64,000 bases of DNA from Clostridiales bacterium (GTDB taxonomy: Bacteria; Bacillota; Clostridia; Christensenellales; Aristaeellaceae). The stretch covers positions 1-64,000 of the forward strand of contig JAAYLK010000018.1 in assembly GCA_012521895.1 (NCBI GenBank). The letters are read 5' to 3'. Positions within the stretch are counted from its first letter, which is position 1. Every line of letters starts with the position of its first letter. The position numbers were made by a program, and so were the translations under genes. This document shows, one piece after another, positions 1-64,000 of this stretch. Below the pieces are notes generated by a model. That model made no database searches. It saw only the letters and a list, made by a program, of their open reading frames with translations, and was not told where the DNA came from.

Positions 1-944
1 GACATGTTTTCTTCCGCCGTTGTCCTGACAGTAATGACAGTATCCAACTCAGGATAAGTCCCGCTTTTATTCCATTTCAGCGTGCCTGCCGTACCGGGAG
101 CGACCAGGGTATAGCTTGCGTCTACAGCGCTGGGCAGGATGGCTTTCCAGGCAGCGCTGGTAGAGGATAGGTCTGCGTTCGGGTCCAGCGCGTTGTTGTT
201 CTCCAAAATCTGGATTTCACCATCATACACGCGGTAGCCGAAGTCCTGCTCAGAACAATTGCCGTTTAGGTCCGTGATGCCGCTCACCTTGCCGTCCAGT
301 GTCCAGCTCAGAGGGCCGGATCCGGTCAGGGTGTTATTACCATTAGGAGTGGCGGCTGTGATCTGGCTGGCCACCGGGCTGCCGCCGATCTTCTTGCCCT
401 TGGTCCACAAGTGCGTTGCGCGATCGGGCCGGTTGGCGTCCTCAGAGGTGTGGTTGGCAAGGCATGTGTACTCCCAGCCACACAGCACGCGCTTGAGGCC
501 GGTGGTGTAGGCTTTCGCCAGTTCCCACGGCGTGCCGTCTCGGTAGTCTACGCTGTAACTGTTGTTTCCTTTGGGTACCCAGCTGTTCTTCTTGGCCAGC
601 AGGTACAACAGGCCGCTAATGGCCACCGTCTTGCCGGTGAATCCGGGGCCTGCGGCTTTGCACAGGTTACGCAACTGGTCATGTCCCAGGCTGATCTGCG
701 GCGGCATGTTCGGAAGTGAATGTACCGCGCTGCCAAGCGCAACGCCCTTGTATACGCCCACAAGCACACGAGGAATCTCCACGCCATTGACGATGAAAGC
801 CGGGTGTGTAGTTGCGGGGAGCGATGCGTCCAGGCTCTGGCTGGTGCATTTGTAGATGGGATAAAAAAAGGACGGTGTACCGTCCGCCGCGTACTTGACG
901 ACCCAGCCTTGGTCTCTCGCGATCTGTTCAATGATGCTGCTCAT
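1..944 (-). CDS. Phage tail-tip protein with SUMF1/C-type-lectin-like fold (3' end outside window)
   Basis: The frame starts at ATG 944 behind a GGAGGGAG site and is still open at position 1, so 314 residues are visible and the C-terminus is missing. The region from about residue 55 to 255 resembles formylglycine-generating-enzyme/C-type-lectin folds of phage tail tips. It has an entry segment around IPRVLVGVYKG (57-67), a GNNSYSVDYRDG segment (126-137), TLTGSGPLSW (205-214) and the family core DLNGN (225-229) followed by DGEIQILENNNA (241-252). The Trp-rich motif that usually follows DLNGN is replaced by CSEQDFG. Such proteins sit at the distal end of tail operons and are inferred to contact the host surface; some are targets of diversity-generating retroelements, but no reverse transcriptase is in this window. 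It directly follows a 48-residue gene (stop TAA abuts its ATG). Confidence 0.7.
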   Translation of the reverse strand, partial: MSSIIEQIARDQGWVVKYAADGTPSFFYPIYKCTSQSLDASLPATTHPAFIVNGVEIPRVLVGVYKGVALGSAVHSLPNMPPQISLGHDQLRNLCKAAGPGFTGKTVAISGLLYLLAKKNSWVPKGNNSYSVDYRDGTPWELAKAYTTGLKRVLCGWEYTCLANHTSEDANRPDRATHLWTKGKKIGGSPVASQITAATPNGNNTLTGSGPLSWTLDGKVSGITDLNGNCSEQDFGYRVYDGEIQILENNNALDPNADLSSTSAAWKAILPSAVDASYTLVAPGTAGTLKWNKSGTYPELDTVITVRTTAEENM

Positions 945-1091
945 TTATTCTCCCTCCATCATGGCGGTCAGTTCGTCGTACTCTGCCTGAGTGATGCTCC
1001 CTGCCGCCAGGAACACGTTAAGCTTTTCGGCTGTACCAGCGTGGTCATACCCACCGCGCTCGATGATCCTTTTGATCAGCTTGTAAATCAT
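945..1091 (-). CDS. Small phage protein (48 aa), tail-tip operon
   Basis: A 48-residue frame starts at ATG 1091, overlapping the stop of the preceding gene (ATGA), and its TAA abuts the ATG of the lectin-like gene. It reads MIYKLIKRIIERGGYD at the N-terminus and ends in an acidic ITQAEYDELTAMMEGE helix. Small genes of this type, with a basic first helix and an ITEEQYxEL-like second helix, are common beside tail-fibre genes of Firmicutes phages (compare XkdX-like proteins), but the role is unknown. Coupled start and stop on both sides support translation. Confidence 0.7.
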   Translation of the reverse strand: MIYKLIKRIIERGGYDHAGTAEKLNVFLAAGSITQAEYDELTAMMEGE

Positions 1092-1300
1092 AGTGCGCCC
1101 CCTATCTTCATCATCGCCAGTTCATACATCGCCTCAACAATTATCTCATCGTGTTCAGCGACAATGGCTGCGCTATCCTTGCGCTGATCCGACGCCTCTT
1201 TGTACGGCGCAAGCCGCGCTACCTCTTCTTGTCGCCTCTGCTCTTCCAGGGCTTCAATTTCCGCGTCAGTCATGCCCATATGATTATCAGACTCGTTCAT
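1088..1300 (-). CDS. Small phage protein (70 aa), unknown function
   Basis: ATG 1300 follows an AGGAGG site at good spacing and the TGA overlaps the next ATG. The protein is charged and helical, with an acidic DAEIEALEEQRRQEE stretch (residues 12-26) that could form a short coiled coil. There is no recognizable enzyme motif. Its place between tail-tip genes suggests a structural or assembly part of the distal tail; this is inference from position only. Confidence 0.65.
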   Translation of the reverse strand: MNESDNHMGMTDAEIEALEEQRRQEEVARLAPYKEASDQRKDSAAIVAEHDEIIVEAMYELAMMKIGGAL

Positions 1301-1313
1301 GTTATCCTCCTAT

Positions 1314-1661
1314 TTATGCCATCGCTGCCACTTGGGCTTCAAGCGTCGTGATCCTGTTCTCGTAGCTCCGCAGCGTTGCCTGCATGAGCGCGGTGAAAAG
1401 GGAAAAGGAAAGCCTGGTATCTATTGATCCATCAAACGCGTTGAGCTGTGCCTGGATGCTCGCCGCGTCAGCCGCTGCTTCTGTGATTGCCGCCGCCAGC
1501 GTGACGGAGGACAGGTTCCCATTGGGATCGTTATACGCGTTGAGCGCGCAGAGGGCTATAGCCGCCTCGAGAACCGTCGCCAGCGCGTCCGCGTACTTCT
1601 TTGCCGATGTATTGGCAGCGCCTAAGGTAACAGTATCTATGAGATGTTCATGCCTATCCAT
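1314..1661 (-). CDS. Phage tail-tip/fibre-associated protein (115 aa)
   Basis: The preferred start is ATG 1661, which has AAGGTG upstream; a longer open frame reaches 1745 but would overlap the preceding gene by 74 bases. The product is alanine-rich and helical (long AAITEAAADAAS segment near residues 60-70) and ends with a heptad-like NRITTLEAQVAAMA tail. That tail is typical of small proteins with a trimeric or coiled-coil C-terminus in tail-fibre regions. A very similar ending, RLEAVETALAVLA, closes the gene at 1897-2178, which suggests related roles. Function is not known. Confidence 0.65.
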   Translation of the reverse strand: MDRHEHLIDTVTLGAANTSAKKYADALATVLEAAIALCALNAYNDPNGNLSSVTLAAAITEAAADAASIQAQLNAFDGSIDTRLSFSLFTALMQATLRSYENRITTLEAQVAAMA

Positions 1662-1671
1662 CTCACTCACC

Positions 1672-1878
1672 TTATGCCCAGACGCCGGATGAATTGACGA
1701 ACAGAGCTTCACCAGCCGCTGTATAGCAGCTCGATCCGGGGGCACATACCATTTCTCCGCCGTTGTCTGTCATTACAGTCAGCGATTGCTCCATGATCTC
1801 TTCTTTTGTGTCTGCAAAGAATTGTTCGGTTCTTCCTGGCTGATACGGAACGCCCTCTCGGCCTTTGACCAGAATCAT
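1672..1878 (-). CDS. Small phage tail-region protein (68 aa)
   Basis: ATG 1878 is preceded by AGAAGGAGGG at about seven bases. The C-terminal half contains PGSSCYTAAGEALFVNSSGVW, a pattern seen in small tail-tip proteins where a PPGSSC motif precedes a short beta segment ending in Gly-x-Trp. The start is unambiguous. The gene overlaps nothing if the next gene starts at 1661. Role unknown; by position it belongs to the distal tail. Confidence 0.65.
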   Translation of the reverse strand: MILVKGREGVPYQPGRTEQFFADTKEEIMEQSLTVMTDNGGEMVCAPGSSCYTAAGEALFVNSSGVWA

Positions 1879-1896
1879 AGCATATCCCTCCTTCTA

Positions 1897-2178
1897 TTAA
1901 GCCAACACAGCAAGCGCGGTTTCGACTGCTTCAAGCCTCGATGCCGCATCGCGCTCAACCATCTGATCCAGCGTATACATCAGTAAGAAAGCAACGGTCA
2001 CGCTGGAAATCCCGGCTTCCATATTATTGAAGTGCGCGGCGTCCTGGTTAGTTCCTAACTGCAGAACGGTTCCAGGCGAAGCCACATGTTCGGTGGTGCC
2101 ATCGCCGTTGGGTGTCTCCGTGAATCGGTTCGGGTATTGAACGACGTGATCTTTCCAGAGCGTGCGAAGATACATCAT
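1897..2178 (-). CDS. Phage tail-fibre-region protein (93 aa)
   Basis: ATG 2178 overlaps the stop of the preceding gene (ATGA). The first half (KDHVVQYPNRFTETPNGDGT, residues 9-28) resembles the N-terminal strand of short tail-fibre proteins in Firmicutes phages that begin W.D..V.....F......DGT. The second half contains AAHFNNMEAGI (47-57), a motif often found in fibre proteins, and a helical C-terminus. It is probably a short fibre or collar piece; the assignment rests on motif memory and position. Confidence 0.65.
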   Translation of the reverse strand: MMYLRTLWKDHVVQYPNRFTETPNGDGTTEHVASPGTVLQLGTNQDAAHFNNMEAGISSVTVAFLLMYTLDQMVERDAASRLEAVETALAVLA

Positions 2179-2480
2179 GCATCCACCTCCGTTATGTTGA
2201 TGTCAAACCACTGCAGATAATGCGTTTGCAGGGCGTTGGTTGTCACGCTGATGTCTTTGCTGGCCCAGACTTGGTCATAGACATTGATCAGCCGTATTTG
2301 GTTGATGGTGACGGGCAAAGACTCGCTGATCGGTATCTTGATGCGCACGATTCCACCTGCCGTGATCTCCGTCTCCGAGATATCGGCCCGGTAATAGGTC
2401 GATCCGATCCGATACTCGGCATAGAGAATCTGGCGCTTGATGAACTCGCGCAGGTCCGTGATGGCGGCTGCTGTAAGCAT
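2175..2480 (-). CDS. Phage tail protein, unknown (101 aa)
   Basis: ATG 2480 is chosen because AAGGAGGAG lies directly upstream; the open frame extends to 2525 without a ribosome site. The product is beta-rich after a first helix (DLREFIKRQILYAEY) and contains alternating hydrophobic strands (GGIVRIKIPISE, VTINQIRLIN). It lies between tail protein I and the fibre-like genes, where P2-type phages place fibre or fibre-attachment proteins. No specific family is recognized. Confidence 0.65.
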   Translation of the reverse strand: MLTAAAITDLREFIKRQILYAEYRIGSTYYRADISETEITAGGIVRIKIPISESLPVTINQIRLINVYDQVWASKDISVTTNALQTHYLQWFDINITEVDA

Positions 2481-2494
2481 GATTCTGCTCCTCC

Positions 2495-3193
2495 TTACAT
2501 TAGGGCGTTCAGCGCGTTTCCGCACTTGGGTACAAGGTAAAGGCTCCCAGCAGCGCTCACACCCGCCATGAGGGCGCTGTTGTCTGCGATCCCGCCCCTG
2601 GTCGATACGGCGGGTACAGTGCCGGACTTGGGCGTGGTGTAGCCGATGCCAGAGGCACCTGTTGCAACGGCGATCCCGCAGCTGATGCGGGCAATGATTT
2701 CATCCTCCTCCAGGTGCGAGCGGAAGGACTTATAGTATTCGATGGCATTCTTGATCAGCCCGATGTAGGCAGGCTCCTTGGTCGTGGTGACGTCCACCAC
2801 CACCCGGAAGTGATAGGGTTGCCCGCCGTACTCAAACCATTCCAGGACTGTGCTGTTGGGGAAGATGTCGGACAGCGCCCGGTCCAGGGCGCCCTTGGTT
2901 CCCAGGTGACGGTGCACGAAGAAGCTGTCCTTGATGAGTGCCCGCTTGGTCTCAAGGCCATAGTTGTAGTCATACCAGACCACATCAAAGTCCTTGGCCA
3001 GGGCATCCAGCGCGGATTCCTCCAGCTGGTCAATCCGGTCGTAGATTTTCGCGTACTCCACCTTGTCCAGCAGGGTGGACAGCGCATTGGCAATCATCCA
3101 CCCCAGGGGGTGCATGCCCTCGTCCCGGGCCAGGACCACCGGCAGCGTGCGCATCAGGTTATCCGGGGTGATGCCGTACAGCTGCTTATTCAT
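2495..3193 (-). CDS. P2 gpI-like phage tail protein
   Basis: The start at 3193 has GGAG nine bases upstream; an ATG at 3208 is also in frame. The N-terminal 150 residues match the tail protein I family of P2-type phages: a conserved entry helix (QLYGITPDNL, LPVVLARDEGMHPLGWMIA), an LDALAKDFDVVWYDY segment, then KRALIKDSFFVHRHLGTKGAL. In P2, gpI is a baseplate-tip protein that acts after gpJ. The C-terminal part (about 165-232) is Gly/Ala-rich and likely fibre-linking. It follows gpJ with an eight-base overlap, the order expected for P2-like baseplates. Confidence 0.85.
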   Translation of the reverse strand: MNKQLYGITPDNLMRTLPVVLARDEGMHPLGWMIANALSTLLDKVEYAKIYDRIDQLEESALDALAKDFDVVWYDYNYGLETKRALIKDSFFVHRHLGTKGALDRALSDIFPNSTVLEWFEYGGQPYHFRVVVDVTTTKEPAYIGLIKNAIEYYKSFRSHLEEDEIIARISCGIAVATGASGIGYTTPKSGTVPAVSTRGGIADNSALMAGVSAAGSLYLVPKCGNALNALM

Positions 3194-4328
3194 CCTCATA
3201 GCCTCCATTGGTCACGGTTTCCGTTCCCGCGGAGGCCAGGGCAGGCGTGGTGTTGTCGCTGCCATCCGACAGCACGGTGAACACCGGAGCGGTCAGGTTG
3301 ACGCGCTTGACGCCATCAACCTCCATCAGCATGCCGATCAGCGTTGAGGGGTTGATGTCACGCCCCAGCCTGCTGGATTGCCAGGCCTTGTAGCGCTCCA
3401 CCGCCAAGCCTACCGCCGCCTGGATTTCCGCCGCGCTCTGCGTGGCCGTCCGGCTGAGGTAGTAGGTCAGGTTGATGTTGTAGCTGGCCAGCGTCGGGTC
3501 CAGCACCTCTACATGGTCGGTCAGCGGTCGTACCTCGTCCGCGTTGCAGGCCGCCAGCACGGCGGTCTTGACCTCGGAGCTGGCAATCGTGCCATCGTTC
3601 ATCAGCACATACAGCTTGACCTCCCCGGCTGTCGGGGAAGTGACCACCACATCGGCGATGTTCGTGCTGACGGATTTTGCCCAGTACTTGTAAGAGCCGA
3701 TGGCGCCGGCCGTGGAATAGGCGTCCTGGCTGGCCACCATCAGCGCGTAGTATTCGTCGTCCGTGGCCGCATCGCCGCCGCCATCGCTGGTGGTGACATT
3801 GGTGCAGCTGAGGAAGTACGGGAAGGGGTCGACCAGCTCGTTCACCTGGCCGGGCAGGTAGCCGTTGCCTGCCTCGCCTGCCGTCTGGCAGACAGCGTGC
3901 ACCGTCAATGCGGTGGCGCCGATGGGCACATAGGCGTCCGCTTCCGTGGCAAACACGATGTCATCGTTGGACACAGCAATGCGGGTGCCCTTGGGAATCA
4001 GCACGGCCGAGGTCTGGGCTTCGGAGATAGTGAACTGGATGGTGACGCTGGCCGGCGTAGCCTGGGGCCGCTTCTTGCCGAAGTACAGCTCGCCCAGGGC
4101 GTCCAGGTTTTCGCCCACGGCCTGGCTTGGGATGTTCTGATTGGCGGCATGGTTAATCATGGCCAGAATCTGCGCAAGCGCATCAGTGACCCAGCTGATG
4201 AACAGCCGCACCGGGCTGGATGGCAGCACCGTATCGCCGGTGACTTCCTCGTACAGCGAAGTCAGCGCAATTTCGATGGCCTCCGGATCCGTGTTCACGA
4301 ACTCATGCGGCGGGGATAGTCTATTCAT
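3186..4328 (-). CDS. P2 gpJ-like baseplate assembly protein
   Basis: The start is ATG 4328, which overlaps the stop of the gpW gene; an upstream in-frame ATG (4343) lacks support. The 380-residue product has the Baseplate_J architecture: LYEEVTGDTVLPSSPVRLFI near the N-terminus, a beta-rich wedge domain with an AGEAGNGYLPGQVNELVDPF segment, and the conserved GGGDAATDDEYYALM region near residues 185-200. The C-terminus contains VDGVKRVNLTAP. gpJ forms the baseplate wedge of contractile tails. Order V-U-W-J-I is close to P2. Confidence 0.9.
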   Translation of the reverse strand: MNRLSPPHEFVNTDPEAIEIALTSLYEEVTGDTVLPSSPVRLFISWVTDALAQILAMINHAANQNIPSQAVGENLDALGELYFGKKRPQATPASVTIQFTISEAQTSAVLIPKGTRIAVSNDDIVFATEADAYVPIGATALTVHAVCQTAGEAGNGYLPGQVNELVDPFPYFLSCTNVTTSDGGGDAATDDEYYALMVASQDAYSTAGAIGSYKYWAKSVSTNIADVVVTSPTAGEVKLYVLMNDGTIASSEVKTAVLAACNADEVRPLTDHVEVLDPTLASYNINLTYYLSRTATQSAAEIQAAVGLAVERYKAWQSSRLGRDINPSTLIGMLMEVDGVKRVNLTAPVFTVLSDGSDNTTPALASAGTETVTNGGYEDE

Positions 4329-4635
4329 AATAGGTAACCTCAATTATGGGGTTGAGAACATCCGGCGAGCCGCCATCCTCAAAGAGAATCTGGTTGACAC
4401 GGATGTTCGGCACAAAGCGCTCAATGGCTTCGGCGGCTGCGCTGGCGTACGCGCTCTTGGCGGCATTGCCCGGCAGGTGCATATAGGTCATGTCGATGCC
4501 GAAGTCCCTATTTAACGGTATTGATCCAGCTGGAGTGTTTAGCACTACCCGGATTAACTCCGCTATCCTTCCTAACCACGACTGGTGTCGCAGGAGCAGC
4601 CTTTGTGGCGTCGTAGCTTCGATTTGAAAACGCAT
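4321..4635 (-). CDS. GpW/gp25-family baseplate protein
   Basis: Start ATG 4635 has GGTGGAGGTG upstream and gives 104 residues. The segment IAELIRVVLNTPAGSIPLNRDFGID (about 24-48, read with the preceding helix) matches the family pattern of T4 gp25/P2 gpW, where the TP-x-GS-x-PL-x-RDFGID core is the most conserved part. The protein joins sheath to baseplate wedge. Its first 43 codons overlap the 3' end of the gpU-like gene in another frame, an unusually long overlap. It ends in TAG. Confidence 0.85.
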   Translation of the reverse strand: MRFQIEATTPQRLLLRHQSWLGRIAELIRVVLNTPAGSIPLNRDFGIDMTYMHLPGNAAKSAYASAAAEAIERFVPNIRVNQILFEDGGSPDVLNPIIEVTYYE

Positions 4636-5320
4636 TCTTGAGCACCTCCACCACATTGTATTTTTTGACTGCGTTGGTCACAGCGTTTACGACCTTGATG
4701 CCCGTTCCGACAACCGTGCCTACCGCCTTGCCCAGCGACTTGGCCTGGGCGACGGTCATCTTGCCGCTGGTCGATGGCTTGGTCGAGGGCTTAGGGCTGA
4801 TGGTCACGGGTTTGGTTGTCGGCGGAATCACCGGCTTACGGCTTTCGCCAGGGGATGGCATAACCGTGACGGCGCTGGCCATCCGGTCAGTAAAGGTCAG
4901 GCGGTTGCTGATCACCGGCATCTGGATGGTGTCGACATACTCCATGATGGTGATTTTCACATCCGCGGACAGCAGCGTGCCGTCCTTGTGCAGGTACTCC
5001 AGCTTGCGCTCGATGTCCGTCACCACCCAGTGGCCGGGGATGGGCATCGTGCCCAGCACAAACTTGACCGCCTCATGGTCCCGCATTAGAGCGCCCAAGC
5101 GGTCCAGCATCTTGGTGGGGTTCACCCCCAGGAAGGCACTGAGCTTGATTTCAAAGCTGATTTTGTCGGCATTGTTGCCGACAAACTCCAGCATGTCCGT
5201 TTGGTTGTGCCTGGTTTGCTCGGCGTATCGGGCGGTGGAGCCCCAGTTGAGGCCACTCACCAGCACGCTTTCGTTCGCCGAAGTGTAGAAGGGAATGCTC
5301 CCCAGGCTGCCGATCATCAT
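4508..5320 (-). CDS. P2 gpU-like tail protein with C-terminal extension
   Basis: Residues 1-135 match the P2 gpU family: MIGSLGSIPFYTS at the start, then ADKISFEIKLSAFLGVNPTKML (spanning about 50-71), a GTMPIPGHWVVTDIERK strand pair and SADVKITIMEYVD. The usual family protein is about 130-160 residues, whereas this one is 270. The extra part is a Pro/Thr/Lys linker (IPPTTKPVTISPKPSTKPS, about 164-183) followed by a helical Ala/Val/Lys region. The start overlaps the gpV stop (ATGA). The extension overlaps the gpW gene at DNA level. Confidence 0.75.
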   Translation of the reverse strand: MMIGSLGSIPFYTSANESVLVSGLNWGSTARYAEQTRHNQTDMLEFVGNNADKISFEIKLSAFLGVNPTKMLDRLGALMRDHEAVKFVLGTMPIPGHWVVTDIERKLEYLHKDGTLLSADVKITIMEYVDTIQMPVISNRLTFTDRMASAVTVMPSPGESRKPVIPPTTKPVTISPKPSTKPSTSGKMTVAQAKSLGKAVGTVVGTGIKVVNAVTNAVKKYNVVEVLKNAFSNRSYDATKAAPATPVVVRKDSGVNPGSAKHSSWINTVK

Positions 5321-5592
5321 GGAATCACCCCCAGTACATAGCCATCCACGCTGAACCCAGGCGTGTACGCCACCAACACCAGGTCGTTGACCTTGGGCAT
5401 CCAGTAACGGTAGCTCACGGTGTGGTTGTGGTTCTCGTAGAGAGAAACGGAGTAGGACGAGGGGTGCTGCAGCACTTTCAGCCAGTCGGAAACCATGTTG
5501 TCAAACTGGGGGAAGTGCACACGCACCGTCAGCTCGTCCTGCTTGACCGCAGATACCACGCCCACCCGGACAAGATTCGTGTAGTCCCTCAT
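5317..5592 (-). CDS. P2 gpV-like baseplate spike/OB-fold protein
   Basis: ATG 5592 has AAAGGAG upstream. The 91 residues carry the N-terminal OB-fold signature of the Phage_base_V family: VRVGVVSAVKQDELTVRVHF, DNMVSDWLKVLQ and YWMPKVNDLVLVAYTPG before DGYVLGVIP. The normal C-terminal beta-helix needle is absent, so the product is only the OB-fold hub part. Short gpV forms occur in Mu-like and PBSX-like phages; the needle could be supplied by another protein. Confidence 0.85.
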   Translation of the reverse strand: MRDYTNLVRVGVVSAVKQDELTVRVHFPQFDNMVSDWLKVLQHPSSYSVSLYENHNHTVSYRYWMPKVNDLVLVAYTPGFSVDGYVLGVIP

Positions 5593-5603
5593 GGGCGCTC
5601 CTT

Positions 5604-6674
5604 TCACATTGCGATTCGCAATTCTATGTCGGTCTTGTAACCGCCGCTGGATATATCATGCGTTGTGCGCTTGATGATGTAGCGGCCGTTGAAGGCGCCC
5701 CAGCCTGCCAGTTGAATGGCCTCGCTGGAGACCAGGGTCGGGTTGCCGGGCAGCGTGAAGCGGCCCGTCTTTTCAAATTTGTTGCGCATACGCAGCAGCT
5801 TGTCTGCCAGCGCCCGGGCATCCGTGGTCGAATGCACCTGGTGATTGGTGATGACCAGCGCCCGGTTGTCGCCATCCTCCTTGAATTCCTTGCTCTTTGC
5901 CTCGCCCTCAATCAGGCGGCCGGCCACCGGGCTCATATAGCGCACGATGCAGTGCGTATAGTTCACCTGGCTCTGGGCGCTGCGCAGGTCCCAGCGGGTG
6001 TAGCTGCCGTCGCCCTTGGTGATGGTGGCTACGCTGCTCAGGGCGGCGTACTTCGCCTGGTCAAAGATGATGATTTTGCCGTGGGATATCTTGAGTGAGT
6101 ACCCGGCGTCATTGCACAGCCGGCCCAGGAAGGCGATGTCGGTCTGCTCGTTTTGCTCTTTCCGGGTGAAGAAGGGGTCATAGGCGCTGTCAAAGATGAA
6201 ACCCATGCCGGAACGGTTGGCAATCTCTTTGCCCACGCCGGACAGCTTGTAGTTCTCCCAGCTCTGGCTGCGCTCGGTCGTGCGGATGCCGTTCTTGTCC
6301 GACAGCGCGGAGGCTTTGATGACAATCCGGGCGGGAGGTCCCGATGCCGAGATATCATCCAGGGAAAACTTGCCACAGTCCAGGGTCAGGTGTTGGTTGG
6401 GCTTGGCCCAGTTTCTGCAGTGGATTTTTGCGGTGATGGCCAGGCCCTTTGACCTGGCCAATCCCGCATCGGTATTCAGTTGGGCAATGAGCATGTCGTC
6501 CAGCCAGTGGTTGAGCCACCGACCTGCACGGTCATGCAGGGTAATTTGCAGGTCGTCCGCTTCGTCTTCTTCGCTGTCGATGTAGCGCAGGCTGATCATG
6601 TCCTCGTTGATTTTGTCGGAGATGTCCACGCCATCGAATGTCAGCTCCACCCAGGCAAGCCTTGCGTAGCCCAT
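5604..6674 (-). CDS. P2 gpD-like baseplate hub (late control D family)
   Basis: The 356-residue frame starts at ATG 6674, immediately after the gpX stop. It has the hub fold of the gpD/gp27 family: an N-terminal ELTFDGVDISDKI, a DLQITLHDRAGRW segment (41-53), GPPARIVIKASALS (111-124), KEIANRSGMGFIFD (about 149-162) and a long beta-rich C-terminus with WGAFNGRYIIKRTTHDI. The protein forms the central tail hub, with gpX and gpV as neighbours. Length is normal for the family. Confidence 0.88.
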   Translation of the reverse strand: MGYARLAWVELTFDGVDISDKINEDMISLRYIDSEEDEADDLQITLHDRAGRWLNHWLDDMLIAQLNTDAGLARSKGLAITAKIHCRNWAKPNQHLTLDCGKFSLDDISASGPPARIVIKASALSDKNGIRTTERSQSWENYKLSGVGKEIANRSGMGFIFDSAYDPFFTRKEQNEQTDIAFLGRLCNDAGYSLKISHGKIIIFDQAKYAALSSVATITKGDGSYTRWDLRSAQSQVNYTHCIVRYMSPVAGRLIEGEAKSKEFKEDGDNRALVITNHQVHSTTDARALADKLLRMRNKFEKTGRFTLPGNPTLVSSEAIQLAGWGAFNGRYIIKRTTHDISSGGYKTDIELRIAM

Positions 6675-6890
6675 TTAGACCACCTGCCGCCAGGGCGGTA
6701 GAGAACTCAGGCCCGCCTGCTCGGGATCGATTTCTGGCAGTTGCAACTCAATTCCCGCAGGGAAAATGTAGTAGTCCAGGTATTGGGGGTTCGCCGCCAT
6801 CAGCTTGTTCATGTGCCTAGTGTCACCCAGTTGCTGATGGGCGATAAGGTCCCACTTGTCGCCCTGAACGGTCACATAGCTGTCAGGCAT
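6675..6890 (-). CDS. P2 gpX-like tail protein (LysM-like)
   Basis: ATG 6890 follows AGGAGGTAC at ideal spacing and gives 71 residues; longer in-frame starts would lie wholly inside the tape-measure gene. The sequence VTVQGDKWDLIAHQQLGD (6-23) followed by LMAANPQYLDYYIFPAGIELQLPEI is the hallmark of tail protein X, a short LysM-like domain found between tape measure and gpD in contractile phages. It probably binds the baseplate hub or peptidoglycan during assembly. Confidence 0.88.
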   Translation of the reverse strand: MPDSYVTVQGDKWDLIAHQQLGDTRHMNKLMAANPQYLDYYIFPAGIELQLPEIDPEQAGLSSLPPWRQVV

Positions 6891-9800
6891 TGTACCTCCT
6901 CCGCATTTCGTCAATGCCGGCCTCAGCCACAATGTCCAGGACCATCTCACGCAATCCCTCGTTGTGCTGGGCCAGGGTCTCACGCACAGCCACCGGGCTG
7001 GCGTTTCCGTTGATATGGTAAACCGGGGCGACCTCAAGCTGGAACACATTCCCCGAGCTGGGGGCTGACATGGCTTGGGTCGGTTGTTCGGCCTGCAGGA
7101 AGATGCGGCCGTCTCGCTCGTAGGCCATCGGGCCCAGCGCACTTACAAGGTCCACATCCTGGTAGGCGTCAAGGCCTGCCTGGGCGGCGTCTCTCATGGC
7201 GATGGCGTAGCGCTCCTGGTTCTTTTCGGCGCCAATCACAAGGCCCTGCATGTTGTAGGAGCTGGCCTCTTCCATGACCTTGGATGGGCTCTCAATCTTC
7301 ATCTTGGCGTTGATCGCGTCGATGGCTGCCTGGGCAACCCGGGCATAGGCGGCCGCTACGGCGCCCTTCATGCCCTCGGCGCCCTTGATGAGGCCCTGGA
7401 TGGTCTGTCGGCCGGATTCCGCGGCCTGGGCTTGCAGGTTCATCTCGTTGACCTTGGTGACAAGGTCCTGCTGGAGTTCAGCCATCTTAGAACTGAAATC
7501 CGTTTCCATCTCGGCAACAGTGGAGGCGAAGCTTTCCTTACCTTCGCTCACCTTGGCAAAAGCTTCGTTGATTTCGGTGATCTTCTCGGTGCCGCTGTTG
7601 ACGATGGTCTGCAGGTGCTGGGCGCTTTCCATGCTGCCGTCAGACAGCTGGGACACCAGCTCCTGGGCGACACCTAGCTCCTTGGCTTTTTCGAGGTTGG
7701 CCGTATAGGTGTCCAGGTAGGCCGCCTGTTGGTTGAGGGTGTTGAGCATCTGGTCGGCGGTCAGGCCATTCTCGGGCTTCTTGAGCTCCTCAAAGAGCTT
7801 CAGCTGACCGCTGATGCTGGAGTATGCGCTGTCGTAGGCCTTGTTGTAGGCTTCCGCCAGTTCGTCGATTTTGGCCTTGGTTTCCTGTGCGGCCTGTTCA
7901 ATGAGCTGGGCTTGATCGGCTGCGGTCTGCATGCCGTCGCCCATGACCTCGGTCGCTTGGCCGGCCTGCTCGGTCTGGTTCCGTATTTCGTCCATGATGT
8001 CCGCGACAATCTGAGCGCCGTTCTCGTACTGGCTGAAAGTCTCGGTGAGCATGGTTTCATACTCTTCCAGGGTGATGCCGCCGATCTTGTAGCCGTCCAC
8101 CAGGTTCTGCAAGAACGCGCTTTGCACCTTCTGGGCTTCGGTAACCTCGCCCTGGTACTTCGCCACGCCTGCGTTGGCCTCGTTCCAGCTATCGCGGAAA
8201 TAAGAGCCCAGCTCATCCAGATTTTCTACATCCCAGAAGAAGTTGGTGTCCATGAAGCCCTTGTAATCCATCGGCTGGCCGAGAATGATGCTCATGAGAT
8301 TGTTTGCTTCTTCTGTAAGCTCCCGCATTCGAGTGGCAGCCTCTTCCGGATCTGTCGAACCAAGGTTTTTGTAAAGGTTGTCCACTTCCGTTTTGAGTGC
8401 ATTGGCTTTTGCCTTGGCCGCATCGTAGCCGCCGCCAATCAGCGTCACTACCTCGTCTTGCTTGGCTTGCGCTTTGGCAAGTTCAGCACTGCTCTGCTGC
8501 TCCTGTTTGATGGCCTCGGTGTAGGCCTTGCTCTGCTTGGTCAGGTTCTCATAGGCGTCCGCTCGCGCCTGGTCCTGTTCCATCCTGATGATGGTTTCAA
8601 GGGCCGCGACCTGCCTACCGAAGGCTTCTGTTTCTTCGTCCGTCGCCGTGATCAGCCCGCCGGACTTGTCGCGCAGCTCTTGCTTAATCTGGGACAGGCG
8701 CGCCTGCTTGTCTGCCAGGTCATCTGCCGACAGGATGGTATATCCGTACTCCGTTCGCAGGGCCAGCAGCTTGTCGCTATACTCGCCCACGCTGGTCTTA
8801 CCACTTGTGTAGGCTTCCCAGAGAGCCGCTTCTTTCTCTTGGTATTCCGCCGCAGCTTCTCCGTCTGCTACGTGCTGCGCGCGGATTTTGTCCATCTCGA
8901 TGGTGTACTCGTCGATGTGGATCTTCCCGCCGATGAGCGCTTGCCAGAGTTCTTCCTCTTTAGCTTGATAGTCTCCGACCGCTGTCACGCCGTCCGTGTA
9001 CTCTTTACGAAGAAGTTCTAGCTTCGCCTGGTACTCGCCCGTCGGGATCGTGCCGCTCTGGTATTCGTCCCACAGCGCCTGCTGTTTCTCCTGGTAGTCT
9101 TTGAGGGATCCTTCCGTTTCACTGTACTTCGCGCGTATTTTATCCAGTTCCTGAGTATATTCATCAATCGGTATCTTGCCGGTGATGAGCGCTTGCCACA
9201 GCTCATCCTCTTTCGCCCGGAAGTCTTCCGTTGCGGTGAGATTTTCGCCGTATTGGGTGCGCAGCCCCTCTAGTTTGTCTTTGTACTCGTCAGTTGAGAT
9301 ATCCCCGCTCTGCCAGGAATCCCACAGCTCTTGCTCCTTCTTCCGGTATTCATCCGCTTCGTTGAAGTTAAGGCCATAATCGCTACGCAGCTCCTCGAGC
9401 TTCTTCTGGTATGATGCTGTTGAGATATCTCCACTCTGCCAGGAATCCCAAAGCTCCTGCTCTTTTTGACTGTAGTCGTTGACCCCAGTCAGGCTGCTGC
9501 CGTATGAATCGCGGAGGATCTGAAGCTTGTCCTCGTATTCCTTGGTAGAGATGTCTCCGCTCTTCCAGGACTCCCACAGCGTATTCTGCGCTGACGCGTA
9601 TTCTTCAACTGCGGTTTTTCCGCCTTCGATCTCTCCGCTGAGGGTGGTGTATTCGTCGGCAAGGTCCAGCACCTTGCTGTTTTCGGACATGACCTTCATG
9701 CTCTCGTCAAACTTCTTGTCAAGATTCGGGAAGGTCTCCGCAGCCTCGTCCGCTTTGCTTTTCAGCAGCACGAAGGCGCCGCCCAGGAGGGCCAGGGCCG

Positions 9801-11544
9801 CGATGCCGCCCAATACCCAGCCGATGCCGGGGATGGCCGCGGTGAACAGCCCCATGGCTGCCGTTCCCAGCTTGACCACGGCGGTAAAAGCAATAATCGC
9901 GCCCATGCCAATCAGCAGGATGCCGCCCATGGTCAAGATGGCCTGGGTCAGCTCCGGGTTCTTATCCATCCAGGCGGTAATGCCGGTCACTACTTCGGTG
10001 ATTTTCTCGGCCACCGCCCCGATGATAGGGGTCAGGTGCTCGCCGAGTGTAACCTTTAGGTTTTCAAAGGCATTCTTGGCCATTTCGACCTTGCTCTCGG
10101 TGGTGCCGTAGCGCTTGTTCGCCTCGTCCTGCAGGGCGGTGTTATCCCGCCAGGCTTGGTTGGAGGTTTCAATCGCCCGGTTCATCAGGTCGCCGGATCC
10201 GGCAAGGGACAGCATCATGCGCTGCATCCTAACCTCGGTAATGCCCATCTCTTCCAGGATGACGGTTGCGGACTTTCCGTGCCGCTCGGTATCGTTGAGC
10301 CCCGTGATGAACAGCGCCAACGCTCCTGCGGCGTCCTCGCCCCAGGCCTTTGCAAAGTCGTTGCCGGCCATACCGGCGATGCGTGCGAAGTCTTGTATGC
10401 CCTTCCCGGTCTTCACGGCCTTGTCCAGCTCCGTGATCAGCCTAGACGCGGAGGTAGAGCCCGCCTGTGCTTCGATGCCCAGCGAGCTGATGGCAGCAGA
10501 AAGACCCAGGATGTCCGCTTCGCTCATGCCCGCCAGGCTGCCGCTTGCGGCCATGCCCTGGGACATGTCGATGATCTTCTGCTCGGTGGTGGCGAAGTTG
10601 TTGCCCAGGTCGACGACAGACGAGGCCAGTCGTTCATAGTTGGCCGGGTCCATCTGCGTGATGTTGACGAACTGGGCCAGCATCGTTGCGCCCTCCTGGG
10701 CGGTCATGGTGGTGGCCGTGGACAGCTTGGCCATGACCTCGGTGAAGTCAGTAATGTTGGCCTTGGCGATGCCCAGCTGCCCTGCTGTCTCGGCGATGCC
10801 CGCCAGTTCGTTGGCCGACACAGGGATGACCGTGCTCATGCGCTGGAACTCATTGGCCATGTTGGCCAACTCGGCCGCGCTCATGTCCGTGGTCTTGTCC
10901 ACGCCGGCCATGGCGCTTTCAAAGTCGATCGCCGCCTCGGCACTGGCCTTCAGTACATCATAGAACTGCTTGAGCAGGACAGTAACGCCCAGAGCGGCCA
11001 TCAAGCCGTGGAGGCTGGTAATGGCCTTGCTCATTCCCTCGTGCATCTGCTCGGAGGCCTTGGCTGCCTGCTCGGAGGCCTTGGCTGCCTGCTCCTGGCT
11101 TTCCTTGAGCTCGTCGATTTCGCTTTCCAGGCGGCTGCTTTCGCTGGCCAAGTCCTTGGTGCTGACCCCGGCTTTCTTGAGCGAACCCTCCAGGGTGTTC
11201 AACTTGCCTGTCTGCTGCTGCAGGGAGGCGTTGGTGCGGTCGATCTGGTTCTGCTTGGCAATCAGCTTGTTCTTCATGTCGGCGGAGCTGTCGCCAGTTT
11301 CGGTCATTTCCTTCTGGATGTTGTCATACTGCTGCTGCAGCATCTTCAGCTTTTGCCGGGTTGCCTCGACAGCGCCCTGCTGCTTCTGATAGGCGGAGAT
11401 GTCGCCCTGGGCCTTGTTGAGCTTGTTGATTTCGGTCTGCAGGCCCATCACCGGGGTCTTGGCGCTGTTGAAGCTGCTGCCATAGGATGAGCCAAGCTCA
11501 GCGTTCAGCTTGAAAAGCATTTCATATTCCTTGCGGCCAGCCAC
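6883..11544 (-). CDS. Phage tail tape measure protein with seven 42-residue repeats
   Basis: The start is GTG 11544 behind AAGGAGGTGAGCCA; the product is 1,553 residues. Residues 40-170 form a coiled coil (KQQGAVEATRQKL, ESEIDELKESQEQ). Residues about 205-500 match the TP901-type tape-measure core (FESAMAGVDKTTD, ATTMTAQEGATML, GLSAAISSLGIEAQAGSTSAS). Two or three hydrophobic segments occupy about 532-595. Residues 656-949 consist of seven repeats of exactly 42 residues with an LW....SG.I....Y...L..LR..Y pattern. The C-terminus carries the conserved KMKIESPSKVM motif. It sets tail length and sits in its canonical place after gpE/E' and before gpX. Confidence 0.95.
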   Translation of the reverse strand: MAGRKEYEMLFKLNAELGSSYGSSFNSAKTPVMGLQTEINKLNKAQGDISAYQKQQGAVEATRQKLKMLQQQYDNIQKEMTETGDSSADMKNKLIAKQNQIDRTNASLQQQTGKLNTLEGSLKKAGVSTKDLASESSRLESEIDELKESQEQAAKASEQAAKASEQMHEGMSKAITSLHGLMAALGVTVLLKQFYDVLKASAEAAIDFESAMAGVDKTTDMSAAELANMANEFQRMSTVIPVSANELAGIAETAGQLGIAKANITDFTEVMAKLSTATTMTAQEGATMLAQFVNITQMDPANYERLASSVVDLGNNFATTEQKIIDMSQGMAASGSLAGMSEADILGLSAAISSLGIEAQAGSTSASRLITELDKAVKTGKGIQDFARIAGMAGNDFAKAWGEDAAGALALFITGLNDTERHGKSATVILEEMGITEVRMQRMMLSLAGSGDLMNRAIETSNQAWRDNTALQDEANKRYGTTESKVEMAKNAFENLKVTLGEHLTPIIGAVAEKITEVVTGITAWMDKNPELTQAILTMGGILLIGMGAIIAFTAVVKLGTAAMGLFTAAIPGIGWVLGGIAALALLGGAFVLLKSKADEAAETFPNLDKKFDESMKVMSENSKVLDLADEYTTLSGEIEGGKTAVEEYASAQNTLWESWKSGDISTKEYEDKLQILRDSYGSSLTGVNDYSQKEQELWDSWQSGDISTASYQKKLEELRSDYGLNFNEADEYRKKEQELWDSWQSGDISTDEYKDKLEGLRTQYGENLTATEDFRAKEDELWQALITGKIPIDEYTQELDKIRAKYSETEGSLKDYQEKQQALWDEYQSGTIPTGEYQAKLELLRKEYTDGVTAVGDYQAKEEELWQALIGGKIHIDEYTIEMDKIRAQHVADGEAAAEYQEKEAALWEAYTSGKTSVGEYSDKLLALRTEYGYTILSADDLADKQARLSQIKQELRDKSGGLITATDEETEAFGRQVAALETIIRMEQDQARADAYENLTKQSKAYTEAIKQEQQSSAELAKAQAKQDEVVTLIGGGYDAAKAKANALKTEVDNLYKNLGSTDPEEAATRMRELTEEANNLMSIILGQPMDYKGFMDTNFFWDVENLDELGSYFRDSWNEANAGVAKYQGEVTEAQKVQSAFLQNLVDGYKIGGITLEEYETMLTETFSQYENGAQIVADIMDEIRNQTEQAGQATEVMGDGMQTAADQAQLIEQAAQETKAKIDELAEAYNKAYDSAYSSISGQLKLFEELKKPENGLTADQMLNTLNQQAAYLDTYTANLEKAKELGVAQELVSQLSDGSMESAQHLQTIVNSGTEKITEINEAFAKVSEGKESFASTVAEMETDFSSKMAELQQDLVTKVNEMNLQAQAAESGRQTIQGLIKGAEGMKGAVAAAYARVAQAAIDAINAKMKIESPSKVMEEASSYNMQGLVIGAEKNQERYAIAMRDAAQAGLDAYQDVDLVSALGPMAYERDGRIFLQAEQPTQAMSAPSSGNVFQLEVAPVYHINGNASPVAVRETLAQHNEGLREMVLDIVAEAGIDEMRRRYNA
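8698..9579 (-). repeat. Seven tandem 126-bp coding repeats in the tape measure gene
   Basis: Aligning from each Leu-Trp pair gives seven units in a row, each 42 residues (126 bases). Units 1-3 share W(E/D)SW(K/Q)SGDIST; units 4 and 6 share the variant LWQALI.GKI.IDEYT; units 5 and 7 are intermediate. The alternation of 4 and 6 suggests a duplicated two-unit block. Adding or losing one unit changes length by 42 residues without a frame change. Confidence 0.9.
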
Positions 11545-11548
11545 TGGC

Positions 11549-11740
11549 TCACCTCCTTCTCATGCGTTCGTTTTCTTCTTGGATCAGGTCGTTGCTGTCT
11601 CGAATCCACTCGGACAGCGAGCGCAGGGACAAGGACAGCCAGTAGTCAACCGGCGTCCTGTTGTTCCTGGCCATCAGCAGGCACTGGCGTCGCATCCAGT
11701 GCCCGCCATCACTTACGACTGCTCCACATTGAGCAAAAAA
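11549..11740 (-). CDS. gpE'-like tail assembly extension reached by -1 frameshift
   Basis: This frame is open from the slippery heptamer T_TTT_TTG (11740-11734) to TGA at 11551-11549. It is -1 relative to the gpE-like gene and has no well-placed ribosome site of its own. An in-frame ATG at 11695 exists. The encoded segment contains ARNNRTPVDYWLSLSLRSL and WIRDSNDLIQEENERMR, which resembles the small second tail-assembly-chaperone frame found just before tape-measure genes. A slip would give a 186-residue fusion in place of the 131-residue gpE-like product, as in P2 E/E' and lambda G/GT. Confidence 0.72.
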   Translation of the reverse strand, partial: FFAQCGAVVSDGGHWMRRQCLLMARNNRTPVDYWLSLSLRSLSEWIRDSNDLIQEENERMRRR

Positions 11741-12108
11741 CGCCTGGCCGCTCCCCGGATGGCGTTGAAGTCACGCAAGCTCATATGGTCAAAGGCGTCC
11801 ACGCCGATTTCATCGGTGCAGGCCTTGGAGGCCATGGCCGCCAGGTAGTCGCCGTTGAACTCCGGCACAATGACCGTGCGGCCCTGTCTGGCCAGGTCCC
11901 GCTCAATCTGCAGGGTGTCGGCGCCGGTCAGGCCGTCAAAGTCAAAGGTCAGGGCTGTGTAGTCCTTGCCGTTGTAGCTCAGCGGCCGCTTGAAGGTGTG
12001 AACGAAAACGCCCTCTGCGTTCTCGGCGGCGTCAGCCTTGGCCAACTCCAGCTCCTTGTCGTCCACCACGGGCGAATCCTCCACCAGGGTCAGGTTTTTG
12101 TCTTTCAT
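11713..12108 (-). CDS. Phage tail assembly chaperone (P2 gpE-like)
   Basis: ATG 12108 follows AAAGGAG and gives 131 residues. The central segment (THFKRPLSYNGKDYTALTFDF-like, about 36-57, then ADTLQIERDLARQG) matches the family of small tail assembly proteins lying between tail tube and tape measure. Near its 3' end the codons CGT TTT TTG form a canonical -1 slippery site, 18 bases before the TAA. This position and the open -1 frame mark it as the first half of a frameshift pair. Such chaperones coat the tape measure before tube polymerization. Confidence 0.82.
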   Translation of the reverse strand: MKDKNLTLVEDSPVVDDKELELAKADAAENAEGVFVHTFKRPLSYNGKDYTALTFDFDGLTGADTLQIERDLARQGRTVIVPEFNGDYLAAMASKACTDEIGVDAFDHMSLRDFNAIRGAARRFLLNVEQS

Positions 12109-12128
12109 TTGGCGCTCCTTTCAAAGCA

Positions 12129-12160
12129 AAGCGCCCGAGGCTTTCTTTCCCCGGGCGCTT
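12129..12160 (-). terminator. Hairpin between tail tube and gpE genes
   Basis: AAGCGCCCG (12160-12152 on the minus strand) pairs with CGGGCGCTT (12137-12129) around a 14-base loop, followed by TGCTTTG rather than a long U tract. It lies in the gap after the tail-tube stop. It could act as a leaky terminator or mRNA 3'-end stabilizer that lets tube and sheath be made in excess over the tape measure; that role is inference. Confidence 0.55.
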
Positions 12161-12176
12161 ATGGGGGGTCTTGGGC

Positions 12177-12692
12177 TTACTTGCCCAGGGCGGCGCGGAC
12201 TTCCTTCATGTAGTCCACGCCATTGATCTTGCAGATGTAGTTGTAGGGGTCAATCTCCCACAGCTGTTTCTTGCCCTTGTACGCGGCGTAGTAGTACACC
12301 GCATACTCACCGGAGGCGTCCGCGGGGGAGGCCTGGGCAACGCTGCCCACGGTGAGACCCTTGGGGATGACCACCATCACGAACTTGTCCGCCACAACCT
12401 CGGTGCGGGCTGCCACAGTGTTCCACTGCTGCTCGGCGACGCGCAGGTCGATGTTGTGCTTGACCGGGGCGCTCAGGTTCACCGCCGAATCCGTGGCGGA
12501 GATGAAGTCCAGCCCCAGGGTCATGGCGTCCACCATGCCCTTGAGCACGGCTTCCACATTGCCGGCCACGCCGGCGCCATTGACCGCCTGGGTCAGGAAC
12601 TTAATGTCCGGCATCGTCACCTTGGCAATGCCAAGCAAATCCCGGCTGTTCTCATACACCGTAAAGTCGATGTAGGCTTCGGTCCTCTTCAT
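12177..12692 (-). CDS. Phage major tail tube protein (FII-like)
   Basis: The 171-residue product begins MKRTEAYIDFTVYENSRDLLGIAKVTMPDI and continues with VAGNVEAVLKGMVDAM, VNLSAPVKHNIDLRVAEQQW and a C-terminal YNYICKINGVDYMKEVRAALGK. These are characteristic of the P2 FII tail-tube family. AGGAGGAC lies upstream of ATG 12692. Tube protein polymerizes around the tape measure and inside the sheath. It follows the sheath gene directly, as in P2 and Mu-like phages. Confidence 0.92.
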   Translation of the reverse strand: MKRTEAYIDFTVYENSRDLLGIAKVTMPDIKFLTQAVNGAGVAGNVEAVLKGMVDAMTLGLDFISATDSAVNLSAPVKHNIDLRVAEQQWNTVAARTEVVADKFVMVVIPKGLTVGSVAQASPADASGEYAVYYYAAYKGKKQLWEIDPYNYICKINGVDYMKEVRAALGK

Positions 12693-12704
12693 GTTGTCCT
12701 CCTC

Positions 12705-14123
12705 TTACTGGAACGCTTCGGTCAGGTAGTTGATGTCATACTCCAGCGTGAAATTGACCTCCTGAGCCGGGCTGGGCGGGGTGATGAACACATGGAACTT
12801 CACGATGCCCTGCATGAGATTGGTCGGGGGGTTCTCGTCCTCAAGCATCTCGATGCGGCCGCCCAGTAGGTAGCCGCTGCCCGTCAGGCCGTTTAGCCAG
12901 ATGTTCAGCATGTCGATGATGTTGTCGATGACGCGGCGGTTCATGGGCATGTCCACATAGGACCAGCAGGTCTGAATTGTGGTGTTGCGCACCCAGTCAA
13001 ACATGCGGCTGATGCAGATCAGCGTGTCCTTGACATCGTTCACGCCCGGGTAGCAGGCGGTGTAGTTGCCCCAGGCCTTCCAGCCGCCCATGAAGTTCAG
13101 CGCTGTCACCACGCCCTGGGCGTTGAGGATGTTGGCGTGATCCAGGGTCAGGTTGACCTCGGTACCATCACCGGTCACCAGGCCGTCCGCCAACAAGGTC
13201 TTGTTGCTGGGGCTGACATAGGGTGCGCCGAAGTTCACATCGGTCACCGCCATCAGCGCCGCTAGATGGGTGGAGAAGTGGTAGGTCTTGCCGCCGAAGG
13301 TAACCTTGGGCCAGCAGAGAATCTGGTTCTCGTCGGTCAGGCTGTGGCTGTTCTTGTAGGTCAGCACATCGCCGTAGGCAGCAGCGCCGCCCGCCCCGCT
13401 GGGGATGTCGATGATGGCCTTGGAGCTGAACATGCCGTTGATGCTGCCAGCCTTGGCGGCCATGACAGCCGCCACGGCCTGGTTCTCAGAGAACTTGGGG
13501 GCCACAATCAGGTCGGGGATGATGCCCAGGGTGGTGGCGCACAGCTCAATGGCTTCCATGCCGGTGGCCACATTGGCGGGCAGGATGGCAGAGGGGGTCA
13601 CCTGGGTGTAGCTGACGTTCACGGCCACTGCCGTATAAGCAGCGCCGGCGGGCAGCAGCTCCAGCACCAGGCCGGAATCGGTGTACATCACCGCATAGTC
13701 GGTGTCCTTCACCAGAGGATCACCGGCGCCGCCAGCGGCCTTCACCACCAGCAGGGCATCGTTGATGGCCTCAGCAGGCAGCACAACCTGGTGGTTGGCT
13801 ACATCCGCATCCGCCGCGGCGACAGGGGCTTTCTGGGTTTCGGGGTCGAGCATGTTGACGAAAATCACCGGCTGCATGCCATACAGCGCAAAATGCGCAA
13901 AGGCAAACTCGCACAGAGTGTACTTGTCCCAGTCGTCGGAATAGCCGAAGCGATCCCGGAACTCAGAAAAGCCAGTGATCCTCACGGGCACGCCCACCGG
14001 GGCGGGGTTGCTGGCACCCTGAATCGGCGCAGTGCCGATGACGAAGGGTACGCCGGTGGCGGCGACGGCGGGCGCACCAATGCTGGTGGCCTGCTCGTTC
14101 ACGAAAACGCCATGCTTTACCAT
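12705..14123 (-). CDS. Contractile tail sheath protein (FI-like)
   Basis: The 472-residue protein starts MVKHGVFVNEQATSIGAPAVAATGVPFVIGTAPI, the normal entry of FI-type sheaths. It contains PVRITGFSEFRDRFGY, LCEFAFAHFALYGMQPVIFVN, PDLIVAPKFSENQAV and a conserved C-terminal domain (FDWVRNTTIQTCWSYVD, MNRRVIDNIIDMLNIWLNGL). Its presence shows the phage has a contractile, myovirus-type tail. AAGGAGGAC precedes ATG 14123. Length is close to the family norm. Confidence 0.95.
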   Translation of the reverse strand: MVKHGVFVNEQATSIGAPAVAATGVPFVIGTAPIQGASNPAPVGVPVRITGFSEFRDRFGYSDDWDKYTLCEFAFAHFALYGMQPVIFVNMLDPETQKAPVAAADADVANHQVVLPAEAINDALLVVKAAGGAGDPLVKDTDYAVMYTDSGLVLELLPAGAAYTAVAVNVSYTQVTPSAILPANVATGMEAIELCATTLGIIPDLIVAPKFSENQAVAAVMAAKAGSINGMFSSKAIIDIPSGAGGAAAYGDVLTYKNSHSLTDENQILCWPKVTFGGKTYHFSTHLAALMAVTDVNFGAPYVSPSNKTLLADGLVTGDGTEVNLTLDHANILNAQGVVTALNFMGGWKAWGNYTACYPGVNDVKDTLICISRMFDWVRNTTIQTCWSYVDMPMNRRVIDNIIDMLNIWLNGLTGSGYLLGGRIEMLEDENPPTNLMQGIVKFHVFITPPSPAQEVNFTLEYDINYLTEAFQ

Positions 14124-14140
14124 AGTTGTCCTCCTTGATG

Positions 14141-14467
14141 TTAGGCCTGTTTGGCCAGTCGGTTGTAGACCACAGACAAGAAGCTGTCAGGCTTCTTGAT
14201 AGCGATGCGGGCAGCGCCCAGCTGCTCACCAGGAATCAGCAGGTGCTTGATGTCCGGGTATTTGGCCAGCGCGTCATCCAGCCGCTTGAGCTCGTCCTTG
14301 CGGTAGATTGCATTGCTGCTGATCAGACCGCGGATAGCAGGGCCGATGTACATGTAAAAAGCCGCCTGGTTTGTCCTGGCGGCCGGGGCTTTGGGTTTCG
14401 CCTGGGCGATGGGCTTCTCAAGCAGTTTTTCTTCCGGCTGCTTGTCCGGGGCTTTCTTTACGGCCAT
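14141..14467 (-). CDS. Phage neck/tail protein of unknown function (108 aa)
   Basis: ATG 14467 follows GGGAGG; an upstream in-frame ATG at 14506 lies inside the previous gene. The N-terminal third is Lys/Pro/Ala-rich and probably disordered. The rest (NQAAFYMYIGPAIRGLISSNAIYR, then LDDALAKYPDIKHLLIPGEQL) is compact and recurs in phages as a small gene just upstream of the sheath. Role is unknown; its position fits a tail-connector or chaperone. Confidence 0.7.
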   Translation of the reverse strand: MAVKKAPDKQPEEKLLEKPIAQAKPKAPAARTNQAAFYMYIGPAIRGLISSNAIYRKDELKRLDDALAKYPDIKHLLIPGEQLGAARIAIKKPDSFLSVVYNRLAKQA

Positions 14468-14952
14468 ATCTCTAGTACCTCCCTTTTGACGGGCGGCAGC
14501 TTCCATACTGTCGCCATTTCGGCCATGTAGTAGGGGGCGGTATCGTCAGGATAGACCAACAGCTCCACCCCTTGGCTCAGGTCCAGTGTAAAGTCCTCAA
14601 TCACTACCCGGCGCAGCAGCTCCACCCGGATGCGCTCGGCCAGGTTCAGCAGCGCCAGGCCGCCCTCGTCTTCCGCTTCATGGTAGACGCACAGCAAGGT
14701 GCGGACCACCGCCGAACTCTCCAGGGGCTCGCCCGGTGTCTGGTGGTCCTGGCCGGTGATGATGCTGTGGATGACATAGGGGGCCTTCTTGTCGCTGGCT
14801 TTCATTTCCGGCAGCCTCGGTATGTACACCTTGGCCGCCCGGGGAGCGGGGGCTTCCTCGTCTTCCCTTTGCCTGCGCACCGGCAATAGAAGCTCAGCGA
14901 CCGTCTCTTCGGTGAAGGCTTTCAATGCCTGCAGCAATCCGATCTTGGTCAC
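14458..14952 (-). CDS. Phage neck/tail-terminator-like protein (164 aa)
   Basis: The frame is open from ATG 14952 to a stop overlapping the next gene. The mixed alpha/beta layout, with an N-terminal helix (IGLLQALKAFTEETVAELL) and strands such as PYVIHSIITG and TLLCVYHEAEDEGG, fits tail-completion or tail-terminator proteins placed between gpZ-like and sheath genes. No diagnostic motif was recognized, so the assignment depends on gene order. Confidence 0.6.
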   Translation of the reverse strand: MTKIGLLQALKAFTEETVAELLLPVRRQREDEEAPAPRAAKVYIPRLPEMKASDKKAPYVIHSIITGQDHQTPGEPLESSAVVRTLLCVYHEAEDEGGLALLNLAERIRVELLRRVVIEDFTLDLSQGVELLVYPDDTAPYYMAEMATVWKLPPVKREVLEIWP

Positions 14953-14955
14953 GCT

Positions 14956-15510
14956 TTACCTCCCATAGCCGCTGAGAATGCGGGTGATTTCGTGTTCGAT
15001 GCGCTTGTCGTAGGTTTCCTCAATGGTTTTCACCATCTCTTCGGTTACCTTCTTGTTTTGCATCATGTGAGCCGTGGAGGGGCCGTACTTTCCTTCCACA
15101 GGGAAGCGCCCGGGGCCTTTGCGCTCAAATGCGCCCAGACGGCCGCCGATTTTGGCGGTGAACACATGCCGGAGTGCTCCGCCGCCGCTGTCACGCCTGA
15201 CCTGGGCAAACATTGAACCGCCGCCCCTGGTGTACCGGGTGTTGAAGGTCAGTAGCGGCAGCACCCGCCCGGCGTATCGAATGGTCATGCCGGTTTCGCT
15301 GGTCTGCACCTTCTGCTTGCTGTTGGCGGTGAATCCGCGCTGGGGAATGTGGTATTCCGCCGCGGCCAAGCGGCCGGCCTGCGTCCTCGCAGATTCACCG
15401 GCACGCTTTAGCGCGGCATGGCTCGCCTTGGGAATGGCGCCAGGGATGGACGAGAGCAGGGCGGTCACTCGCTGCAGGCTGATGCCTACCTCCGTCACTC
15501 GCACACTCAT
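14956..15510 (-). CDS. Minor tail protein Z-like (184 aa)
   Basis: ATG 15510 overlaps the stop of the previous gene. The N-terminal AALKRAGESARTQAGRLAAAEYHIPQ-type stretch, the FTANSKQKVQTSE turn and the C-terminal VEGKYGPSTAHMM (GP-x-x-A-HM) are typical of the lambda gpZ/prophage minor tail protein Z family. These proteins act at the head-tail interface. It lies between connector-type genes and the tail genes, as expected. Confidence 0.7.
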   Translation of the reverse strand: MSVRVTEVGISLQRVTALLSSIPGAIPKASHAALKRAGESARTQAGRLAAAEYHIPQRGFTANSKQKVQTSETGMTIRYAGRVLPLLTFNTRYTRGGGSMFAQVRRDSGGGALRHVFTAKIGGRLGAFERKGPGRFPVEGKYGPSTAHMMQNKKVTEEMVKTIEETYDKRIEHEITRILSGYGR

Positions 15511-15866
15511 TCGTCCATGGCCTCCAGTTCCAGGATGACCATGCCCATGGGGCAGGCGCTGGTCACGATGTAGTAGGTATAGAAAAAGTCCTCGCCTTCA
15601 TCCAGCTTGATCTTGTGGCCTTTTTCAGGTTGTACGCCGTTCAGGTCCGCGGCCGCGCAGTGCAGGGTGGCGTTGACGCGGAAAATGCCTTCTCCGTGAT
15701 CGTCCCTCAGCTGCTGGCGGTCTTTTTCTTTCGCTTTTGAGAGGACGATGGGGATGTCTTCATAGGTGATGCCATCGTAGATAAGGGTTCTCAGCTCTCC
15801 GAACTCAGCCGGGTTGCAGAATACCTGCTTGGCATCCCTGGCCGCCATGTCTTTTAATCCGCTCAC
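15507..15866 (-). CDS. Head-tail joining protein candidate (119 aa)
   Basis: The 119-residue product contains KQVFCNPAEFGELRTLIYDG near the N-terminus, a pattern shared by small connector proteins whose first residues describe a FxNPxEFxE motif. The second half is beta-rich (YTYYIVTSACPMGMVILELEAMD). It lies just before the gpZ-like gene with an ATGA overlap. A head-tail completion role similar to lambda FII is inferred from order and the NPxEF motif. Confidence 0.6.
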   Translation of the reverse strand: MSGLKDMAARDAKQVFCNPAEFGELRTLIYDGITYEDIPIVLSKAKEKDRQQLRDDHGEGIFRVNATLHCAAADLNGVQPEKGHKIKLDEGEDFFYTYYIVTSACPMGMVILELEAMDE

Positions 15867-16315
15867 AGCTCCGGCGTCTGCGCGGACAGTGCCGGCAGAT
15901 CATCCGCTCCCTCTTCTCCGTCCTCGTAATCGTCAAAGAAGTTGTCAAGGCGTTCAACCATCTGGGCCTTGGTCATTCCCTCTTCATAAAGCAGATCAAA
16001 GCTGTCCATCAGCTCCTTGAGCTGCCTGACGGTCATCTTGACGGAGTATTCCGGCACATTGATCTCATAAGCCTCAGATTCATCTTCTGCGTATGCGTGC
16101 TGAGCGGGTTGGGTTTCCCCAGGCACATCCTCCGGCGCATGAATCTGGGCTGTTGCAACTGCTTGTGGGGCATACTTTGCCACGCCCAGAGAAACCAGCC
16201 GGGCGGATTTATCCTCGGGCAGGTCGAAAGCGGGGTCGCCGAGCTGGACGACGACCGCCGATTTCTCTCCTTCAGGGCGATACCGGTATGCGCCTTGCGT
16301 CATGATTACTCGCAT
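15863..16315 (-). CDS. Phage connector-region protein with C-terminal helix-extension-helix motif
   Basis: ATG 16315 follows AAAGGAT; the product is 150 residues. Residues 1-50 form a small beta domain (VVVQLGDPAFDLPEDKSARLVSLGVAKYA). An acidic, low-complexity middle follows. The C-terminus (TVRQLKELMDSF, then EGMTKAQMVERLDNFFDDYE) looks like a HeH/SAP/LEM-type bihelical motif that often caps phage connector proteins and may contact nucleic acid. Its place after the capsid gene fits the neck. Function uncertain. Confidence 0.6.
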   Translation of the reverse strand: MRVIMTQGAYRYRPEGEKSAVVVQLGDPAFDLPEDKSARLVSLGVAKYAPQAVATAQIHAPEDVPGETQPAQHAYAEDESEAYEINVPEYSVKMTVRQLKELMDSFDLLYEEGMTKAQMVERLDNFFDDYEDGEEGADDLPALSAQTPEL

Positions 16316-16330
16316 GGCTTATCCTTTCTA

Positions 16331-17395
16331 TCAGGTCACGTTTGCCGCGTAGATGTAGGGGCTGAGGGTTGACGGAACCGCCAGGGGCTTTGCAGCCAGG
16401 CGCAGCTTGCGGGTATCCTTGTCTTTATTAACGATGTGCTTGGGCACGCGTCGACCGGCGAAGGTGTGATATTCATTATCGTCTTCGATTTGGGTGACAG
16501 CGCCATACATCAGCCTGCCGCAGTTAGGGGCGGTCACCATGGCGGCATCGGTCGGGAAGTGGAGGGTGGTAGCACCCGCGTCATTGACATAGGTCTCACG
16601 GACTACCCACACATCCAGGACGTAGCCGCTGAAGTTCAGCTGGCCCATCCAGGCAACGCCGGGGTACATCTCCTGGGGCTTGATATTGCCCAGCTCATAG
16701 CGCCTGTTGTCAAGCAACGTCTGAATGGTCGCGTTGTCGCGGATGAAGTTGGCGACTTCGCCGCCGATCACCAGATCGGTCGCCGGCAGGCCGCGCTCCA
16801 TCAATAGGTCGCACATGGCCATTACATCGCCCATCATGTCGCCGCCCACAGCATCCCACTGGTTGTCAGGCGTGAAGGTGTGGTTGGTCGCCTGATCGTA
16901 AAACTGAATACGCCTCGTGATGCCCACGGTCTTGCTATCCGCGTACTCGACCAGATCGACAGCGTTGTTGATCATGACCTGGGCGCACATCCATTCCTCG
17001 CGGCGGATGATCCGCTTATCCAGGTCAGTCAGATCTTTCATCTGCATGGCGCGGGCACGTTCGGCGGGGGTCTTATCGCTCAACACAGCCTCGCCATAAC
17101 CGCGCTTTTTCAGATCATCGAGCGTCAGGATCCGGCTCGGGGCCACCATAGGCGGAATGTATTCCGTGATCTGATAGCCGCTGCGGTCAATGGGGGTATC
17201 GCCGGCCATCTCAACCACGAAAGGTGTCATGCCGTGGTCAGCTTCCTTGTACTCCAACAGCACCTTCTGGGTGTTGAAGATGTCGCCGGCGCCTGTCGGG
17301 AAGTAACGGTCGCGGAAGAACGTCTTCCGGGGGGCGATTTCCTCTACCATTCCTGCCAGGTAGTAGGAATCAAAGATATCGATGTTGTTAGGCAT
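16331..17395 (-). CDS. Major capsid protein (lambda gpE family)
   Basis: The 354-residue product starts MPNNIDIFDSYYLAGMVEEI and contains KTFFRDRYFPTG (24-35), VLLEYKEADHGMTPFV (46-61) and the family-typical YIPPMVAPSRILTLDDLKKRGYGE. The C-terminus carries NCGRLMYGAVTQIEDD and KHIVNKDKDTRKLRLAAKPLAVP. These match the gpE-type HK97-fold capsid. It lies directly after two decoration-protein genes, the lambda order. AAGGGAGG precedes the ATG. Confidence 0.95.
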   Translation of the reverse strand: MPNNIDIFDSYYLAGMVEEIAPRKTFFRDRYFPTGAGDIFNTQKVLLEYKEADHGMTPFVVEMAGDTPIDRSGYQITEYIPPMVAPSRILTLDDLKKRGYGEAVLSDKTPAERARAMQMKDLTDLDKRIIRREEWMCAQVMINNAVDLVEYADSKTVGITRRIQFYDQATNHTFTPDNQWDAVGGDMMGDVMAMCDLLMERGLPATDLVIGGEVANFIRDNATIQTLLDNRRYELGNIKPQEMYPGVAWMGQLNFSGYVLDVWVVRETYVNDAGATTLHFPTDAAMVTAPNCGRLMYGAVTQIEDDNEYHTFAGRRVPKHIVNKDKDTRKLRLAAKPLAVPSTLSPYIYAANVT

Positions 17396-17414
17396 TCTGG
17401 CATCCTCCCTTTAC

Positions 17415-17810
17415 TCAGTTAAAAGCGGTCTTGAAAACGATGTTGCGGGTGCGAAGATCATCCATGTCGGCCTCGGTCAGCGTGTAGCCAGCCGCCACCG
17501 TCACATGCTCGGGCGCGAAGCATCCGGCGCTGTAGGCAGGCGCGTTGACGTCCGCTGTGCCGATAGCGGTTTCTTCGGCCAGCACATAAGCCGGCTCAAT
17601 GACTTCTCCGCCGCCTGCGGCTGTGCCCAGGATTACGCACTTGCCGGCTTTCGCGCCGGCAGTATGCACGCCAAGCAGCGTGCCCTTGGGGTAGGTTGCA
17701 GCCTGTGCCAGCTGCAGCAGGGTAACCACCTGCACGTCGACTTGGGGGCTGAGGCCGGTGACAAGATTGTCGTGCTCCACCTCTCCCACTTTGCGGTAGT
17801 AGTTAGACAT
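17415..17810 (-). CDS. Head decoration protein (lambda gpD-like), short paralogue
   Basis: The 131-residue protein has the gpD-type pattern YPKGTLLGVHTAG followed by PAYVLAEETAIGTADVNAPAYSAGCFAPEHVTVA and a C-terminal DLRTRNIVFKTA. gpD-like trimers stabilize the capsid at threefold sites. It is clearly paralogous to the gene directly upstream (17823-18584): MSN.YR.VGE at the start, PAYVLAE, DVNAP.Y..GCF.P and a common ending are shared. AAGGAGGA precedes ATG 17810. Confidence 0.88.
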   Translation of the reverse strand: MSNYYRKVGEVEHDNLVTGLSPQVDVQVVTLLQLAQAATYPKGTLLGVHTAGAKAGKCVILGTAAGGGEVIEPAYVLAEETAIGTADVNAPAYSAGCFAPEHVTVAAGYTLTEADMDDLRTRNIVFKTAFN

Positions 17811-17822
17811 TGGGAATCCTCC

Positions 17823-18584
17823 TTATTCGTGGTAGGTGCTCTTGAACACGATGCGGCGCTGACGCAGCGCGTCCTTCTCCGCGTCGCTGAACACATGCTC
17901 ATCGGCCACTGTGATGTGGTCGGGGGAGAAACAGCCGGAACGGTACACCGGCGCGTTGACATCCGCGGCCAGACCCACCGTGGTATCTTCCGCGAGAACG
18001 TAGGCAGGCGTCAGCACTTCCTCCGCCAGCGGAGCCACAGCGGTCACACCTTCCAAGGTCTCGGCCACAGCGGCCGCGAGGCCGGCAGGCGCGGCAGCCT
18101 GGGTCACGACGATAGCGGCTGCTTCCTCGGTCCGGCCGACTTTCTGCTCAAGTACAACCGTGGTGGCCGTCTTGGTGACGGTGTAGTCCGGGAAGTCTGC
18201 GGCCATGAGCAGCTGCAGTGCCGTGCAGTCGCCGGCAATGTCATCCACCTGCCAGGTCTCGCTTACGGTTTCCGCGGTGTAGGTCTTCTCCACGCCGCCG
18301 ACAGTCAGCTTCAGGGTATCGCCATCAGCCGCTGCCGTGCTGATGGTGATGGTGTACTTGCCCTTGTCAGCCAATACTTCGATCACTGCCTCCTGAACCT
18401 GAGTACCCAGGATCTTCAGCAGGTTGTCCCGGCTGGACTTGGCCAGAATCGTGCCCATGGGGTAGATGGTTTCTTCCGCGCTTTCCCTGCGCAGCGTCCG
18501 GATGCAGACATCCGTTGGCGGGTTCGTGCCCGCGATCAAATTCTCGTGGCCGATTTCACCAACCAGGCGATACAGGTTGCTCAT
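17823..18584 (-). CDS. Head decoration protein, long paralogue with about 125-residue insertion
   Basis: This 253-residue protein shares both ends with its shorter neighbour: residues 1-60 (MSNLYRLVGEIGHENLIAG, YPMGTILAKS) and 190-253 (PAYVLAEDTTVG, DVNAPVYRSGCFSPDHITVA). Residues about 62-188 are extra and beta-rich (KYTITISTAAADGDTLKLTV), with a Glu/Ala/Val-rich end. The extra domain is probably exposed on the capsid surface, like other decorated capsid proteins. Two tandem gpD-type genes suggest duplication and then domain gain. Confidence 0.85.
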   Translation of the reverse strand: MSNLYRLVGEIGHENLIAGTNPPTDVCIRTLRRESAEETIYPMGTILAKSSRDNLLKILGTQVQEAVIEVLADKGKYTITISTAAADGDTLKLTVGGVEKTYTAETVSETWQVDDIAGDCTALQLLMAADFPDYTVTKTATTVVLEQKVGRTEEAAAIVVTQAAAPAGLAAAVAETLEGVTAVAPLAEEVLTPAYVLAEDTTVGLAADVNAPVYRSGCFSPDHITVADEHVFSDAEKDALRQRRIVFKSTYHE

Positions 18585-18589
18585 TCAGA

Positions 18590-18994
18590 TCACTCCTTTT
18601 TCGTGGCCTGCGCGTCAGCCTTTCCCTGAGCCCTGCGCTGCTCCGGGCTCAGCGGGCCGGTTTCATCAGGTGCCGGAGCAGCGCCGACCGCTTTAGCGCC
18701 CGATGCCTCGGCATCCTTTTCCATGTCTTTCAGGGCATCCTTGCCGCGCTTAGCGGTTTCCTGGGCTGCCCGGAAGGCCAGTTCCTGGGCTGAGCAGGCT
18801 TTTTCGCCATACTTGGCCTCGTTCACCAGCTCATCGCTGTAAATGCTCGCGATGCTGTCGATTTCACGCAAGCGCTGGCGCTCCGCTTCGGTTGCGGCAG
18901 CCACATCAGCGGCGACCGCGGCTTTCGCCTCGGCCATGATGCTTTCTGCCAGGTCCGGGTTCTGAGCTCTCAGCTCCTCAAGGTTGTTTGCCAT
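18590..18994 (-). CDS. Nested scaffold protein with internal start (lambda Nu3-like)
   Basis: Within the protease gene, in the same frame, ATG 18994 is preceded by AGGAGGACAGGAAATC, a stronger ribosome site than most in the region. It would yield the last 134 residues alone: MANNLEELRAQNPDLAESI followed by an Ala/Glu-rich coiled coil. The start falls exactly at the border between protease and scaffold parts. Lambda makes its Nu3 scaffold from gene C in this way. Expression is inferred, not shown. Confidence 0.68.
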   Translation of the reverse strand: MANNLEELRAQNPDLAESIMAEAKAAVAADVAAATEAERQRLREIDSIASIYSDELVNEAKYGEKACSAQELAFRAAQETAKRGKDALKDMEKDAEASGAKAVGAAPAPDETGPLSPEQRRAQGKADAQATKKE

Positions 18995-19792
18995 GATTTC
19001 CTGTCCTCCTTCGCCGCTTTCCTCAGGCGGCTTTTGGGTCGTTTGGTGCGCTGCATGTGCAGCGGGGGCGACAGGGATACCCTCCGGCAGCGGGTAGCCC
19101 ATGGTTGCGAGGGCGCGCCCATTTACAAACAGGGTGTTATGATCAGCGCTCGCAGCAATCTCCGGCGCGTCCTCGTTCTCCAGCAGCTCATCAGCGAAGC
19201 CTTTCTGCACCGCCTCTTCGCCTGTCAGGTAGGTTTCCTCGCCCATCAAGGCCAACACTTCATCTTCCGGCATCCCGGTCTTTTTCGTGTAAATGGCGGC
19301 CAGGGCTTTGTCGACAGCCTGATTGGAGTTGATGACCTTGTTCAGGTCGTCCTCGTTGTACATGCCAATCAGCAGGGCCAGGCATTTGTGGATCATGATG
19401 AGGCTGCCCGGGTTCACCTGCACAGTGTCGCCGGCGCACATGATGATGCTGCCGCCAGACATGGCCACGCCATCCACCTGGATGACCTTCTTGGCCTTCA
19501 GTTCCTTTAGCCGGTTGTGGATCAGCAGGGAAGCGTAGGCATCCCCGCCCAGGGAATCCAGGCGGATGGTCAGCTTGCGCACGCCCTCAATGGCTTTCAG
19601 GTCCTCCAGGAACTCGCTCTTGACGATGAAGTTGCCTTCAATGGTCTTCCCGGTCCACCAGTCCACAGGCCGGCGCTCAACGATTTGGCCGTACATGGTG
19701 ATTTCGGCGCTGTTGCCCTCCCGGGTGGCCATGGCGTAGCATTCCCGCTGGATGTTCACCGGCGTCTGCTTGCGTCCAAAGGGTAGGTTCAT
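18590..19792 (-). CDS. ClpP-like prohead protease fused to scaffold
   Basis: The 400-residue product has an N-terminal ClpP/S49-type protease domain (about 20-215). LDSLGGDAYAS (78-88) precedes the nucleophile region GVAMSGGS (108-115, Ser112) and the histidine region GSLIMIHKC (129-137, His135). The C-terminal half (about 267-400) is helical and charged like a scaffold. This is the lambda C-type layout, in which the protease cleaves the head proteins during maturation. It overlaps the portal stop by four bases and is followed by decoration protein. Confidence 0.9.
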   Translation of the reverse strand: MNLPFGRKQTPVNIQRECYAMATREGNSAEITMYGQIVERRPVDWWTGKTIEGNFIVKSEFLEDLKAIEGVRKLTIRLDSLGGDAYASLLIHNRLKELKAKKVIQVDGVAMSGGSIIMCAGDTVQVNPGSLIMIHKCLALLIGMYNEDDLNKVINSNQAVDKALAAIYTKKTGMPEDEVLALMGEETYLTGEEAVQKGFADELLENEDAPEIAASADHNTLFVNGRALATMGYPLPEGIPVAPAAHAAHQTTQKPPEESGEGGQEIMANNLEELRAQNPDLAESIMAEAKAAVAADVAAATEAERQRLREIDSIASIYSDELVNEAKYGEKACSAQELAFRAAQETAKRGKDALKDMEKDAEASGAKAVGAAPAPDETGPLSPEQRRAQGKADAQATKKE

Positions 19793-21363
19793 TTGGTTTC
19801 CTCCTTGTTCTCTTCTTCCGGTTCGTCGGGTTCGCTCAGCCAGGCGTCCTTGACGGCGGGGTTCATGATTTCCTTGACCTGGGCCAGCATCTCGCTTTCC
19901 CGCTTGAGCTGCTCGGCATTCTCATACCAGTCGCTGGCGCCGTACTCACGGGTCACCTGCTCATGCGTCTTGATGCCCCGGTCGATGGCCAGGATGTCCG
20001 CCCTGATCTCTTTCAGCGGGTCAAGGTGCCCCTGCACAGGCCCGATCCAGTGCGCGCCGCACCAGGCCGCACGCAGCAGCGGGTCCTCAAAGAAGCCGGG
20101 AGCTTTGATGCGCCCTCTGGCCACGGCCTCAGCCAGCCACACCTCATACACAGGCTGGCACAGCTTCTCAACCATCCACTTGCGGCGCATCCGGAAGCCT
20201 TCCCAGGCTTCCAGCAGGGCAGCCCTTGAGGCTGAGTAGCTGGCGTCAAACTTTTTCAGCAGCACATCATGGGGGATTTCCAGGGCCGCGCCGATCTGCT
20301 GGAAAATGGCCTTGGTGAATACCTCAAAGCCGGGGGTCGGCACATTGGGGTTGCCGAACTTGATGTCCTCACCTTCCTGCAGGTGCGTCACCATACCCGG
20401 GCCCATCTCGTACTCATTGGGGTGCTTGGAAATCCCGTCGATATTGGCCGGTTCACCGTCAGCGCCAACCACGCCGCTGCCCACTTCATTGAGGGGTATT
20501 TCGGAGGGGTCGGTCTTGCTGACAATCCAGGCGGTGAAGAAGCTCTGCACCAGGGCAGCCACCAGCTCCGACTGGGTGTATCGGTTGATTTGCAGCAATG
20601 GCTCAATGACCTGGGCCAGATAGGTGATGCCCCGATACTGGTCGGCTCTCTCGGCGTTCATGATTTGCAGGATGTTGGGCAGGCCGGTCTTTTCACCAAA
20701 GGCGGGGATGCGCTGCCAATTCATGCCGGCAAGCGTCTGGGCGTCGGGATATTCGTCGCTGATGTGGTAGGCAACAATCTTGCCCTGGGCATCAACCTCT
20801 ACGCCGTCGTAGATGCGGTTGCCGCTCGGGGCTTTCCCGGTGGTCTTGTTGTAGACGCCGGACGGCAGCATCATCTTGGTCGGGGTGCTGACACGGTCGG
20901 CCTCCACCAGATGCAGCCGGAGGCTGTAGGGGTTGGTCTTGGTCGGGTCATAGCGCTTGAACAGACTGAACACATCGCCGCTGGCCAGCCAGGAGACCAC
21001 CGCCAGCTGCTGGATGCCGTAGAAGTTCTGAACGCCCGTGGCGTCGCAGTTTTCCTTCTTGTCTGCCCACAGCCTAAACTCGGCCTCGGTCTTTCGCTGC
21101 CAGGCCTTGGCCGCCTCGGAGCTCATGCCCAATACATCCCGGTTGATGGCGCTGTTGAGGGTCAGCCCAGGGCCAATGACCTTGGTGCGGTTGGTGTTGA
21201 CTGCGCCCGTGGCGATGGGGGAGCTCATGTAGAGCATCCGGCCACGCTGGCGCAGTGTCTTGTTGTTTTCGTCGATGTCCATCTGGGGGCTTATGGACCT
21301 GGCAATAAAGCCCCTCAGCGCCCGGCGATATTCACTTGCGCCGGCGTCACGATATCCACTCAT
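19789..21363 (-). CDS. Phage portal protein (lambda gpB family)
   Basis: The 524-residue protein has the lambda portal pattern: YRRALRGFIARSISPQMDID at the N-terminus, RMLYMSSPIATGAVNTNRTKVIG (43-65), EAEFRLWADKKENCDATG, LRLHLVEADRVSTP, and the conserved C-terminal GAALEIPHDVLLKKFDASYSASRAALLEAWEGF. The portal forms the dodecameric DNA gate, and the terminase docks on it. The gene overlaps the protease gene by ATGA. Length is normal. Confidence 0.95.
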   Translation of the reverse strand: MSGYRDAGASEYRRALRGFIARSISPQMDIDENNKTLRQRGRMLYMSSPIATGAVNTNRTKVIGPGLTLNSAINRDVLGMSSEAAKAWQRKTEAEFRLWADKKENCDATGVQNFYGIQQLAVVSWLASGDVFSLFKRYDPTKTNPYSLRLHLVEADRVSTPTKMMLPSGVYNKTTGKAPSGNRIYDGVEVDAQGKIVAYHISDEYPDAQTLAGMNWQRIPAFGEKTGLPNILQIMNAERADQYRGITYLAQVIEPLLQINRYTQSELVAALVQSFFTAWIVSKTDPSEIPLNEVGSGVVGADGEPANIDGISKHPNEYEMGPGMVTHLQEGEDIKFGNPNVPTPGFEVFTKAIFQQIGAALEIPHDVLLKKFDASYSASRAALLEAWEGFRMRRKWMVEKLCQPVYEVWLAEAVARGRIKAPGFFEDPLLRAAWCGAHWIGPVQGHLDPLKEIRADILAIDRGIKTHEQVTREYGASDWYENAEQLKRESEMLAQVKEIMNPAVKDAWLSEPDEPEEENKEETK

Positions 21364-21374
21364 GGTCAGCCTCC

Positions 21375-21629
21375 TTACCAGTCACGGGGGAGGATGGCAA
21401 AGGCACGCCTGCGCTTCCCGCCGTTTAGCAGGGAGGTGAGCTCGTCCACGACGCGCTCTTCCGTCCGGATCTCTTCCATCAGCCGCGGCAGGTCAAAGCG
21501 GGTCAGTGAGCGGTCGTCAATGGTGTAGCTCTGCACCCCGCCTTCCACCAGCGCCAGGTAGGCAGCCTGCAGCTTTTCAAGGGCTGCCTGGTGGAACACC
21601 AGCCGCTGCTGGATTACAGTTTTTATCAT
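21375..21629 (-). CDS. Head-tail joining/gpW-position small protein (84 aa)
   Basis: ATG 21629 is chosen because AAAGGAGG lies seven bases upstream; ATG 21635 is too close to that site. Residues such as ALVEGGVQSYTIDDRSLTRFDLPRLMEEI and LTSLLNGGKRRRAF match the small family (DUF6148-like) found between terminase and portal genes, in the place of lambda gpW. The S(L)TR(F/A)DL motif is diagnostic in my reading. The role is probably head completion or portal-related. Confidence 0.75.
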   Translation of the reverse strand: MIKTVIQQRLVFHQAALEKLQAAYLALVEGGVQSYTIDDRSLTRFDLPRLMEEIRTEERVVDELTSLLNGGKRRRAFAILPRDW

Positions 21630-21641
21630 GCGCATCCTCCT

Positions 21642-23585
21642 TTACCAGTTGTCATAGAACTTGGACAGCCCCTTCTTGGACTTGGCCTTGACCGGCATCT
21701 GCGGCCGCGCTTGCTGGGCTGTCTGGGGTGCCGCCGCCTCCCCGGTCTTGCGGCTCCTGGCAGCCTTGATGTCCCGGCTGATCCTGTCCAGGTCCAGGTC
21801 AAGCGCCTGGAAGGCAGCGTTGGCGTAGTTGCGGCAGTCCAGGTTTTCGTTGCGCTCATGCCCGGGGATTTTCTGCCACTGCCAGGGGTTCTTTTTCCCT
21901 GCATGATACACCAGGCGTTCAGACAGCAGGCCATGGAAAAAGTCCTTGCCATAGCCTTTGTCATCGTCCAGGGGGAAGTGACAATACTTCGGTCCGGGTG
22001 TCATCACTCGCAAGTTGTCGTAGATTTTCAGCTTGCCGGCGTCAACGCCCAACATGTACTGCCAAGCTGTGCCGAGATATCGCCCATCCACGGTGATTTT
22101 GACCTTCCTGGGCGGGGCAGTATAGGGCACGCTCTGGCCACCGCTGGAGCCTTTGATGGCGAACACCTTCTTGTTGAAGCGGGCACGGCAGGCCATTCTC
22201 ACCTCTTGGGTGAAGTGACCGCCCTCGTCCACAAAGGTGGTGGACACCTTCAGCCCGTGGCCCTCCTTGAAGCGGTACACCCGGTCAATCACGCCGTCCA
22301 GGCGCTGCCATACCTCCGGGCTGTCAGGTCTGCCCATGAGCACGCCGGTCTGGATGCCCCAGGTTTCACCGAAGTGGCCATAGCCCACAATCTCGTATTG
22401 CAGGCGGTCGTCCTGGGTGTCCACGCCACAGGTCAGCGCCACCACGCCATCGGGCAGATCAGCGGGGTATTCTTCCCGCCTGCCCATGTAAGCGTCCTCG
22501 TCTTCCAGGTCGCCGCGGTCTTCCCACAACTCGCCAAAGCGGGTGTTGAACACGACCTGCAAGCGCTTGGAGCTGCCCAGGGCGTTCAGGTATTCCTCAA
22601 CGATGGTCGCCCAGCTTTCCCATGGACTGACAAAAGCGTTCAGCCAGAAGGAGCGGCAGCCCCGCTCGTAGGCAGCCGGGTTTTCTGCAATCCACTTCCC
22701 GCTGTTACGCGCTTTCAGCTTGACCGCCTTTTCATCGGATATTCCACCACAGTGGGGGCAGATGTAGCGCACGGAGGTAGCTTTGTAGCTGCGGTAGCCG
22801 CGGACCACGCTCTCTTCCTTGTCAAAGCGGATGTCCGAGAACTTGATGTCGTTGTACTCGTTGCAGTGGGGGCAGGGAACGCACCAGCGCTCCATCGTGC
22901 CCTCGGCGAAGGATTTCTCAATCGCCGATGCGTTCTTGATGGTGGGGGTGGACACTTCCACGGCCTTGCGGTTGTAGAAGGTTATCTGACGGGCCCTGGC
23001 TAGTGCCCAGGGGTCGCCTTCCTGGCCAGCCGACTGCGCCCAGCGGTCACGCTCGTCACCAATGATGATTCGGATGGGCTTGGAGGCCAGGGCGTGCGCT
23101 TCGGTAGACCCGCACAGGGTCAGGATGCCGCCAGGGAAGTTCTTCTGCAAAATCGTGTTTCCGCTGTCCCGGCTCTTGGGGTCTGCCACCTTGGCCGACA
23201 GCACCGGGGTGTCCCGCACCATGGGGGCGATGCGCAGCTTAGAAAACTCCTTGGCGTCCACATTGGTGGGGTGTATGAACAGGATGCTTCCCGGGTCCTG
23301 GTCGACGATGTAGCCGATGATGTTCAGCTCCAGCTCCGATTTACCAACCTGGGAGGCAGCAACCATCACGATGCGGTGCACCTTGGGGTCGTTAAAAGAA
23401 TCCATGGGTTCCTTGAGATAGGGCGTCCGGGAGGTACGCCAGGGGCCGGGCTCAGCGCTGGCTTCAGAGGACAGCCTGCGCTTTGCGTCCGCCCACTCAC
23501 TCACCGTCAGGTCCTCGGGGGGCTGGAAGCCTGCCACGGACTTGCCGATGACAGAGGTCAGCCGGGTCAGGCTAGTCTTCTTCAT
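21642..23585 (-). CDS. Terminase large subunit (GpA family)
   Basis: ATG 23585 (647 residues) is preferred; it overlaps the TerS end by 14 bases, and a longer frame to 23630 lies inside terS. The ATPase motif is MVAASQVGKSE (74-84). ILFIHPTN, then KPIRIIIGDERDRW (Walker B region) follow. Two CPHC knuckles make a zinc ribbon in the middle. The nuclease part begins about GVDTQDDRLQYEIVGYG, where the Asp residues bind metal. GpA packs DNA into the prohead and cuts cos-type ends. It is the canonical partner of the Nu1-like TerS upstream. Confidence 0.95.
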   Translation of the reverse strand: MKKTSLTRLTSVIGKSVAGFQPPEDLTVSEWADAKRRLSSEASAEPGPWRTSRTPYLKEPMDSFNDPKVHRIVMVAASQVGKSELELNIIGYIVDQDPGSILFIHPTNVDAKEFSKLRIAPMVRDTPVLSAKVADPKSRDSGNTILQKNFPGGILTLCGSTEAHALASKPIRIIIGDERDRWAQSAGQEGDPWALARARQITFYNRKAVEVSTPTIKNASAIEKSFAEGTMERWCVPCPHCNEYNDIKFSDIRFDKEESVVRGYRSYKATSVRYICPHCGGISDEKAVKLKARNSGKWIAENPAAYERGCRSFWLNAFVSPWESWATIVEEYLNALGSSKRLQVVFNTRFGELWEDRGDLEDEDAYMGRREEYPADLPDGVVALTCGVDTQDDRLQYEIVGYGHFGETWGIQTGVLMGRPDSPEVWQRLDGVIDRVYRFKEGHGLKVSTTFVDEGGHFTQEVRMACRARFNKKVFAIKGSSGGQSVPYTAPPRKVKITVDGRYLGTAWQYMLGVDAGKLKIYDNLRVMTPGPKYCHFPLDDDKGYGKDFFHGLLSERLVYHAGKKNPWQWQKIPGHERNENLDCRNYANAAFQALDLDLDRISRDIKAARSRKTGEAAAPQTAQQARPQMPVKAKSKKGLSKFYDNW

Positions 23586-24189
23586 CGTCCAGGGCTTCCC
23601 AGGACTGGCGTTTGCGCACAAGCTCCTCATACCGCTTGGGGTCGTACTCGTAATTCGCCAGTTCCTCCATCACCTTGTTGACCTCGGTACGGATGATGAT
23701 GGCGGCCTGCGCGGCGTCCTCAGCATGGGACACCTCCACCGCCAGCCGGCCGGGCAGCGCCACCAGCATGTTTCGGATAGCGAACACCAGGTCTTCGGTG
23801 ATGGCCAGCACATCCTCTGATCGGTGCATTTTGCCCTTGAGCTCGTTGGCCTCCATGATGGCGATGGCCGCCTTGGCCTGTTTGAGCTGCATCTCTGCCT
23901 TGCTCTTGTCCGTTTCGACTTTGACGACTTCGCTGTCCGTCTTCTTACTCCGGGCCTCCAGCATGTCGCAGTAATACTTGATGTTGGTGCGCAGGTCATA
24001 GAGGCTACCATACTCGGTCGCTTCCTTGTTCAGGATGCCCTGGGCGGTCAGCTGCCCAATCCATTGGTTACTCTTGCCCGTCATGGCGCACAGGTCAGCG
24101 GTTTTGACATAGATGGGCTTCCCTGCTTGGAGTACATAGGTTGCGCCCTCTACAGGCGTGGCCTTGCTTGTCTTGGCCTTGCCTGCCAT
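23572..24189 (-). CDS. Terminase small subunit (Nu1-like)
   Basis: ATG 24189 has AAAGGCGGTG upstream; an ATG at 24207 has no site. The N-terminal half contains a winged-helix-type segment (KPIYVKTADLCAMTGKSNQWIGQLTAQGIL) and EYGSLYDLRTNIKYY. A Lys/Glu-rich coiled coil and a C-terminal interaction region follow. This is the Nu1 layout: DNA binding at cos and contact with GpA. It begins the late packaging-head operon, after a 390-base region without a clear gene. Stop codon is TAG. Confidence 0.88.
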   Translation of the reverse strand: MAGKAKTSKATPVEGATYVLQAGKPIYVKTADLCAMTGKSNQWIGQLTAQGILNKEATEYGSLYDLRTNIKYYCDMLEARSKKTDSEVVKVETDKSKAEMQLKQAKAAIAIMEANELKGKMHRSEDVLAITEDLVFAIRNMLVALPGRLAVEVSHAEDAAQAAIIIRTEVNKVMEELANYEYDPKRYEELVRKRQSWEALDDEED

Positions 24190-24582
24190 ATCGTCACCGC
24201 CTTTCAATCAATCCGGGCTGACAGCCTAAGCCATCAGCCCAATGCACGCCGGCCCCTCCTACCATAATTGACGTGCTGCCTTCCTCGAGGTCTCTATGCT
24301 CGCCGTTCTTTCAATCCTGCCCACGGTTTTTAATCGGCAGGTATCAGCAAATGGTCGCTCCCAGGCGCCTTCCGCAGCGCTTTTTGCGCTCCTTCCGGCG
24401 CTTCCGTAGTCCTTTTTGTGGTTCCATTGGGTTTTCCCATTAAACCTGACCGATTTTTTGCCCGGTAACTGCGCACGAACCGGGGTCGCAGGCGAACCCG
24501 CATGCCCCCTGGGGGGTGCCACAGTACCTTTTCGCCTGGAGGGTACGCCTCCCGGCCCTGCTGATGCGGGGGAGGTGAAATA
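24190..24582. other. About 390 bases without a confident gene; candidate cos/packaging region
   Basis: No frame here combines a ribosome site with a convincing product. A 36-codon minus frame (24330-24440, MGKPNGTTKRTTEAPEGAQ..) looks protein-like but lacks a good site; two longer frames are GC-driven. The stretch has several short inverted repeats (CGCAGCGC...GCGCTCC; CCCCCTGGGGGG at 24502-24513). In lambda-type phages the packaging site lies just before the small terminase gene, so this is the natural place for cos. That is inference from position. Confidence 0.45.
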
Positions 24583-24586
24583 GAAA

Positions 24587-24623
24587 AGGCCCGTCCCACG
24601 GTTGTCACTCCGCAGGACGGGCT
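24587..24623 (-). terminator. Rho-independent terminator after the 87-residue gene
   Basis: On the minus strand AGCCCGTCC (24623-24615) pairs with GGACGGGCC(T) (24596-24587) around an 18-base loop, then TTTTCTATTT follows. It ends transcripts from the methyltransferase gene pair before the packaging region, so terS probably needs its own promoter or an antitermination mechanism. Confidence 0.75.
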
Positions 24624-24708
24624 GTTGAAGTATTACTATCGGGGAATGAGCGATGGTATGAGTGTGTTGAGTGTCGCACACGCCTCTATGCAGGTCGATG
24701 TATTGTCG

Positions 24709-24972
24709 TTACATGCGAAGGATGCCTCGCTCAAGGTTCTTCACTTCAGCTGTCAGCTGCTTTACGCGGATGTATTCCTTCTCTGTCACGATGTAAGGAC
24801 TCATCCTATCTGATTGATGCGCGTATACCGTGGCCTTTCGCTCGTTCTCGTTCCACACCTCCACGCGCCTGCCTTTACATAGGGCTGCGCTGGCCTTGCG
24901 TGCTGATGATGTTACCATCAGGACGGTGCGCTTTGCGCAATCGCAGATAACGAAGGTGTTGTACTTAGCCAT
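24709..24972 (-). CDS. Small phage protein (87 aa), unknown
   Basis: ATG 24972 overlaps the end of the methyltransferase gene; an ATG at 24978 is also in frame. The protein starts MAKYNTFVICDCAKRTVLMVTSSARKASAAL and has a basic middle (KGRRVEVWNENERKATVY) and a C-terminal helix (KEYIRVKQLTAEVKNLERGIL). Short strand-helix-basic layout could bind nucleic acid, but no family is recognized. It shares an operon with the methyltransferase and is followed by a terminator. Confidence 0.65.
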   Translation of the reverse strand: MAKYNTFVICDCAKRTVLMVTSSARKASAALCKGRRVEVWNENERKATVYAHQSDRMSPYIVTEKEYIRVKQLTAEVKNLERGILRM

Positions 24973-26242
24973 TGGCATGCACCGCGCTTTCCCCGGTTAA
25001 TGTTTCCCATCTGCGTATGATGACGTCGCAGTATTTAGGATCCAGTTCCATCATGAAGCATGTCCGGTCCATCTGCTCAGCCGCGATGATCGCTGTGCCT
25101 GATCCGCCGAAAGGATCGACGATGATGTCTCCTGGCTTGCTGGAGTTCTTGATCGCCTCTCCCCACAGTTCAATCGGTTTCATGGTCGGATGCTCAGGGC
25201 TTGAGCGCGGGCGTTTGAACTCCCATACATCGTTAAGGTTTCTCTCGCCGTTGAATGAGGATGTCCTGCCTTCTTTCCATCCGTACCACAATGGTTCATA
25301 GCGCCTGTGATAGTTACTTCGACCAAGAACAAAGGCGTCTTTGACCCAGACGATGGTTCCGCTCCAATGGTAGCCGTTAGCGCGCATGGCCTTATCGAGC
25401 GTTGGCCACTCTCTTGTCCCGAGGCAACAGTACATGTCGCCCTGCAGCCTGGGGGAAACCGCCGATACAAATGCGTCCAGAAAGGCAGCAAAGTTATCGG
25501 CGCTCATGTTGTCGTTCATTATCCCCTCGCGTTGCCTGCATAAGGGATTTGATTTGCCTCCGATCGCCACATTCCATGGGGGATCTGTGACGCACATTAT
25601 CGCTGTTTTACCAGAAAACAAAGCATCAATGTCTGATGGCTTTGTGCTGTCCCCGCACATCAAGCGGTGGCGTCCAAGCTCCCATATATCGCCAGGTTTG
25701 ACAATCGGTGCTGTGATTTCCTCGATTGCCACGCTGACGTCAAAGCCATCGTCGGCCACCTCTGTCTCCTGGCGCGTTGGTTGATTACCGCTCTGCTCGT
25801 GTGCACATCTGTTCGCCGGATCGTTGGTATTGATTTGCTGAAGCACCATCGCGCCGTTGGCGATCAGGCTTTCCAGCATTCCGTCGTCAAATCCCGGAAT
25901 ATCCAGGTCGTCCTTGAGGCTTCCTATCAATTCGTCAATGGCGTCCAGATCGTCCATGCCAAGTGAAAAGATTCGGTTGTCAGCCAGCATCAGCTTTTTC
26001 TTCTCGTTGTCTGACAGCTCACTCACGACATAGCAGTCCGCTGTGTCATGGCCCAGGGCCAGCAGGGTGTCATACAAACCGTTTCCTGCCAGGATGGTAT
26101 GCTGCTCGTCCACCACGATAGGGCGGATCTGTCCGAACATTTCAACAGAGCGTTTGAACTCAGCGATCTGCTCCGGTGTGTGCATGCGCACGTTGCGCTG
26201 TGGACGCTTGAGTTGGTCAAGCGGCAGCTGCGTGATCTTCAT
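24965..26242 (-). CDS. ParB-like domain plus beta-class DNA methyltransferase
   Basis: Residues 1-100 form a ParB/Srx-type domain (LDQLKRPQRNVRMHTPEQ, FGQIRPIVVDEQHTILAGNG). Residues 185-425 form an N4/N6-type DNA methyltransferase with DPPW (220-223) placed before the SAM motif FGGSGT (about 378-383), the order of beta-class enzymes. The linker HPTMKPIELWGEAIKNSSKPGDIIVDPF is classical. No restriction endonuclease is adjacent, so this is an orphan phage methylase, likely for protection of phage DNA or for regulation. The start overlaps the small hydrophobic gene by ATGA. Confidence 0.92.
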   Translation of the reverse strand: MKITQLPLDQLKRPQRNVRMHTPEQIAEFKRSVEMFGQIRPIVVDEQHTILAGNGLYDTLLALGHDTADCYVVSELSDNEKKKLMLADNRIFSLGMDDLDAIDELIGSLKDDLDIPGFDDGMLESLIANGAMVLQQINTNDPANRCAHEQSGNQPTRQETEVADDGFDVSVAIEEITAPIVKPGDIWELGRHRLMCGDSTKPSDIDALFSGKTAIMCVTDPPWNVAIGGKSNPLCRQREGIMNDNMSADNFAAFLDAFVSAVSPRLQGDMYCCLGTREWPTLDKAMRANGYHWSGTIVWVKDAFVLGRSNYHRRYEPLWYGWKEGRTSSFNGERNLNDVWEFKRPRSSPEHPTMKPIELWGEAIKNSSKPGDIIVDPFGGSGTAIIAAEQMDRTCFMMELDPKYCDVIIRRWETLTGESAVHANG

Positions 26243-26370
26243 GCTGCCACCGCCTTTCTGGCGATGGTCTGTAGGAAAAGCCTTCCAGCATTGACTGTGT
26301 AGGCAAAAAATAGCGTCGCGTTCGTCATGAGCGCGGCGCAGATGATGTCCGATGCAATACCCAATATCAT
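26239..26370 (-). CDS. Small hydrophobic protein (43 aa)
   Basis: ATG 26370 has AGAGGAGG upstream at about eight bases, and its TGA overlaps the methyltransferase ATG. It encodes 43 residues with one likely membrane segment (ILGIASDIICAALMTNATLFFAYTV, positions 2-26 approximately) and a basic tail (RKAVAA). It may be a membrane peptide or merely a leader for translational coupling. The frame stays open upstream of the ATG and contains a partial copy of part of this gene 129 bases away. Confidence 0.6.
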   Translation of the reverse strand: MILGIASDIICAALMTNATLFFAYTVNAGRLFLQTIARKAVAA

Positions 26371-26470
26371 ATACTGGGCCTCCTCTTTTTCCGCATTTCC
26401 CGCATCCATATCATGTTGGCGTATGTGATATGGCCGGAATAGCGTCGCGCAAGGAGTGAGCGCGGCGCAG
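26310..26470. repeat. Pair of imperfect 32-bp direct repeats, 129 bp apart
   Basis: Copy 1 (26310-26341) and copy 2 (26439-26470) both read ATAGCGTCGCG, eight variable bases, then GAGCGCGGCGCAG. The offset is 129 bases, 43 codons. The conserved flanks around a variable core suggest a partial duplication of coding sequence or a two-copy binding site. Confidence 0.6.
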
Positions 26471-26497
26471 GAATTTACCTCCTTCCAAAATTGATAA

Positions 26498-26519
26498 CGG
26501 CCCCGCTTGTGCAGGGCCG
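26498..26519 (-). terminator. Hairpin after the early-operon regulator gene
   Basis: CGGCCC and GGGCCG pair around a ten-base loop (minus-strand order 26519 to 26498) and are followed by TTATCAATTTT. It lies 35 bases after the stop of the ArpU/sigma-like gene. It probably ends the early transcript, although the U tract is interrupted. Confidence 0.5.
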
Positions 26520-26553
26520 CTGACCATGGTAGAACTTTACAACTTATAGATTA

Positions 26554-27000
26554 TCACAGTTTGTCGGAACATTCGGAACAGATTTCACAGTCGTGTTCGG
26601 CTTTTTCGCTTTCCTTGAGGTAGCGGTAGCAGGCTTGCTTCACGCTGCCCTCGGTATTGTTGCCGCCGATGGCAGCCGCCACTTCGCTCCAGCTCTTGAG
26701 GTCAACGAAGCGCAGGACGAAGATCAGCCGGGTTTGCGTATCCTCGATACAGCGCAGGTAGAGTTCCAGTTTGGCCTTTTCACGGTCGTACTCCTGCCGG
26801 TCTGCCTCAATCTTTTCCAGCAGGTCCACCAGCTCGGCCACGCCATCGCCCACCTTGTCCGCAGGGCCGGGGCTTCCGGGCATCCCGCTGAGCTTGGGGG
26901 TGATGTTGGTCAGGCGAGCCCTCAGCTGCTCCAGGCGGCGTTCGTCCCGCTGGATCAGCTTGTCCAGGTAGTAGAGCTGGGAGAGGTGCTTGAGGTTCAT
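26554..27000 (-). CDS. Phage late-type regulator, sigma-70 region 4-like (ArpU/DUF1492 type)
   Basis: ATG 27000 with AGGAGCATT upstream gives 148 residues; the longer frame to 27201 lies inside the neighbouring gene. The N-terminus is a coiled coil (YYLDKLIQRDERRLEQLRARL). The C-terminal part (ELYLRCIEDTQTRLIFVLRFVDLKSWSEVAAAIGGNN) resembles sigma region 4 and phage late-transcription activators that contain I.D...R..L..R......W..IA. Its place at the end of the early block, before packaging genes, fits control of late transcription. Four cysteines near the C-terminus (CEICSEC) are unusual. Confidence 0.78.
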   Translation of the reverse strand: MNLKHLSQLYYLDKLIQRDERRLEQLRARLTNITPKLSGMPGSPGPADKVGDGVAELVDLLEKIEADRQEYDREKAKLELYLRCIEDTQTRLIFVLRFVDLKSWSEVAAAIGGNNTEGSVKQACYRYLKESEKAEHDCEICSECSDKL

Positions 27001-27043
27001 GCGGCAAATGCTCCTGCTGTGATGTTGACAGCGCAAAGGCTGT

Positions 27044-27499
27044 TCAGGCGGTTTCGTCATCCTCAAAGGGGAGGGGCGTATCATCCAGTTCCATGTCAAT
27101 CTCATCGTCTTCCAGCAGGCCGCTGGAACTGCGCTCATCATCAAACAGGCTGGTTTGGTTCTTGGGGATGGGCTTGAGGCTGTACTCGCCCCAGTCCTCA
27201 TCCCAGATCAGCTCGCTGCCCGAGGGGATGGCGCCCTTGTCCTCGTCGGTGATTTGGATTTGCGTCTTGACCTTATGACGAATATTGGGGATGGCCCCAT
27301 CCCGATAGCCTCCCTGGCCGTCCGGGATGGCAGCGTTGACCAGTTCGATTCCCAGGGCGACGGCCATCTTGGCTGTGTTGCAAGCCGTACCCTGCATGCG
27401 AAGTAGGGTACGCTTGAGCAGCTGGTCAATCTGCTGGCGCAGGGTGCTCATGACCGGGCTTTCCATGTTTAGGGGAATCCTGGCGAAGTTGTTTTCCAT
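27044..27499 (-). CDS. Acidic phage protein (151 aa), unknown
   Basis: A 151-residue product starts MENNFARIPLNMESPVMSTLRQQIDQLLKRTLLRM and ends with a very acidic tail (DDEIDMELDDTPLPFEDDETA). The middle has beta segments (AIPSGSELIWDEDWGEYSLKP). The acidic tail resembles SSB-type C-terminal tails and could recruit replication or recombination proteins, but I recognize no family. It precedes the ArpU-like gene and follows rusA. Confidence 0.65.
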   Translation of the reverse strand: MENNFARIPLNMESPVMSTLRQQIDQLLKRTLLRMQGTACNTAKMAVALGIELVNAAIPDGQGGYRDGAIPNIRHKVKTQIQITDEDKGAIPSGSELIWDEDWGEYSLKPIPKNQTSLFDDERSSSGLLEDDEIDMELDDTPLPFEDDETA

Positions 27500-27512
27500 G
27501 GGGTGCTCCTTT

Positions 27513-27923
27513 CTATTCGGCGTGGCCGATCTTCACGATGATGCGGGGGCGGTCGGAGTAGAACTTCTGCACGGTGCAGTCCACGATCTGGGTGTCGTCC
27601 CAGTAGGCCAGCTTGTTCAGCGCGTCGCTGACGACCTTGCCCACATTGTCCCAGTCGGGCTTTTTCATGGGCCGGATCTCGCCCTTAGCCATGGCGGCCC
27701 GCTTGGCCTTGGATGCGGAGGCCGGAATCAGGTACTCGGCCCGGACTTCCATGCGCAGGGGCTGCTTGTCATCAAAGCGGTGGTCGTGACACTGGCGGCG
27801 GTACTCGGTCTTGATCAGGTTCTCGTAGAGGACAGTGGCCTGGGGAGTATAGGTGCCAAAGCGGGTCACCCGCTGGCGGGCCTTGCCCACCGGCTCACCC
27901 AGGACGGTGAAGGTGATGGTCAT
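27513..27923 (-). CDS. rusA: RusA-family Holliday junction resolvase
   Basis: The 136-residue protein starts MTITFTVLGEPVGKARQRVTRFG and carries the RusA active-site region KPDWDNVGKVVSDALNKLAYWDDTQIVD, with the Asp residues (DWDN and DD) that bind metal. RusA cuts four-way junctions formed during phage recombination or replication, before packaging. The gene overlaps the preceding 51-residue zinc protein by ATGA. Length is normal for the family. Confidence 0.92.
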   Translation of the reverse strand: MTITFTVLGEPVGKARQRVTRFGTYTPQATVLYENLIKTEYRRQCHDHRFDDKQPLRMEVRAEYLIPASASKAKRAAMAKGEIRPMKKPDWDNVGKVVSDALNKLAYWDDTQIVDCTVQKFYSDRPRIIVKIGHAE

Positions 27924-28075
27924 GGCATGCTCACCTCCCAGGGTTCCTTGTTTCCGCAGTTCCAGCAGACATAGAGAACGGTGCGCCGGCTCTGGTCCTG
28001 GTCATCATGCAGGTGGCCCTTCTTGGCCACCATGCTCATGCCGCACTTGGGGCAGCGTGGGCCGTCATTGCTCAT
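27920..28075 (-). CDS. Small zinc-ribbon protein (51 aa)
   Basis: ATG 28075 lies inside the end of the preceding gene and the TGA overlaps the rusA ATG. The product has CPKC (residues 8-11) and CWNC (37-40) knuckles around a basic loop (GHLHDDQDQSRR), the spacing of a treble-clef or rubredoxin-type zinc ribbon. Probably binds nucleic acid or protein in the early operon. Function unknown. Confidence 0.75.
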   Translation of the reverse strand: MSNDGPRCPKCGMSMVAKKGHLHDDQDQSRRTVLYVCWNCGNKEPWEVSMP

Positions 28076-28286
28076 GAGGTGCCTCCCTTGGCCTCAGCCG
28101 TGCCGGGGCGGTGATTTTCTGATAAGCCTCAACGTAGGACTTCATCAGCACGCCGGCCTTCTCGGCCAGGGCGTTGAGCTCAACCGTGAGCTCCATCATC
28201 TGCTTGATGTAGACCTCGTCGGTTTCCAACAGCTTCTTGGACTCGAACGGCTTGAGCAGGTCGGTGACTGGAATGGGCTTGCTCAT
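28065..28286 (-). CDS. Small helical phage protein (73 aa)
   Basis: The frame starts at ATG 28286 overlapping the previous stop and ends in TGA overlapping the zinc-ribbon ATG. The protein is mostly one long helix (DEVYIKQMMELTVELNALAEKAGVLMKSYVEAYQK). No family recognized; it belongs to a series of translationally coupled small early genes. Confidence 0.68.
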   Translation of the reverse strand: MSKPIPVTDLLKPFESKKLLETDEVYIKQMMELTVELNALAEKAGVLMKSYVEAYQKITAPARLRPREAPHEQ

Positions 28287-28441
28287 GACTTGGCCCCGCC
28301 TTTCAGCTGGTTCCGCAGGTGGTCGATTTCCCGCTGCTGATCAGCGATTTTCTTATGCAGCTCCTTGATGGTCTGCTCCTGGGCTTCGGCCCGCTTGCGG
28401 GCGTCGGTGTCCATTAGTTCCCTAAACTCTTCCAGGTTCAT
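28283..28441 (-). CDS. Small coiled-coil protein (52 aa)
   Basis: ATG 28441 is preceded by GAGAGGG. The 52 residues read MNLEEFRELMDTDARKRAEA and then a long heptad-like helix (QTIKELHKKIADQQREIDHL). It is a coiled-coil peptide that may pair with the neighbouring helical protein. The coupled start and stop on both sides support expression. Confidence 0.68.
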   Translation of the reverse strand: MNLEEFRELMDTDARKRAEAQEQTIKELHKKIADQQREIDHLRNQLKGGAKS

Positions 28442-28700
28442 TGGCTTTCCCTCTCTTTCTGAATTGGTCAGGTTGGGCGCAGCTGCCCCAGTGGGGCGTG
28501 CGGCCCATGCCGCTGGCTTCCTCGGGGATGCCGTGCAGCTCGCAGCGCTTTAGCTCTCCGGCGTGGGTGAGGATGCGCTGGCTGCCCTCGTCGCTTTGCC
28601 AGTAAAGCTGCAGCCTGGCATCACAGGGCATGGTCCGGCCGGCCTTGGTCTTCATCCAGATGATGGGCTTCCCACAAGCGCGGCAGGTGGATTCGTTCAC
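28422..28700 (-). CDS. Small zinc-binding protein (92 aa)
   Basis: The protein starts MNESTCRACGKPIIWMKTKAGRTMPCDA: Cys6 and Cys9 with Cys26 suggest a zinc site, followed by His-rich residues (THAGELKRCELHGIPEE). CxxCgk..iW..T..Gk.mPcD is a pattern of small phage and plasmid proteins with unknown role. It overlaps the next gene by 20 bases. Confidence 0.72.
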   Translation of the reverse strand: MNESTCRACGKPIIWMKTKAGRTMPCDARLQLYWQSDEGSQRILTHAGELKRCELHGIPEEASGMGRTPHWGSCAQPDQFRKRGKANEPGRV

Positions 28701-28948
28701 AGGGTGTCACCTTCTTTCTGACGGGCCAGGTACTCCTCGCCGAACCTGCAGGGGGATTCACAGGAGGGGCAGGCCGCCCCGTCCGTGTGATATCCGCGAT
28801 CGCAGAGAAGTTCTTTGAGCTTGCGCAATGGGCGCTTGGCCTGGGCCGTGTGGTTCTTGGGGGCTTGGTCGCCGGAGAGCCTGTCATCGGCAAAGCGCTT
28901 GGTGGGCAGGTTTCCCCGGCGCACATTCTTGGTACGGCGGCCGCTCAT
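28697..28948 (-). CDS. Small cysteine-containing phage protein (83 aa)
   Basis: ATG 28948 overlaps the stop of the zinc-ribbon gene (ATGA); a longer frame to 28990 is inside that gene. The N-terminal half is very basic (MSGRRTKNVRRGNLPTKR). The C-terminal half carries CDRGYHTDGAACPSCESPC, with four Cys and one His that could form a zinc site. Unknown role, perhaps nucleic-acid binding. Confidence 0.68.
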   Translation of the reverse strand: MSGRRTKNVRRGNLPTKRFADDRLSGDQAPKNHTAQAKRPLRKLKELLCDRGYHTDGAACPSCESPCRFGEEYLARQKEGDTL

Positions 28949-29127
28949 GCCTTCTTGGGCTTGGGCTTGGGCTTGAAGCGCTTCTGGCACTTCTTGCAGG
29001 TGTAGGCGGTGGCCGAGTTGGCTTTTAGGACACTTCCGCAGTCCGGGCAGACGCGCCTGGCCACGGTGTTCAGGCGCTCCCGCTGGGCGCGGCGCCGGAT
29101 GGTCCTTGCTAAACTGCTCATGTTCAC
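28945..29127 (-). CDS. Small zinc-ribbon protein (60 aa)
   Basis: The product contains RRVCPDCGSVLKANSATAYTCKKCQKRF: CPDC and CKKC separated by 15 residues, the classic zinc-ribbon spacing. The basic N-terminus (RTIRRRAQRERL) and the Lys-Pro C-terminus (KPKPKPKK) support nucleic-acid binding. It is one of four or five Cys-rich mini-proteins in 1.3 kb. Confidence 0.75.
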   Translation of the reverse strand: MNMSSLARTIRRRAQRERLNTVARRVCPDCGSVLKANSATAYTCKKCQKRFKPKPKPKKA

Positions 29128-29336
29128 TCTCTCACTTTCACGTATTCGATGTCTTGCATGCGGATAACGATTTCCTCTCCAAGCTCGTTCTGAATGTATA
29201 CGGGGGCATCGTCCTGTCCATACAGCAATTTTCGCTGTACAGCATCTGCATATTCCCCCTTTACGGTCATTTCCATTGTCACGCCTGTTCTTGTTCGTAA
29301 AGTCATGACATACAACTCATCATCGTGGATTTCCAT
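29124..29336 (-). CDS. Small beta-rich phage protein (70 aa)
   Basis: It starts at ATG 29336 just upstream of the previous gene's stop, with AAAAGGAGGTCAAG in the overlap as ribosome site. It has alternating strands (ELYVMTLRTRTGVTMEMTVKG, APVYIQNELGEEIVIRMQDIEYVKVRE). The ending IEYVKV is typical of small Sm-like or OB-like barrels, but no family is clear. Confidence 0.68.
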   Translation of the reverse strand: MEIHDDELYVMTLRTRTGVTMEMTVKGEYADAVQRKLLYGQDDAPVYIQNELGEEIVIRMQDIEYVKVRE

Positions 29337-29769
29337 TCTTGACCTCCTTTTGATCAGCCCGTTCCTTGAAATAGGCGGCGGCTTCCTTGATGGCTTCTTC
29401 CTTGGTGACGCCGGGCTTGAGGCCGGTCATCCACCAGGGCGGCAGCGGGGTCTCGCTGTCCTGGTTGCGCCAGAGGTGCAGGCAGTTGGGATGGTTGTTG
29501 ACATAATCTTCCTCCCGGGGGTGGTACTGGATGACTGTTTCCTCCGGGTGAAAGAACATGCGCTTGACCTCAGCCATCTCTTCCCAGGTTGGGATGCGAT
29601 TCTTGAAGCTCACGCTCACATGGTCCCAACCGCCGCCCCAGGAAAAGATGACGGCGGCAGGCTGCGCCTTCTTGGTGCTGGCTAGCTCAGCCCAGGCTCG
29701 CCCGCCATCGGGGGCAAGGTCCAGGATCATCAGCCTGGGTTGAAGTTTGATTTGTTCAATGGTTTTCAT
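29320..29769 (-). CDS. Conserved phage protein with WGGGWDHVSVS motif (149 aa)
   Basis: ATG 29769 follows AGGAGGCG; an upstream ATG (29853) is inside the previous gene. The middle segment (FSWGGGWDHVSVSFKNRIPTWEEM), then KRMFFHPEETVIQYHPREEDYVNNHPNCLHLWR, is a well-conserved block in many Firmicutes phages, with W/H/P residues that look catalytic or metal-binding. I associate it with a DUF7694-like family; function is unknown. Confidence 0.75.
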   Translation of the reverse strand: MKTIEQIKLQPRLMILDLAPDGGRAWAELASTKKAQPAAVIFSWGGGWDHVSVSFKNRIPTWEEMAEVKRMFFHPEETVIQYHPREEDYVNNHPNCLHLWRNQDSETPLPPWWMTGLKPGVTKEEAIKEAAAYFKERADQKEVKNGNPR

Positions 29770-30008
29770 GCTTGCGCCTCCTTCCTGGCTTTCAGTTGCT
29801 CCCGATGCGATTGGTTCAGCGTTTGAATCCAGCCGGTGATGGTCTTGAGGCATTCAGCCTCGTACACGGTGTTGTCCCTGGGGAAGAAAGCGAAGCCGCG
29901 CCAGGACGTCCTTGGGGTGAATGGCATAGACTTTTGTCTTGCGTGGCTTGAGCGGATACACTGCCGCAGGGTAATCCACTTTCCGGGCATCAATACAGGT
30001 TCGGTCAT
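29766..30008 (-). CDS. Small phage protein (80 aa), reading frame possibly disrupted
   Basis: The start overlaps the methyltransferase stop and the stop overlaps the next gene's ATG, so the boundaries look natural. The C-terminal half (FFPRDNTVYEAECLKTITGWIQTLNQS) is protein-like. The middle (residues 8-35, rich in Ser, Arg, Pro, Cys) reads poorly. A different frame over the same bases gives IDARKVDYPAAVY followed by KTKVYAIHPKDVLA, which looks more natural. Two compensating single-base indels would join the good parts. It may be a decaying gene, a sequence error, or simply an odd protein. Confidence 0.5.
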   Translation of the reverse strand: MTEPVLMPGKWITLRQCIRSSHARQKSMPFTPRTSWRGFAFFPRDNTVYEAECLKTITGWIQTLNQSHREQLKARKEAQA

Positions 30009-31585
30009 GCTCCGGCCTCCAATCTCAGCATCTGGCTGGCATCGGTCAGGAAGTAGTCCGGCCGGGCCAGGACGCGGTTGTAGCTTTCCTCGCCCTCAAA
30101 GCTGTCAATGACCGCCTTTTCCTCGGCGTCCAGGTCCTTGTAGCGCTTCTTGCCATAGGAGGGCGGCAGCCAGTTTTTGCCCCGGGCAGCGAACAGATTG
30201 AACTTCTGAATCACATCCATGTCGGTGAACTTGATATGGCAGGTGCCCTTCTTGTACAGGGTGACCTCGAAGTATTTGCAGGGGATGTTGCGGTTCTGGC
30301 CTTCGTTGTCCACGGCATCCTGAACGACCTCCCCAGCGTGGCGCAGGCTTGTGGTCAGACCGCCGTCCAGGTAGTCAAACACCTTCTCGATATCCGACAG
30401 CTTCTGGCCTGTCTGGAAGTTCAGGCGGAAGCCGCCCTTGCCATTCCAGCGGTCTTCCAGGCCGTACATGGGTATGATGACCTTCTTGTTGACAGCGAAG
30501 GCGTCATTGGTGCGCCAGCCGTTGAAGTAGTGCCGGTTCTGGCTGTTTTCATCCCAGTGGTACTTGCGCGTCCAGTCATCAAAGAGGTCCATGATGGTCT
30601 TTTCGATACCGCCGATGACCTCTTTGCTCAGCTCGTGCTGGAGGGTGAGGATGTTGTAGGCGCTGAACTCGTAATCCCGCAGCTCGCTCAAGCGCCGGTG
30701 CAGGTCGGATTGCAGGTTGCTGGTCAGCTGCTTAACGAATTCCGGCTGGCTGAACAGGGCTTCCCAGTACTTGTAGCGCACCTGCTCAACAAAGCGGTTG
30801 ACGCTGGCGCTGTTATGCTTCTCTCCGTGGATGTTTAGCTCAAGGATGCTCTGCGAATAGGCGTCCTTTTTCAGGCTGCTTTGCAGCAGCTTCCTCATGC
30901 CTTGCCATTCCCGGATCAGTTTGACGCCGCAGGCCAGCTCGTAGTTGTAGTGGTCAACAATGGCTTCCCGCCAGTCCCCCTTGATGATGTGCCCCATATC
31001 GTCCCGCTCCACTTCGCGGATCGGCGTGGCCTTGCGCAAATCGGCCATTAGGTCACTGGTGCTTTCCTGATATTCGATGGTCGCTTTGACCATGTACACG
31101 CGCACCCGGGCGCTTCGTTCGGCCTGCTCAAAGGCATAGCCCAGGTCGGTGATGCTGTGCTCATCGGCGCTATCCAGGGCCTTGAGCAGCTCCTTGCGGG
31201 CGAAGGTGTAGGGGTTCTCAATGGTCTCTGCGTTCAACAGGCAGACCACCTGGCCGCCGCGGCGAATCATCCGCAGGGCCTTCAGCAGGTGGCGGTCGCC
31301 CTCAAAGAAGGGCGGGTTCATCAAAATGAGGTCGTATTGCTTGTGTGTCTCATAGGTCAGAAAGTCATCGTGCACCACCCGGAAGCCCTTGCCCTTGAGG
31401 ATGTGGCACAGGTTTTCATCCAACTCCACACAGTCAATTTGCCCTCGGGCGCGGTCGTTTCCGCCGTAGGAACGGCCGGACAGGCGGGTCACCACCGCCT
31501 TTGCCAGGTCGCCCTTGCCAGCGGAGGGCTCCAGAACATCCTGGATCAACGTCCAGTCGATGCCTTCCAGCATCTTGGCCGCCAC
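30005..31585 (-). CDS. DNA methyltransferase, DUF4942 type, with amber codon upstream of the apparent start
   Basis: The uninterrupted frame begins at GTG 31585 without a ribosome site and gives 526 residues. SAM motif EPSAGKG (19-25) and catalytic NPPF (90-93) define an N6-adenine-type methyltransferase. The remainder (about 200-526, with WRTNDAFAVNKKVIIPMYGL and KYFEVTLYKKGTCHIKF) matches the DUF4942 C-terminal domain. Upstream, the same frame runs from ATG 31654, which overlaps the parB stop, through an in-frame TAG at 31621-31619, and then GFYPTPAQV, the motif that normally begins this family. The gene is therefore probably interrupted by a nonsense codon. Confidence 0.8.
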   Translation of the reverse strand: MAAKMLEGIDWTLIQDVLEPSAGKGDLAKAVVTRLSGRSYGGNDRARGQIDCVELDENLCHILKGKGFRVVHDDFLTYETHKQYDLILMNPPFFEGDRHLLKALRMIRRGGQVVCLLNAETIENPYTFARKELLKALDSADEHSITDLGYAFEQAERSARVRVYMVKATIEYQESTSDLMADLRKATPIREVERDDMGHIIKGDWREAIVDHYNYELACGVKLIREWQGMRKLLQSSLKKDAYSQSILELNIHGEKHNSASVNRFVEQVRYKYWEALFSQPEFVKQLTSNLQSDLHRRLSELRDYEFSAYNILTLQHELSKEVIGGIEKTIMDLFDDWTRKYHWDENSQNRHYFNGWRTNDAFAVNKKVIIPMYGLEDRWNGKGGFRLNFQTGQKLSDIEKVFDYLDGGLTTSLRHAGEVVQDAVDNEGQNRNIPCKYFEVTLYKKGTCHIKFTDMDVIQKFNLFAARGKNWLPPSYGKKRYKDLDAEEKAVIDSFEGEESYNRVLARPDYFLTDASQMLRLEAGA

Positions 31586-31646
31586 CTGGGCGGGAGTGGG
31601 GTAGAAGCCCCGCTCCGCCTAGCGGCTCTCGGTCAAGGAGAGCGCA

Positions 31647-33062
31647 TCAGTCATCGGCAGCGTCCTCCTCATTGTCCTCATCGTCTTCCTCGTCCGGCTC
31701 GTTGGCCTGCTGCTCCTTACCAGGCTGGAAGGCGGGGTGTTCGCCGCTCATGAGCAGCTGCTCCTCGTCACTGATCTGATAACCCAGCAATTCAAGGAAG
31801 TCATAGAGGCGGTTGAGCTTTTCGTTATCGCTGAAAAGCGGGAAGCGGTCCGTGCGCCAGGAGGTATCAAAGTAACCAGCGCCCTTGCTGTCCCAGGATG
31901 TGGCATAGGCCAGGAACAGAAGCGCCTTATCCGGGTCAGTGGCCAGCAGCTTCGTGAAGGCTTCCTTGCGTGCTTCGTCTTGTTCTTGCCACTTCAAATC
32001 CCGGGGGACGCCCAGGATGTTTCCAAGAGCGCCTGAATCCACACTCCGGCCCATGCCCAGCGAGGACATCAGGAAGTGCAGAGCGTCTGGGATGCTCTTC
32101 TTTTTGAGGTTGTGCCCCTGGATGAAGGCCAGGCGGAGTTGATAGGCGGCGATGGAGCTTTCTTCCAGGGCTTGCTCCATGTTCTCGACCTGCAGCTCCA
32201 GCTCGCTCTTTTCCTTGTCCTCTTTCTGCTCGCCCTCAGCACGCTGGCGTCTGAGCGTGAAGTTGCCGGATTCCAGGGTGTAGCCATAGGTCTCTGTTTG
32301 CGCATCCCCGGGAATCGTGAACGCCTGGGGGTCCTCAGCGAAGGAGTGCCAGCCCATGTATTCCCATTTCCGGCTGTTGTTTTCTTCGCTCGGGATCTGC
32401 TGAGCGAAGCTGTTCATCAACTCAATCCACAAGGGCTTGTTCAGCTTGCGTTGCTGCTCGGCCAGGGCCTGGTTCAGCGCATACTCAAAGTTGTTGGTGC
32501 CGATAGTCGCCAGGACCTTGTTCCTGGCCTTCTCGTCCGTCAGCTGCTCCAGCTTGATTAGGTCCATCAAGGTGGCACCCTGGGTCAGCTTGTCTTCCAG
32601 GGTCTGGCGGTCCAGTTCCCGCAGCTTCAAGCGGCGGCGCACAGTAGATTCAGAGAAGCCGGATTCCTGAACAACCTCGTCCAGGGTCACGCCCAGGTCG
32701 AGCATCATCTGGAAGCCGTCTGCCTGCTCCAGGGGCGTGAGGTCGGAACGCTGCATGTTTTCCATGAGCATGGTCTTGACCTGCTCAGCGGGGGTCATCA
32801 TGGTGACAACACAGGGCACCTCGGTCAGCCCGGCCTGCTTCGCCGCTGCCAGGCGGCGGTGGCCAATGATGACCTTGTAATCTCCGGTGGGTTGGCCTGT
32901 GACCTCGCCCAGCCAGGGCACGACAGTCAGGTTTTGCAGCACGCCGTTTTCTCGGATGCTGTCAGCCAGTTCCGTCAGGTCGCCCAGGTCGCGCCTGGGG
33001 TTTTGCGGGTGCGCCTTGAGTTCGGCGACGGGGAGCATCTGAATGGTCTTGGTGGTTTCCAT
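31647..33062 (-). CDS. ParB/RepB-like nuclease-domain protein
   Basis: ATG 33062 follows AAGGAGACC and gives 471 residues. Residues 1-110 form a ParB-type domain: LPVAELKAHPQNPRRDLGDLTE, SIRENGVLQNLTVVPW, then VIIGHRRLAAAKQAGLTEVPC and EQVKTMLMENMQRSDLTPLEQADGF. A helix-turn-helix segment (LDEVVQESGFSESTVRRRLKL) follows. The long C-terminal part is acidic at its end (DEEDDEDNEED). In phages these proteins pair with orphan methyltransferases; partition of an integrated phage is unlikely. The function may be DNA modification or regulation. Confidence 0.82.
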   Translation of the reverse strand: METTKTIQMLPVAELKAHPQNPRRDLGDLTELADSIRENGVLQNLTVVPWLGEVTGQPTGDYKVIIGHRRLAAAKQAGLTEVPCVVTMMTPAEQVKTMLMENMQRSDLTPLEQADGFQMMLDLGVTLDEVVQESGFSESTVRRRLKLRELDRQTLEDKLTQGATLMDLIKLEQLTDEKARNKVLATIGTNNFEYALNQALAEQQRKLNKPLWIELMNSFAQQIPSEENNSRKWEYMGWHSFAEDPQAFTIPGDAQTETYGYTLESGNFTLRRQRAEGEQKEDKEKSELELQVENMEQALEESSIAAYQLRLAFIQGHNLKKKSIPDALHFLMSSLGMGRSVDSGALGNILGVPRDLKWQEQDEARKEAFTKLLATDPDKALLFLAYATSWDSKGAGYFDTSWRTDRFPLFSDNEKLNRLYDFLELLGYQISDEEQLLMSGEHPAFQPGKEQQANEPDEEDDEDNEEDAADD

Positions 33063-33108
33063 GGTTTGGGTCTCCTTCGTTTTTATTACAAGCCCCCTGG
33101 GCTTGATA

Positions 33109-33777
33109 TCAATCGGGTTCCGGAAGGCCGAGCGGCTCTTCCTCATCAGCTGCCTGAAGCAGCTGGACAGAGGGGTGCTGCCGTTCCCAGCGTTCCTGGT
33201 ATTGCTCCTCCAGGCGGAGGATCAGCTTCTCGCTGCCATCGGCATAGTGCTGGCGGGCGTTGTTCAGCCTGACCTGGAGCTTGCCGGGCAGCCCGGCGTG
33301 TTCTCTGATGCGGGTCCGGATGGCCTCGTAGGCCTGGGTGAAGGCCACCCGGTCCAGGCCCACCTTGTTGCTGCGGCCCTGGGCGGCCGCCCGGCTCAGC
33401 TCGACCAGCTGGTCGTAACCCACGGTGTCTACCGCCTGGGCAATGGGTCCGGGCAGGTGTTCTGCAGTAGGCCCGTACAGGCGCTCGTGCATGCCCATCA
33501 GCTTGGTTACAGCCCGCCAGGCTTCATCCACCGGGAGCAGCCCGGGCTGCTGGATGTCCGCCATGATGTCGCGGAGCTCCGCAATACTGGGCGGCCACTT
33601 GCTGGTGGCGATGTGCTTTTCCAGCGCCAGCTGCACCAGGCGAAAGTCATCATCGGCAAACATCTGGCTCCAAAGCGCTACTGTGCTGCGGATGTGGTCC
33701 TGGTCCTTGAAGCGGTCGTAGCTGGGATAGGCAACAACCAACAGCCCCACCAGCTTGGTAACCTCAGCGGTTGTCAT
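33109..33777 (-). CDS. Replicative helicase loader/inhibitor-like protein (222 aa)
   Basis: ATG 33777 follows CTGGAGGAGA and starts inside the replisome-organizer 3' end; an upstream start (33846) lies wholly in that gene. MTTAEVTKLVGLLVVAYPSYDRF, then TVALWSQMFADDDFRLVQLALEKHIATSKWPPSIAELRD, is the helical pattern of the G39P/DnaI N-terminal family (YP....W...L.D......A......PP.IAE). These proteins load or hold DnaB at the phage origin. Following the organizer directly is the normal context. Confidence 0.75.
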   Translation of the reverse strand: MTTAEVTKLVGLLVVAYPSYDRFKDQDHIRSTVALWSQMFADDDFRLVQLALEKHIATSKWPPSIAELRDIMADIQQPGLLPVDEAWRAVTKLMGMHERLYGPTAEHLPGPIAQAVDTVGYDQLVELSRAAAQGRSNKVGLDRVAFTQAYEAIRTRIREHAGLPGKLQVRLNNARQHYADGSEKLILRLEEQYQERWERQHPSVQLLQAADEEEPLGLPEPD

Positions 33778-34609
33778 CGGTCTCCTCCAGCATCTGGCGC
33801 AATACGCCCAGGGTGTCCACCTTGGCGGTGGCCGCCTGCCTGACATTACGCCCCCAGCCTTCCCGGCTGCATCTGCGAATGACGATGTTCCAGTCCTTCC
33901 AGCCGTTCTTGTTCTTGGTGGAGGCTGCAGATTCGTCGATGTAGCGGATGCACCGGGCTAGTTCCTCCTCGCCAAGGTCGGCCACCAGGCGCTTGTATTC
34001 CTCATCGGAAAGCAGCACCTGTCCGTGTTCGCCGTATTTATGCCGCTTAGGGGCTGGACGCTTCTTGCGGGCAGGGGTGGGGGAGGGTGCGTCAGCACCC
34101 TTACTCTTCTCTTCTATGTCTGTATCTACTTCTATATCTATATCTACTTCTATATCTGTGTCGTGACACGGTTGACTTGTCATTGACATGTCATTGACAG
34201 CGTTTGGTTTGTCAGCAGCCAGCAGGCGCCGCTTCGCGCGAGAGCGCTGCTGGGCCAGGCGGTTGTACTCGCGGATCTCGCTCATTTTCTCAGCGCTCTG
34301 GTACTTTTCCCAGTTGGAAATATAGATGATGTCGTTGATGATCTCGATCATCCCAAACCGCATAAACACGCTAAGCGCCATCTTCACCAGGTTCAGCGGC
34401 CGGCGAAAGTGTGTGGCCAGCATTTCCTCGGTGTAGGGGATCTCGCGCGTCAGATAGACCATGCCGTTGTCGTTGATGGTGCCAGCCAGGCAAAGAATGT
34501 TGAACCAGATGACGATGATGCCATCCCCTTCAGGCAGGGCCTCGATCTGTTTGATTTTCTGGTTATCGAACACATCCACGACAATCTTGATCCATTTAAC
34601 CGATGCCAT
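33764..34609 (-). CDS. Phage replisome organizer (Rep_org_N)
   Basis: The 281-residue protein starts MASVKWIKIVVDVFDNQKIKQIEALPEGDGIIVIWFNILCLAG, the signature of the phage replisome-organizer N-terminal winged helix. TREIPYTEEMLATHF and IIYISNWEKYQS follow. A Pro/Lys/Arg linker with a DTDIEVDIDIEVDTDIEE run (around residues 150-167) joins it to a C-terminal domain. Organizers bind the phage origin, often located in this gene, and recruit the helicase loader encoded next. Confidence 0.9.
   Translation of the reverse strand: MASVKWIKIVVDVFDNQKIKQIEALPEGDGIIVIWFNILCLAGTINDNGMVYLTREIPYTEEMLATHFRRPLNLVKMALSVFMRFGMIEIINDIIYISNWEKYQSAEKMSEIREYNRLAQQRSRAKRRLLAADKPNAVNDMSMTSQPCHDTDIEVDIDIEVDTDIEEKSKGADAPSPTPARKKRPAPKRHKYGEHGQVLLSDEEYKRLVADLGEEELARCIRYIDESAASTKNKNGWKDWNIVIRRCSREGWGRNVRQAATAKVDTLGVLRQMLEETDDNR
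34113..34165. repeat. AT-rich imperfect tandem repeats inside the replisome-organizer gene
   Basis: The stretch repeats TCTAC/TTCTATATCTATATCTAC-type units of about 18 bases. It encodes the alternating Asp/Ile/Glu/Val run and is markedly more AT-rich than its surroundings. Phage origins are commonly found within organizer genes as repeats, so this is a candidate origin or DNA-unwinding element. Confidence 0.6.
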
Positions 34610-34612
34610 GGC

Positions 34613-35044
34613 TCACCTCTTGACCCTTCCCGGGTCACTTTGCCGCGCCGCTTGCTCCAGGTAGAAGCGGTAGGCGTCGGCGTCCTCAGCGGAGGAGCAG
34701 TGCACGATGGCCAGGCGCTCCACCAGGACACGGGTATGGGCAATGGCCTCAATCAGCAGGTTGCGTGAGCTGGTCATGTGGTTTTGGTCTTGCTGGTCCG
34801 CCAGCTCGGCCAGGAAGAAGGGCAGGCCGATCTTCCCAAGCTCGTAGACAGCGTTTTGGTCAATGATTTTGGCAGGGTGCGCCTTGGCGGCCCGGATGAT
34901 GGCAGGACGCCACTTGCGAAGCACGCCCTCGGCGGTCTTGCAGTTGATGCCGGTGTTGGCCTCCCGCTCACAAGTGGGGCAGATTTGCCGGCCCTCGGGC
35001 ACATAGATTCCGCAGTTGAAGCACTTCTCGGTGTCCTGGCTCAT
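34613..35044 (-). CDS. Zinc-ribbon early protein (143 aa)
   Basis: CFNC (8-11) and CPTC (22-25) form a zinc ribbon at the N-terminus, followed by a helical region (TAEGVLRKWRPAIIRAAKAHPAKII) and LLIEAIAHTRVLVERLAIVH. The layout is known in phage replication modules without an assigned role. It overlaps the next gene by four bases. Confidence 0.7.
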   Translation of the reverse strand: MSQDTEKCFNCGIYVPEGRQICPTCEREANTGINCKTAEGVLRKWRPAIIRAAKAHPAKIIDQNAVYELGKIGLPFFLAELADQQDQNHMTSSRNLLIEAIAHTRVLVERLAIVHCSSAEDADAYRFYLEQAARQSDPGRVKR

Positions 35045-35346
35045 CTGGCGCCTCCCTTCCTGGTCTTCACCACCCGCACGCCCTGGTTGAGGGCTTCCTG
35101 GTCATCCTGGGTGAACAGGTCCAGGGGCAGGGGTGCTAAGGTATCGTCATTTGGAGTTGCAACAAGGGCTGGTGCGCTTCCCTGGTAGAAGGCGAGGGTT
35201 ACCCTGGTCTTCTCGTATTGGGCTCTGTAATGCTCGGTTTTGGCCGTTTCCCGGCGAAGGTGTTTGTCCTTGTAGTCCACGGCGATTTTCATCACGCAGG
35301 CGCCCAGGCCACAGCCAAGGGTTAGAAACAGCAGGTCACTCAGCAT
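35041..35346 (-). CDS. Small membrane-anchored phage protein (101 aa)
   Basis: Residues 2-22 (LSDLLFLTLGCGLGACVMKIA) form one hydrophobic segment, probably a membrane anchor, followed by a charged region (DYKDKHLRRETAKTEHYRAQYEKTR). The C-terminal half is soluble and basic at the end. The start overlaps the DUF3846 stop. Role unknown. Confidence 0.65.
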   Translation of the reverse strand: MLSDLLFLTLGCGLGACVMKIAVDYKDKHLRRETAKTEHYRAQYEKTRVTLAFYQGSAPALVATPNDDTLAPLPLDLFTQDDQEALNQGVRVVKTRKGGAR

Positions 35347-35678
35347 GGGAAGGCTCCTTCCTGTAGCCAGGCGTTGCCCTTGCTCTCCACGGGGATGTAG
35401 CCCGCTTCCAGCAGCTGCGCCGACTGGTCGTCGATGTCTGCGAACTCGTCCGGGAGATCGTCTGTGGGTGCGCCGACAAACACGATGGTGCCAACCAGGC
35501 CCAGTACATTGGGGTCCAGGCCGATCAGACGGCCTTCCTCGTGCACGATGGCCACGAGCCTGCTATTGATGGTGACGGTTTCGATGTAGCCGCCGACCTC
35601 GGCCTGCAGGGCCTCCAGGGTGTTGGCGATGTCTTTCGCCTGGCCGATGCAGCCGGGCTTCTTGATAATCACTTTCAC
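35340..35678 (-). CDS. DUF3846-type protein (112 aa)
   Basis: The protein contains TLEALQAEVGGYIETVTI and VAIVHEEGRLIGLDPN, then GTIVFVGAPTDD. These correspond to the SLQ.iVGGyIE..., l.cNEEGKL.GL..N and I.G...i.G.. blocks of the DUF3846 family, found on plasmids and phages next to replication genes. The function is unknown; some relatives are near antirestriction genes. Confidence 0.75.
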   Translation of the reverse strand: MKVIIKKPGCIGQAKDIANTLEALQAEVGGYIETVTINSRLVAIVHEEGRLIGLDPNVLGLVGTIVFVGAPTDDLPDEFADIDDQSAQLLEAGYIPVESKGNAWLQEGAFPC

Positions 35679-35730
35679 GGTTTCCTCTTTCTGCCAGGGA
35701 ATTGCCAGCCCTGGCGGTGATTGGTCAAAT

Positions 35731-35756
35731 GCGGGGGCGGGGCTAGCGCCCCCCGC
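35731..35756. repeat. GC-rich hairpin downstream of ssb
   Basis: GCGGGGGCG (35731-35739) can pair with CGCCCCCCGC (35747-35756) with one bulge. It lies in the 86-base gap after the ssb stop. No U tract follows on the minus strand, so it may be a processing or pausing element. A second hairpin (GCCAGGG/CCCTGGC) lies just beyond. Confidence 0.4.
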
Positions 35757-35764
35757 TGGGTCAT

Positions 35765-36187
35765 TCAGAAGGGCAGGTCATCATCCTCGACCTGAACAAA
35801 GCCGGCCTGGGCGTCAGCGGACTGCTGAGGCGCTTGCGCATATCCGCCAGGTGCGGCCCCCTGTTCGGAGCGGGGCGTGAGGAACTCGACCTCATCGGCC
35901 TGCACTTCCAGGCTGTTGCGCTGCATGCCATCGTTGCCGGTGTAGGCCTGCATGGTGAGGGTGCCGGTGACGCCAACCTTGCGGCCCTTGGCCAGGTAGC
36001 GGTTGCAGTTCTCAGCCATCTGCCGCCAGGTGGTGACCCGGAAGAAATCGGCTTCCTGCTGGCCGGCCTCGGCGCCCTGCTTGCGGCGGTTGACCGCCAC
36101 GGTGAAGGTGCAGACCGCCACGCCTGCCTGGGTGGAGCGAAGCTCAGGATCCCTGCACAAATTTCCGATTAAGAAAATGCGATTCAT
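35765..36187 (-). CDS. ssb: Single-stranded DNA-binding protein
   Basis: The 140-residue SSB starts MNRIFLIGNLCRDPELRSTQAGVAVCTFTVAVNR and has the OB-fold blocks FFRVTTWRQMAENCNRYLAKGRKVGVTGTL. A Gln/Ala-rich linker ends in DDDLPF, the conserved partner-binding tail. It coats single strands during phage replication or recombination; RecT and a replisome organizer are in the same operon. Its ATG overlaps the HNH gene stop. Confidence 0.95.
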   Translation of the reverse strand: MNRIFLIGNLCRDPELRSTQAGVAVCTFTVAVNRRKQGAEAGQQEADFFRVTTWRQMAENCNRYLAKGRKVGVTGTLTMQAYTGNDGMQRNSLEVQADEVEFLTPRSEQGAAPGGYAQAPQQSADAQAGFVQVEDDDLPF

Positions 36188-36651
36188 ACTGCTTGCTTGT
36201 TCCTCTCTTTGTTATGAAGTGCTGAGTGTTCGCCAAAATCCATCAGTCGGAGGTTTTCAATGCGATTGTCTGTCTTGACGCCATTGATGTGATGAACCGC
36301 TTCATCTGGAGCAATAGGCCTGCCTATGTGTTGTGCCATGAGGTATCGATGCTCCATAATCATTCCGTTTTTGTCAGTTCCTTCTTCACCAGGGCGATAG
36401 AGAGTGACATAGCCTTTGGATGTTTTGCGACGGTAGCCCTTGAAGTTTCCGGAGGCAGCCCCTCTCATGGCTTTTGCCTTGATTCGATACATGGACGCCG
36501 GATCCTTACCAATTTTCAGCCTGCTTGCCATGTGGTCTACTGCTGATTTAGTTCGCCCGATACGCTTGGCAACATCGATGGAGCGCTCGTGGGGGTAGTG
36601 TTTTTTAAGGAGCGCCAGTTGATGCGGCGTCCATGCGGCAGCCTTAACCAT
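36184..36651 (-). CDS. HNH endonuclease, homing type
   Basis: ATG 36651 (155 residues) overlaps the previous gene end. The N-terminal part (WTPHQLALLKKHYPHERSIDVAKRIGRTKSAVDHMASRLKI) is a helix-turn-helix/Myb-like DNA-binding unit. The C-terminal part has EHRYLMAQHIGRPIAPDEAVHHINGVKTDNRIENLRLM and a last His (EHSALHN), the HNH catalytic core. Free-standing HNH genes of this type insert between phage genes. Its position between ssb and a hypothetical gene with tiny overlaps suggests insertion that kept translational coupling. Confidence 0.9.
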   Translation of the reverse strand: MVKAAAWTPHQLALLKKHYPHERSIDVAKRIGRTKSAVDHMASRLKIGKDPASMYRIKAKAMRGAASGNFKGYRRKTSKGYVTLYRPGEEGTDKNGMIMEHRYLMAQHIGRPIAPDEAVHHINGVKTDNRIENLRLMDFGEHSALHNKERNKQAV

Positions 36652-36904
36652 CGGCGGCCTCCTGGGGCTGTTTGGCCTTGTCTTGGTTGGACAGCAGGGC
36701 TTCGAGGACCATCCCGCCGAGCACGAAGTCCCCGGACTGGATGTAGGTGCTGTTGTTCTGAACCACTTCGATGAAGCGCATTTTGCGCAGCATGCCCAGG
36801 CGGGTCTCAAACTCAATCAGCTCCTCGTAGCGCTCCAGGGGAATGGCCACCACGTCGTCCTGGCGAAGCTGCAGGATGGGGGCGGGGATGTTGGTGTTTT
36901 CCAT
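36644..36904 (-). CDS. Small phage protein (86 aa)
   Basis: It starts MENTNIPAPILQLRQDDVVAIPLERYEELIEFETRLGML. The VAIPLERYEELIEFETRL region looks like the helix of antitoxin-type or capsid-binding small proteins. The end is Gln/Ala-rich. The RBS is AAAGGAG. No family is certain. Confidence 0.68.
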   Translation of the reverse strand: MENTNIPAPILQLRQDDVVAIPLERYEELIEFETRLGMLRKMRFIEVVQNNSTYIQSGDFVLGGMVLEALLSNQDKAKQPQEAADG

Positions 36905-36907
36905 GGT

Positions 36908-37270
36908 CTAACTCCTTTCGTTGGTGCAGATCCTGACGACCTGCTGGCATAACCGGACATCGAACATGCCAATGTGCGTCTGTTTCTCGGGGATGCCCAG
37001 CTTTTGGGCCAGCCAGGCATAGGCGGCGTTCCGCTTCATGCGGCCCCCTTGCCAGAGGGGGTCAAAGGCAGCGTGCGCCTTTTTCTTCCAGTCCCGGAGC
37101 TCGGCGTTAGCCAGGCGCCCCAGAGGCTTGTCGGTTCCCCGGTGCACGCCAACCCAGGCGTGGCACGGGGGGCAGTAGTAGATCATCCCGTAGCTGCGGC
37201 CGTAGACCACAGCACTGTCGGTGTACAGGGCAGGCTGGCCGCAGTAGTCGCAGAGCTTGGTGATGCTCAT
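36908..37270 (-). CDS. Zinc-finger protein, DUF3268 type (120 aa)
   Basis: CDYCGQPA (7-14) and CPPCHAWVGVHRGTDKPLGRLANAELRDWKKKAHAAFDPLWQGGRMKRNAAYAWLAQKLGI cover nearly the whole family pattern: a CxxC pair, second CPPC pair, a GVH.GT..PLG.LA..ELR..RK.AH...DPLW core and a C-terminal MFDV...C. The family is common on phages and conjugative elements; role unproven, probably nucleic-acid related. Confidence 0.85.
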   Translation of the reverse strand: MSITKLCDYCGQPALYTDSAVVYGRSYGMIYYCPPCHAWVGVHRGTDKPLGRLANAELRDWKKKAHAAFDPLWQGGRMKRNAAYAWLAQKLGIPEKQTHIGMFDVRLCQQVVRICTNERS

Positions 37271-37488
37271 TTGATGCCCCAGGTAACCCGATGGGGGATG
37301 AAGGAGATCTGAACCTGATGGTCAATGGGGGTGTCAGGCTCCCCGTCGAAGGCATTTCTGAGCTTGGTGCAAAGCCTCGGGGCTTTATGCTGCCGCGGAT
37401 CCGTATCGACGTACAGGCGGCCATCGTGTTCGTAAACCGGCCTGCCGCACCTGTCACATCCGATGAATTCAAGGGTGATAGGGTCCAT
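37267..37488 (-). CDS. Small Cys-containing phage protein (73 aa)
   Basis: ATG 37488 overlaps the previous stop (TAATG) and follows GGAAGG. It starts MDPITLEFIGCDRCGRPVYEH with a CDRC knuckle and a single further Cys (RLCTKLRN), so it may hold zinc with partial ligands. The rest is beta-rich. Role unknown. Confidence 0.68.
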   Translation of the reverse strand: MDPITLEFIGCDRCGRPVYEHDGRLYVDTDPRQHKAPRLCTKLRNAFDGEPDTPIDHQVQISFIPHRVTWGIK

Positions 37489-38006
37489 TACTTTCCTTCC
37501 CACCTTTCCTTAAACCGGGCGATCTGCTCCGGCGTGTCCGTGTCGATGCCCAGGTCCCGGGCCTCCTGGATGATGCCGTCGATGAGGACGGCCATTTCCC
37601 GGGTGTCGTACTTGGAGCTGCCGACCAGCACATCGGCGTGAGTGAACTCCTTGCCGTTAGCCATGCCGGTGCCGATGACCTTGTGGTAGTCAAACTCCCG
37701 GATGACGCTTTCAAACTGGCTGGTCTGGATGGACACCTGCCCGCCCTGGCCGTAGCGCCTAAGCATCAGCAGGTAGACTTCCTGCTTGTCCATGGGCGGG
37801 GTGATGGCCTCGGCGATTTTGTTGATCAGCACCCAGGCGTAAGCGTTGGCATCCAGACTTCTGAGGCTGCGGTGCTTTTTGATGAGCACATCCACCGGCG
37901 TGTCCTTGAGCTTCTTGAACTCTTCCCGGAAGTCGCCCAGGATGGCCAGCGTGAGGTTTTGCACCCCATCCAGCCCGATGGTCAGGTCCTTCGGCCAGCC
38001 TTTCAT
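37488..38006 (-). CDS. Phage recombination-type protein, NinB-like candidate (172 aa)
   Basis: The segment VLIKKHRSLRSLDANAYAWVLINKIAEAI is a strong signature of a family common in Firmicutes phages (KKHR..RSLDANAY.W.L..KIAE.L). The C-terminal block TREMAVLIDGIIQEARDLGIDTDTPEQI also belongs to it. Such proteins are sometimes called NinB-like or recombination proteins, but I cannot verify this. It lies downstream of the RecT/MBL genes. Confidence 0.7.
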   Translation of the reverse strand: MKGWPKDLTIGLDGVQNLTLAILGDFREEFKKLKDTPVDVLIKKHRSLRSLDANAYAWVLINKIAEAITPPMDKQEVYLLMLRRYGQGGQVSIQTSQFESVIREFDYHKVIGTGMANGKEFTHADVLVGSSKYDTREMAVLIDGIIQEARDLGIDTDTPEQIARFKERWEGK

Positions 38007-38021
38007 GTTCGCGCCTCCTTA

Positions 38022-38744
38022 TCAGAATGGGTTCAGGCTCAGGTCAAACCTGATGCCGGGCACTGCCATTGCAACCGGTTTTCGCGTGACGTCAGCAATT
38101 GTTTTGACCATGACCGTCTTGTCCGACCTGCCCTGGCTGGCGTGGCAGAGGATGATCTGCCGGCAGTCCGTCAAGTTTTCAGCAATGAACAGGGTGGTCA
38201 GGCGCTCCAGGCTCATGTGGCTTTGCCTCAGGCGGTTGCGCAGGTAGGCGGGGGTGTCCTCATCCAGCAGGCTTTCCATGTAGTTGCATTCAATCAGCCA
38301 GTAGTTGACGCCGGGAAAGCTGAAGGTCAGGTAGTGGGTGTCGGTGATGTAGACAAAGCGCTCGCCGGTCTTTCGGTTGGTAATCAGGTAGCCGCAGGGC
38401 GCAATGGCGTCATGCTGTGTAGGGAAGTCCAACACCAGCAGGTCACCAAAGGCCCGGATGTTGTCCTTCACGTAGCCGTCAGAGCGCAGCCCTGACACCA
38501 CGGAGGCTGTACCTGTTGTGCCGTAGCAGGGCACGCCGATGGCGTCCAGGTCGGCCACCCCCAGGCAGTGGTCACCGTGCTCATGGGTGATCAGGCAGGC
38601 GTCAATCAGACCGGGGTCATAGCCCACCGCCTGGATAATCCGCTTGGCCTTCACGCCAGCATCCAGCACCAGGGCCCGGCCTTCGTTCCACAGGATGTAG
38701 CAATTGCCTGTGCTGCCGGTGGCCACTACCTGCAAGGTCATCAT
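38022..38744 (-). CDS. MBL-fold metallo-hydrolase (WalJ/YycJ-like)
   Basis: The 240-residue protein has the metallo-beta-lactamase motif THEHGDHC (about 53-60) after the family-typical ATGSTGNCYIL start. Further metal ligands are likely in PTQHDAIAP (about 109-117) and the ITDTHYL strand (about 134-140). Relatives include phage MBL hydrolases next to RecT and the host WalJ nuclease. In this module it could supply a nuclease, since no RecE/YqaJ-type exonuclease is seen. The start overlaps the recT stop. Confidence 0.88.
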   Translation of the reverse strand: MMTLQVVATGSTGNCYILWNEGRALVLDAGVKAKRIIQAVGYDPGLIDACLITHEHGDHCLGVADLDAIGVPCYGTTGTASVVSGLRSDGYVKDNIRAFGDLLVLDFPTQHDAIAPCGYLITNRKTGERFVYITDTHYLTFSFPGVNYWLIECNYMESLLDEDTPAYLRNRLRQSHMSLERLTTLFIAENLTDCRQIILCHASQGRSDKTVMVKTIADVTRKPVAMAVPGIRFDLSLNPF

Positions 38745-39694
38745 GAGAACGCAGGCTTTCTTTTCGCCTTCACAGGCGTTTCATCAGCTGGCTCCATCTC
38801 AGCCTCCGGCGCTTCTTCCGGGTCGCGTATTTCACCCAGCACCTCAAGGGGCTCAGCCGCAGGCTGTGGCTCCGCCAGGGCATCCGGGTCAAGGTCAAGA
38901 ACTACGGTTGGCTGCTGGGGAAGAGCGACCGGCTCCGGGCGCTCCACATCCGCCTGGACAGCGGCAATGGATTGGGCACTGATTTTCAGCGGGTCGATGG
39001 TGACCTTGTCAGAGATGCGATGAACCAGGGTCTTGTAACACATTTCCTCGTACCACTGGTTCCAGAATGTGGCGCTCTTGGCCAGGCTGCGGTACTTGTC
39101 AAAGGATTTCTTGGAAAGAACAATCAGCACGTTCTCGCTGTCGTCCTCGTACTCCAGGTAAGCAAAGCCGCCCACCAGGTCGCCCCGGTCAAAAGGCTGC
39201 TTGATGTTGAAGTCGTAGCCCTCCACCTTGGAGGACAGGCCCTTTTTGTAGACGATGAACTCATCCGTGCTGAACACCAGCTCCACCCGGATATCCTTGA
39301 TGGGGCGCATGGAGGCCTTGCGGATGTAGTAGGCCTCGCCCTTGTAGCCGATGCGCAGGTCGATGTCGTACTGCTTGGTGTCCTTGTTGAAGTAGGCAAT
39401 GGGGAACACATGACCCGGGATGAGTGCGTCCAGACCCAGCCGGATGCGGTGCACCGCATCGATGGCCAACTTGGTCATGTTGATGTTCTTCCAGACGATG
39501 GGCAACTGGTCTTTGCCTTGCTTGGCGTTGGCCTCGATGAAGGCGCTGTCGCACTTGATGAACAGGTGCTGAAGCAGCTGCCGCTCGTGGTCTGACATGT
39601 CCAGGTGGCCCACTTCGGTGGAGTACTGGCGTTCCACCATCTGGGTGAAGCGCAGGGAAGGGGTTGCCTCCTGGGTGACAAGCTCGATTTTCAT
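38741..39694 (-). CDS. recT: RecT-family single-strand annealing protein
   Basis: The 317-residue protein contains the RecT core: FIKCDSAFIEANAKQGKDQLPIVWKNINMTKLAIDAVHRIRLGLDALIPGHVFPI, then RIGYKGEAYYIRKASMRPI and the WYEEMCYKTLVHRI block. The C-terminal quarter is Pro/Glu/Ala-rich, probably disordered. RecT anneals single strands during phage recombination. It is preceded by a Rad50-like ATPase and followed by an MBL hydrolase. Confidence 0.92.
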   Translation of the reverse strand: MKIELVTQEATPSLRFTQMVERQYSTEVGHLDMSDHERQLLQHLFIKCDSAFIEANAKQGKDQLPIVWKNINMTKLAIDAVHRIRLGLDALIPGHVFPIAYFNKDTKQYDIDLRIGYKGEAYYIRKASMRPIKDIRVELVFSTDEFIVYKKGLSSKVEGYDFNIKQPFDRGDLVGGFAYLEYEDDSENVLIVLSKKSFDKYRSLAKSATFWNQWYEEMCYKTLVHRISDKVTIDPLKISAQSIAAVQADVERPEPVALPQQPTVVLDLDPDALAEPQPAAEPLEVLGEIRDPEEAPEAEMEPADETPVKAKRKPAFS

Positions 39695-39697
39695 GGC

Positions 39698-41653
39698 TTA
39701 GGCCTCCTTTGTGAGAGTGAGAACAGGATCTTCAGTGACGCGCAGCAGAATCATCTGGCCGCCTGTCTGCGCCACCCGGTTCACGGCTTCCACGTTGTCA
39801 ACGAAGCAGGGAACGCTGGTGCCTTTCGCCTTGGACAACACCCGGATAATCTCGATGCCAGCATTGATGCGGGCGGCATTGTTGAGGGTGCTTTCGTAGC
39901 TGACGCCGTTCACGGTGGCTCGGCAGACATCGGCGTACTCGCCGTTTTTCTGCAGCTCGAAGAGCCTCCAGCGGATGGTGTCAAACATGGCGTTGATGGA
40001 GCCTTCCATGGCTTCACACCGGGCAGATACATAGGCGGCCAGCAGGTCCAGGTCGCGGTCGATCAGGGCCAACCGCTGCCCGATATCCCTCTTCTGGGTT
40101 TCCAGTTCCGCGATGCGCTGGTCCACCAGCTCCATCAGGGCTTGCTGGCCAAGCTTTGCAGACCAGTCCTTGATTTCTTCCTGCAAGCCCTTGCGCATAG
40201 CCTGATAGGCCTCCCGGCCCTCATCAGAGGACTGCGTGTCCAGGGCGGCCTTGATGTCGTCCAGCTGGGCTTGCAGGCCGCGACACGTGGGGTCGTCCTC
40301 GGGGTTCGGCGGGGGCGGTGCGTTGGCCGCCTTTTGCTTGGCGTTGGCCAGTTGCTCCTCAAGGGAGGCTATTTCGGCTTTCAGTTCAGCTGCATCCGCC
40401 TGATATTTCTTGATTTCTGACTGCTTGAGTTGGATTTGGTCGGCAATGGTTTTCCCGCGCTCGTTGATGCGGGCAAGCTTGGCCTCCTGCTCATCGTCGA
40501 AAGCAGCCTCGTGGCCAGCCCGGATCTGCTCCAGGTGAAAGGCGGGGTACGGCTGGGAGCAGGTAGGACAGGTGCCATCCAGCTCAGGCGGGATGTATTG
40601 CGTGCTATTCACCGCTTCCCATTGAGCCAGCAGGGCGTCCTTTTCTTCGGTTTTCAGGATTACTTGCTGCTGGGCGCGATTGATGTTGTCAATCATTCCA
40701 TCAAGCAGTCTGCGCTTTAAGGTCAGGCCACCCTCCAAGGTGGACACATCCATCGACAGGTCGGACACGATTTGCCTGTGCTGCAGGCGAAGATCTGCTT
40801 GGCGGTCGGATAGCTGCTGGGATATCTCTCGCTGCTTGGTGATCAGCTCACCGGCCTTCTTGTAGGCCAGCTCGGAGCCAGCCATCTGGGCATCCAGGAA
40901 GTCGACTTCCTGTTGCAGCCGGGCAATGTTCTTATCCGCCTCATCCAGCTCAGCCTGCGTGATGGAGGGCCTGGTCAGGCGCTGCTCATCAATTCGGGCG
41001 GGCAGCAGCTTCAGCTCATCGTTGAACCGCTTCTGCTGCTCCTTGAGGCGCTTCTTGGTGTCTTCCGGGCTTTTCCCATTCAGCAACGAGGGAACACCTG
41101 CAAACTCCGGCCTGGCCAGGATGACCGAATCAACATCCTTGCCGGAAGCCTCCAGCAGCATTTTGCGCCGCTGTTCCCAGGGCAGCTGCATGAAGGCGCC
41201 GTGCACCGTGAGCTGCTTGAAGGTTTCCTCATCCCCGCAGATTTGCTGGATGTAGGGCTGGTACTCCTTTTCCAGCTTCACCGGGACTTCATCAATCCAG
41301 GCGGCGGTTTCGTCCCGGTCGTAGATGGGATCGGGGCTGCCGACAACCTTGCGCCACTTTTCGATGAGTGCGCGCTTGAGGGTGACGGGCTTGCCATCAA
41401 TGGTCAGCCGGGCCTCCACTTCGGTGGTCAGGCCGGTGATGCGCTCGCCGGCAGCATCCAGGGGCTTGACATCAAACCGGGAGGCGCCGCTGCTGTCCTT
41501 GCCGAACAGCAGCCACAGGAAAGCGTCATAAACGGAGGTTTTGCCCGTGGCGTTCCTGCCGGCAACGGTGGCACTGCGGCCTTCGAAGGGGAGGTCAAGG
41601 TTCTTGATGCCCTTGAAGTTGTTTATGCTCAGGTGGTTGATCACCACTTTCAT
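39698..41653 (-). CDS. Rad50/SMC-like ATPase with zinc hook
   Basis: The 651-residue protein has a P-loop GRNATGKTS (32-40), a long coiled-coil middle with a CPTC zinc-hook motif at about residue 362, a second coiled coil, and a C-terminal ATPase half ending with CFVDNVEAVNRV. That last segment corresponds to the Walker B/D-loop, which usually ends in DE. This architecture links it to Rad50/SbcC. In phage it sits before recT, in place of an exonuclease gene; DNA-end processing is the inferred role. Confidence 0.88.
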   Translation of the reverse strand: MKVVINHLSINNFKGIKNLDLPFEGRSATVAGRNATGKTSVYDAFLWLLFGKDSSGASRFDVKPLDAAGERITGLTTEVEARLTIDGKPVTLKRALIEKWRKVVGSPDPIYDRDETAAWIDEVPVKLEKEYQPYIQQICGDEETFKQLTVHGAFMQLPWEQRRKMLLEASGKDVDSVILARPEFAGVPSLLNGKSPEDTKKRLKEQQKRFNDELKLLPARIDEQRLTRPSITQAELDEADKNIARLQQEVDFLDAQMAGSELAYKKAGELITKQREISQQLSDRQADLRLQHRQIVSDLSMDVSTLEGGLTLKRRLLDGMIDNINRAQQQVILKTEEKDALLAQWEAVNSTQYIPPELDGTCPTCSQPYPAFHLEQIRAGHEAAFDDEQEAKLARINERGKTIADQIQLKQSEIKKYQADAAELKAEIASLEEQLANAKQKAANAPPPPNPEDDPTCRGLQAQLDDIKAALDTQSSDEGREAYQAMRKGLQEEIKDWSAKLGQQALMELVDQRIAELETQKRDIGQRLALIDRDLDLLAAYVSARCEAMEGSINAMFDTIRWRLFELQKNGEYADVCRATVNGVSYESTLNNAARINAGIEIIRVLSKAKGTSVPCFVDNVEAVNRVAQTGGQMILLRVTEDPVLTLTKEA

Positions 41654-42114
41654 TGGTATGCTCCTTTTGCTTTCAAATATTTCTTGAGGTGGCTATACAG
41701 CCAGTCCTGGGTGGTGCTGAACCCCTCGGCTCTTTGCTGGTCCATCAGTAGGTTGTAGTCCTCGACGCTCACCCGGACGACCAGTCGGCAGGGGTTAGTT
41801 CGGATTTCAGGCGCCTTGGGCTTAGGATCCGGCTCCTTGTCCGGGGCGTAGGCCTTGACCAGGGCGGCCATGGCGTCATCACAGAGCCGGATGCCGTAGA
41901 GGTGGCTGCGCTCCGCCTTGCTCTGCAGGTGTTTGTCGTAACGGGGGTAGAGGGCCTGCACGGTGGCCACCATGTCGGCGGCGGAGATTTCACGGCCCAG
42001 GCGCAGCTCCCGCAGGGCGTTGACAGTTTCGGCCTCGATGCCTATACTGTTGGTGGTTTCCATTGGTCGAGGTTCGGGCTGTGCCAGCAGACCGGCCTCT
42101 TTTTTTGTGCTCAT
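41650..42114 (-). CDS. Early phage protein, unknown (154 aa)
   Basis: ATG 42114 follows AAGGAGGCAGCG; longer frames run into the neighbouring gene. It has a low-complexity N-terminus, a helical middle (IEAETVNALRELRLGREISAADMVATVQALYPRYDKHLQ) and a C-terminal domain with KPKAPEIRTNPCRLVVRVSVEDYNLLMDQQRAEGFSTTQDWLYSHLKKYL. That last block resembles a ribbon-helix-helix type unit (strand, helix, helix), so DNA binding is possible. The stop overlaps the ATPase gene start. Confidence 0.65.
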   Translation of the reverse strand: MSTKKEAGLLAQPEPRPMETTNSIGIEAETVNALRELRLGREISAADMVATVQALYPRYDKHLQSKAERSHLYGIRLCDDAMAALVKAYAPDKEPDPKPKAPEIRTNPCRLVVRVSVEDYNLLMDQQRAEGFSTTQDWLYSHLKKYLKAKGAYQ

Positions 42115-42127
42115 TTCGCTGCCTCCT

Positions 42128-42292
42128 TCAGCTTCTTGCAGAGCCCCAGGCCGCCTCGTTGTAGGTCCACCGGGTGCCGCTGCAGCTTTGGTCAAAGGGA
42201 CAATCGCCGCCGTTGCCATAGGACAGTTCACACTTCCAGCATTCGCACAGCCGCTCGGCGTTGTCATAGGTAGGGGTGGTGGGTTGCTTCAT
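42128..42292 (-). CDS. Small cysteine-rich protein (54 aa)
   Basis: ATG 42292 is preceded by ACAGGAAAGGAAGG. It encodes 54 residues with CECWKC (16-21), then CPFDQSC (31-37): five cysteines in about 22 residues, suggesting a zinc site. It is coupled to the previous gene by ATGA. This gene is too short to stand out by length but is well supported by its start site. Confidence 0.65.
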   Translation of the reverse strand: MKQPTTPTYDNAERLCECWKCELSYGNGGDCPFDQSCSGTRWTYNEAAWGSARS

Positions 42293-42435
42293 GTTTCCTT
42301 CCTTTCCTGTGCTTGGGATTCAAGCCATTTCCTTGTTGCCTCGTAGGCCGCGGCGCCAAGCCGCTCTGCCAGGGTGCGGGGTATCTTGTCCAGCTCTACT
42401 CGGATGGCCGGTGCCGGGGCCTGCTCTGCTGCCAT
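42289..42435 (-). CDS. Small early protein (48 aa)
   Basis: ATG 42435 follows GAAGGAAGGAGGAAC. It encodes MAAEQAPAPAIRVELDKIPRTLAERLGAAAYEATRKWLES and a basic end. The LAERLGAAAYEATRKWLES part is a single helix. No family recognized. Its TGA overlaps the ATG of the Cys-rich gene. Confidence 0.62.
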   Translation of the reverse strand: MAAEQAPAPAIRVELDKIPRTLAERLGAAAYEATRKWLESQAQERKET

Positions 42436-42461
42436 TCGTTCCTCCTTCCTTCACTCAAAAA

Positions 42462-42477
42462 GATTAACAAGTTAAAC
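42462..42477. promoter_or_regulatory. Secondary operator-like site over the Cro stop codon
   Basis: GATTAAC-AA-GTTAAAC matches the main operator at 15 of 16 positions. It overlaps the TAA of the Cro-like gene. A downstream copy allows looping or roadblock regulation of the early operon; this is inference. Confidence 0.55.
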
Positions 42478-42684
42478 TCTCTGGGTAAAAAAATAGTCAG
42501 GGATGTCCACAACAGCCAGTCCAAGCAGCTCAATGGCCCTGAGGATTTCGCCAGTCTTGAAGTCAATGCGCCCGTTGATCTTGTTGGACCAGGTGTTTGC
42601 AGACATTTTCATTGCCTTCGCAAAGGCATTCTGCGTCTTGAACTTCTCGACGATGCGGCCAATCAGCTTGGAATAGTCGAACAT
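42472..42684 (-). CDS. Cro-like regulator (DUF739/HTH type, 70 aa)
   Basis: The 70-residue protein starts MFDYSKLIGRIVEKFKTQNAFAKAMKMSANTWSNKINGRIDFKTGEILRAIELLGL, a phage Cro-type helix-turn-helix (K.....AFA..M..S..T.S.KING). It is the first gene of the leftward early operon and lies divergent from the CI-like repressor. AAAGGAGGCAGATGA provides the ribosome site. A 16-bp near-palindrome identical in core to the operator upstream overlaps its stop codon. Confidence 0.88.
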   Translation of the reverse strand: MFDYSKLIGRIVEKFKTQNAFAKAMKMSANTWSNKINGRIDFKTGEILRAIELLGLAVVDIPDYFFTQRV

Positions 42685-42712
42685 TCATCTGCCTCCTTTC
42701 TGCGGTTTTGAT

Positions 42713-42728
42713 GATTAACAAGTTAATC
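42713..42728. promoter_or_regulatory. Palindromic operator GATTAAC-AA-GTTAATC
   Basis: A perfect 7+2+7 inverted repeat lies between the leftward -10 and the Cro-like gene. A repressor bound here would block early transcription. A half-site GTTAATC occurs at 42784-42790 and a near-copy at 42462-42477. Binding by the CI-like or Cro-like protein is inferred. Confidence 0.75.
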
Positions 42729-42737
42729 TTCGAGGCC

Positions 42738-42766
42738 AATATACCACGGGCAATTTTCCTTTGCAA
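42738..42766 (-). promoter_or_regulatory. Leftward early promoter (PR-like)
   Basis: On the minus strand TTGCAA (42766-42761) and TATATT (42743-42738) are separated by 17 bases. The promoter faces the Cro-like gene, and the operator palindrome is just downstream. It would drive the whole early operon. Confidence 0.75.
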
Positions 42767-42805
42767 CCCCTTTTGCGAAAAAAGTTAATCTTTTTTTGTA
42801 ATTCG

Positions 42806-42835
42806 TTGAACTTTTTGTGTATTCCGTGGTATAAT
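42806..42835 (+). promoter_or_regulatory. Rightward repressor promoter
   Basis: TTGAAC (42806-42811) and TATAAT (42830-42835) lie 18 bases apart, upstream of the CI-like gene at 42864. The -10 is a perfect match. The divergent promoters are about 40 bases apart with an operator half-site between them, as in a lysis/lysogeny switch. Confidence 0.78.
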
Positions 42836-42863
42836 CTCCATATCAACAAAAGGGAGCAGCGGC

Positions 42864-43238
42864 ATGGAAGAGAACAGAGTTTCCGTAGGCGCCAGGCTAC
42901 AGCAGGTCATGGATGAGCGCAATCTCCGCGCCGTTGACCTGCACGACCTCATCAAGCCGCTTTGCAAAAAGTATGGCATCAACATCAGCAAATCCCAGCT
43001 GAGCCAGTATATCAACGATTTTAACGAGCCCGGCCAGCGCCGCCTGTTTATCCTGGCCCAGGCTCTGGATGTGAACGAAGCCTGGCTGCTGGGCTTTGAT
43101 GTGGCCCGGGAACGAAAGCCGCTCGCCGCCACAGCCGACGAGCGGGCGCAGGAGTTTATGTCATTGTTCTCAGCACTCACGGAAGATCAGCAGATTACCA
43201 TCATTCAGGCAATGAAAGGAATCGCAGCAGGTAAATAA
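42864..43238 (+). CDS. Phage repressor, XRE-type HTH (124 aa)
   Basis: ATG 42864 follows AAAAGGGAGCAGC. VGARLQQVMDERNLRAVDLHDLIKP, then ISKSQLSQYINDFNEPGQRRLFILAQALDVNEAWLLGFD, is a full XRE-type helix-turn-helix with the recognition helix around SKSQLSQYI. The C-terminal part (about 80-124) is helical (QEFMSLFSALTEDQQITIIQAMKGI) and lacks a LexA-type peptidase, so induction is not by self-cleavage. It is divergent from the Cro-like gene and presumably maintains lysogeny. Confidence 0.88.
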   Translation: MEENRVSVGARLQQVMDERNLRAVDLHDLIKPLCKKYGINISKSQLSQYINDFNEPGQRRLFILAQALDVNEAWLLGFDVARERKPLAATADERAQEFMSLFSALTEDQQITIIQAMKGIAAGK

Positions 43239-43332
43239 GTTCCTGCTGCGCATCTGGGGAGAGTTGAGAAAAGGCCTCAGCGGCCTGTGAAAGGTTAGCG
43301 TTATCTGGGCGGTCGGCAAAAACGTCAGACAT
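43201..43332 (-). CDS. Small convergent antisense protein (43 aa)
   Basis: On the minus strand ATG 43332 is preceded by AGAGGAGACAGTTGG, and 43 residues follow: MSDVFADRPDNANLSQAAEAF, then LSPDAQQELIYLLRFLS. It overlaps the last 38 bases of the repressor gene tail to tail. Its acidic-helical build (LSP..QQELI.LLR.L) resembles the end of small regulators and the repressor's own C-terminal helix. It may titrate or oppose the repressor, directly or by antisense transcription. Confidence 0.55.
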   Translation of the reverse strand: MSDVFADRPDNANLSQAAEAFSQLSPDAQQELIYLLRFLSLPE

Positions 43333-43449
43333 CCAACTGTCTCCTCTCAAACTATTTATTGGTCCTGTGGACTTGCCATCTTACCAAGATACGATAGAAC
43401 TGTCGCCCATTCCGGGAGGAAATAACATAAAGCGTGATGGAGGTGTCCC
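43239..43449. other. 210-base spacer between repressor and secreted-protein gene
   Basis: The only supported element is the minus-strand 43-residue gene at 43201-43332. On the plus strand I see no clear -35/-10 pair or terminator, only a short AGGCC/GGCCT hairpin near 43279. The plus-strand lysogeny genes could therefore be read through from the repressor promoter. Confidence 0.4.
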
Positions 43450-43881
43450 ATGAAAAAGGTTACCGCTTTGTTTCTGGCAATCCTGATGTTGACCATCCCC
43501 ACCGCCCTGGCATCTGGAGACCTGGCCGGCATGACCTTGGAGCAGCTGATCCAGCTGCGAACGCAGATTGAGGCGGAGTTGCTCATTCGCGGAGAGAGCG
43601 AATCGCTCGGCGTACCTCCCGGGCGTTACATTGTTGGCGTCGACATCCCTGCGGGGATTTACAAGGTAACAGTCAGCAACTCTTCGGTTGTCGGGGGAAT
43701 GCTCGTTGTTTACCCTGACAAGAAAAAGATGGATTCCCAGGGCGCATACAATGTGATGGAGCTGCTCAGCGGCATGACTGGGAATGAAGTTCTTGGCAAA
43801 GTTGAGCTGAACGAAGGTAATGGTGTTTGGATTTCTAACGGAATGCTGACTTTTGAGATGTACAAGGGCATCGGCCTATAA
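43450..43881 (+). CDS. Secreted protein of prophage lysogeny region (143 aa)
   Basis: The N-terminus MKKVTALFLAILMLTIPTALASG is a textbook signal peptide with cleavage near ALA-SG. A helical segment (LEQLIQLRTQIEAEL) is followed by VPPGRYIVGVDIPAGIYKVTVSN, a pattern common in extracellular Firmicutes proteins (vPaG.Y.vG.DIPAG.Y.v). The mature protein is mostly beta. It is expressed from the prophage in the direction of the repressor, so it may be a lysogenic-conversion factor. Not similar to lysis genes. Confidence 0.75.
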   Translation: MKKVTALFLAILMLTIPTALASGDLAGMTLEQLIQLRTQIEAELLIRGESESLGVPPGRYIVGVDIPAGIYKVTVSNSSVVGGMLVVYPDKKKMDSQGAYNVMELLSGMTGNEVLGKVELNEGNGVWISNGMLTFEMYKGIGL

Positions 43882-43911
43882 ACCCTTATCAACAACGAAC
43901 GGAGGTCGAGT

Positions 43912-44514
43912 ATGAGCCATGCTCTCAATGCCCGCTTATGGGCGAACATAGATGACAAGCGTTCCGGTTCAGCGTTGGTCGCAGAAATGACACCATTGAG
44001 CCTGGACAGTCAGGCTGCGCAGGCTTCGTTTGCAGGCAGCTCAGAGATGTACTGGGCTGATCTTGAGAAATGCACCTGCATGGACTTCAACATAAATCAG
44101 TCAAGGTCGGCGCCCTGCAAACACATGATTCGGTTGGCTATGGAGCTGGGCCTGCTGCCATCTGCTGGCATTGTAAGAGATATTGATGCCGCGCAGTATC
44201 GGGTTGCCCTGGCCAAGCTAAAGAGCATGACTTCCGAGGGTGACCTGCTGGCCGCTGTGAAGATTGGCGCTTTCCTCAAAGAGTTGTACACCAAGGGCAA
44301 GTCCCGGGTTGCTGATACCAGGGGCGTGGACGATACCCCGCTGCGCTTTTTCTTTGTGCTGGCCGGGAACTCAGCCGCGCCAATCAAGACGCGAAAGAAG
44401 GATGCGCTGGCGCTGGTCAAGGCCATTGAAGCCCGCCTAGGTGAGTGGCTGCTTGTTACTCCACAGGCTTTGCTGGCGGCGTTCGAGGGCTATGAGCAAA
44501 CGGACGCAGCCTGA
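43912..44514 (+). CDS. SWIM-type zinc-finger protein (200 aa)
   Basis: The segment CTCMDFNINQSRSAPCKHMIRLA (around residues 55-77) has CxC followed after 14 residues by CxH, the SWIM zinc-finger pattern. The remainder is helical, with TRKKDALALVKAIEARLGEWLL near the end. SWIM fingers bind DNA or protein. The gene overlaps the recombinase start by 23 bases and is probably co-transcribed with it. A role in recombination, lysogeny control or defence is possible; none is proven. Confidence 0.72.
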   Translation: MSHALNARLWANIDDKRSGSALVAEMTPLSLDSQAAQASFAGSSEMYWADLEKCTCMDFNINQSRSAPCKHMIRLAMELGLLPSAGIVRDIDAAQYRVALAKLKSMTSEGDLLAAVKIGAFLKELYTKGKSRVADTRGVDDTPLRFFFVLAGNSAAPIKTRKKDALALVKAIEARLGEWLLVTPQALLAAFEGYEQTDAA

Positions 44515-46129
44515 CAACACTGCCAAATCAGCAGTCATATACGCCCGCTTTTCCGAGGGCCGGGACCAGACGGATGTCAGCATTGAGCAGCAGGTGGCCG
44601 AGTGCAAGCCCTATGCTGCCCAGCTGGGCTATACCATCACCAAGGTGTATGCCGATCATCACATCTCCGGCCGATCAGACCGAAGGCCGGAGTTTCAACG
44701 CATGCTGCGGGATGCCGAGAAGGGGCAGATTGACACGGTCATCGCCTGGAAGAGCAGCCGCCTGGCCAGAAATATGCTGCAGGGCCTGCTCAACGAATCC
44801 AAGCTCAATGACCTGGGGGTGAATGTTCTCTACGCCAAAGAGGACTTTGGCGACAACGCCGCAGGCCGTTATGCCAGGCGCAACATGATGAACATGAACC
44901 AATTCTACTCGGAGAATATGTCCGAGGATATCAAGCGGGGCATGTACTACCTGGCGAAGGATTGTAAGGTGCTCACCGTCATTCCATTCGGCTATCGCAA
45001 GGGCGAGGATGGCCGCTTTGCCAAGGACGACTACACGGCGCCCTATGTCCAGGAAATCTTTGAGCGGGTGCTGCGCGGCGACACCTATGCGGAAATTGCC
45101 GAGGACCTGAACGCCGAGCATGTCAAGACGCAGCAGAAAAAGCCCTGGAACAAGAACAGCTTCAAAATCATGTTGCAGAATGAGGCCTACATCGGCGTAT
45201 ACTCTTTTGGGGATGTACGCATAGAAGGCGGCATGCCTGCCCTGATTGACCGGGATCTCTTTTACAATGTCCAGAAGGAGCTCAAGATGCGCAGCACAAA
45301 GAAGGCCACCAACCGCTGGCAAAAGTCCGACTTCCTGCTCACCGGGAAGCTGTTCTGTGGCCACTGCCTGGGGAACATGGTCGGCAGCTCCGGCACTTCC
45401 GTCACCGGGGCCAAGCACGCCTATTATGTCTGCCAGACTAGGAACAACGTCAAGACCTGCCATAAGAAGAACATCCGGCAGAAGGCGGCAGAGCGCCTGG
45501 TGGCCAGCGCCATTCGCAATTACATTCTGCAGCCGGAGGTCATTGAGTGGATTGCCGACAATGCCATGCAGTACACCGTGTCCCTGCGTGAGCAGAGCCA
45601 GGCGAAGCAGACAGAGGCGGAGCTGGCGGATGTGAACCGCGGCATCAAGAACATCATGGCCGCCATTGAGAAGGGCATCATCACCGATACCACCAAGGAC
45701 AGGCTGCTGGAGCTGGAAGCCATGAAGCGTGAGCTCACCGAGCGGCTCGACCTGGAGGCCCGGTTCATCCCTTCAATCACCAGGGAGCAGGTCATCGCCT
45801 GGCTGGACAGCTACCGCACCCGCAAGCTGACGGACCGCAGTTTCCAGCGTGAGCTGTTCGGCACCTTCCTGGAGGCGGCCTATCTCTACGATGATCGGCT
45901 CCGGCTGATCTTCAACTACACCGGTGAAACCAACGAGGTAGATTATCCCTTGAGCGACCTGCTTCCGGACGGGGATTCCCCGCCCGATAGTTCTGATACA
46001 GTTAATTTAGGGCCACCACACCCGGAACAGTTTGTTCCGGGTTTTTTCTGCTTGAAGCGTTTGAACGTGCATTCTTATCATGCTATACTTCGCGTAGCGT
46101 TTCTGCGACAAATACAAGAGGTGAGGTAA
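44492..46129 (+). CDS. Large serine recombinase (phage integrase)
   Basis: ATG 44492 gives up to 545 residues. The resolvase catalytic domain begins VIYARFSEGRDQTDVSIEQQ, with Ser21 as nucleophile, followed by DHHISGRSDRRPEFQRMLRDAEKGQIDTVIAWKSSRLARN. The recombinase domain includes VIPFGYRKGEDGRF and NSFKIMLQNEAYIGVY. A zinc ribbon (CGHC, later CQTRNNVKTC) and a coiled coil follow. The last 36 codons run over a perfect terminator hairpin and the first bases of the next promoter, so the normal C-terminus may have been replaced by the attachment junction. Confidence 0.92.
   Translation: MSKRTQPDNTAKSAVIYARFSEGRDQTDVSIEQQVAECKPYAAQLGYTITKVYADHHISGRSDRRPEFQRMLRDAEKGQIDTVIAWKSSRLARNMLQGLLNESKLNDLGVNVLYAKEDFGDNAAGRYARRNMMNMNQFYSENMSEDIKRGMYYLAKDCKVLTVIPFGYRKGEDGRFAKDDYTAPYVQEIFERVLRGDTYAEIAEDLNAEHVKTQQKKPWNKNSFKIMLQNEAYIGVYSFGDVRIEGGMPALIDRDLFYNVQKELKMRSTKKATNRWQKSDFLLTGKLFCGHCLGNMVGSSGTSVTGAKHAYYVCQTRNNVKTCHKKNIRQKAAERLVASAIRNYILQPEVIEWIADNAMQYTVSLREQSQAKQTEAELADVNRGIKNIMAAIEKGIITDTTKDRLLELEAMKRELTERLDLEARFIPSITREQVIAWLDSYRTRKLTDRSFQRELFGTFLEAAYLYDDRLRLIFNYTGETNEVDYPLSDLLPDGDSPPDSSDTVNLGPPHPEQFVPGFFCLKRLNVHSYHAILRVAFLRQIQEVR
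46021..46047 (+). terminator. Rho-independent terminator inside the recombinase frame
   Basis: CCCGGAACA (46021-46029) and TGTTCCGGG (46033-46041) form a perfect 9-bp stem with a three-base loop, followed by six T. It ends plus-strand transcription just before the host operon. The recombinase frame stays open through it, which is unusual. Confidence 0.9.
46061..46089 (+). promoter_or_regulatory. Promoter for the isomerase-oxidoreductase operon
   Basis: TTGAAC (46061-46066), a 17-base spacer and TATACT (46084-46089) lie 46 bases before ATG 46135. The site is close to the prophage end, so the host operon keeps its own promoter. Confidence 0.72.
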
Positions 46130-46134
46130 AGGCT

Positions 46135-46899
46135 ATGCAGCTTGGCGCTCAATCATATACCATTAGGGAGTTTACACAAAATGAGGCCGATTTCGCCCGG
46201 TCGATGAAGAAGGTGGCTGATATCGGCTATACCACCATCCAGCTCTCCGCCGTGGGGGATTTAAAGCCATCTTTCATGAAACAGGCCTGTGATGACAACA
46301 ACCTGAAGATCGTCCTGACCCACACCAACCCGGACCGCATGCTGAAAGACCCCGAGGGTGTGATTGAAGACCACAACATCCTGGGTTGCCAATACATCGG
46401 CATTGGCATGATGCCCGAGCGCTACCGCAGCCCGGAGGCCGTTGCCGGCTTCGCGGATGAATTTTTGCGCGCGGCCGAGCTCTTCCACAAAGCCGGAAAA
46501 AAGATGATGTACCACCACCACGCCATGGAGTGGGAGCGGGTCACCCCTGACAAGACCATGCTGGACGTCATCCTGGAGAAGATGCCGCAAGAGGTGCTGG
46601 GCATCACGCTGGACACCTACTGGGTGCAGGCGGCGGGCGCTGATGTCTGCGACACCATTCAGGCGCTCAAAGACCGCATCCCCTGCGTGCATCTGAAGGA
46701 CATGGCCATCAAGGGCTTTGAGCAGCGCATGGCTGTCGTCGGCGAAGGCAACCTGCCCTTTAATAAAATCCTCAACCTGCTCAAAGCCCAGGGGACGACC
46801 AAGTACCTCCTGGTGGAGCAGGACAACAGCTATGGTGAGGATCCTTTTGCCTGCTTGAAGCGCAGCTATGAGTTTCTGAAAGGGGAAGGCTACCAATGA
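46135..46899 (+). CDS. Sugar phosphate isomerase/epimerase (TIM-barrel)
   Basis: The 254-residue protein starts MQLGAQSYTIREFTQ and contains GLDKIQLS-like strands (GYTTIQLSAVG), GCQYIGIGMMPE, MMYHHHAMEWER and GITLDTYWVQAAGADV followed by CVHLKDMAIK. The His/Glu/Asp metal ligands of the AP-endonuclease-like isomerase family are in place (HHHAMEW, LDTYW, HLKD, EQD). It is the first gene of a two-gene operon with an oxidoreductase, suggesting inositol- or sugar-derivative metabolism. Substrate is unknown. Confidence 0.88.
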   Translation: MQLGAQSYTIREFTQNEADFARSMKKVADIGYTTIQLSAVGDLKPSFMKQACDDNNLKIVLTHTNPDRMLKDPEGVIEDHNILGCQYIGIGMMPERYRSPEAVAGFADEFLRAAELFHKAGKKMMYHHHAMEWERVTPDKTMLDVILEKMPQEVLGITLDTYWVQAAGADVCDTIQALKDRIPCVHLKDMAIKGFEQRMAVVGEGNLPFNKILNLLKAQGTTKYLLVEQDNSYGEDPFACLKRSYEFLKGEGYQ

Positions 46900-48053
46900 G
46901 CAAAGTAAAACTGGGCATCATCGGCTTTGGCAACATGGGCAGCGGCCACAGCCAGTATATTTTGAATGGCGAAGCCCCGGAGGTGGAGCTGGTCGCCATT
47001 GCGGAGCGCCTGGACGCGCGCCGGAAGGCCGCCGGTGAGGCCCTGCCGGGTTCCGTGCAGGTTTTCAAGGAAGGCAGCGACCTCATCAAAAGCCGCGTCT
47101 GCGACGCCGTGCTGGTGGCCACCCCGCACTACCAGCACCCGGAATTGGCGATGCTGGCCTTTGAGCACGGCCAGCATGTGATGGTGGAAAAGCCGGCGGG
47201 CGTGTACACCCTGGAAGTGCAAAGGATGAACGAGGCCGCCAAAAAACACCCGGAGCTGACCTTTGGCCTGATGTTCAACCAGCGCACCAACGCGCTGTAC
47301 AGGAAAATGCATGAGATGATCCACAAAGGTGAAGTTGGGGAAATCAAGCGCGTCAACTTGATCATCACCGACTGGTACCGCACCCAGTACTACTATGACT
47401 CCGGCGCCTGGCGCGCCACCTGGGCGGGGGAGGGCGGGGGCGTCCTGCTCAACCAGTGCCCCCACCAGCTGGACCTGCTGCAATGGCTGTGCGGCATGCC
47501 CGTCAAGGTGCACGCCTTCCTGCATGAGGGAAAATGGCACGACATCGAGGTGGAGGACGACGTCACCGCCTACCTGGAGTATGAAAACGGCGCCACCGGC
47601 GTCTTCATCACCACCACCGCGGACGCCCCTGGCACCAACCGCCTGGAGGTCACCGGCACCCTGGGCCGCCTGGTGTGCGAGAATGACAAGCTCACCTTTG
47701 ACAAGCTGCTGGTGGACGAGCGGACTTTCTGCAAGGCCTCGGACAAGGCCTTTGCGAAGCCCCCCATGGAAAAATTGGAGGTGCAGACCGATGGCGCCAA
47801 CCCCCAGCACAAGGGCGTGCTGAATGCCTTCGCCGCCAACGTCCTGCATGGCACCCCGCTGGTCGCCAACGGAACGGAAGGCATCAATGCCCTTATGCTG
47901 TCCAACGCCATGCACCTGTCCAGCTGGCTGGGCAAAGCCGTCACCCTGCCCTTTGATGAGCAGCTCTTCCTGGAAGAGCTCAACAAGCGCAGGGCCACCT
48001 CCCGCCACAAGGATGTGGTGGACATCGTGTCCGACACCGAGGGCAGCTATTAA
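46896..48053 (+). CDS. Gfo/Idh/MocA family oxidoreductase
   Basis: The N-terminal Rossmann motif is GIIGFGNMGSGHSQY (around residues 7-21). CDAVLVATPHYQHPELAMLAFEHGQHVMVEKPAGV includes the EKP signature of the family. A C-terminal domain with NQCPHQLDLLQWLCGMP holds the catalytic His. It uses NAD(P) to oxidize or reduce a sugar or cyclitol. The ATG overlaps the isomerase stop (ATGA). A terminator follows 15 bases after its stop. Confidence 0.92.
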   Translation: MSKVKLGIIGFGNMGSGHSQYILNGEAPEVELVAIAERLDARRKAAGEALPGSVQVFKEGSDLIKSRVCDAVLVATPHYQHPELAMLAFEHGQHVMVEKPAGVYTLEVQRMNEAAKKHPELTFGLMFNQRTNALYRKMHEMIHKGEVGEIKRVNLIITDWYRTQYYYDSGAWRATWAGEGGGVLLNQCPHQLDLLQWLCGMPVKVHAFLHEGKWHDIEVEDDVTAYLEYENGATGVFITTTADAPGTNRLEVTGTLGRLVCENDKLTFDKLLVDERTFCKASDKAFAKPPMEKLEVQTDGANPQHKGVLNAFAANVLHGTPLVANGTEGINALMLSNAMHLSSWLGKAVTLPFDEQLFLEELNKRRATSRHKDVVDIVSDTEGSY

Positions 48054-48067
48054 AGATCCTCCTATGC

Positions 48068-48099
48068 AAAGAATCCGCGAAATGGCTCGCGGATTCTTT
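48068..48099. terminator. Bidirectional terminator
   Basis: AAAGAATCCGCGA (48068-48080) pairs with TCGCGGATTCTTT (48087-48099) around AATGGC, with A-rich and T-rich flanks on both sides. It serves the convergent oxidoreductase and acetyltransferase genes. Confidence 0.92.
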
Positions 48100-48114
48100 G
48101 CTTTCGTTTGCGGA

Positions 48115-48969
48115 TTAATCCTTCGCGAAGGAAAGGTAGGGCGGGCTGCCGTTGACTGCCAGGGGTTCACCCAGCCAATGAATCATCCCAAAGGGGCGGT
48201 TGCTGCCCATCCCAAGCGAACCTTCCCGCATGCGCACCTGGTAATGCCGCGCCTGATAACGCTGGTGAATCAAGGCCAGCGCGCGGGGGACGTCCCCTGT
48301 CTGACAGATCAATTCTGTCACCCGGACATAGCCTTCCCGCACCATGCACACCGCTGCCGCGGTACGGCCGCCGATGCGCATTGTCAGCATCTGGTCGCCG
48401 TTTGACAGGCCAGATTGCCTGATGAAGTCCAGCGCTTCCACATCCCAGCGTATAAAGAGCCCGCTGTCTCTGAACGCTTCGTTTCTGACGCTTAAGTACT
48501 CCGCGGCAGAAGTTTGCGCAGCGCTGTCGCCCGCTGTAACCGCTTGAAGGTCTTTTCCATCCACCAGGGCTTCGTCAATGAAAAATTGCGTCTGATAGCC
48601 GCGCTTGCCATAAAAATCAAAGAGGCTGTCTTCCGCGGGCACCAGCAGGGAGGCGACGCTGCCTTCCTTTCGCATCAGGTCATGGGCCTTGTCCAACAGC
48701 CGGCTGCTGATGCCGCGCCCCCTGTGGCTTTTTCTGGTGGCCACCGCGAACACATAGCGGGCGGGGTAGGCTTTCTGCTGACTCATCAAATCAACCGGCA
48801 GCATGCTCATCATGCCGCTAATGAGGCCGTCCTCTTCATACACCAGCATGTTGTCATCCTTGTGCCGGGCCTTGAACCAGGCCTGGGTTTCCTCAAATGA
48901 GTCCCCAAAAGCCTCCTCCCACAGGCTGATCAGCTGTGGCAGGTCCTTGTTGTCTGGATGGCGAATCAC
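48115..48969 (-). CDS. GNAT family N-acetyltransferase (Eis-like, 284 aa)
   Basis: The N-terminal GNAT domain has YVFAVATRKSHRGRGISSRLLDKAHDLMRKEG (about 68-99), with the Q/RxxGxG/A acetyl-CoA loop as RGRGIS. FYGKRGY is the motif-B helix end. A second, degenerate GNAT-like half (about 130-284) makes it Eis-like in architecture. The gene's start overlaps the stop of the upstream DUF2156 gene. Substrate unknown. Confidence 0.85.
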   Translation of the reverse strand: MIRHPDNKDLPQLISLWEEAFGDSFEETQAWFKARHKDDNMLVYEEDGLISGMMSMLPVDLMSQQKAYPARYVFAVATRKSHRGRGISSRLLDKAHDLMRKEGSVASLLVPAEDSLFDFYGKRGYQTQFFIDEALVDGKDLQAVTAGDSAAQTSAAEYLSVRNEAFRDSGLFIRWDVEALDFIRQSGLSNGDQMLTMRIGGRTAAAVCMVREGYVRVTELICQTGDVPRALALIHQRYQARHYQVRMREGSLGMGSNRPFGMIHWLGEPLAVNGSPPYLSFAKD

Positions 48970-49898
48970 AGGGGCGCGATCAGCGTGGCGGAGCTTTTCT
49001 CCACCAGCATCGTCGGGTCATAGGACAGCTTGGCGCGGCGCAGGCCTTCGTCCCCGGCGTCGTCCTCGCGGTTGACAAGGGAATAGTCCTTGGCAAAGGC
49101 CTCGACAAACTGCTGGTTGATCATCTGGTAGGCGCCCGGGTACTCGTAAAAGGCCTTCTCAATGTGGATGATGAAGGTGTCTTCATTGAGTTCCTCGCCC
49201 ATCGCGAAGGCGATGGTGCGGCCGCCCGCTTTGAGCAGTCCGCCGGTCAGCCCCAGGTCAAAATAGTGCTTGAAGGCCTGTTCCACCGCGCAGGACTCGT
49301 CAAACAGGCTGTCATTGTCGCGGCAGCCGGCCTGCAGGCACCATTCCAGGCTCATCTTGTGGGCGTCCTCCAGGTTGTCCCGGGTGATGGCTTCAAAGGA
49401 CCAGGAGGGGTTTTCCATGTAAAACTTGTTGATGTGGTTGCGCTTGGAGCTGAGCTTCTTGCCAGACAATGAAATCAGGCGCTTGGACTCATACACATAG
49501 TCATAGTCGTTGCGGTCCGGTTCCACTAAAAATTTGTCCGGGAAGGCTTGTTCCAGCTTCTCCCGGTCCTCGTTGAGCAATGTGTTGAATACCAGCGGCT
49601 TTCCAAGGGCTTTGACATAGTCGTTGATGGCGTGCACCACCGGTTCAACCGGGCCCTGCCCGCTGGGGAAGATAAAGGAGGGATTGTCCGGGTTGGACAT
49701 CACCACCAGGCGGTCCTCAAAGCGCGCGGCTTGCAGCTTGTACACCTCACGCCAGATAAAGTTGGATGTAAAATTGTACTCCAGCGCGCCGCGGTGGCCG
49801 TTTTTGAGCAGCTGGTCCATCCAGGGCTTGTCCTGCAGGGAAATGGGGCTGAATACCAGGGTGGATACGAGGGATGAAATAAAGAACACACCTTTCAT
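48966..49898 (-). CDS. DUF2156/phosphatidylglycerol lysyltransferase-type protein
   Basis: The 310-residue product has the DUF2156 core: NFTSNFIWREVYKLQ, then YVYESKRLISLSGKKLSSKRNHINKFYMENP, and GGRTIAFAMGEELNEDTFIIHIEKAFYEYPGAYQMINQQFVEAF. This is a soluble GNAT-type fold seen in MprF-like transferases. The region has no membrane segments beyond a hydrophobic N-terminus (FFISSLVSTLVF), whose start lacks a clear ribosome site. Probably an aminoacyl- or acetyl-transferase; co-operonic with the downstream GNAT. Confidence 0.82.
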   Translation of the reverse strand: MKGVFFISSLVSTLVFSPISLQDKPWMDQLLKNGHRGALEYNFTSNFIWREVYKLQAARFEDRLVVMSNPDNPSFIFPSGQGPVEPVVHAINDYVKALGKPLVFNTLLNEDREKLEQAFPDKFLVEPDRNDYDYVYESKRLISLSGKKLSSKRNHINKFYMENPSWSFEAITRDNLEDAHKMSLEWCLQAGCRDNDSLFDESCAVEQAFKHYFDLGLTGGLLKAGGRTIAFAMGEELNEDTFIIHIEKAFYEYPGAYQMINQQFVEAFAKDYSLVNREDDAGDEGLRRAKLSYDPTMLVEKSSATLIAPL

Positions 49899-50128
49899 GT
49901 TACACTTGCGCTGTCAATCGCAGGCCCAAACAGGACTGGTGTTTGGGCCAACTTCAGTATACCCTGTTTTGTGGTTTTTGGCACGTTAATTTTACATGAA
50001 TATTGTTTGTTTGCTGTCACAACCCGCTCCTGGCCTGCCTTGGCGGCTTGCTTTGCGGTGTGTTATAATGCGGTATCACGCCATCAAGGGCCATCAAGGC
50101 ACCCGATTTTCAGGGGGAAGGTTTTATC
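49899..50128. promoter_or_regulatory. Divergent intergenic region with leader hairpin (DUF2156 side) and promoters
   Basis: On the minus strand TATACT (49961-49956) is a candidate -10, with a weak GTGCCA -35 at 17 bases. Downstream, a perfect 10-bp hairpin (GGCCCAAACA at 49923 with TGTTTGGGCC at 49940-49949) lies in the DUF2156 leader. On the plus strand a strong promoter for alr is listed separately. The hairpin could be a regulatory leader; no riboswitch class was recognized. Confidence 0.5.
50040..50069 (+). promoter_or_regulatory. Promoter for alanine racemase
   Basis: TTGGCG (50040-50045), 18 bases, then perfect TATAAT (50064-50069). Two head-to-tail copies of GCCATCAAGG (50080-50099) lie near the expected start point and could be an operator. 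Confidence 0.68.
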
Positions 50129-51262
50129 ATGGACTGGAGCAAAACTGCCGCCTTACGCAAGACCTGCGCCCTTGTGGACCTGGACGCCTACAAGGACAAC
50201 CTGAGGGCCATCAGGTCGCACCTGAAGCCGGGCTGCAAGTTGATGGCGGTCGTCAAGGCGGATGCCTACGGCCATGGGCTGGTGCCCATCGCGAAAGCGG
50301 CCCAGGAAGCCAAGGCGGACTGGCTGGGCGTGGCCCTGGTTGAGGAAGGGATTGTCCTGCGTGAAGCGGGCATCACCCTGCCCATCCTGGTGCTGTCAGG
50401 CCAGGGGCTGGAAGCCACCTGTGAGGCGGTGCGCCATGGCCTTGTGCTGACCGCTTTCACCCCGCGGCATGTACAGGACGCGCAGCTGTGCGCGCGGCGC
50501 CTTGGGGTTGACGCGCGGGTCCACATCAAACTGGACACCGGCATGAACCGCATCGGCGTCAAAACCGATGAAGCGCTCAGCGAATTGCTCAGCATGCTCA
50601 CTGACATGCCCAAGGTCAAACTCACCGGCGCGTATACGCATTTTGCCAGTGCTGACAACCTGCAATCGGACATGACAGACCGGCAGCTTCGCAGGTTCCA
50701 TGAACTGATTGCACGCTTGCCCCAGGATATCCTGCTGCACACCAGCGGCTCCTCCGCCTTGCTCAAGCGGGAAGACGCGCAGTATGGCATGGCGCGCGCG
50801 GGGATTGCCACCTATGGCTACTCTCCGGTCAAGACCGACGTCCCGCTGAAGATGGTGATGAAGTGGCTGGCGGAAATCACTCATGTCAAGTACGTGGAAA
50901 GTGGAGAAACCATCAGTTATGGGGCCACCTTCGTAGCATCAAAGCCCATGCGGGTGGCCACCCTGGCGGTGGGCTACGGGGATGGCTATGCCCGCTTGCT
51001 GTCTGGCAAGGCGCAGGTGCTGGTCCACGGCAAGCGCTGTGATGTGCTGGGCCGGGTCTGCATGGACCAGATGATGGTGGATGTTTCGGAAGTGGAAGAT
51101 GTACAACCCGGCCAGCAGGCGGTGCTGCTTGGCAGTGACGGCGCAGAATGCGTCACCGCGGATGAACTGGCAAACCTATTGGGCACCATCTCCTATGAGG
51201 TGCTGCTGTCCATCTCCGCGCGGGTGCCGCGCGTCTATATCAAACAAGGCATGGGGGACTGA
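50129..51262 (+). CDS. alr: Alanine racemase
   Basis: The 377-residue enzyme makes D-alanine for peptidoglycan. AVVKADAYGHG (40-50) carries the PLP lysine (Lys43). HIKLDTGMNRIGV, SLSTDYAR-like and ESGETISYGATF (catalytic Tyr region), then ATLAVGYGDGYARLLS, complete the family pattern. GCATGGACCAGATGATGVDVS-type MDQMMVDVS near the C-terminus binds PLP phosphate. It is followed without a gap by a membrane-protein gene, suggesting one transcript with rsmD and coaD. Confidence 0.95.
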   Translation: MDWSKTAALRKTCALVDLDAYKDNLRAIRSHLKPGCKLMAVVKADAYGHGLVPIAKAAQEAKADWLGVALVEEGIVLREAGITLPILVLSGQGLEATCEAVRHGLVLTAFTPRHVQDAQLCARRLGVDARVHIKLDTGMNRIGVKTDEALSELLSMLTDMPKVKLTGAYTHFASADNLQSDMTDRQLRRFHELIARLPQDILLHTSGSSALLKREDAQYGMARAGIATYGYSPVKTDVPLKMVMKWLAEITHVKYVESGETISYGATFVASKPMRVATLAVGYGDGYARLLSGKAQVLVHGKRCDVLGRVCMDQMMVDVSEVEDVQPGQQAVLLGSDGAECVTADELANLLGTISYEVLLSISARVPRVYIKQGMGD

Positions 51263-52069
51263 ATGCAAACCAACAAACTCAAACAAAAAGGAAAACAACC
51301 GCTGATTAAAAAGCCACATTTGAAAGGTATTGCCATGTCCGGGCTGGCGGCCCGGCGCGGGCTGACCATTCTGGTATACCTGTTAATTTCCGCTGTGCTG
51401 TATTTTTTCCTGGGGCAGCTGCTGGTGATTGAGGTCACCTGGTTGCGCGTCCTGATCAATGTTGCCGTCATCCTGGCTTTCTTTGGCCTGATGTACTCCA
51501 ACGGCGCGAAGGAAGGCGAAGGCGATGTGGCCTATGCCGAAATCGCCCTGCTGCGCCAGCAGGAAGGCAAACCCATCCCCAAAGAAGAGTTGGCGCGCTG
51601 TTTCCACCCCATGAAGGGCTTTGTCACAGTGCTGATTGGGGCGCTGCCGCTGGTGCTGCTGTGCCTGGCCCATGCCCTGATTGCCGTCAAGGAGACCTAC
51701 ACCCTGGGGGCGCTGCCCTCCTGGGTCAAGGGCTATGAATCCCGGCAGGACATCAGCCTGGCGCTCAATTACTACAAAAACTTCTCTGTCATTGGTGTCA
51801 GCGACGTGTTGCGCCTATTGGTCCGGCTGCTGGTCTTTCCCTTTGTCAACATCGCGGGCGCTGGCAATGCTGATGCCATCCTGCTGATTGAGCGCCTGTC
51901 ACCGCTGCTGATTCTGGTGGCGCCCCTGGGCTATGGCGTGGGGTATATGCGAGGTGAGCACTTCCGCTCCCTGGTGCACAGCGGCATCGCGACCAATGCC
52001 CGCAAGGCGGCGCGAAAGCAGCGCAAGACGAAGCAGCAAAGCCGTCCCCAGCCCAAGCAGCTGGTCTGA
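51263..52069 (+). CDS. Integral membrane protein (268 aa), unknown
   Basis: The start follows the alr stop directly. There are four or five hydrophobic segments: TILVYLLISAVLYFFLGQLL (about 35-54), VLINVAVILAFFGLMY (about 63-78), GFVTVLIGALPLVLLCLAHALI (about 117-138), LLVRLLVFPFVN and SPLLILVAPLGYGVGYM. The C-terminal tail is very basic (KAARKQRKTKQQS). The region with IPKEELARCFHPMKG is cytoplasmic. No family recognized. The stop overlaps the rsmD ATG. Confidence 0.75.
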   Translation: MQTNKLKQKGKQPLIKKPHLKGIAMSGLAARRGLTILVYLLISAVLYFFLGQLLVIEVTWLRVLINVAVILAFFGLMYSNGAKEGEGDVAYAEIALLRQQEGKPIPKEELARCFHPMKGFVTVLIGALPLVLLCLAHALIAVKETYTLGALPSWVKGYESRQDISLALNYYKNFSVIGVSDVLRLLVRLLVFPFVNIAGAGNADAILLIERLSPLLILVAPLGYGVGYMRGEHFRSLVHSGIATNARKAARKQRKTKQQSRPQPKQLV

Positions 52070-52656
52070 TGGGCATCCGTGTTTTGGGCGGCGAGCACCG
52101 CTCCAGGGTGCTCAAAACCCTCAAGGGTGATGACACCCGCCCCACCCGCTCCCTGGTGCGCGAAGCCAGCTTCAACCTGCTCAAAGGCCTATATGAAGGC
52201 GGCAGGGTGCTGGACCTCTTCGCGGGCTCAGGCGCTTTGGGCATCGAGGCCTTAAGCCGGGGGGCACAGCACGCGGTCTTTTGTGACAACAGCAGGGAGG
52301 CGGCCCGGGTCATCCATGAAAACCTTGGCCTATTGCGCTTAACGGACCAAAGTACGGTTTTGCAGATGGACTGGAAGCTGGCGCTCAAGCGCCTCACGAC
52401 CCAGACAGAGCGCTTTGACCTGGTGTTGCTGGACCCGCCCTATGTAATGGACGCCGGAATCATCCTAAAAGAAGTTAGATTCGCGGACATCCTGTCAAAG
52501 CAGGGTATCATCCTATTGGAACAGGCCGCCAATACACAGTTTGAATGTTGCGCGGGGCTTGAAACCATTAAAAGCAAGCGCTATGGCGATACTGCCGTCT
52601 ACCTGTTCACCAGAGAGGAGGCCAGCGTTGAAAGCGATCTTCCCGGGCAGCTTTGA
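52069..52656 (+). CDS. rsmD: 16S rRNA (guanine966-N2)-methyltransferase
   Basis: The 195-residue protein starts MGIRVLGGEHRSRVLKTLKGDDTRPTRSLVREASFNLL, which is the RsmD entry, followed by LDLFAGSGALGIEALSRGA (SAM loop) and the catalytic LLDPPYV. It methylates 16S rRNA in the small subunit. rsmD-coaD neighbours are a classic Gram-positive pair, here with a 29-base overlap. Confidence 0.95.
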   Translation: MGIRVLGGEHRSRVLKTLKGDDTRPTRSLVREASFNLLKGLYEGGRVLDLFAGSGALGIEALSRGAQHAVFCDNSREAARVIHENLGLLRLTDQSTVLQMDWKLALKRLTTQTERFDLVLLDPPYVMDAGIILKEVRFADILSKQGIILLEQAANTQFECCAGLETIKSKRYGDTAVYLFTREEASVESDLPGQL

Positions 52657-53122
52657 TCCCATCACCAACGGCCACCTGGAGCTGATTGCCCGGGCGAAGG
52701 CCTTTGTGGATGACCTGGTCATCGCCATCCTGCACAATCCAGACAAGGCTGGCTTCCTGCCAATCATGCAGCGCAAGGAACTGATTGAACAAGCCTGCCT
52801 GGAGCGGGGGCTTGACGGCATCACCGTGGTGCAAGACAGCGGGCTGCTGGTGGACCTGGCCAAGGCGAATGGCTGCCGATTGATCATCCGCGGGGTGCGC
52901 AACACAGCGGACCTGGACAGTGAGTCCGCCATGGCCCATGCCAACGCCCTCCTGCTGCCCGGACTTGAAACCATCTTCCTGCCCGCGCACGGCAACCACG
53001 CCGCCATCTCCTCATCCCTGATCCGGCAAATCGCGACGCTCAAGGGTGATACCAGCCACTTCGTGCCCCCGTGCGTGCAGGTGGTTTTAGAGAATATATA
53101 CAACAAGCAAGACAGGAAATAG
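52628..53122 (+). CDS. coaD: Phosphopantetheine adenylyltransferase
   Basis: The start is TTG 52628 behind GAGAGGAGGCC; no ATG fits the family N-terminus (KAIFPGSFDPITNGHLELI). The product has 164 residues with the nucleotide-binding TNGH (the T/HxGH variant), RGVRNTADLDSE and ISSSLIRQIA (ISSTxxR motif). CoaD makes dephospho-CoA. The TTG start and the overlap with rsmD imply translational coupling. Confidence 0.95.
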   Translation: MKAIFPGSFDPITNGHLELIARAKAFVDDLVIAILHNPDKAGFLPIMQRKELIEQACLERGLDGITVVQDSGLLVDLAKANGCRLIIRGVRNTADLDSESAMAHANALLLPGLETIFLPAHGNHAAISSSLIRQIATLKGDTSHFVPPCVQVVLENIYNKQDRK

Positions 53123-53134
53123 AAGGAGGAAAGT

Positions 53135-53773
53135 ATGCCCAGAACAGAAGTTTTCGCCCTCTCGGATGAGTTGACCCTGCTGCTGAAGAACGCCAAGAAA
53201 ATCCCGCTGACTGATACGGTGATGGTCAACCAGCAACAGGCGGTGGACCTGCTCAAGCGCGTGATCGCAGCCTATGACCCCTCCCTGGAAAACGCCCAGA
53301 AAATCGTCGACAACGAGGAGCACATCCTCGTGGACGCCAACCACAAGGCGGAGGAAACCATCCGCCAGGCCATGGCGCAGGCGCAGGGCACGGTGAACGA
53401 GTCCAATTCCTACGCCCAGACCACCAAGCAAAACGCCGACGCCTATGCCGACCAGACCCGCAAGGCGGCCGAGGATGAGGTCAGCGCCCTGGTGGCCGAT
53501 GCCCAGGCCCGGGCCCACAACATGATTGAGGACGCCAAGGCCCAGGCGGATGAGCTGGTCTCCCAGACCACGGTGCTGGCGCGCGCGGAAGCCCAGGCGC
53601 GTGAAATCCTGGAAAACGCCAACCAGCATGCCCAGGCGCTGCGCGGCCAGACCCAGCAGGAGCTGGATGGCGTGTTAAGCCATGTGGACAACACCATCGC
53701 CGCCCAGCTGAACGAATTGCGTTTGATTCGCCAGAACCTGGCAGGCTTCCAATACGAGGAAGATGAAAACTAA
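53135..53773 (+). CDS. Coiled-coil protein after coaD (212 aa)
   Basis: AAGGAGGAAAG precedes ATG 53135. After a short head (EVFALSDELTLLLKNAKKIPLTDTVMVNQQQAVDLLKRVIAAYDPSLENAQKIV), the protein is a long, very Gln/Ala-rich coiled coil (AEETIRQAMAQAQGTVNES, AQARAHNMIEDAKAQADELVSQ). It resembles the DivIVA- or ATPase-subunit-like proteins located after coaD in Clostridia. The role is unknown; possible links are septum or stalk-like assemblies. Confidence 0.75.
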   Translation: MPRTEVFALSDELTLLLKNAKKIPLTDTVMVNQQQAVDLLKRVIAAYDPSLENAQKIVDNEEHILVDANHKAEETIRQAMAQAQGTVNESNSYAQTTKQNADAYADQTRKAAEDEVSALVADAQARAHNMIEDAKAQADELVSQTTVLARAEAQAREILENANQHAQALRGQTQQELDGVLSHVDNTIAAQLNELRLIRQNLAGFQYEEDEN

Positions 53774-53786
53774 ACTTTATCCAACA

Positions 53787-53823
53787 AAAAATCCGGCTGG
53801 CACTTCATACCAGCCGGATTTTT
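53787..53823. terminator. Bidirectional terminator
   Basis: AAAAATCCGGCTGG (53787-53800) pairs with CCAGCCGGATTTTT (53810-53823) around a nine-base loop. It serves the converging coiled-coil and S41-protease genes. Confidence 0.93.
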
Positions 53824-53836
53824 CTATTGACTCCGT

Positions 53837-55060
53837 TTATTTTTTCAATTCATCCAGCGCGTGCTCATAGGCCTTTGCCAGCTGCGGGTCGCTCAGGTCC
53901 GCGGTGTCAAAATAGGTGTCCAGGAACTCCTCCGGCATTTCCACCACCAGGTCCGGCTTAATGCCTTCTTTGTGGACTTTGTCCCCATCAGGGGAGAAGT
54001 ACTGGGCGGTGGTGAACTGGAAGCCGGATTTCTCATCGCTCAAGGGCACGACAAACTGAATGACGCCCTTGCCAAAGGTTTCTTCGCCGATGATATAGGC
54101 GCGCTTGTGGTCTTGCATGGCGCCGGCCAGGATCTCAGACGCGGAGGCGGAGTTGCCATTGACCAGCAGGGTCAGCGGCATGGTGTCGCTGGTAGCGCCT
54201 GTTACAAATTCCTTCTTGTTGCTCGCGCGGTCCATGGTGTAGTACAGGACTTTTTTATCAAGGAACATGCTGCCGATCTTCTCCGCGTCGCCCACCCAGC
54301 CGCCGGGGTTGTCGCGCAGGTCAAAAATCAGGTACTGCATGCCCTGGCCCTTCAGCTCCTCATAAGCCTTGCTGAAGGCTTCCATGCTGCCGCCGGCAAA
54401 CTCAAACAGGATGATATAACCCACCTTGTCGTCTATCATCTTGTATTCCACGCGGTTGACCACGATGTTGGCCTTGATCAGGTCAAAGGGCAGCACCTCG
54501 CCGTCGCGAAAAATTTCGATGTGGACCTTTTCACCCGGCACGCCGCGCATGATGTCCACAGCGTCCTGCATGGTGGGGGTGGTCACCTCAAGGTCTTCCA
54601 CCTTGTAAAAAACATCGCCTTTTTTCAGGCCCGCGCGCTCAGCGGGCGTGTCCTTGAACACACGGATGATGGTGACGGAGCCGTCTTCGTAGTTGCCCAG
54701 CATCTGAACGCCGATGCCGGCGTACTTCCCGGTGTCGTCCTCCTGCATCTTGTTCCAGGCTTCCTCCGGGTAATAGAATGTATAGGCATCGCCCAAGCCC
54801 TGCAGCATGCCCTGAATGGCGCCATCCATCATGCCCTGTTGGTTGGGCTCCTCATAATAATAGGCGTCCACATACTGCTTGACCTCGTCCAGCAGCTCAA
54901 ACTGCTTCAGCCGTTCGTACTCTTCCTTGGAGATGGTCACCGTTTCATTCTTCTTGCTGTTAAACCAGCTGGCCTGCGCGAACACTGGGGAGAGGCCCAG
55001 CAGGATGACCAGGGCCAGGATGTACAGGCTGACGCGGTGGTGTTTGGGTCGTTTGATCAT
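53837..55060 (-). CDS. S41-family C-terminal processing protease
   Basis: ATG 55060 follows GGAAAGG; an ATG at 55084 is also open. Residues about 11-31 are a membrane anchor/signal (SLYILALVILLGLSPVFAQA). A PDZ domain follows (VRVFKDTPAERAGLKKGDVFYKVEDLEV region). The peptidase part has FDLRDNPGG, then the nucleophile region VNGNSASASEILAGAM (Ser) and GEETFGKGVIQ (Lys dyad). CtpB-type proteases act outside the membrane on signalling proteins or the cell wall. Confidence 0.93.
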   Translation of the reverse strand: MIKRPKHHRVSLYILALVILLGLSPVFAQASWFNSKKNETVTISKEEYERLKQFELLDEVKQYVDAYYYEEPNQQGMMDGAIQGMLQGLGDAYTFYYPEEAWNKMQEDDTGKYAGIGVQMLGNYEDGSVTIIRVFKDTPAERAGLKKGDVFYKVEDLEVTTPTMQDAVDIMRGVPGEKVHIEIFRDGEVLPFDLIKANIVVNRVEYKMIDDKVGYIILFEFAGGSMEAFSKAYEELKGQGMQYLIFDLRDNPGGWVGDAEKIGSMFLDKKVLYYTMDRASNKKEFVTGATSDTMPLTLLVNGNSASASEILAGAMQDHKRAYIIGEETFGKGVIQFVVPLSDEKSGFQFTTAQYFSPDGDKVHKEGIKPDLVVEMPEEFLDTYFDTADLSDPQLAKAYEHALDELKK

Positions 55061-55083
55061 AGATTTCCTTTCCATTAAAAGCA

Positions 55084-56145
55084 TTACCGGCTTGCTTGGC
55101 TTGATTGCTCGCGCTTGCGCAGGTCATTGAGGAGCTTGAACAGCATCGCGTCCTTGAAATGCCGCAGGTCCAGCCCGCTGACCTTCTGGATCTTGTCCAG
55201 GCGGTACACCAGGGTGTTGCGGTGGATGTACAGTTCCCGCGCCGCGTCGGTCAGGTTTAGGCTGTTGTTGATGAACACGTTGATGGTGTCCAGCATCTCC
55301 TCGCTAAACAGCTTCTCGGTGTCCTGGTTGAACAGCAGCGCGATGTATTGTTTGGCAGGCTCGGTCGCGCAGTCCAGCAGGAAGCGCTCCAGCACCAGGT
55401 CCTTGTACAGGTAGACCTGGGCTTCCGGGTAAAACACGCTGCCGATGTCCAGCGCCTGCCGGGCCTGGTGCGCGGAATGCGAAAGCTCTTCCAGCTTGTG
55501 GATGGGCTGGCCCAGCCCGATGACGGCCTGCAAGCCCAGTTCGTTTTGCAGGGTGTCCAGCAAGGCCATGGCGTATTCCTTCAGGTCCTCCTGCTCCTCA
55601 TCCACCAGGCACCGCGCCAGCAGGATGCTGTGGCGGTTGATGGGAATGAGCAGGTCGTCCTCCTGCAGGGGAATGGTGTCCGCGAGCATTTCCTGGCTGA
55701 TGCCCTGACTGACGCGCGGCAGGGTAATCAGCACCGCGCTGCGGCACAGGCCGGGCTTGATGCCGTGGTCATGGATCAGAATTTCCAGTTCCTGGGCGCT
55801 CAGCTCGTTTTCAGCCAGCCGTTTCAGCGCGTTGCCCAGCTCCCTTGTGATGCCCTGCTCCTGTCGGAACAGGTTGATCATCTGCGCGCACAGCAGCAGG
55901 ATGTCCTTGGTCTGCGGGCCGTCTTTGCTGGCCAGGGTCCTGGTTTCAAAGCCGGGCAGGGTCAAAAACAAATAGCCGGACTTGGACACCGGCACGCCTT
56001 CTTGCAGGCTGGAAGGCAGCATGAAGGTGTCCACCTGGCGCGGAACCACGCAGCGCCCCTGCTTGTCCAGCAGGAAGACCGGCTGGTTGAGGGACGCGAA
56101 CAGGGCTTCAATTCTTTGAGTGACCAAATCAGACAAATCATTCAC
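55084..56145 (-). CDS. PucR/CdaR-type transcriptional regulator
   Basis: The C-terminal DNA-binding block (INNSLNLTDAARELYIHRNTLVYRLDKIQKVSGLDLR, about 292-328) is the HTH_30 motif of PucR-type regulators. The middle (LLIPINRHSILLARC, LQAVIGLGQPIHKLEELSHSAHQARQALDIGSVF) resembles a GGDEF-like region of that family. Its N-terminal part is a likely ligand domain. The promoter with an extended -10 (TGGTATAAT) faces it. It is upstream of the S41 protease and divergent from tig. Confidence 0.88.
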   Translation of the reverse strand: MNDLSDLVTQRIEALFASLNQPVFLLDKQGRCVVPRQVDTFMLPSSLQEGVPVSKSGYLFLTLPGFETRTLASKDGPQTKDILLLCAQMINLFRQEQGITRELGNALKRLAENELSAQELEILIHDHGIKPGLCRSAVLITLPRVSQGISQEMLADTIPLQEDDLLIPINRHSILLARCLVDEEQEDLKEYAMALLDTLQNELGLQAVIGLGQPIHKLEELSHSAHQARQALDIGSVFYPEAQVYLYKDLVLERFLLDCATEPAKQYIALLFNQDTEKLFSEEMLDTINVFINNSLNLTDAARELYIHRNTLVYRLDKIQKVSGLDLRHFKDAMLFKLLNDLRKREQSSQASR

Positions 56146-56165
56146 CTCACTGTCAGGTCGGGCTG

Positions 56166-56174
56166 ATTATACCA
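56166..56174 (-). promoter_or_regulatory. Extended -10 promoter of the PucR-type gene
   Basis: On the minus strand the sequence TGGTATAAT (56174-56166) has both the TG extension and a perfect -10. It lies about 20 bases before ATG 56145. No good -35 is present, as expected for extended -10 promoters. GAGGTGA is the ribosome site. Confidence 0.6.
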
Positions 56175-56303
56175 TGCTTTGCCTGGCCATGGAAAGCAAA
56201 CAAGGCAATGGGAAAAGGTTTACGGTCTGTTCAAAGATATTGCGCGCTGCTTTGCACCAAACGGGTAGATTCCAAGGGCCGCCGCAGGGCCGATGCGCGC
56301 GGC

Positions 56304-56332
56304 TTGCATTCAGATGGCATAAATGGTATTTT
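56304..56332 (+). promoter_or_regulatory. Candidate tig promoter
   Basis: TTGCAT (56304-56309), 17 bases, TATTTT (56327-56332), 53 bases before ATG 56386. The region is flanked by the divergent regulator gene. No CIRCE or CtsR-type repeat was seen in the 240-base gap. Confidence 0.5.
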
Positions 56333-56385
56333 AATCTATGGCGCACTTTACTCTATACCGGCGCCACAACATCAGGAGGACAGAC

Positions 56386-57843
56386 ATGAGCTACCAGGCG
56401 GAAAAAATCAGCGGCAACCAATACAAGATCACCTTCAATGTACCCTCGGAAGACTTTGACGCGGCAATGCAGGATTCTTACCTGAAAAACCGCGGGCGCA
56501 TCAACGTGCCCGGCTTCAGGAAGGGCAAAGCGCCCCGCAAGCTCATTGAGAACATGTACGGCGAAAGCATCTTCTATGATGATGCCTTTGACAAAATTTT
56601 TCCCGACCTGTATGAAGAAGCGGTCGAACAGGAAAACCTCTTCCCCGTGGACCAGCCCGATGTCAAGGTCGACCAGATCGGCAGCGGCAAGGAACTGCAG
56701 TTCAGCCTGACGGTCTTTGTCAAGCCCGATGTCGAATTGGGCGAGTACAAAGGCTTGAAAGGCACCCGCCACCTCCACCCGGTGTCAGAGGAAGAAATCG
56801 AGCACCGCATTTCCCACGACGTACAGAAGATGACCACTTCCCAGGATGTGGAAGGCCGCGCGCTGGAAAACGGCGACACCGCCAACATCAACTACCTGGG
56901 CTCTGTGGACGGCGTTCCCTTTGAAGGCGGCCAGGCGGACGGCCACCAGTTGACCCTGGACTCCGGTTCCTTCATCCCCGGCTTTGAAGAGCAGCTGGTG
57001 GGCATGAACATCGGCGATGAGAAAATCATCACCGTGACCTTCCCCACCCCGTACCACTCCGAAGCCCTGGCCGGCAAGGAAGCCCAGTTTGAAGTCAAGG
57101 TCAACTCCGCCACCCAGGAAGTGAAGCCTGAGATGGACGATGATTTTGCCCAGGACGTGTCCGAGCACAAGACCTTTGAGGACTACCGCGCGGCCATCGT
57201 CAAGGAGCTGGAAGAAAACCGCGACCGCCAGGCCGAGGTGGCGCTGGAGAACGAACTGATTCAAAAGGCCGTGGACGCCGCGGACTGCGACATCCCCAAG
57301 GCCATGGTGGAGCGCCAGATTGACCGCCTCTTCATGAACATGAAGATGCAGATGATGTACCAGGGCCTGCGCATGGAAGACTACCTGATGTACACCAACA
57401 CCACCGAGGAAGACCTGCGCGAGCGCTTCCGTGACGACGCCAAAAACGGCGTGAAGACCGAGCTGGTCATCGACGAAATCGCCAAGGCCGAGAAATTCGA
57501 AATCAGCGACGAGGAAATCGACGAGCAGATCAAGCGCTACGCCGAGGACAACCACCAGGATTTTGAAACCTACAAAGCCACGGTCAATGAAAAGCAGCGC
57601 GAGAATTTCAAGGACCTGGCCATGAGCCGCAAGGTGGTGGACCTGATCAAGAGCTCCGCCAAGGTGGACATCCACGACGGCCCCCACCACGATCCCATTG
57701 ACGCCCAGGAAGTGCTGGACGCGGTGAGCGGCGCGCTGGAGGACGGCCAGGAAGAGCAGCCCGAAAGCAAGAAGAAGCCGGCCAAGAAGGCGGCGACCAA
57801 GACCAGCAAAAAGAAGACTGACAAGGAGCCTGAAGAAGGCTGA
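56386..57843 (+). CDS. tig: Trigger factor
   Basis: AGGAGGACAGAC precedes ATG 56386; an earlier in-frame ATG (56338) lacks a site. The 485-residue chaperone has the ribosome-binding signature [17 protein letters not shown] (about 42-58), an FKBP-type domain ([31 protein letters not shown]) and the helical C-terminal substrate-binding part. A Lys/Ala/Pro-rich tail ([20 protein letters not shown]) is longer than usual. Trigger factor meets nascent chains and here leads the clpP-clpX-lon group. Confidence 0.96.
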
Positions 57844-57854
57844 TTGGAGAACAC

Positions 57855-58463
57855 ATGGCAGACTACATGATCCCTTATGTGATTGAGCGCTCCGGAAATT
57901 CCGAGCGTTCCTACGATATTTACTCAAGGCTGTTGAAAGACCGCATCATCTTCCTGTCCGGCCCGGTGCATGACGGCATGGCCAACGCCATTGTCGCCCA
58001 GCTCCTGTTTTTGGACATGGACAACCCCAACGCCGACATCAACCTCTACATCAACAGCCCCGGCGGCTCTGTAACGGCCGGCATGGCCATTTATGACACC
58101 ATGCGCTACATCAAAGCCCCGGTGCGCACCGTGTGCGTTGGCATGGCCGCCAGCATGGGCGCCTTCCTGCTCATGGCGGGCACCAAGGGCAAGCGCATGG
58201 CGCTGCCCAACTCCGAGGTGATGATCCACCAGCCCTCCGGCGGCGCCGAAGGCACGGCGTCTGATGTCAACATCCGGGTGGAATGGCTGTTAAAGACCAA
58301 GCACAAGATGAACCGCATGATGGCGGAGATGACCGGCCAACCGCTGGAAAAAATCGCCAACGACGTCGAGCGCGACTTCTTCATGTCCGCGCAGGACGCC
58401 AAGGAATACGGCATCATCGACGAGATTTTCGAACCCAGAAACACTGAGGACAAGAATGGCTAA
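57855..58463 (+). CDS. clpP: ATP-dependent Clp protease proteolytic subunit
   Basis: The 202-residue ClpP has catalytic Ser100 ([11 protein letters not shown]), His125 ([10 protein letters not shown]) and Asp174 (VERDFFMSA), at the exact spacing of known ClpP enzymes. There is [18 protein letters not shown] as the handle. It forms the tetradecameric chamber that works with ClpX, encoded directly downstream with an eight-base overlap. TTGGAGAAC is the ribosome site. Confidence 0.97.
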
Positions 58464-59763
58464 GGACACCCCGGACAACAGAAAACCGCCGCGCTGCAGT
58501 TTTTGCGGCAAGCACCAAAACGAAGTCAAGCAGCTCATCGCGGGGCCCACGGCCTACATTTGCAATGAGTGTGTGGAGCTGTGCAGCGAGGTTATCGGTG
58601 AGGCGCTTCCCCCGGCGCAAAAGCCCGTCGGCCTGCCGCGGTTGATGACCCCGGCTGAAATCAAGAAGACCCTGGACGAGTATGTCATTGGCCAGGAGCG
58701 CGTCAAGCGCGCCCTGTGCGTGGCGGTGTACAACCACTACAAGCGCATCCGTTCCAACGCCAGCAAGAAGGCGGAGGTTGAGCTGCAAAAGTCCAACATC
58801 CTCCTGCTGGGCCAGACCGGCACCGGCAAAACCTACCTGGCGCAGACCCTGGCCAGAATCCTGAATGTGCCCTTCGCCATCGCGGACGCCACTTCCCTGA
58901 CGGAAGCCGGCTACGTGGGTGAGGACGTGGAAAACATCCTGCTGCGCTTGATCCAGGCGGCCGGCGGCAACATCCAGGCCGCCCAGCAGGGCATCATTTA
59001 CCTGGATGAGGTGGACAAGATCGCCCGCAAGAGCGAGAACGTGTCCATCACCCGCGATGTCTCCGGCGAAGGCGTGCAGCAGGCGCTGCTGAAAATTCTG
59101 GAAGGCACCATCGCCAATGTCCCGCCCCAGGGCGGGCGCAAGCACCCCCAGCAGGAGACCATTCCCATTGACACCTCCAACATCCTCTTCATCTGCGGCG
59201 GCGCCTTTGACGGCCTTGAGAACATCATCGCCAGCCGCACGGGCAGCCGTGCCGTTGGCTTTGGCGCGCCCAATGTCGAGAAGGACGAGGAGCGCGTTGG
59301 CAAGCTGCTGGCCCAGGTGCGCGCGGAGGACCTGGTCAAGTTTGGCCTCATCCCGGAGTTGGTGGGCCGCATCCCGGTGATGCTGCCGCTGGACAGCCTG
59401 GACGAGGACGCCCTGGTGCGCATCCTGACCGAGCCCAAAAATGCCCTGATCAAACAGTATCAGTACCTGTTTGAGCTGGACAAGGCCACTTTGGAGTTTG
59501 AAGACGAGGCCCTCAAGGCCATCGCCCACCAGGCGGTGGAGCGCAAGACCGGCGCGCGCGGCCTGCGTGCCATTCTTGAAGCGGCCTTGATGGACACCAT
59601 GTTTGAGCTGCCCGGCGCTGTGGACCAGGTCCATTGTGTGGTCACAAAAGACGTTGTGGAAAAAGCCGCCAAGCCTGTCCTTCGCAAGCAGCCCAAAGCG
59701 CTGCCCACCGCCAAAACCAAGCCCGCCGCGCGGGCAAAATCGCAGCAAAGCGACGCTTCCTAA
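58456..59763 (+). CDS. clpX: ATP-dependent Clp protease ATP-binding subunit
   Basis: The 435-residue unfoldase has an N-terminal zinc-binding domain ([10 protein letters not shown], later CNECVELC), Walker A GQTGTGKT (119-126), Walker B ([10 protein letters not shown]), and conserved [22 protein letters not shown]-type and [12 protein letters not shown]-type loops. The tail is Lys/Ala/Pro/Ser-rich and longer than usual. ClpX feeds substrates to ClpP. Overlap with clpP indicates coupling. Confidence 0.97.
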
Positions 59764-59859
59764 GCCCTTCCCTCTTTCGGAGTCAGCATGCGGCCCCTTG
59801 CCAGTTTCTGGCAGCGGACCTTTTGCCATCCCGGGAGAGGTTTTGTACAAGGAGAACGT

Positions 59860-62214
59860 ATGGCAAGAAATACCGCCACCCAAACCATCCCCTTCCTGCC
59901 CTTGCGGGGCACCCTGATTTTCCCGCACACCGTGATGCACATCGATGTCGCGCGGATCAAGTCCGTGGCTTCGGTGTATGCCGCCATGGAGGATGACCAG
60001 CGCATCTTTCTGGTGATGCAAAAAAACGATGAAACGGAAGAGCCCATACTTGATGACCTATATGAGGCGGGCACCGTCGCGCGCATCTCACAGGTGCTGC
60101 ACCAGACCGGCAACAGCCTGCGGGTGCTGATCGAGGGGGAAAGCCGCGCGCTGCTCAAGTCCATCAAGCAGGACGATGAAAAATGGGTGGCTCGCATCCA
60201 GCCCATCCGCTCAAATGTCGCGCCGGAGGATTCTGAAGAGGTCCAGGCCTTGGTGCGCTTTGCCAAGGAGAGCGTGGACCACTATGCCGAGTCGGGCAAC
60301 CGTTTAAGCGAAGACCTCATCCGTTCCATCAAGAAGATTGAAAACCCGGATGAGCTGGTGGACATCATCGCTTCCAACCTGCCCACCAGCCAGGAGGAGC
60401 GGCACGAGCTGCTCGCGGCCCTTGGTATCAAGGAGCGGCTGGAGAAGCTGTGCGTCATCCTCTCGCGTGAGGTGCGCAACGCCAACATCGACCGCGTGGT
60501 GCAGCTGCGCATCCGCATGCAGGTGGACAAGTCCCAGAAGGAATACTACCTGCGCGAGCAGATGAAGGCCATCCAGGATGAGCTGGGTGAAAACGAAGAA
60601 GACGACGTGGACGAGATGCGCCGGAAATTAAGCGGCGTGCCCCTCAACGAGGAAGCCCGCGAGAAAGCGGACAAGGAGCTGGAGAAGCTGTCGCGCATGA
60701 TGGCGGGCAGCCCGGAGTCCACGGTGTCAGAAAACTTCCTGGATTGGCTGGCGGAGCTGCCCTGGGGCAAGTATTCCAAGGACCAGCTGTCCTTAAACCG
60801 CGCCCGCCGCATTTTGGATGAGGATCACTACGGCATGGACAAGGTCAAGGAGCGCATCATCGAGTACCTGGCCATCCTGGCCATGCGCAGAAAAACGGAC
60901 GAGCATGTGGTGCCCCGCGGTCCCATCCTGTGCTTTGTAGGCCCGCCCGGCGTTGGCAAGACCAGCATCGTGCAGGCGATCGCCCGGGCGCTGGACCGCA
61001 AGTTTGTCAAGCTGTCCCTGGGCGGCGTGCGCGATGAGGCGGAAATCTACGGCCACCGCCGCACCTACATCGGCGCCATTCCCGGCCATATTATCTCCGG
61101 CATTAAAAGGGCGGGCACCATGAACCCGGTCTTCCTGTTTGACGAGATTGACAAGATGTCCAGCGATTACCGGGGCGACCCGGCCAGCGCCATGCTGGAG
61201 GTGCTGGATTCAGAGCAAAACGCATCCTTCCGTGACCACTACCTGGATGTGCCCTTTGACCTGTCCCGCGTGCTGTTCATCACCACGGCCAACACCCGGG
61301 ACACCATCCCTGCACCGCTGCTGGACCGCATGGAAATCATCGAGGTCTCCAGCTACACCGAGGAAGAAAAGCTGCACATCGCGCAAAAGCATCTGCTGCG
61401 GCGACAGATTGCCGAAAACGGCTTGCCGCCCAGAAGCGTGCGCATGGGCAAGGCGGCCATCAAGCAGGTGATTGAGGACTACACCCGTGAAGCGGGCGTG
61501 CGCACCCTGACGCGCACCCTGGCCAAGGTGGTTCGCAAGGCCGCGGTGGAGATGCTGGACACCGGCAATGAGACGGTGACCGTCAAGCCTGACATGATTG
61601 AAACCTATTTGGGGCCGCCGCGCTTCCTGCGCGAGCGCCCGGAGAAGGAACCGATGCTTGGCGTGGTCATCGGACTGGCCTACACCGAGGTGGGCGGCGA
61701 GCTGCTCAAGGTGGAGTGCGCCGTGATGCCGGGCACGGGCAAGCTGTCCCTCACAGGCTCCCTGGGGGATGTGATGAAGGAATCCGGCCAGGCGGCGCTG
61801 TCCTGGGTACGCGCTCAGAGCAAGGCCTACAAGCTGCCAGACAACTTCCAGTCCACCATGGACATCCACATCCACGTGCCCGAAGGCGCGGTGCCCAAGG
61901 ACGGCCCCTCCGCCGGCGTGACCATGACGGTGGCCATGATGTCCGCTTTAAGCGGGCGCAAGGTGCGCCAGGACCTGGCCATGACCGGTGAAATCACCCT
62001 GGGCGGGCGCGTGCTGCCCATTGGCGGCATCAAGGAAAAGCTGCTGGCGGCCTACCGCGCCAACATCAAGGCGCTGGCGCTGCCCCTGGAAAACAAGAAG
62101 GATGTCGCGGAGCTGCCCGAATACATCAGGGATTCCTTTGACATCCACTATGTGTCCAGCGCCCAGGAGGTGCTGGCGCTGGCGCTGGCGCTGGAGCAGG
62201 CTGATGGAGATTAA
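59860..62214 (+). CDS. lon: ATP-dependent protease Lon
   Basis: ATG 59860 follows ACAAGGAGAAC; a longer frame to 59788 begins without a site. The 784 residues start with the N-terminal substrate domain ([21 protein letters not shown]) and continue into the AAA+ motor, with Walker [10 protein letters not shown] at about 361-369. The Ser-Lys dyad of the protease domain is in [11 protein letters not shown] (Ser near residue 685) and [12 protein letters not shown] (Lys near 726). It follows clpX after a 96-base gap. Lon degrades damaged and regulatory proteins. Confidence 0.96.
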
Positions 62215-62815
62215 ATCCGCTGTCTTTGTCACCAGCCTGCCGCGTTACGGGGATTTCCCGGGCAGGGGCCTGCCGCAAATCGCCGTGGCCGGGCGCAGCA
62301 ACGTGGGCAAGAGCAGCCTGATTAACGCTTTGTGCCGTGTGAAGGGCCTGGCCAAGACCAGCTCCACCCCCGGCAAGACCCGCTTGATCAACGTGTTTTT
62401 AATCAACAACAGCTTCCACCTGATTGACCTGCCCGGCTATGGCTATGCCAAGGTCTCCAAGAAGGAGCAGGAGTCCTGGGGACAAATGATGGGGGAGTAC
62501 TTTGACAAGGCGGAAACGCTCAAGTCCGTGCTGCACCTGGTTGACATCCGCCATGAACCAAGCGAAGGGGACAGGCAGATGAACGCCTTCCTTTACGGCA
62601 GCGGCCTGCCCTTCATCGTGGCCGCCACCAAGGCAGACAAGCTGTCCCGAGCACAGCGGGGCAAGATGATGCCGGTGCTGGCGCGCAACCTGGCCGTCCA
62701 GCCCTGGGACATCGTTCCCTGGTCCTCCCAGACCGGGGAAGGCAGGGACAAGCTGCTGACCAGGCTGGAAGAAGCCCTGCACACACCCGCACCAACAAAA
62801 GAACCAGAAGAATAA
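62204..62815 (+). CDS. engB: Ribosome biogenesis GTP-binding protein EngB/YsxC
   Basis: ATG 62204 overlaps the lon stop by eleven bases and gives 203 residues. The GTPase motifs are GRSNVGKSSLINAL (G1), then TPGKT (G2 region), DLPGYGYAKV (G3) and TKADKL (G4). EngB helps assemble the 50S subunit. lon-engB is a conserved Gram-positive pair. A Pro/Lys/Glu tail ends the protein. Confidence 0.96.
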   Translation: MEIKSAVFVTSLPRYGDFPGRGLPQIAVAGRSNVGKSSLINALCRVKGLAKTSSTPGKTRLINVFLINNSFHLIDLPGYGYAKVSKKEQESWGQMMGEYFDKAETLKSVLHLVDIRHEPSEGDRQMNAFLYGSGLPFIVAATKADKLSRAQRGKMMPVLARNLAVQPWDIVPWSSQTGEGRDKLLTRLEEALHTPAPTKEPEE

Positions 62816-62846
62816 CATTGGCCGTCCCGGACAGCCGTTCAAAGAA

Positions 62847-62875
62847 TTGCCATCACGCTTGCGTGGTGGTATACT
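62847..62875 (+). promoter_or_regulatory. Promoter upstream of the acetyltransferase-like gene
   Basis: TTGCCA (62847-62852), 17 bases, TATACT (62870-62875). The spacer contains the inverted repeat CACGC-TT-GCGTG, a possible operator between -35 and -10. Confidence 0.68.
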
Positions 62876-62912
62876 TTGTATACAGGAGAATGATTGCAAA
62901 GGAAGAGCGAAG

Positions 62913-64000
62913 ATGATTCATGTAGAAATTGTCAAGCCCAACAGAAAGGATATCAAGCCCTTTATTCAGTTGCCCTTTGACATCTACAAAGCCGATAAGA
63001 ACTGGGCGCCGCCCAGCCGTTTTGCCCTGACAGAAGCCCTGGTCGGCAAGAACAATGAGTTTTTGTCCAGGGGCATCCAGCGCATGTTCCTGGCCTATGA
63101 CAACGAAACGCCGGTGGCCCGGGTGCTGGCGGGGGTGGACCTGCGCAACATGGTCCGCCAGGGCGAGCCCTCCGGCTTCATCAGCCTGTTTGAAACCTTT
63201 GAAAACTATGAGTATGCCCGCGCGGTGCTGGACGCCGCGGTGCGCTTCATCAAAGAGCACGGCGCCAAGCAGATTTACGGCCCGCTCGCCCCACAGTATG
63301 ACCTGTTAAACCGAGGTGTGCTGGTGGATGGCTTTGATGGCCCGCCTGTGCTGGAAAATGCCTACAATACGCCGGCCGTCCCGCAGATTCTGGAAAAGTA
63401 CGGCTTTGTGAAGTGGCGGGATTACCTGGCCTATGACATCCAGACGGACAAGATCCCCCTGGACCGCATCCTGCCCATGTCCCAGCGCATCCGCGACCGC
63501 TTCGGCTTCCGGGTGGAGAACATCGATTTTTCAAAGAGCAACCTCATCCGCGTCGCCCAGGACCTGTCCACCGTCATCAGCGAGGCCACGCCGGAGGAGT
63601 CCAACAGCTACCTGCCCACCACGGAGGACTTGCTGCAGCTGTTCAAGCGCATCAAGCCGTGGCTAAAGAACGAGTCCGCGGTCATGGCCTATGCCGGCAG
63701 GCGCCCCATCGGCGCGGTGGTCGGCTTCCTGGATTCCAGCCCTTCCATGCTCGGCACCGATGGCAGGCGCAATCCGCTGAACTGGCTCCGCCGCCTGGTG
63801 AAATCCAGGCAGACCAGGTCCGCGCGCTGCCCCATCCAGTATGTGGTGCCCGAGTACCAGAACAAGGCGGTCAACACCGTGCTGCTGGCGGAGGCGGTCA
63901 AGGGCGCCAAAAAGCTGGGCATCCAGCGCATTGAAGGCTCCCTGGTGGATGAAACCAACGTGGTTTCCGTCAACAACACGCTGTCCGCCGGTGGCAAGCT
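62913..64000 (+). CDS. Acetyltransferase-like protein (YghO-type), 3' end outside window
   Basis: ATG 62913 follows AAGGAAGAGCG; 362 codons are visible and the frame is open at the edge. The start (KPFIQLPFDIYKADKNWAPPSR, about 13-34) matches a family of GNAT-like proteins with an N-terminal F..LP..IY..D..W.PP motif. The middle (VARVLAGVDL) has a glycine-rich strand, and a second GNAT-like part begins around 250-262 (AVMAYAGRRPIGAVV). An eight-codon frame (62890-62916) with the same AG-rich leader overlaps its ATG. Substrate unknown. Confidence 0.75.
   Translation, partial: MIHVEIVKPNRKDIKPFIQLPFDIYKADKNWAPPSRFALTEALVGKNNEFLSRGIQRMFLAYDNETPVARVLAGVDLRNMVRQGEPSGFISLFETFENYEYARAVLDAAVRFIKEHGAKQIYGPLAPQYDLLNRGVLVDGFDGPPVLENAYNTPAVPQILEKYGFVKWRDYLAYDIQTDKIPLDRILPMSQRIRDRFGFRVENIDFSKSNLIRVAQDLSTVISEATPEESNSYLPTTEDLLQLFKRIKPWLKNESAVMAYAGRRPIGAVVGFLDSSPSMLGTDGRRNPLNWLRRLVKSRQTRSARCPIQYVVPEYQNKAVNTVLLAEAVKGAKKLGIQRIEGSLVDETNVVSVNNTLSAGGK

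Follow-up and report, generated by a model that had tools for sequence, protein, structure and literature searches.

An in-frame TAG ahead of motif X in a prophage DUF4942 adenine methyltransferase gene, probably a recent nonsense substitution

Does a single TAG near the start of a prophage methyltransferase gene silence the gene, or is the codon a sequence error, a stop that is read through, or one that is bypassed by a later start? The question is raised by a locus on a contig of a Clostridiales bacterium, of which we analysed a stretch of 64,000 nucleotides, referred to here as the window. On its minus strand the frame from 31654 to 30005 reads MTDALSLTESR, then the stop, then AERGFYPTPAQV..., i.e. 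eleven codons precede the TAG at 31621-31619, after which the frame stays open until a TGA at 30007-30005. The first-pass annotation had described this arrangement, with GFYPTP following the stop, and had pointed to an overlap of ATG 31654 with the end of a parB-like gene and to GTG 31585 as an uninterrupted start that has neither a ribosome site nor GFYPTP. All of this holds in the sequence: the overlap with the ParB-like gene, which ends at 31647, amounts to 8 bases, GTG 31585 opens the longest uninterrupted ORF (526 amino acids), and the bases upstream of it are C-rich and contain no ribosome site. Reading the sequence between the TAG and the FYPTP codons, we saw no in-frame start. The leader before the F is 16 residues long when counted from ATG 31654, and since many relatives have leaders of equal length, this ATG is very probably the natural start. 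Given that a full conserved methyltransferase follows in frame after the TAG, and given this leader length, the interrupted frame is more than a chance arrangement. Coordinates are collected in Table 1.

Table 1. Features of the prophage locus, in positions of the window
Feature	Position	Strand	Basis or remark
DUF4942 adenine-type DNA methyltransferase gene, TAG at codon 12	30005..31654	-	Pfam PF13708, PHROG, fold
In-frame TAG	31619..31621	-	sequence; absent from relatives examined
Ribosome site AGGAGG	31664..31669	-	nine bases before ATG 31654
FYPTP (motif X) codons	31592..31606	-	conservation, type I M subunit alignment, M.TaqI alignment
Uninterrupted 526-aa ORF beginning at GTG; lacks motif X and a ribosome site	30005..31585	-	
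GC-rich hairpin directly after the stop	31589..31619	-	-20.1 kcal/mol over 36 nt
ParB-like gene upstream	31647..33146	-	end overlaps ATG 31654
Second phage methyltransferase, uninterrupted	24965..26242	-	N6_N4_Mtase domain, N-terminal ParB-like part
Tail protein	4508-5320		ends in TAG
gpW-like head-tail adaptor	21375-21635		PHROG 118; ends in TAA
terS	23572-24207		PHROG terminase small subunit; ends in TAG
RusA	27513-27923		ends in TAG
PHROG-1934 protein	36908-37270		ends in TAG

What the frame encodes can be told with some assurance. It matches Pfam DUF4942 (PF13708) with an E-value of 1.9e-36 and 126 bits against a cut-off of 25, while Pfam MTS falls slightly below its cut-off (21.4 vs 23); among PHROG families the best match is 32703 (unknown function, 4.2e-39) and the second is 6263 (DNA methyltransferase, 2.9e-24). 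The gene contains EPSAGKGDL, which we take to be SAM motif I, and NPPF, presumably the catalytic motif, and both are conserved among relatives. The enzyme of Bacillus phage SPR is 42.8% identical and that of Faecalibacterium phage Lelie 38.5%, over 97-100% of the 526-residue query. Relatives in the DUF4942 family have FYPTP, EPSAGKGDL and NPPF in common with the window copy, as well as the DUF4942 part at the C-terminus, and the window copy differs from the relatives checked in having a TAG before motif X. No paper dedicated to the function of DUF4942 was found among titles and the openings of abstracts.

The protein read through the stop was predicted to fold with a mean pLDDT of 78, and its N-terminal domain superimposes on M.TaqI (2np6) with a Z-score of 18.4 and 2.2 A over 161 residues; CamA and M.BseCI, both N6-adenine methyltransferases, share this fold as well. 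The matches listed to solved structures span about residues 6-197 only (mainly 12-195), so that the DUF4942 half is barely covered. In the M.TaqI entry 2jg3, residue 20 of the model is the first to be aligned, with residue 23, which places T20 opposite Thr23 of M.TaqI in this structural alignment of a predicted model, and FYPTP also aligns with the corresponding stretch (motif X) of type I M subunits. Thus the sequence read through the stop has both the catalytic-domain fold of M.TaqI and a motif X in the equivalent place. In an alignment of 30 proteins P21 is invariant, F17, P19 and T20 are nearly so, and Y18 is found in 25 of the 29 relatives. As modelled, the prophage gene is best explained as encoding a TaqI-like N6-adenine DNA methyltransferase whose C-terminal part is the DUF4942 domain.

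How the gene normally begins can be seen in its relatives. We examined 106 loci from viral contigs (the best 80 of at least 474 relatives confirmed in one search), genome contigs, family genomes and order genomes. Of these, 103 aligned at an E-value of 1e-10 or better (L022, L023 and L069 failed), and 87 are non-redundant, with 25-52% identity to the window copy. In 84 of the 87, a FYPTP-type motif, the remainder of the gene and an upstream start lie in one uninterrupted frame, which is not the case in the window copy; in some few relatives the start codon is 25 or more codons upstream of the motif. The three exceptions are L084, in which the motif is varied to FFPTAP, L134, which is fragmentary, its N-terminus lying outside the locus, and the distant enzyme L068, which has NFTP. 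A single alignment covers the full length of the gene in 80 of the 87, and stops inside the alignment were seen at two loci only (L127 and L148), near query residue 500, where we read them as natural ends. None of the 87 shares the TAG before motif X. Thus, the gene descends from the DUF4942 methyltransferase family but is interrupted, and the uninterrupted relatives, together with the alignment of FYPTP with motif X, lend good support to the proposal of the first-pass annotation that one nonsense base has broken it.

One may also consider a restart of translation at GTG 31585 or ATG 31573 that gives a shorter but functional protein; the 526 open codons would leave room for it. Such a product would lack the motif found in 84 of the 87 relatives, and GTG 31585 has no ribosome site. 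None of the 87 begins at the GTG without GFYPTP, a case that had been named beforehand as speaking against an interrupted gene. Moreover, the catalytic Asn105 of M.TaqI is held in position by Thr23, a motif X residue, and mutagenesis of the related rRNA adenine methyltransferase RlmJ showed its motif X residues to be essential (both as described in PMC3814359). Since it begins after motif X, the GTG form should be inactive, and a functional restart has, in our view, a very slim chance of being true.

A second explanation is that TAG encodes an amino acid in the phage or its host. TAG-recoded phages exist (PMC11210395), and they likewise have TAG inside phage genes, but here TAG also serves as a stop: it ends 4 of 40 chosen phage ORFs, namely terS and three others, and RF1 is present in the genome, above its cut-off. 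In the first-pass annotation both terS and gpW were given as examples of a true TAG stop; this stands for terS, whereas gpW ends in TAA. Among the 38 tRNAs found in the draft (97.7% complete, with the left end of the prophage beyond the contig) none has a CUA anticodon, the 64-kb window holds no tRNA, and the rest of the contig holds one tRNA-Pro. The best PylS match scored 25.1 bits against a curated cut-off of 178, which does not indicate a pyrrolysine system. A suppressor located elsewhere than in the assembled sequence is unlikely, and reassignment of the codon is scarcely credible.

Partial readthrough of a codon that otherwise terminates does not require reassignment, and could be aided by the hairpin that directly follows the TAG, in which case the stop might act as an attenuator that keeps methyltransferase levels low in the lysogen. 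Starting at the TAG, a stretch of 36 nt folds better than every one of its 200 shuffled versions (z -3.7), only 0.28% of 14,088 segments of equal length on the minus strand fold as well, and the best fold among 28 genuine stops reaches -15.3. When the 12 residues encoded by the 36 nt after the stop were redrawn according to codon usage, 3% of 2000 draws folded as well as the natural sequence. FYPTP is still encoded after the stop, and in-frame stops in genes with dN/dS below 1 have been reported, with the mobilome category over-represented (PMC7918605). Against this, the longer stretches fold unremarkably (25 of 200 shuffles do as well for 42 nt, z -1.2, and 27 of 200 for 95 nt, z -1.0). By the same codon-usage test (600 draws each) 6 of 20 stop-free relatives of at least 45% identity have hairpins that are more extreme, at 0 to 1.8% (L083, L075, L074, L020, L090 and L086); L078 is at 4.3% and the remaining 13 are at 14% or more.

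The pairing differs in part among these relatives, and the hairpin of the window copy is in a different register from the structure of L074. Imposed on seven sequences (the six relatives and the window copy), the L074 structure pairs 76.6% of cells vs 75.2% in shuffled alignments, 108 of 500 of which reach that value, and slid versions pair 44-61%. Two of its 11 pairs are changed on both sides, a number reached by 17 of 500 shuffles and also by two slid versions, and a third. These figures are weak evidence for a conserved structure. We considered the hairpin as a conserved, stop-specific readthrough element and rejected it, as none of the relatives checked (at most about 52% identical) has the stop and hairpins occur without it. 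Rather, the hairpin follows from the coding of GFYPTP and its neighbours in part of the family and is no TAG-specific signal, although it perhaps has a role of its own in that part. The more specific proposal, that a structure already present in part of the family became coupled to a new stop codon so that the two now form a leaky attenuator with a small fraction of readthrough, is in our view very improbable.

Readthrough in this context, which the first-pass annotation had offered as the alternative to a broken gene, thus finds no positive support: no tRNA with a CUA anticodon or other suppressor was found in the available assembly, PylS is below its cut-off, RF1 is present, the phage uses TAG as an ordinary stop, none of the relatives checked has the stop, and similar hairpins occur in relatives that lack it. 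We consider partial readthrough improbable.

The remainder of the gene shows no visible decay. At 71 near-invariant columns the window copy departs at two, within the range of 0 to 5 for the 30 rows of the alignment, and the codon-usage score is normal for coding sequence, being high both directly after the TAG and over the next 100 codons. The interruption is therefore young, erroneous or tolerated; the undecayed remainder fits a young mutation and equally a sequence error or use of the gene by readthrough.

The second of these options, that faulty base-calling, faulty assembly or a mixture of strains put the TAG into a gene that is really uninterrupted, draws further on the nature of the assembly, which is a draft of 126 contigs, and on the lack of a second copy of the gene in the organism's own genome by which the base could be confirmed. 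By general reasoning, however, the chance of one wrong substitution landing on a stop should be small. A scan for interrupted genes over positions 1-46200 of the minus strand gave six sites, all of them ORF stops followed by another gene, and thus no second case; this is weak evidence either way, since the scan is insensitive and itself missed the TAG at codon 12, whose short leader scores low. An error is accordingly a rather unlikely but serious candidate.

We looked for closely related copies, by which the base could be checked, in several ways. There was no near-identical gene in 11 genomes of the genus, 308 of the family and 396 of the order (the last set drawn from a larger group), no near-identical prophage in a phage collection queried with 23 kb of the prophage, and no close match in viral contigs scanned with a degenerate pattern that spans the motif. 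Across all genome, phage and viral-contig searches the best match reaches about 52% identity. The ParB-like protein, used as a query against viral contigs, gave no confirmed relative. None of the searches yielded a near-identical prophage by which the base might be confirmed or dated. Relatives of the ParB-like protein do occur in family genomes, at up to 44% identity.

The explanation we favor, at a probability of roughly 0.6, is that one nonsense substitution recently struck a gene that is sound in other respects, leaving a null or near-null methyltransferase allele. A recent substitution at codon 12 would end translation from ATG 31654 after 11 residues, and the change would be young because what follows it has stayed intact. 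The first starts downstream, GTG 31585 and ATG 31573, lie beyond motif X and are not preceded by a good ribosome site, so that any product made from them should be scarce and inactive, and the allele would for that reason be null or nearly so, with at most a trace of enzyme made through ordinary leaky termination. The stop, the ribosome site, the open remainder, the conservation and fold match of motif X, the uninterrupted relatives and the lack of a suppressor in the available assembly are direct observations; from them we infer that the base is real, the mutation recent and the enzyme inactive.

In L011/L091 and in L103, too, the methyltransferase gene is immediately preceded by a ParB-like gene. 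The prophage has a second methyltransferase, which matches Pfam N6_N4_Mtase (2.2e-22) and PHROG 498 and 620, with ParB_N below its cut-off, and this second enzyme may make loss of the first cheap. At the other end of the interrupted gene lies a small gene (29766-30008), in which the coding score prefers another frame for about 60 bases, a hint of a frame switch; one piece of it is without a phage match, and the ORF has only chance-level matches (best E-value 1) and no PHROG family.

In-frame stops in bacterial genes, with over-representation of the mobilome, have already been described (PMC7918605), and the present case is an ordinary one. Like those of Belinky et al. 2021 (PMC7918605), it consists of a single stop in an otherwise coding gene, and such stops tend to be short-lived according to that study; its focus, as presented there, is on stops with an orthologous stop in a second genome, whereas the stop in the window has no such orthologue. 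An annotation that starts at the GTG (526 amino acids) would name a full methyltransferase even though motif X is missing from it. If readthrough were shown, the locus would add a minor new example of stop-codon attenuation in a phage. If the base is real, the DUF4942 adenine methyltransferase would be off in the lysogen while a second methyltransferase gene remains uninterrupted, which would be ordinary prophage gene loss.

Where the large serine recombinase adjoins apparent host genes, which from their open reading frames we take to be tig, clpP, clpX and lon, the prophage likely has its right edge at this junction; the contig starts already within the prophage and thus lacks the left end.

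Features in the window
Feature	Position	Remark
Second phage methyltransferase	24965-26242	Uninterrupted; N6_N4_Mtase domain, ParB-like part at N-terminus
Small gene	29766-30008	Adjoins the DUF4942 methyltransferase gene on its downstream side
Hairpin	31589-31619	At the GFYPTP codons of the DUF4942 methyltransferase gene
Large serine recombinase	44441-46129	PHROG integrase

The coding frame of the small gene, as scored by codon usage, is switched over about 60 bases, which could reflect compensating frameshifts or noise, and phage protein and PHROG searches found no clear relatives of this gene.

In several relatives the DUF4942 methyltransferase is adjoined by a ParB-like gene, which lies upstream of it at loci L011/L091 and L103 and downstream of it at loci L012/L099, L015 and L101. 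Six relatives (loci L074, L075, L083, L020, L090 and L086) have a strong RNA hairpin at the GFYPTP codons, near the start of the gene. Its presence there does not depend on any stop codon, and in these relatives its strength exceeds that predicted from codon usage. This early-codon hairpin is possibly a translational control element of the methyltransferase gene.
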